Positions 1-14,413 of a stretch of 14,413 nt of DNA are shown piece after piece. The stretch covers positions 1 to 14,413 of the forward strand of contig JAFCCM010000045.1 of the NCBI GenBank assembly GCA_017610225.1. The letters are read 5' to 3'. The translations under genes were made by a program, and so were the position numbers. Under the pieces are notes generated by a model. That model was not told the origin of the DNA. It saw nothing but the letters and a program-made list of their open reading frames with translations, and searched no databases. Position 1 is the first letter of the stretch. Every line of letters starts with the position of its first letter. The stretch is from Candidatus Aenigmatarchaeota archaeon. GTDB taxonomy: Archaea; Aenigmatarchaeota; Aenigmatarchaeia; CG10238-14.

Positions 1-527
1 TCAAATTTATAAATAGGATAAATCTTACTTCCTTCATTAATGATTGATCTTTTTATGGAATCATCTAAAACTCTTTGAATGAAATCATCTAGATTCATTT
101 TAGGAATTTCTTCTTCTAATATTTCTCTAACAAATCTTCTCAATGAAAGTTCTATTTCCTTTTTAGCTTTTCTACTTGTTAACGTAAGAGTTTTCACTCT
201 TAATTTTTTACCATCTTTAGTCGTAACATCAATAATATTATCTATTCTCAAAACACCGTGCCTAATCATTCTAGAAATATAATCCCTTAAACACTCAAAA
301 CCCCAAAATTCTGTGAATGCTTTATTTTCCTTGACATCATTAACCTTAAAATTAAATTTAAAGTAATATTTGCTAGTATCATTTATTAGATTCACTAACG
401 AGACAGAAACCACACGATTCTTGATTGTCTCAGGGTCTCCAACAGGTGTTTCCCCAATAACTTTTTCTCCAAATAATTTAGGTGCTACTAATGTATACCA
501 TTCCTTTCCTCTAAGTTTCTTTGCCAT
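1..527 (-). CDS. rps3ae: 30S ribosomal protein eS1 (S3Ae), 3' end beyond the window
   Basis: Read on the minus strand from ATG at 525-527, the frame stays open for 175 codons to the left edge, so the C-terminus is missing. The translation begins MAKKLRGKEWYTLVAPKLFG and continues with IGETPVGDPETI, a core WGFECLRDYISRMIRHG and RRFVREILEEE, which are typical of archaeal/eukaryotic eS1. The protein is a component of the small ribosomal subunit near the mRNA exit. The gene starts four bases after the stop of the uS15 gene, with a Shine-Dalgarno-like AGTGAT just before the ATG, so the two genes are surely co-transcribed. The pairing of uS15 and eS1 genes is common in archaea. Confidence 0.97.
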   Translation of the reverse strand, partial: MAKKLRGKEWYTLVAPKLFGEKVIGETPVGDPETIKNRVVSVSLVNLINDTSKYYFKFNFKVNDVKENKAFTEFWGFECLRDYISRMIRHGVLRIDNIIDVTTKDGKKLRVKTLTLTSRKAKKEIELSLRRFVREILEEEIPKMNLDDFIQRVLDDSIKRSIINEGSKIYPIYKF

Positions 528-531
528 CTTA

Positions 532-993
532 TCACTTCTGTTGTATTAGCAGTTTAACCCTATCAGGATCATACTTCCAATCTTCTGGAAGAACTTTTCT
601 TTTAACATAATATTTTCCAAGCCTTCTTATTTTGGATTCTAATAACTCTAAACCACGTTTAGATGTATAATCTTTTCTGTCCCTAACAAGATGTTCTCTT
701 AGATTAACAGCTTGTTTAAAAAGATTGAATAAATCTTCAGGAAACTTTGGATAAACTTGATTTCTTCTCATAATCTCAGAAATACCTTTTCCAGTTACTC
801 TTTTTGTGAGTGGGATGCCGAATTGATCACGAAGTGTCATCCCTATTTCTGAGGAAGATTTACCTTCTTTTGCATATTTAACTATCAATTTTTCAATTTC
901 TTGTTTTTTGTAGCTAACCCATCTAGGGGATCCTTTACCCATTGGTCTTTTTGAACCAGATTTTCCTCTTCTTCTTGCATGAATTCTTGCCAT
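532..993 (-). CDS. rps15: 30S ribosomal protein uS15 (archaeal S15/S13e form)
   Basis: The product has 153 residues, the usual length for the archaeal/eukaryotic form, which carries an N-terminal extension ahead of the S15 core. The N-terminus (MARIHARRRGKSGSKRP, then GSPRWV) and the helical extension with SEIG and FGIPLTKRVTGK are typical. The four-helix S15 core follows, from about residue 80, with NLREHLVRDRKDYTSKRGL and KYYVKRKVLP. S15 binds the central domain of 16S rRNA early in 30S assembly. Its ATG follows directly on the TAA stop of an upstream small membrane-protein gene, and eS1 follows four bases downstream, so this is the middle gene of a three-gene operon. I see no recJ-like gene between uS15 and eS1. 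Confidence 0.97.
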   Translation of the reverse strand: MARIHARRRGKSGSKRPMGKGSPRWVSYKKQEIEKLIVKYAKEGKSSSEIGMTLRDQFGIPLTKRVTGKGISEIMRRNQVYPKFPEDLFNLFKQAVNLREHLVRDRKDYTSKRGLELLESKIRRLGKYYVKRKVLPEDWKYDPDRVKLLIQQK

Positions 994-1245
994 TTATTCA
1001 CTTCTCCATTCTTTTATTAACCATGTAATTATTAACGCCAAAGTCGATATGAATGCTAAAAGGCTTCCTAACATAGTTAATATAGCAGAAATCCCTTTCG
1101 TATTTAAAATACTTAAACCTATGCCCAAAGACAAAATAGCCGCTCCAACAAATATTGAAACTATACAAAACCCTTCTGTTTTTTCGAGTTTATCTTTGCT
1201 CTTTAGATTGAATATTTTAATGATCTTTTTCTTCAAACACAACAC
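994..1245 (-). CDS. small two-helix membrane protein, function unknown
   Basis: This is a predicted product of up to 83 residues with a basic N-terminus (KKKIIKIFNLKSKDK), then two hydrophobic segments at about residues 26-46 and 53-76 and a short charged tail (KEWRSE). That suggests a hairpin inner-membrane protein. I do not recognise a family. The longest frame starts at GTG (1243-1245), but an AAGGAAG Shine-Dalgarno-like run lies directly against it at 1246-1252. The TTG codons at 1240-1242 or 1234-1236 may therefore be the real start. The TAA stop abuts the uS15 ATG, so translation of the two is probably coupled. Coding support is the tight junction and the coherent membrane topology. Confidence 0.6.
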   Translation of the reverse strand: MLCLKKKIIKIFNLKSKDKLEKTEGFCIVSIFVGAAILSLGIGLSILNTKGISAILTMLGSLLAFISTLALIITWLIKEWRSE

Positions 1246-1270
1246 CTTCCTTAAAAACTTTTTTTACATG

Positions 1271-1278
1271 TTTATATT
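1271..1278 (-). promoter_or_regulatory. A-box promoter for the membrane protein-uS15-eS1 operon
   Basis: On the minus strand this reads AATATAAA, a TATA/A-box-like sequence centred about 29 bases before the GTG at 1245. No other gene start lies between it and the operon. Transcription would begin near 1248, close to the first possible start codon. Confidence 0.4.
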
Positions 1279-1338
1279 CTTTTCTCTAAATTTTAACATT
1301 AATCTTTAAGTGTATACAAAACAAAAAGTCGTGAATAT

Positions 1339-1527
1339 GTGAATTCTTTGATATGTCTATTAGAAAAATGTAAAACCTGCCGTGAATACGGGTCATGTCC
1401 CCTTCTTTCTTCAATAGTTCAAAGAAGTTATGGAAATAGAATATTAGATGCGATTCTAAAAAAACTTCAGGAAATTAGTGAAAAACTGGAAAAAATATCT
1501 GACAACAACAAAAATCAAGATATTTAA
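1339..1527 (+). CDS. small protein with a four-Cys N-terminus and coiled-coil tail
   Basis: This is a 62-residue frame starting at GTG (1339-1341). Its N-terminal third holds C6, C11, C14 and C20 (spacing C-x4-C-x2-C-x5-C), which could bind a metal ion. The second half is a charged amphipathic helix (ILKKLQEISEKLEKI), likely a coiled coil for oligomerisation. I know no family for it. A TTTAAGTGTATAC stretch at about 1302-1314 could be its promoter. Its stop overlaps the A-box of the downstream glycosyltransferase. The clustered cysteines and regular heptads argue for a real gene, but the non-ATG start and small size keep confidence moderate. Confidence 0.5.
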   Translation: MNSLICLLEKCKTCREYGSCPLLSSIVQRSYGNRILDAILKKLQEISEKLEKISDNNKNQDI

Positions 1528-1529
1528 AA
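1523..1529 (+). promoter_or_regulatory. A-box promoter of the glycosyltransferase gene
   Basis: TTTAAAA is centred 27 bases before the ATG at 1553, the spacing expected for an archaeal leaderless transcript. This is the main reason to place the glycosyltransferase start at 1553 rather than at the upstream in-frame ATG at 1478. Confidence 0.5.
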
Positions 1530-1552
1530 TTCTTAAACAATCAATTATTCTT

Positions 1553-2299
1553 ATGACAACAGATATAGGAGTAATTATTCCAGCATATAATGAAGAAAAA
1601 AATATAGGAGAAACAATCAGAAGATTAAAAAAATCATTAGAAGCAAAAATAATAGTGGTGAATGACTGCTCAAGAGATAAAACTAAACAGGTAGCAAAAT
1701 CATTTGGGGTAAAAGTTATCAATCACAAAGTAAATAAAGGTAAAGGGGAAGCATTAGTAACTGGGTTCAAAGAAATTCTCAAAAAATATCCGGATATTCA
1801 ATATGTTATTCTTATTGACGCAGATTCTCAATATGACCCAGAAGACGCTACTAAATTGGTTAAAGTTTTAAGAGAAGGTAGTGATTATGTTACTGGTTTC
1901 AGAGATTGGAAAAGAGATGTACCGATTAGACATAGAATTGGAAACTTTGTCTGGAGAAAAACATTTAATTTTTTGTTTAAGGTAAATCTACTCGACAGTA
2001 ATTGTGGTTATATTGGGTTGAATAGAAAAGCAATGAAAATAATCTCTAAAGGTAGTTATGGTGGTTATATTATTGATAACGTGATGCTTTCAAAAGCTAT
2101 AGAAAATAATTTAAAAATAAAACAAGTTCTAGTAAAAGTACATTATCCGGAAAAGAGAGATATTAAAACTGGTATTAGATTTTTCTTGGGTAATTTTATT
2201 TTTATTGTTGAAGAAGGATTCAAGTACAGATTTGGGATAGATTTAAAAATATATGAAAGATTAGTGAGGACAAGATTTATTTTTTCAAAAGGAGGATAA
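1553..2299 (+). CDS. GT-A family 2 glycosyltransferase (dolichol-phosphate sugar synthase-like)
   Basis: The predicted product has 248 residues. It opens with the classic family-2 start (GVIIPAYNEEKNIGETI, residues 6-22), followed by IIVVNDCSRDKT (N37, D38) for nucleotide-sugar binding and NKGKGEAL near residue 61. ILIDADSQYDPED (residues 87-98) supplies the metal-binding DAD. This order matches dolichyl-phosphate mannose/glucose synthase-like enzymes, which move a sugar from an NDP-sugar to a lipid carrier or another acceptor at the cytoplasmic membrane face. No clear transmembrane helix follows the catalytic domain, so it is the short soluble or peripheral type. I chose the ATG at 1553 because the 25 upstream residues lack family similarity and an A-box lies 27 bases before it. 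The true substrate cannot be told from sequence. Confidence 0.9.
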   Translation: MTTDIGVIIPAYNEEKNIGETIRRLKKSLEAKIIVVNDCSRDKTKQVAKSFGVKVINHKVNKGKGEALVTGFKEILKKYPDIQYVILIDADSQYDPEDATKLVKVLREGSDYVTGFRDWKRDVPIRHRIGNFVWRKTFNFLFKVNLLDSNCGYIGLNRKAMKIISKGSYGGYIIDNVMLSKAIENNLKIKQVLVKVHYPEKRDIKTGIRFFLGNFIFIVEEGFKYRFGIDLKIYERLVRTRFIFSKGG

Positions 2300-2362
2300 T
2301 TTAAGAATTTAATTGAATAATAAATAATAATCATGGGGCAGTAGCTCAGCCTGGGAGAGCAC

Positions 2363-2384
2363 ATATGTCAAAAACATAGCTTAA
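2363..2384 (+). other. tRNA-Phe intron 1 (22 nt, position 27/28)
   Basis: The bulge-helix-bulge fold can be read directly. D-stem strand GAGC (2357-2360) pairs with GCTT (2379-2382) as the four-base central helix. The three-base bulges are ACA (2361-2363) and AAA (2383-2385). The intron helix is TATGT/ACATA (2364-2368 with 2374-2378) around CAAAA. Cutting after the second base of each bulge removes exactly 22 nt and joins C27 to A28, completing the anticodon stem. No outer exon helix is apparent, so this is a relaxed motif. Confidence 0.85.
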
Positions 2385-2401
2385 ACGGCTGAAGACCGTG
2401 G

Positions 2402-2431
2402 AAATAGTGGGCGAGAATCCCTATTGCGGAA
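2402..2431 (+). other. tRNA-Phe intron 2 (30 nt, position 44/45)
   Basis: Anticodon-stem strand CCGT (2396-2399) pairs with GCGG (2426-2429, one G-U) as the central helix. The bulges are GGA (2400-2402) and AAT (2430-2432). The intron helix is AATAG/CTATT (2403-2407 with 2421-2425). Cutting after the second base of each bulge removes 30 nt and leaves a normal five-base variable loop GTGTC. As with intron 1, the outer exon helix is not formed. Confidence 0.85.
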
Positions 2432-2441
2432 TGTCCGGAGT

Positions 2442-3160
2442 TCAAATCTCCGCTGTCCCATTCTTCCATTTATTATACTTAGAAATATGTTTTGGGTTAT
2501 GAAATCCTATCAAAAATACAAATTTTTCAATGTTCTTTTTTCCATTAATTTGAATATAATTTGTAGTAAATGTAAACCCTCTTTTATCTACTCTTTTAAC
2601 ATCAAATTTATGATAAACTGAAAATTCATATCTCTTGAAAACATCTCCACAATTTCTTTAGCCAAAATTCTATCTTTTATAGAAGTTGTAATTCTTGGGT
2701 ATTTCTTTCCATTTACGTTTCTTAAAGTGAAAGAGAAATCTGTGTCTACAAAGCCACGAAGAAATGCAAACAATAATTCCTCTTTATCTTTTATCCATTC
2801 TGGAATAGTGAGATTATTTTTAGGACTAGAAAAACCCAAATTCAATAAGAAATTATACAAACCTTTTGATCTAAATCTAATGTAGATTGTTTGTTGATCT
2901 TTTCTCTTAATAAATTTAGAATTTACATTAAAAAGATTCTCGAAAAGTTTCTTTACAAATGTTAAATGATATTTTATATCATCTTTAGAATGTCCAGATA
3001 TACTCATCATATAATCCTTTCTTTTATCCGAAACTCCAGAATAACCATCGCCATATATAATTCCTAAAAATTCCGCTAATTCTTTACTTGTTTCTTGTGG
3101 TAATTTCAGACCCCTTTTTATATCAAAAATACTAAATTGTGGTTCAAATTCAAATCTCAT
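2442..3160 (-). pseudogene. LAGLIDADG homing endonuclease, frameshifted near its C-terminus
   Basis: The open frame from ATG at 3158-3160 gives 190 residues and stops at 2588. LAGLIDADG motif 1 is at about residues 30-40 (LAEFLGIIYGDGY, catalytic D38) and motif 2 at about 131-142 (FAFLRGFVDTDF, D141; the usual final Gly is Phe). After about residue 179 the frame loses sense. In the next frame the family-like tail resumes (NFSVYHKFDVKRV, then FTTNYIQINGKKNIEKFVF and IGFHNPKHISKYNKW) and ends at TGA 2442-2444, inside the antisense of tRNA-Phe. One extra base, for instance in the A4 run at 2621-2624, would restore a protein of about 239 residues, normal for a two-motif enzyme. It appears free-standing, with an A-box (AATATTTAAAAA, 3175-3186) about 22 bases before the start. 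A sequencing error in the A-run is the main alternative. Confidence 0.83.
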
Positions 3161-3174
3161 TATGATACCTAGTT

Positions 3175-3186
3175 AATATTTAAAAA
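3175..3186 (-). promoter_or_regulatory. A-box of the homing-endonuclease gene
   Basis: On the minus strand this reads TTTTTAAATATT, centred about 22 bases before the ATG at 3160. It implies the endonuclease has its own leaderless promoter and is not merely an intron-internal reading frame. Confidence 0.4.
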
Positions 3187-3316
3187 TGAATGTTATCTAA
3201 CTTTGGGAAGGGTATAGTCGGAATGGAACAGTAAAAGAAGATATTAAATATCTTTAATAAATAAAAATTATTGGTAAGATATTTGGAAAATTTTATTTAA
3301 TCCAAAAACACAAATC

Positions 3317-3323
3317 TTAAATA
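3317..3323 (+). promoter_or_regulatory. A-box promoter of endA
   Basis: TTAAATA is centred 25 bases before the ATG at 3345 but only 16 before the in-frame GTG at 3336. This favours the ATG as the start of a leaderless endA message. Confidence 0.45.
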
Positions 3324-3344
3324 CTTTTACAACAAGTGAGAGAT

Positions 3345-3878
3345 ATGCTTCAAGGAGAATTAATCAAACAAAGAGTAATGATCTTCAAGAAATCAGAAGA
3401 TATGAATAGTTTAGCAGAATCTGGGTATGGAAAATTAATAGATGATAAACTAGAACTAGCATTAGTAGAAGCAATGTATCTTGTTAATAAAGAGAAAATA
3501 GAAGTAAAAAAGGATAAGAAAAAAATGAAGAAAAATGACCTTCTCAAGTACTGTGAAGAAACTGAACATAATTTTCATGCCAGGTTGGTTGTTTACACAG
3601 ATATGCGTGAAAGAGGATTTGTTGTTAAAACCGGATTCAAGTTTGGGTGTGACTTCAGGGTATATGATCGCGGAGTAAAAATTAAAAAAGGTCCTAAACA
3701 AGCACATGAGCATACAAAATGGGTAATTCATGCTATACCAGAGGAATTTACCTGTTCTTTTCCTGAACTTTCCCGCGCAGTAAGGCTTGCTCAAAATATT
3801 AGAACTGAGATGATTTGGGCTATTATTGATTCAGAAGGGGATGTTACTTATTATTCTATTAAGAGGATTACACCTTAA
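3345..3878 (+). CDS. endA: tRNA-splicing endonuclease EndA, aligned catalytic Lys replaced
   Basis: This enzyme cuts tRNA introns at bulge-helix-bulge motifs. The product has 177 residues from ATG 3345 (180 from GTG 3336), the size of the homotetrameric type such as the 179-residue Methanocaldococcus jannaschii enzyme. An N-terminal domain with LALVEAMYLVN is followed by the catalytic domain (VVYTDMRERGFVVKTGFKFG, DFRVYDRG, then WAIIDSEGDVTYYSI at the end). Counting from the GTG, the catalytic Tyr is Y110 and the catalytic His is H126. The third member of the triad, Lys in the family consensus VRK(K/E), aligns with Thr157 here (IRTEM). That alignment is from memory. The gene is convergent with the ATP-cone gene, with one base between the stops. 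The doubly interrupted tRNA-Phe lies about 900 bases upstream and is an expected substrate. Confidence 0.93.
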   Translation: MLQGELIKQRVMIFKKSEDMNSLAESGYGKLIDDKLELALVEAMYLVNKEKIEVKKDKKKMKKNDLLKYCEETEHNFHARLVVYTDMRERGFVVKTGFKFGCDFRVYDRGVKIKKGPKQAHEHTKWVIHAIPEEFTCSFPELSRAVRLAQNIRTEMIWAIIDSEGDVTYYSIKRITP

Positions 3879-3879
3879 T

Positions 3880-4476
3880 CTACTGTTCCCTACTTCCAAT
3901 CACATCAACCATTGCTGCTACAGGTAGACCAACAGAAATTGCAATTATAACATCAGTAACCTCAGCATTAAGTGTTATTCCAACTATCATCGCCAACAAT
4001 GAAACAAGAGTAAACCCAAAAATAACATGCTTCCACATCTGTCTACCTTCTACAAAATATAGAATTGTCATACAAGTTAGGGAACTAATGGTTAAAACAG
4101 ATACTCCCTGAAAGAAAGATATTTTAATTAATTCCTGGGAATAAACCTGAATTATCACAAAAAGTGAGGTTAACATCTGTGCTATATCTTTTCGATTAAA
4201 CACTCGCTTTATTGGTTTTATTTTATTTTTTGCATAGAACAGAAATGATATCAAAACGTCTTTGTGTTTATCTTTTGTATGATCTATAACTTGCTTCTCT
4301 ATTTCAAATGAATGAACTATACTTCTTGGTTGTTTTCTCGCCCATTCTCTTATTTCTTTTCCTATTTCTTCTGCTTCATCTGATTTGCAACCAGCCTTTA
4401 GAAGTGATTCTTTAATCTTGCTAATATCAAAATCTTCAACATATCCTTTCTTTTTTTTAACCAGAATTTTAGTCAA
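3880..4476 (-). CDS. ATP-cone domain fused to a four-helix membrane domain
   Basis: The product has 198 residues. Residues about 1-82 look like an ATP-cone, the nucleotide-sensing module of ribonucleotide reductases and NrdR: basic start, then VEDFDISKIKESLLKAG, EEIGKEIREWA and HSFEIEKQVIDH. From about residue 98 come four hydrophobic segments (roughly 98-114, 121-141, 149-168 and 174-192), ending in ISVGLPVAAMVDVIGSREQ. The membrane half resembles DUF2391-type integral membrane proteins, but this is a weak call. An adenine-nucleotide-responsive membrane protein is an inference. The start is TTG (4474-4476) with a GGTG about six bases upstream. It lies 24 bases downstream of pelota on the same strand and is probably co-transcribed. 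Confidence 0.78.
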   Translation of the reverse strand: MTKILVKKKKGYVEDFDISKIKESLLKAGCKSDEAEEIGKEIREWARKQPRSIVHSFEIEKQVIDHTKDKHKDVLISFLFYAKNKIKPIKRVFNRKDIAQMLTSLFVIIQVYSQELIKISFFQGVSVLTISSLTCMTILYFVEGRQMWKHVIFGFTLVSLLAMIVGITLNAEVTDVIIAISVGLPVAAMVDVIGSREQ

Positions 4477-4500
4477 ACTTACACCAAGTAATTATTTCGT

Positions 4501-5535
4501 TTAGTACAATTTAAATCTCAGCATTGCTCCAAGTCCACCCATCCTATGGAACTGCTCACCTGAATCATGTGTAGTTGATATAACTTCAATCTTTCCTCCT
4601 TTTTCCTCAATGGAATTTAATATTCCTTCCACTTCAGATTCTTTGATCTTTTTGTCTGAAACTAAAATTGTCTCTATTGCACCCATGTCATCTGCCTTTT
4701 TGACCTCAACTATACCATAAGTTGCAAGACCATCCTCTTTTTTTAAGTGAGAGAAAAATTCCTCGATGAGTCTTGTTTCCTTTAGTATTTCACTTTCCTG
4801 GATTATTTTTTCCAAATTCCCTCTTTTTAAAAGTTCAGATATTCCTGATCTTGTTGCCGAGGATGTAGAATCAAAAATAGTTTTTTCGTTGATTTTTGAG
4901 TGATTTTTTTTAATCATCTCTTTAACATGCTCTTTTGCAAACCCTGGACCAGCAAGAATTATTTTTTTACAGTCTTGAGATAGATCTTCCATTTCTTTAG
5001 CAACAGATTTGTAAAATTCTGGTGTTTTTTTCTCTTCATATTGGACAGAATGTCTGTTTCTTAAATCAGAAACTATTTTTAAACCAGATCCACCTAAAAC
5101 ACCGAAAGTCGCTTCGTTATTATCTACAACAACTAGAAGTATTTTTGGGACTTTTTTTTGTGTTTTTTTTATTTTGTCAATTTCATATTTTTTCCATTTA
5201 TCTTTAATTATTGTCAACAATCCCCCAACACCTATCTCTATTGTGTGATATGACCCTAGTTGAACATCATCTGGACCTTCAAGAATTTTTCCCATTAATC
5301 TGAGTTTGTAAATACTTTCGTTGAATTCAATCTTCTCTAGATCTAGTTTTAGAAACATAGGCCTTTTTCCTATCTTTATCTTCTGACCATTTCTTTCGAT
5401 GAATTGACTCCTCATTGTTCTTGATTTGACTCTGTCTCCAACAGTGATAATATTCTTCAGATACCATAAATCCTCTTCAACTTCAACTTTTACAAAAATC
5501 ATTCCATGCTTGAGATCGGATTTGAGTATTTTCAT
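4501..5535 (-). CDS. pelA: Pelota/Dom34 mRNA surveillance and ribosome-rescue factor
   Basis: The product has 344 residues, normal for archaeal pelota. The N-terminal Sm-like domain (about 1-125) contains EDLWYLKNIITVGDRV and LEGPDDVQLGSYHTIEI. The central eRF1-like domain (about 130-255) has VVVDNNEATFGVL and GPGF (196-199) and, as expected for pelota, no GGQ hydrolysis motif. The C-terminal domain ends in THDSGEQFHRMGGLGAMLRF. The protein enters the A site of ribosomes stalled on broken or stopless mRNA and, with an aEF1A-type GTPase and ABCE1, splits them. An A-box lies 25 bases before the ATG, so the message is probably leaderless. The ATP-cone membrane gene follows in the same direction. 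Confidence 0.97.
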   Translation of the reverse strand: MKILKSDLKHGMIFVKVEVEEDLWYLKNIITVGDRVKSRTMRSQFIERNGQKIKIGKRPMFLKLDLEKIEFNESIYKLRLMGKILEGPDDVQLGSYHTIEIGVGGLLTIIKDKWKKYEIDKIKKTQKKVPKILLVVVDNNEATFGVLGGSGLKIVSDLRNRHSVQYEEKKTPEFYKSVAKEMEDLSQDCKKIILAGPGFAKEHVKEMIKKNHSKINEKTIFDSTSSATRSGISELLKRGNLEKIIQESEILKETRLIEEFFSHLKKEDGLATYGIVEVKKADDMGAIETILVSDKKIKESEVEGILNSIEEKGGKIEVISTTHDSGEQFHRMGGLGAMLRFKLY

Positions 5536-5555
5536 AATAACTAGTAGAATAATTG

Positions 5556-5563
5556 ATTTAAAA
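5556..5563 (-). promoter_or_regulatory. A-box promoter of pelota, possibly used in both directions
   Basis: On the minus strand this reads TTTTAAAT, centred 25 bases before the pelota ATG. The plus-strand reading, ATTTAAAA, is equally A-box-like and could drive the small ORF that diverges from pelota. Confidence 0.5.
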
Positions 5564-5574
5564 GGAATTTAACA

Positions 5575-5712
5575 ATGATATACATTCCTGATATGGGTTC
5601 TATTTTTATGTTTGTATTTGGTTTCCTTGTGATTGGTATTGAATTGAATTATTTATCAGGTTTTGAGGGTAATGTTATTAGTTATTTTTTTTTGGTTACT
5701 ATCTTAACCTAA
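5575..5712 (+). CDS. candidate tiny membrane protein (39-45 residues)
   Basis: The short frame from ATG 5575 to TAA 5710-5712 encodes 45 residues with two hydrophobic stretches (MGSIFMFVFGFLVIGIEL and VISYFFLVTILT) separated by NYLSGFEGN, a plausible membrane hairpin. If the AT-rich box at 5556-5563 is its promoter, the in-frame ATG at 5593 (39 residues) is better placed than the first. It diverges from pelota, and its last nine bases overlap the end of the convergent receiver-domain gene. It fills an otherwise empty gap, but length and T-richness alone could explain a chance frame. Confidence 0.3.
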   Translation: MIYIPDMGSIFMFVFGFLVIGIELNYLSGFEGNVISYFFLVTILT

Positions 5713-6060
5713 AATTCTTTTAATTGCTTCCACATATGTTCCAAGTGAATTTTCTCTACTCAAGAATTTAGTACCTCTTTTTTCCCATTCTCTTCCATAT
5801 CTTTCATTAGAACTCATACCTATAAAAGGAACTTCACAACCCTTTTCTCTTACATCATCCAGTAAATCAAACCCAAGACGAGGAGGTTGACCCCCTAATT
5901 CGGTATCACAAACAACTAAATCATATCCACCAGAAAGTATTCTCTCACGGGCCCTTGTATAAGAAGTTTCAGAATCTGTTATATATCCAGAATGTTGAAG
6001 GCCACGCTGCATACCTTCTGCTGGTATGAATTTGTCATCTACAACTAATATTCTCGTCAT
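5704..6060 (-). CDS. stand-alone response-regulator receiver (CheY-like) protein
   Basis: The product has 118 residues and consists of a receiver domain only. The acidic pair is D8-D9 (ILVVDDK). The phospho-acceptor is D52 at the end of strand 3 (DLVVCDTELGG). The switch hydroxyl is S83 (IGMSS), and the conserved lysine is probably K98 (GTKFLSREN). There is no output domain, so signalling would be by protein-protein contact. The loop after D52 (GGQPPRLGFDLLDDV) fits the usual xPxxxGxxLL pattern loosely. No histidine kinase is encoded in the window. Its TAG-side end overlaps the tiny plus-strand ORF. AT-rich sequence at about 6085-6110 probably holds the promoter. Confidence 0.9.
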   Translation of the reverse strand: MTRILVVDDKFIPAEGMQRGLQHSGYITDSETSYTRARERILSGGYDLVVCDTELGGQPPRLGFDLLDDVREKGCEVPFIGMSSNERYGREWEKRGTKFLSRENSLGTYVEAIKRILG

Positions 6061-6133
6061 TCCATCATAATTAGATAAGAAGATTAAAGTTAAATAATAA
6101 ACTATAATTAGTTAAAAAGACAAATGTTCTTTT

Positions 6134-6138
6134 AGGTG
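6134..6138 (+). promoter_or_regulatory. ribosome binding site of the 373-residue anchored protein
   Basis: AGGTG ends five bases before the ATG at 6144, a good archaeal Shine-Dalgarno match. It fixes the start of the gene and suggests a leadered message, unlike several neighbours. Confidence 0.5.
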
Positions 6139-6143
6139 TAAAT

Positions 6144-7265
6144 ATGGATGAATTCATTTTTGTTCTGCTGGCTGGATTAGTTATGATTAGTATCTTACTT
6201 GTAGCATGGGGAATACCTCCAGAAGAAGGGAATACTACTATTACCACAGAGATGAAAAACCCATTCTCGATAGGAATGTTTCCAAAAGACGTTGCCAGAC
6301 AAATACCATTTGGTGATTTTGAAGTTAGTTATGCTGTTGGTTCTGAAGTCATCGGGACAAAAAGAGATGTTAATGTCATAAAAAAAGAAAAATTTTCAAT
6401 GTCTGGGGAAATAGAACAAGACCTTGATTTAGTTACTGGGGGATTTTTAACAATTTACGTTAAAGAAACAAACCAAGAAGGTAGTTTAATTGTAAAACTT
6501 AATGAAAAAGAAGTGTTTAATCAAAAAGTAACTGTTGGAAAAGTAGAAATACCAATAGAAAAAGGTGATTTGCAAGATTATAATATCGTTGAAATAAGTG
6601 TCTCGAGTTCTGGGTGGAAATTTTGGGTGAAGCCATTTTATAATTTGGATAAAGTTGATTTTGGTGTAAACTTTTATGGCAATCTTGAGAAGGCAGAAGA
6701 GTTCCAAGTTTATCCTGAGGAATTAAGAGATTTCAAATCTGCTGAAGTTTCTTTCAAACTAAAAGATTATTCTGGTAGCGGGGATTTGATGATAAACATT
6801 AACAATCACAAAATATACAAAGGACAACCAAGCCTTGACTTTCATCAGTCATTTGATCAGTATAATGTTGGGTTGACAAGTGGACTTAACTCGATTTCTT
6901 TTACTGTTGAGAGTGGATCAAGTTATGATATCGAAGATAGTATCCTGACAATAATCAGAGAAGAATCTGCGACAAAATCTAGGTCATTTGACTTTACTGT
7001 TGGTAGTTCTGACTATAATGACAATCTTGAAGGTGAAATCAATTTTTATATTAGTGACACTGATTATAGGGGAAATCTTCTGATTGCAATAACTGATACT
7101 TCTGGAGATAAACACCCCGTTGAAGCAATTCAATCTTATTCTGTTGGTGATACAAAGACTGTTAACTTTAACAAGGATTTTGTTAATGTAGGAACAAACA
7201 AGGTTACTTTTGAAGCAACTGATGGTAATTTTGTTATAAGTAATGTTGAGATTAAGGCTAAGTGA
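6144..7265 (+). CDS. membrane-anchored extracellular protein with three beta-sandwich-like repeats
   Basis: The product has 373 residues. One hydrophobic helix at residues 4-23 with an acidic N-terminus (MDEF) resembles an uncleaved signal anchor, leaving the rest outside the cell. The remainder is beta-rich with few cysteines and looks like three related units at about 85-175, 197-273 and 295-373. Each has an alternating strand (GFLTIYVKET, AEVSFKLKDY, GEINFYISDT), a G-x-L strand (EGSLIVKLN, SGDLMININ, RGNLLIAIT) and a late strand pair (YNIVEISV, GLNSISFTV, GTNKVTFEA). I do not recognise the family; a surface or adhesion role is an inference. An AGGTG ribosome site lies five bases before the ATG. 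It is convergent with the DUF63 gene, with four bases between. Confidence 0.75.
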   Translation: MDEFIFVLLAGLVMISILLVAWGIPPEEGNTTITTEMKNPFSIGMFPKDVARQIPFGDFEVSYAVGSEVIGTKRDVNVIKKEKFSMSGEIEQDLDLVTGGFLTIYVKETNQEGSLIVKLNEKEVFNQKVTVGKVEIPIEKGDLQDYNIVEISVSSSGWKFWVKPFYNLDKVDFGVNFYGNLEKAEEFQVYPEELRDFKSAEVSFKLKDYSGSGDLMININNHKIYKGQPSLDFHQSFDQYNVGLTSGLNSISFTVESGSSYDIEDSILTIIREESATKSRSFDFTVGSSDYNDNLEGEINFYISDTDYRGNLLIAITDTSGDKHPVEAIQSYSVGDTKTVNFNKDFVNVGTNKVTFEATDGNFVISNVEIKAK

Positions 7266-7269
7266 TCTT

Positions 7270-8046
7270 CTAAACTCCTACAACTAACCTTAACAAATCC
7301 CTCAATCCTGTAGCAAATCCAAGTATTCCGATAATAATCTTCAGGTAATTAGTAAATTCCTTATCATCAGAATACTTGTCTAAAATTTTCAAAACACCTA
7401 CAATAACAATAAGTTTCACAACAACAAAAGAAAACGGTGTTCCAGTTGATTCAATTATAACCCTAGGTAACACATGTTGCTCAAAATAATCAAAATATTG
7501 AAGAGAAACAAAAGTTGCAGTCGCGTCAAAAAGATGAAGCAGACTTACAATTTTATTTCCAACCGACCATTTCACCAACGAAAAAATTATCACCCAAGGA
7601 ATAAACCAAAGTAATACATAGCCCAATCCAAGAAGATTCTTTACTGTCAACATCCCTAGAACTAGACCAGCAAGAATCACTCCAGTTACAAACATAATTT
7701 TAAAATAAGGTATTCCATGTTTTCTTTCAATAAATTTAGATGTTCCCAAAAGTGAGATTATTACAAAGACAAACAACAACCAGATATTCGGCGTGATAAA
7801 AAGATAACCAGTCAACATCCCCATATCTTCCAAAACCCTTAACAATATCCCAAACACAATCCAAGGCGTTATCGCCAAGACCAATGTTCTATCAATTCCA
7901 ATCTTCATCTTTTTCAGAAATTTAAAAATCAAATATGTAAAAAAAACAAAAAGTAGAGCGTAGACCAAAGTATTAACAGTATTATAACCATATCCCAACT
8001 GAATAGGTTCAACAAAATACTTGTGAAAAAAATCTACCAAGACCAT
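7270..8046 (-). CDS. DUF63 family archaeal integral membrane protein
   Basis: The product has 258 residues and about seven or eight hydrophobic segments. The signature of archaeal DUF63 proteins is clear: LLRVLEDMGM, HLFDATATFVSLQYFDYFEQHVLP near residue 171, and the C-terminal GFATGLRDLLRLVVG. The biochemical role of the family is not known. The longest frame begins at TTG 8050-8052, but I chose ATG 8044-8046. TTTATATTTT (minus strand, about 8066-8075) is then about 25 bases upstream, as expected for a leaderless message. It is divergent from the DUF1461 gene and shares a 35-base promoter region with it. Confidence 0.9.
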   Translation of the reverse strand: MVLVDFFHKYFVEPIQLGYGYNTVNTLVYALLFVFFTYLIFKFLKKMKIGIDRTLVLAITPWIVFGILLRVLEDMGMLTGYLFITPNIWLLFVFVIISLLGTSKFIERKHGIPYFKIMFVTGVILAGLVLGMLTVKNLLGLGYVLLWFIPWVIIFSLVKWSVGNKIVSLLHLFDATATFVSLQYFDYFEQHVLPRVIIESTGTPFSFVVVKLIVIVGVLKILDKYSDDKEFTNYLKIIIGILGFATGLRDLLRLVVGV

Positions 8047-8081
8047 GAACAAATATTATCTAGAAAAAATATAAACTAGTC

Positions 8082-8789
8082 ATGAAAGGAAAAAATATAA
8101 CAGCAATATTTTCAAAAACACTTGTTATTTTTCTAATTCCTATTATCTTATTTTCAACCAACTTTCTTCTCCTTGCGAGTCCCAGATATCTGGAATGGGA
8201 ATACTCTAAAGAAGATTTTCCAAATCCTGAAGAAATAACAGTCAGGGAAAGAAGTATCTTGAGCAGAAGTGTATTAGCATATATCAAAGGAATAACTGAC
8301 GTGTCCACTTTAGAAGTAACTGATCTATTTACTCAAAGAGAAATTAGTCATTTAAACGATGTTAAAATCCTAAGCAGTAGATTATTTTTAGTTCGTGGAG
8401 TAGCAGCTATTCTATTTGTTTATTTAACACTTTTTGCCATTTTATCTGCGAAAAAAAAATATAGCGTGATCAAATACATATTTTCTGGATCTTTAATCAC
8501 TCTTACAATAGCAATAATTCTATTTGTGTTAGTTTATTTGAATTTTAATATCGTATTTGCCTCTATACATAAAATCATATTTCCTCAAAGATCATGGAGT
8601 TTTAACCCCCAAGCCACATTAATTGAGTTATATCCAGGGAAATTTTGGGTTGACTCTGCTGTCGTTTTCTTAATTCTCACTTTAATTGAATCTTTGATAA
8701 TATGTCTAGTCAGTTTTACAATAATGAGAAGGTTTAAAAGAAAAAAAGTTAAAATAGATATAAAGACAAATAAAGAAATAGAGGGATAA
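8082..8789 (+). CDS. DUF1461 (TIGR01906-like) integral membrane protein
   Basis: The product has 235 residues and four hydrophobic segments: about 12-32, 104-121, 133-158 and 190-215. The segment between helices 1 and 2 has EREISHLNDVK-like sequence (REISHLNDVK, 86-95). The loop after helix 3 has FASIHKIIFPQRSWSFNP followed by LIELYPGKFWVD. These match the DUF1461 pattern in which an HDV-type motif and an H..FP..W motif face the same side of the membrane. The molecular function is unknown. The gene ends three bases before the lipoprotein start, so the two form an operon. It diverges from DUF63. Confidence 0.85.
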   Translation: MKGKNITAIFSKTLVIFLIPIILFSTNFLLLASPRYLEWEYSKEDFPNPEEITVRERSILSRSVLAYIKGITDVSTLEVTDLFTQREISHLNDVKILSSRLFLVRGVAAILFVYLTLFAILSAKKKYSVIKYIFSGSLITLTIAIILFVLVYLNFNIVFASIHKIIFPQRSWSFNPQATLIELYPGKFWVDSAVVFLILTLIESLIICLVSFTIMRRFKRKKVKIDIKTNKEIEG

Positions 8790-8792
8790 TTT

Positions 8793-9632
8793 ATGAAAAA
8801 ATTATTAATGATTCTTTTGGTGTTAGGTGTTGTTTTTATTTCTGGATGTACTGGTGGTGGAAACACAGGGGGGACAAGTACTAATGGCTTGTCGATAACT
8901 AGTATTCTTGTAGATCCATCTAGTATAGAAGCTGGAGAGACAACATATTTAATGGTTGACATAGAAAACGTTGGTGGTGAAAAAGCTGATGGAATCAATG
9001 CTCAAGTAATAGGATTACCTTCAGGGTGGGTGATTGACACTGTATCCAATGTTCCTAACGAATTATATCCACCAGAAGGTGGACTTAAAGGTGAAATTGC
9101 GACAATTGAATGGGTACTTAAATCTCCTTCAGAACAACAAACAGAAATAACTTATCCTGGAGAGGTAACCCTAGATTATCACTATAAGACTCATTTAGAA
9201 AATTTAGTTAGAGTTGCAGATAGAAATTGGATAAGAAGTTTACCAGAAGATCAGGGAAAAACTGAAACTTCTAAGTTAGGAACAATAGAACCAGGTTCTC
9301 AAAGGGGACCAATTCATGCAACCATAAAAATGAGTTCTAGTTCAGTTTATTCAGGAACTACTGCTAGAGTTATACTTGATATACAAAATGTTGGTAGTGG
9401 TTCAGTCAGTTATAATGGAAAAAATGATTATATTTTAGTATCTGCACAAGGATTAAGTAATTGTGATCTTGGTGAAATAAAATTAATTAGAGGACAAAGT
9501 AGGCAGTTAAGATGTGATATTGACACTAGCGATATTGACACATGGAAAAATGTCAGAATAGATGTTGATCTTGAATACAATTATAGATTAAGGAAAATGT
9601 TTGAGATAATTGTCACACCAAAACCTCTGTAA
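8793..9632 (+). CDS. lipoprotein with two CARDB/DUF11-like beta domains
   Basis: The product has 279 residues. A short basic start and hydrophobic core (MKKLLMILLVLGVVF) end in the lipobox ISGC with C19 as the predicted lipidation site, followed by a Gly/Thr/Ser-rich linker. Two similar beta-sandwich domains follow. The first (about 33-135) has SSIEAGETTYLMVDIENVGGEKADG. The second (about 170-279) has SSVYSGTTARVILDIQNVGSGSVSYNG. This is the pattern of CARDB-type adhesion or cell-wall domains on archaeal surface proteins. The gene is read with DUF1461 just upstream, with GAGGG before its ATG. It is convergent with tRNA-Val, which begins directly after its stop. Confidence 0.85.
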   Translation: MKKLLMILLVLGVVFISGCTGGGNTGGTSTNGLSITSILVDPSSIEAGETTYLMVDIENVGGEKADGINAQVIGLPSGWVIDTVSNVPNELYPPEGGLKGEIATIEWVLKSPSEQQTEITYPGEVTLDYHYKTHLENLVRVADRNWIRSLPEDQGKTETSKLGTIEPGSQRGPIHATIKMSSSSVYSGTTARVILDIQNVGSGSVSYNGKNDYILVSAQGLSNCDLGEIKLIRGQSRQLRCDIDTSDIDTWKNVRIDVDLEYNYRLRKMFEIIVTPKPL

Positions 9633-9704
9633 TGGGTCCAAGGAGAATCGAACTCCTGTCCTCGCCGTGTGAGGGCGATGTCCTAACCATTAGACTATGA
9701 ACCC
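9633..9704 (-). tRNA. tRNA-Val(CAC), intronless
   Basis: On the minus strand this 72-nt gene folds cleanly. The acceptor stem is GGGTTCA/TGGACCC (one G-U) with discriminator A. The anticodon stem is TCGCC/GGCGA around loop CTCACAC (anticodon CAC). The four-base variable loop is GGAC, and the T stem is AGGAG/CTCCT around TTCGATT. No CCA is encoded and no intron is present. Its first ten bases are also the last codons and the TAG stop of the PHP gene on the same strand. Confidence 0.97.
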
Positions 9705-10969
9705 TTAAAGTCTAGTAATTGTTTTTGTCCTGAATTTTTTATTCTCTTCACATCTTCTTTTCTTTCAAAAACTGGCTCTCCATATACACCATCATAACCT
9801 GGGATGATCTTGATTTTTTCTTGTCTGTTTAACATAATTAAATCTACTAGTCTTCCTTCAACAACTTTCTCCAGATTTTCTCGCGAGACATCCAAAAGTA
9901 TATTAAACTCATTATCAAACTCATGAATCAACTTGTTATATTCCTTCCATATTGTTTGTGAATAGAGTGTCTGGATTCCTGCTACAGTTTTAATCAATTC
10001 AGAGAGTGGAATGAGTTTTTTGAACGGTATTGCATCCTTAGGTTTAAATCCTTCTGGTCTATCTGCTAACTCCTCTACTCGCTGCTCTACTCCTACTGTA
10101 AGTTTTCTTCCACATTTTGGGCATATATTATTGACCTTTAATGCTTCTTTAGGTGACATCTCAACCTGACAATTCCTATGTCCAGTCCAGTGATACTTCC
10201 CGTAAGCAGGATCAACTTCTATAGTGAAAAGAAATCTTTTCTTATCTTTCTTCTTAATTGCAGATGTAATCTCTGAGTAGGTAATTTTGTCCAGATTAAA
10301 CACGTTGCATTCTCTTCCTAAACGCCAAGGCCAATGAGAATGAGAGTCAGAATTGCTTATTAGACAGAATTTATCCAAACTAGATAATCGCCAGTTCATT
10401 GCAGGGTCACTCGAAAGTCCAGTTTCCAAAGCATGAATATGTTTGATTTGATCTTGATAGCAATCTTCTATTGTGTCAAAACCTGATTTGCTTCCTAAGA
10501 TTCCATACCATGGTGTCCATATGTGAGCTGGAATAATCATTATATCAGAAGAAACTCCCATTAATTTCTCAACAACTTCTGGACTGGATTTGAACAACAT
10601 CAATCTTCCATCTGTTCCTAGATTACCTCCCATTTTTTTCAATTCTTCATTAATTTGTTCAACTACTTCTAGGGATGGAGCAAAGATTACATGATGAACT
10701 TTTCTTGTCTGTTTGTCCTGTTGATAAATCGTATTAATCTCGGTTGTTAACATAAATTTCATTTCATTATATTCGTAAATATTACTATCATCAATGGGTT
10801 TTAACTTGTTCTTAATTTCATTAAACCAATTATAATTCGAGAAATCTCCGGTTCCGACCACATCTAATCCTTTAATCTTACTCCATTTAGCAATATTCTC
10901 CAAATTCATTTGATGACTAGTTGCACGAGCAAACTTACTATGTAAATGCAAATCTACCATTAACATCAT
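9695..10969 (-). CDS. PHP-domain phosphoesterase with zinc ribbon (TIGR00375/COG1379-like)
   Basis: The product has 424 residues. The metal-binding PHP motifs are all present: DLHLHSK (D6, H8, H10), GTGDF (D42), E77, H92-H93, H149 in IIPAHIWTP, and NSDSHSH (D208, H210). A zinc-ribbon-like insert follows at about 260-288 (H260, H264, C267 and CPKCG with C283, C286). The C-terminus carries VEELADRPEG and the helical region seen in the TIGR00375 family, often annotated as helicase-associated although it has no helicase motifs. A phosphodiesterase acting on nucleic acid or nucleotides is likely. ATG follows directly on the TGA of the LAGLIDADG gene. The last codons and stop (GGT TCA TAG) lie in tRNA-Val. 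Confidence 0.92.
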   Translation of the reverse strand: MMLMVDLHLHSKFARATSHQMNLENIAKWSKIKGLDVVGTGDFSNYNWFNEIKNKLKPIDDSNIYEYNEMKFMLTTEINTIYQQDKQTRKVHHVIFAPSLEVVEQINEELKKMGGNLGTDGRLMLFKSSPEVVEKLMGVSSDIMIIPAHIWTPWYGILGSKSGFDTIEDCYQDQIKHIHALETGLSSDPAMNWRLSSLDKFCLISNSDSHSHWPWRLGRECNVFNLDKITYSEITSAIKKKDKKRFLFTIEVDPAYGKYHWTGHRNCQVEMSPKEALKVNNICPKCGRKLTVGVEQRVEELADRPEGFKPKDAIPFKKLIPLSELIKTVAGIQTLYSQTIWKEYNKLIHEFDNEFNILLDVSRENLEKVVEGRLVDLIMLNRQEKIKIIPGYDGVYGEPVFERKEDVKRIKNSGQKQLLDFKGS

Positions 10970-12097
10970 TCAACCACCATATAGACCACATAATTTATAT
11001 CTCTTATAACCACTATTCGTTGAATCTACTAGCTCGATAAAACTAAGTTTTTCTAATTTCCTAATTATTCTTCTAGAATGTGTCATACTTCTCGATGATA
11101 CATTAGCCGAATCAATGGTAGTAAAAAATCTATTTTTTTTATGTAGTTCTATAAGTTTTTCGAGATAAAACCCAAAACCTTTATGAAACTCTTTTTTATT
11201 TAGTTTTATGAGTTCTTCACAACGTATTCTTTTACTCAAACTATTCAAAATGAGATTTTCACTAAGTTTTTTAGTATCTTTGTAAAGAGATATAAGTAAT
11301 CGCCACATGATCCTCTTCTCATCATTAAGAGAATAATAGTCAGATGCTGGAAAAATAGAACATTTTATATTGAAACTTCTGAGTAATCTCCCTATATCAT
11401 AAAGGAGAAATGGTGGAATTCCATCATCAAAACCTAGATCAATTCCAATTTTTCCACCACTTATATAACCATCGTCGTCAATAAATTGGGATATAAATTG
11501 TATTTTTTTATCATTCGGTAAATCGAATATGAATTTAGGTATTCTGGGATTAGTAGAAGTTTTAGATCCACTCTTAAAACCTATAGATTCCATTATATAT
11601 TTGAAAATTTTAGGAAGACTAATTGTAGTTACAGTCTGATATTCATATCTTTTAAATGGGAAATAACCAAATATACTTTTTGAACAATTTAAAAATTCAT
11701 TTATAAGATTTTCATCTTGGTTGTAATAACGAATTCCTTTACTGTGAATGCATCCATCTCCTAAAAGACAAGATATAAATCTGACACCATCTTTTGTTGT
11801 AAAATCAAATGGAAATTTTGGATATTTTAGTGGAGCTCCTTGTTTTCCTAATATCCCCTTGATTTTTATATCATGAATATTGAATAATTCTAAGATTTTA
11901 TGAAATTTATCTAATCTCAATTTCTCCGTATTACTATAAAACCAATCTCTTAATTTCAATTTAAGCAAAAAACGATAAAAATCCTTTCTTTTCCTTATTT
12001 TTTTCTTTATTTTCAATTTATCACGTTCTTCTAATTCTACAAAAATTTCTTTTTCTGGTAATTCTTCTAATGTGACAATTCCGTTCAAATCACTCAT
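10970..12097 (-). CDS. two-motif LAGLIDADG protein with C-terminal winged-helix-like tail
   Basis: The product has 375 residues and is intact. The N-terminal 95 residues are basic and helical (KLKIKKKIRKRKDFYRFL). LAGLIDADG motif 1 is at about 106-115 (RFISCLLGDG, catalytic D114) and motif 2 at about 201-210 (FISQFIDDDG, D209), with the usual beta-strand regions after each. The last 55 or so residues (TIDSANVSSRSMTHSRRIIRKLEKLSFIELVD, then YKRYKL) look like a winged helix. Its ATG overlaps the HTH stop (ATGA at 12094-12097) and its TGA abuts the PHP ATG, so it is embedded in an operon and not within an intron or intein. It may be a homing endonuclease or one co-opted as a DNA-binding regulator. 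Confidence 0.87.
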   Translation of the reverse strand: MSDLNGIVTLEELPEKEIFVELEERDKLKIKKKIRKRKDFYRFLLKLKLRDWFYSNTEKLRLDKFHKILELFNIHDIKIKGILGKQGAPLKYPKFPFDFTTKDGVRFISCLLGDGCIHSKGIRYYNQDENLINEFLNCSKSIFGYFPFKRYEYQTVTTISLPKIFKYIMESIGFKSGSKTSTNPRIPKFIFDLPNDKKIQFISQFIDDDGYISGGKIGIDLGFDDGIPPFLLYDIGRLLRSFNIKCSIFPASDYYSLNDEKRIMWRLLISLYKDTKKLSENLILNSLSKRIRCEELIKLNKKEFHKGFGFYLEKLIELHKKNRFFTTIDSANVSSRSMTHSRRIIRKLEKLSFIELVDSTNSGYKRYKLCGLYGG

Positions 12098-12309
12098 TCC
12101 TTCAACCTCACTACTCTGATCAAATTTCCCTTTCCTCTCAGAACTTCCTCTATCTCATCTTTCATGAACCCATTAAGATATCTGTTAACAGTAGATTTAC
12201 TTATTCCTGTTTTTCTAGATATTTCCCTGGTCCACAAACCTGTTGGATTTTCAATCAATTCCCTACGTATTTTTTTTATTTTTTTTAGGTCAGGGCCTTT
12301 TTTTGGCAT
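12094..12309 (-). CDS. small winged-helix HTH DNA-binding protein, probable autoregulator
   Basis: The product has 71 residues. After a basic start (PDLKKIKKIRREL) comes a helix-turn-helix (about 27-47: TREISRKTGISKSTVNRYLNG) and a short strand pair at the end (GKGNLIRVVRLKE) that could be the wing. It is the first gene of the HTH-LAGLIDADG-PHP unit and overlaps the next gene by ATGA. The promoter carries one imperfect and one perfect copy of GGGACA-AA-TGTCCC, the sort of twofold-symmetric site a dimer of such a protein would bind, so autoregulation is the natural reading. The ATG at 12307-12309 sits 27 bases after its A-box. Confidence 0.85.
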   Translation of the reverse strand: MPKKGPDLKKIKKIRRELIENPTGLWTREISRKTGISKSTVNRYLNGFMKDEIEEVLRGKGNLIRVVRLKE

Positions 12310-12319
12310 ATTCTATTAT

Positions 12320-12333
12320 GGGACAAATGTCCT
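12320..12333. promoter_or_regulatory. operator-like palindrome, proximal copy
   Basis: GGGACAAATGTCCT has five paired bases per arm (GGACA/TGTCC) around AA, with the outermost pair broken. It overlaps the end of the A-box and lies between the A-box and the predicted transcription start, where a bound protein would block the polymerase. The second, perfect copy is 45 bases away. Confidence 0.7.
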
Positions 12334-12339
12334 ATTAAA
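12333..12339 (-). promoter_or_regulatory. A-box promoter of the HTH-LAGLIDADG-PHP operon
   Basis: On the minus strand this reads TTTAATA, centred 27 bases before the HTH ATG. It is directly flanked by the proximal palindrome. Confidence 0.5.
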
Positions 12340-12364
12340 GATTTCTTTGTTTCAGAATAGTTTC

Positions 12365-12378
12365 GGGACAAATGTCCC
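12365..12378. promoter_or_regulatory. operator-like palindrome, distal perfect copy
   Basis: GGGACAAATGTCCC is a perfect inverted repeat with six-base arms around AA. It starts 45 bases from the proximal copy, about four helical turns, so the two could be bound on nearly the same face. It lies about 60 bases upstream of the predicted transcription start, between this operon and the HAD gene stop. Confidence 0.72.
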
Positions 12379-12403
12379 ACAAAGATAACTAATTATTTTG
12401 ATG

Positions 12404-13033
12404 TTATAACTTAAGTTCGTCAAGGGAACCAACATACCAATCTTCATCCTTGTATTCAGTATATTTTTTTCTAGTATCAACTAATATTCCTCTCATTCCC
12501 AAAGTCCTAGCAGGAATAATATCAGCTTCAAGATTATCTCCTATCATAACACATTCTTCTCCATTGACATCAAAATGATCAAGAATCAATTGAAATATTC
12601 TAGGATCTGGTTTTGCTAACTCTACTTCACAAGAAAGAACAATATAATCAAAAAACTTATCCATTCCAAATTTCTCCAAAGCCATTCTTGCTTCTTCCCC
12701 TGCAGAGTTTGAAATTATAGCTAACTTGTATTTTTTCTTTAATTTTTTAAGAACATCTATTGTATCTGGAAACACATTAACATAATTTCTAGTTTCTTCC
12801 CATATTTTCTTAATCTCTTCAAATGTTGTTTTGTCAGAAACTCTTTCTTCAATTAATTCTTTCAGGAAATCATAGAACTTCTGATTTCTGTGGAAAAAGT
12901 GGGAGTCACAATAGTCCCAGAATTCCTGTCTATTCTCAAAACCGAGTAGTTTCGACATTTTTTCATGCTTTTCCTTGGAAGAATCGTAAATAAGTGTATT
13001 CCATAAATCAAACACTATTACTTTTGTTGGCAT
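12404..13033 (-). CDS. HAD-superfamily hydrolase (subfamily IA)
   Basis: The product has 209 residues with all four HAD motifs. Motif I is VFDLWNTL with nucleophile D9; the usual second Asp at +2 is Trp11, as in FDxWxT-type members, which may change the reaction from plain phosphatase. Motif II is IISNS (S108). Motif III is AKPDPRIF (K141). Motif IV is MIGDNLEADI (D166, D171). The helical cap lies at about residues 15-90. The C-terminal GSLDEL matches IA members. Substrates could be small phosphates or haloacid-like compounds; sequence does not decide. AT-rich TTTTTAAT lies about 20 bases before the ATG. The operator-bearing HTH promoter follows its stop. Confidence 0.92.
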   Translation of the reverse strand: MPTKVIVFDLWNTLIYDSSKEKHEKMSKLLGFENRQEFWDYCDSHFFHRNQKFYDFLKELIEERVSDKTTFEEIKKIWEETRNYVNVFPDTIDVLKKLKKKYKLAIISNSAGEEARMALEKFGMDKFFDYIVLSCEVELAKPDPRIFQLILDHFDVNGEECVMIGDNLEADIIPARTLGMRGILVDTRKKYTEYKDEDWYVGSLDELKL

Positions 13034-13063
13034 ACGTATAGTTTGAATTAAAAATTAATATTT

Positions 13064-13399
13064 CTATTCTTCTCCTTCAGAAACCATACCATCCCTAATA
13101 GCATCCAAATAAGGTTTGAGACTTGATAAACCTTCTGGAAGTTCTACATCTAAACCTTTATCTTTCGCAAATCTTATTATTTCTATTTCCTCATCAGTTA
13201 TTCTACGTCCCAATCTAAGAATCTCAGCATATAAATCAACTGGAACATGATAATCTAATAAACCAAGCATTACCCCTGTAATTTCTGGTGTTGCATAAAT
13301 CCATTCTTCATGTTTTGTTAAAATTTCTTCTTTCATCTCTTTTCCAGTTCGACCAGAGTATATACCAAGTACTTTTGCTATTTGGTTAATATATGACAT
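13064..13399 (-). CDS. hypothetical small soluble protein, 111 residues
   Basis: I recognise no family. The protein is predicted mainly helical and acidic, with no membrane segment or cysteine pair. Features visible are an N-terminal SYINQIAKVLGIYSGRTGKEM, a central PEITGVMLGLLDYHVPVDLYAEILRLGRRI, and an acidic end (MVSEGEE). ATG 13397-13399 is preceded by an AT-rich stretch with TATTAAA-type boxes at about 13405-13435. It is read in the same direction as radA and the next two small genes but with its own spacer on each side. Codon composition resembles its neighbours, and the frame has no competing overlap, so it is probably real. Confidence 0.65.
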   Translation of the reverse strand: MSYINQIAKVLGIYSGRTGKEMKEEILTKHEEWIYATPEITGVMLGLLDYHVPVDLYAEILRLGRRITDEEIEIIRFAKDKGLDVELPEGLSSLKPYLDAIRDGMVSEGEE

Positions 13400-13463
13400 A
13401 ATAAAATTTAGTTTTTAATATTTTTATTCTCACCTTTAATATCAAATGGAAAAATTGGAAAAA

Positions 13464-13751
13464 TTATTGTTCTTTTGTTTGCACGGAAGATATTCTTACA
13501 TTTTCTCCATATGATTCTATTAGTGCTCTAAATTCTTCATCAACTCCCTCTAGAACATTAACACGTAAAACTCCATCTTCAGTTTCACATTCTATTTCAG
13601 AACGCTTCAAGTCTTGATAAATCGTGGTTAAAGTTGGTTCATTACCTTCGACAGTATAAGGTCTAGTAGCAGATTCTCCTCCTATAACTTGATGTATAAA
13701 AAGAGCCCTTTGCAATGCAACTAAATTGTTATATTGGTGTGCTCTTGCCAT
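13464..13751 (-). CDS. hypothetical small soluble protein, 95 residues
   Basis: I recognise no family. An N-terminal helical part (NNLVALQRALFIHQVIGG) is followed by a segment with TLTTIYQDLKRSEIECETEDG and an acidic alternating end (LRVNVLEGVDEEFRALIESYG). There is no signal peptide or membrane helix. AGGT lies eight bases before the ATG at 13749-13751. A 34-base element shared with the next upstream gene lies 33 bases before the start, which supports both being real genes with similar control. Confidence 0.65.
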   Translation of the reverse strand: MARAHQYNNLVALQRALFIHQVIGGESATRPYTVEGNEPTLTTIYQDLKRSEIECETEDGVLRVNVLEGVDEEFRALIESYGENVRISSVQTKEQ

Positions 13752-13783
13752 ATAATTACCTATAATATTAAAAACAATCCAGC

Positions 13784-13817
13784 AATTTATTATTAACCTT
13801 CACTACCAGAGAGAAAA
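13784..13817 (-). repeat. repeated upstream element, copy A
   Basis: On the minus strand this begins TTTTCTCTCTGGTAGTGAAG and ends ATAAATT. It matches copy B at 27 of 34 positions by eye, with a core TGGTAGT that is identical. It lies 33 bases before the 95-residue gene, and could be an activator site, an RNA element or a terminator-promoter unit. Confidence 0.5.
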
Positions 13818-13833
13818 GTTTTCTTTTAATTAA

Positions 13834-14088
13834 TTATTCTCCACTTTTCACTGTCAACTCATCACCTATAACAATTCGATGAACAACATAATCAGATGGT
13901 AGTTCAACCGCTACACCGGAATCTTCATTGAAATGCTCATCAATACGTCTTCTTATTGCTTCCAAATCACATGGGTCTCCATCATATCTGCTAGTACCTA
14001 TAATTCTCAATGGACCGCCTTTTCTGTCATAGAAAATTAGATGTTGTCCACCATCCATTTCTGCTACTTCATAAAAAAATTTCTCCAT
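13834..14088 (-). CDS. hypothetical small soluble protein, 84 residues
   Basis: I recognise no family. The protein looks alpha/beta: a strand-rich start (KFFYEVAEMDGGQHLIFYDRKGGPLRIIG), a helix with basic face (LEAIRRRIDEHF), then strands (GVAVELPSDYVVHRIVIGDELTV). There is no signal peptide or membrane helix. ATG 14086-14088 lies 60 bases after the radA stop, and the gap contains the shared element copy B and an A-box-like CTAAATTAAA. It may be expressed from its own promoter as well as by read-through from radA. Confidence 0.65.
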   Translation of the reverse strand: MEKFFYEVAEMDGGQHLIFYDRKGGPLRIIGTSRYDGDPCDLEAIRRRIDEHFNEDSGVAVELPSDYVVHRIVIGDELTVKSGE

Positions 14089-14113
14089 ATAATCAATTTT
14101 TTTAATTTAGAAT

Positions 14114-14147
14114 AATTTATCCTTTATCTTTACTACCAAACAGAAAA
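14114..14147 (-). repeat. repeated upstream element, copy B
   Basis: On the minus strand this begins TTTTCTGTTTGGTAGTAAAG and ends ATAAATT. It lies just after the radA stop and 26 bases before the 84-residue gene. It is paired with copy A at 13784-13817. Confidence 0.5.
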
Positions 14148-14148
14148 T

Positions 14149-14413
14149 CTAATCCCTAATCCCTTCAGTCAAAACTCTAAACACACACTCACCAGGAGGA
14201 AGATCAGGAGAATCCATTATCTTTGCAATTCTTTTTTCGCCAGAAGACTTCCTTAAATACACCCTATATGTACTTTGATGGGCCAAAATGTGGCCTCCGA
14301 CTGGTCTAGTAGGATCTCCAAAAAGAATAGCAGGATTTGCTTGGACTTGATTAGTAATATAAATTGCAAGATTATGAGCATCAGCCAATCTTTGCAACGC
14401 ATGAAGATGCTTA
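14149..14413 (-). CDS. radA: RadA recombinase, C-terminal part (5' end beyond the window)
   Basis: The frame is open to the right edge and ends at TAG 14149-14151, giving the last 87 or so residues. The sequence [58 protein letters not shown] and [13 protein letters not shown] is typical of the archaeal RadA/Rad51 core. It includes the region of DNA-binding loop 2 and the NQV strand. RadA forms ATP-dependent filaments on single-stranded DNA for homologous recombination. The Walker motifs are outside the window. A TTG at 14395-14397 is not the start, because the family sequence continues upstream of it. Confidence 0.97.

Follow-up and report, generated by a model that had tools for sequence, protein, structure and literature searches.

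Why does a tRNA-Phe gene carry two introns at non-canonical sites, directly beside the gene of a homing endonuclease and 0.9 kb upstream, on the same strand, of the gene for a splicing endonuclease (endA)? The question arises from a stretch of archaeal DNA of 14,413 nt, referred to here as the window, in which a two-intron tRNA-Phe(GAA) gene occupies positions 2335-2460 (+). The features of the locus are given in Table 1.

Table 1. Features of the tRNA-Phe locus, in window coordinates
Feature	Position	Strand	Remarks
Exon 1, tRNA-Phe positions 1-27	2335..2362	+	21/21 stem pairs after excision
Intron 1, 22 nt, site 27/28	2363..2384	+	bulges AC^A, AA^A
Intron 1, central helix	2357-2360 with 2379-2382	+	pair probability 0.91-1.00
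Intron 1, intron helix	2364-2368 with 2374-2378	+	
Exon 2, tRNA-Phe positions 28-44	2385..2401	+	anticodon GAA at 2391-2393
Intron 2, 30 nt, site 44/45	2402..2431	+	bulges GG^A, AA^T
Intron 2, central helix	2396-2399 with 2426-2429	+	pair probability 0.62-0.85
Intron 2, intron helix	begins 2403 with 2425	+	
Exon 3, tRNA-Phe positions 45-73	2432..2460	+	21/21 stem pairs after excision
C-terminal endonuclease piece, other frame	2457..2614 (upper coordinate approximate)	-	profile 49.8 bits, 71-aa frame
190-aa LAGLIDADG homing-endonuclease ORF, first part of frameshifted gene	2588..3160	-	PF14528 E 3.5e-6
EndA, tRNA-splicing endonuclease, 180 aa, alpha type	3336..3878	+	PF02778, PF01974

Excision of both introns left a tRNA-Phe of 74 nt with all 21 stem pairs (7+4+5+5), the anticodon loop CTGAAGA and all 10 scored consensus letters. 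The anatomy of the tRNA, the motif, its conservation and the enzyme gene can be read from the DNA itself, and a sequence-only reading of the locus had already placed introns of 22 and 30 nt at 27/28 and 44/45, left position 37/38 uninterrupted and expected a perfect tRNA-Phe(GAA) on excision. All of this was borne out. That reading made no mention of the adjoining endonuclease gene or of endA. Enumeration of every two-intron excision that leaves a tRNA with anticodon GAA and 20 or more pairs gave 108 junction pairs, and the 27/28 and 44/45 pair was the only one with a complete 4-bp central helix at both introns. Both introns were of the bulge-helix-bulge (BHB) kind, with a 4-bp central helix and 3-nt bulges at both splice sites. 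The same reading was right that strands of the D stem and the anticodon stem of the tRNA supply the central helices, and that both motifs are relaxed, i.e. lack the outer exon helix. The stacked outer helix was 0 at either tRNA-Phe intron of the window, and both are therefore classed as HBh'. When the intron letters were shuffled with the exons fixed (criterion: a 4-bp helix together with five or more base pairs in the intron helix), a motif of the intron 1 type arose in 0 of 200,000 shuffles and one of the intron 2 type in 16 of 200,000. We consider the gene almost certainly a spliced tRNA gene, and judging by its sequence the precursor would be cut in the cell.

The gene was missed by ARAGORN in default mode and by Rfam at the gathering score; the sole Rfam match in the window was a tRNA-Val. 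With introns allowed, ARAGORN miscalled the gene as a tRNA-Leu with one 33-nt intron. The catalytic core of a group I intron takes about 200 nt or more, and group I introns were ruled out for this gene by size (22 and 30 nt) and by the Rfam search.

The unconstrained minimum-energy fold of the precursor (-43.0 kcal/mol) contained both BHB motifs, at the pair probabilities listed in Table 1, and in this default fold an extra helix followed the 3x3 internal loop at intron 1. With intron 1 removed, the pair probabilities of the intron 2 motif were still 0.51 to 0.68; with intron 2 removed, those of the intron 1 motif were still at least 0.91. Since the motifs persist after either single excision, either cutting order is possible. 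The claim that the precursor must refold to be cut has the order reversed. As the default fold already has both motifs, refolding to the cloverleaf should come after cutting, not before. The fold predicted for the mature tRNA-Phe was not a cloverleaf; folding of single sequences without modified bases is a known weakness in the prediction of tRNA cloverleaves.

The EndA protein of the window matched those at L001 (78%), L002 (77%) and L003 (69%), which places the window in Aenigmatarchaeota and agrees with the DPANN host named earlier. Its structure model (pLDDT 88.7) was nearest to the solved fold 1a79, the M. jannaschii enzyme (TM 0.86). The protein has an inserted loop at residues 117-121 (KKGPK) before the catalytic H126, and T157 stands at the position of the catalytic lysine, which aligns with K287 of A. 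fulgidus and with the lysine of M. jannaschii. Position 157 was A, T or S in all of 50 Aenigmatarchaeal EndA proteins, a set that leaves out L011, L051 and L052, and likewise A, T or S, never lysine, in all 75 proteins of a wider set; L051 and L052 do have lysine at this position. Y110 and H126 were kept in 50/50, as were K121 and G119 of the inserted loop (K[KR]GPK). The alpha subunit of N. equitans has a similar loop and retains the lysine. In the Aenigmatarchaeal enzymes, the catalytic lysine may have been relocated to the loop. No earlier report of a lysine-less EndA in archaea was found in the open-access literature searched.

The near kin G001, G002 and G003 had one PF01974 gene each, and a single EndA gene was found in five carriers of a relaxed 27/28 intron (G018, G040, G022, G064 and G096); all eight are metagenome-assembled genomes of unstated completeness. 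Genome G017 had two EndA genes, the second without the catalytic histidine (by eye). EndA was preceded by a paralogue apparently without this histidine at L044, L035, L037, L040, L042, L049 and L050 (by eye), and the histidine-less paralogue is likely a beta partner. Elsewhere (G004, G007-G010, G012, G013, G016 and others), the alpha gene was adjoined by another EndA-like gene, which at about 400 aa is e2-like by its length.

A tRNA-Phe gene was decoded at 55 of 68 EndA loci, and at 50 of these it lay up to 3 kb upstream, on the same strand. Because these loci include genome G031 twice, the tRNA-Phe gene was upstream in 49 of 54 genomes, within 150 nt in 21. The endA gene here follows the gene of one of its own substrates, tRNA-Phe.

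Across the phylum, window included, tRNA-Phe had introns in 43 of the 61 genomes in which it was decoded and none in 18, counts that are approximate because some short decoded introns are uncertain (e.g. 10 nt at 59/60 in L040). Three of these genomes (G004, G024 and G088) were entered by reading and the others by decoding; in the 2x2 table used below, G024 and G088 were entered by eye and G004 from an earlier gene listing. The free-ended decoder gave spurious introns near 6/7 to 9/10 at some loci, and the intronless decode was used instead for L014, L041 and L045. An Ile-type gene read as Phe (G082) was left out. The view that such introns are uncommon in DPANN did not hold in this phylum, where some genes have three or four. 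Four introns were decoded in the tRNA-Phe genes at L038 (8082-8260), L108 (1126-1268), L046 (7931-8108) and L023 (8842-9078). As a background, 15 to 21 of 38 tRNAs were interrupted in G001 and 12 to 24 of 35 in G003, both by match length.

A pattern search for the 27/28 intron gave a match in 9 of 156 phylum genomes. Five matches were tRNA-Phe genes (G017, G064, G040, G018 and G022) and four were not tRNAs; the decoder added G096, which makes six carriers besides the window. Between the window and the five carriers found by pattern, the hairpin letters of the 27/28 intron varied and its end, GCTYAA, was constant. The stacked outer helix at 27/28 was 0 in 7/7 genomes, window included. A 44/45 intron of 30-31 nt was also found in G017, G040 and G047. 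The G017 gene (L044) matched the window in intron positions and in lengths (22 and 30 nt), but its hairpin letters differed. The 27/28 carriers, including the window, fell in four places on the EndA tree, several deep nodes of which had low support, and near kin G001, G002 and G003 had intronless tRNA-Phe genes. Because carriers are scattered on this tree and close kin are intronless, the introns appear to come and go, or to move.

The 190-aa ORF beside the tRNA scored 217 bits against the profile of its endonuclease family. PF14528 covered its second half only, and matches to solved structures were weak (a V-ATPase chain, E 0.0017; I-DmoI, E 0.016). The family alignment had invariant G-D-G and D-T-D columns, one per half. 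The C-terminal piece overlaps the 3' end of the tRNA-Phe gene by 3 nt. As this second piece lies in another frame and at the tRNA end, the endonuclease gene is frameshifted and abuts the tRNA; it has no intact reading frame, the two pieces being in different frames. By its sequence, the gene is a remnant of a homing endonuclease. A second LAGLIDADG ORF was seen at 10970-12097 (-) of the window, with no tblastn matches among the relatives' loci compared; it is adjoined by an ORF at 12094-12309 that is HTH-like by eye. The RadA piece at 14149-14397 (-) is uninterrupted, and RadA at L001:11507-13759 has an intein-like insert there (by eye).

A family profile built from nine relatives of the window endonuclease had matches in at least 103 of 156 phylum genomes at E 1e-6, inteins included. 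We examined 82 loci (the window, L095 and L114-L193), which are the stronger matches among those listed; the weaker matches outside this set were mostly long intein-like frames. Three of the 82 loci were at a contig edge and six were in LSU rRNA (L135 by Rfam, five by eye). At 70 of the remaining 73, a tRNA gene was close by, often touching, with about a third seen by eye only. No tRNA was seen near the endonuclease at L144 and L160, and the sole tRNA at L173 was 311 nt off. By automatic detection alone, the 3' end of the endonuclease was within 60 nt of a tRNA in 38 of 78 cases, versus 26 of 814 control ORFs. Once the pattern had been seen, it was tested in a second phylum of 19 genomes, 3 of which had matches. 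There, 5/5 endonucleases adjoined tRNA genes: initiator Met, Phe and two Gln by program, and a Leu/Ser-like gene by eye. This family very probably homes on tRNA genes. No earlier report of tRNA-linked endonucleases in archaea was found in the open-access literature searched. A group I intron was seen in the LSU rRNA gene near a family endonuclease (L135:2413-2705, -).

The isotype of the neighbouring tRNA was labelled by eye for 57 of the 70 tRNA-linked endonucleases, and the six LSU members brought the tree to 63. The isotype was unclear for the 13 left out (L133, L137, L142, L150, L153, L162, L168, L169, L171, L183, L187, L189 and L193). The intronless library proved too small for template decoding of all isotypes, and this approach was abandoned. 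The tree, with 14 labels, required 20 changes; 2000 shuffles required 47.8 on average and never fewer than 42. Genome G047 has five labelled copies beside five isotypes, four of which group with same-isotype copies elsewhere and the Gln copy does not. The window endonuclease grouped with copies that adjoin tRNA-Phe in G018, G024 and G127 (SH-aLRT 95), of which the G018 copy (L048:8077-8826, -) has an open frame; Phe-linked endonucleases formed two more clades, separate from this one and from each other. Isotype-specific homing is well supported. Within one endonuclease clade the intron positions differed: 27/28 and 44/45 in the window, 9/10 and T-arm in G127. These differing positions, the division of the Phe-linked copies into three clades and the broken state of the window's endonuclease gene weigh against the explanation proposed below. 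In G088 (L157), a 638-nt BHB intron at 30/31 of tRNA-Phe, with a BHB of 4+12 bp, encloses a LAGLIDADG endonuclease. The abutment on tRNA genes, the clades that follow isotype, the patchy distribution and this enclosed endonuclease are the observations that speak for homing.

Introns were present in all 11 tRNA-Phe genes that have an endonuclease no more than 60 nt away, versus 32 of 50 genes without one (p 0.014, kinship ignored). Over all isotypes, 63 of 70 endonuclease-linked tRNAs looked interrupted, judged from gene length and reading. The seven that were linked and intronless were at L130, L143, L154, L163, L176, L190 and L191, and the initiator tRNA beside the L204 endonuclease of the second phylum was intronless as well. 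At L118 and L124 we claim T-arm introns only and leave the exact junctions unclaimed, because junctions placed by eye failed a check. The position of the endonuclease remnant against the tRNA-Phe gene, in a family whose branches mostly keep to one kind of tRNA gene, suggests a connection between the introns and the mobile enzyme. The linked but intronless tRNAs, the 32 interrupted tRNA-Phe genes with no endonuclease near and the common background introns of G001 and G003 speak against it. At the level of genomes, the median number of model-detectable tRNAs was 17 with an endonuclease match of at least 100 bits (among the matches listed, LSU members included) versus 12 without (p 0.029), with up to 29 candidates scored per genome. 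Genomes with the endonuclease thus have more detectable tRNAs, and endonuclease load does not predict tRNA disruption. The idea that more endonuclease means more broken tRNAs was therefore rejected, as the medians lean the opposite way.

We propose the following explanation. The tRNA-Phe transcript would fold into two relaxed BHB motifs, EndA from the gene downstream would cut both, and ligation and refolding to the cloverleaf would follow. The tRNA-Phe gene would also be the homing site of a Phe-linked LAGLIDADG endonuclease lineage that cuts intronless tRNA-Phe genes, and repair would copy the endonuclease along with the intron-bearing allele. A carrier would be protected because its introns split the target, and EndA would ensure that the tRNA stays usable. 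The target site of the endonuclease, its cutting and the protection are what we infer here. Taken whole, a working spliced tRNA-Phe gene that is also a homing site with target-interrupting introns appears probable to us. For the short introns as target-breaking immunity taken separately, our confidence falls just short of even; intron immunity against the endonuclease is plausible.

The introns might instead be ordinary BHB introns unrelated to the endonuclease, in a phylum where intron-rich tRNAs are normal and endonucleases settle at harmless places beside tRNAs. This would agree with the 32 of 50 tRNA-Phe genes that are interrupted with no endonuclease near, with the seven linked tRNAs that are intronless and with endonuclease-bearing genomes not being more disrupted. 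However, mere parking of endonucleases fails to explain why clades follow isotype, at less than half the changes of any shuffle, or why an endonuclease lies inside the tRNA-Phe intron of G088, and we consider this explanation unlikely. Introns could also have been gained by transposition at the RNA level, with EndA and ligase running splicing in reverse, followed by reverse transcription and recombination. This has reportedly been proposed for Thermoproteales, in a paper on tRNA intron transposition that both PMC8450103 and PMC3218864 cite. The wide variation of intron positions and numbers among relatives fits such a process. The same two positions and lengths in distant hosts (the window and G017) do not, and because the sites are the same and the hairpin letters changed, they point to introns that were inherited or came by gene transfer and did not hop in anew; we rate this route as less likely still. 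That the gene is dead and an intact second tRNA-Phe does the work is very improbable: the stem pairs, the consensus letters and two splicing motifs are complete, and G017 retains this organisation despite a change in the intron helix.

The working gene with target-interrupting introns is thus the explanation we retain. A wider scheme is put forward tentatively, with a little less confidence than immunity at this locus. In it, homing endonucleases split by isotype would exploit tRNA genes, which are essential and conserved, as homing sites, and target-breaking BHB introns would spread with the enzyme. The EndA of the phylum would be a further, alpha-only kind that, with the usual catalytic lysine lost and an invariant one acquired in a new loop at the active site, accepts the relaxed motifs arising from this arms race.

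The introns resemble the HBh' BHB introns of Thermoproteales and other Crenarchaeota in their 4-bp central helix, 3-nt bulges, intron helix, non-canonical sites and number of several per gene; unlike those, their host is an Aenigmatarchaeon. According to a review (Hirata 2019, PMC6379350), efficient cutting of relaxed motifs is confined to (ab)2 and e2 enzymes, whereas the sampled near relatives of the window each have just one EndA, of the alpha type. The EndA result casts doubt on the rule that relaxed introns require a two-subunit or three-unit enzyme. For archaeal tRNAs, the tRNAscan-SE 2.0 paper (PMC8450103) puts the maximum at three introns, and four genomes decoded here have four (L023, L038, L046 and L108).

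The locus bears on the question of why archaeal tRNA genes gain introns. Randau and Soll suggested, as related in PMC3218864, that introns protect tRNA genes against mobile elements. This idea becomes testable by a cutting assay, because the locus offers a candidate mobile enzyme and a specific tRNA that occurs in intron-bearing and intronless alleles. The enzyme is like the I-DmoI kind of endonuclease from archaeal rRNA introns in having a LAGLIDADG domain of similar size, and 6 of the 82 family loci are themselves in LSU rRNA; unlike that kind, to which the similarity is weak, most of the family members examined are free-standing against tRNA genes and form clades that follow isotype. Free-standing homing endonucleases of the phage type act on a neighbouring gene. 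The arrangement at this locus is similar in that the enzyme lies outside the interrupted gene. It differs in that the target would be tRNA genes and the interrupting element a BHB intron cut by a host protein.
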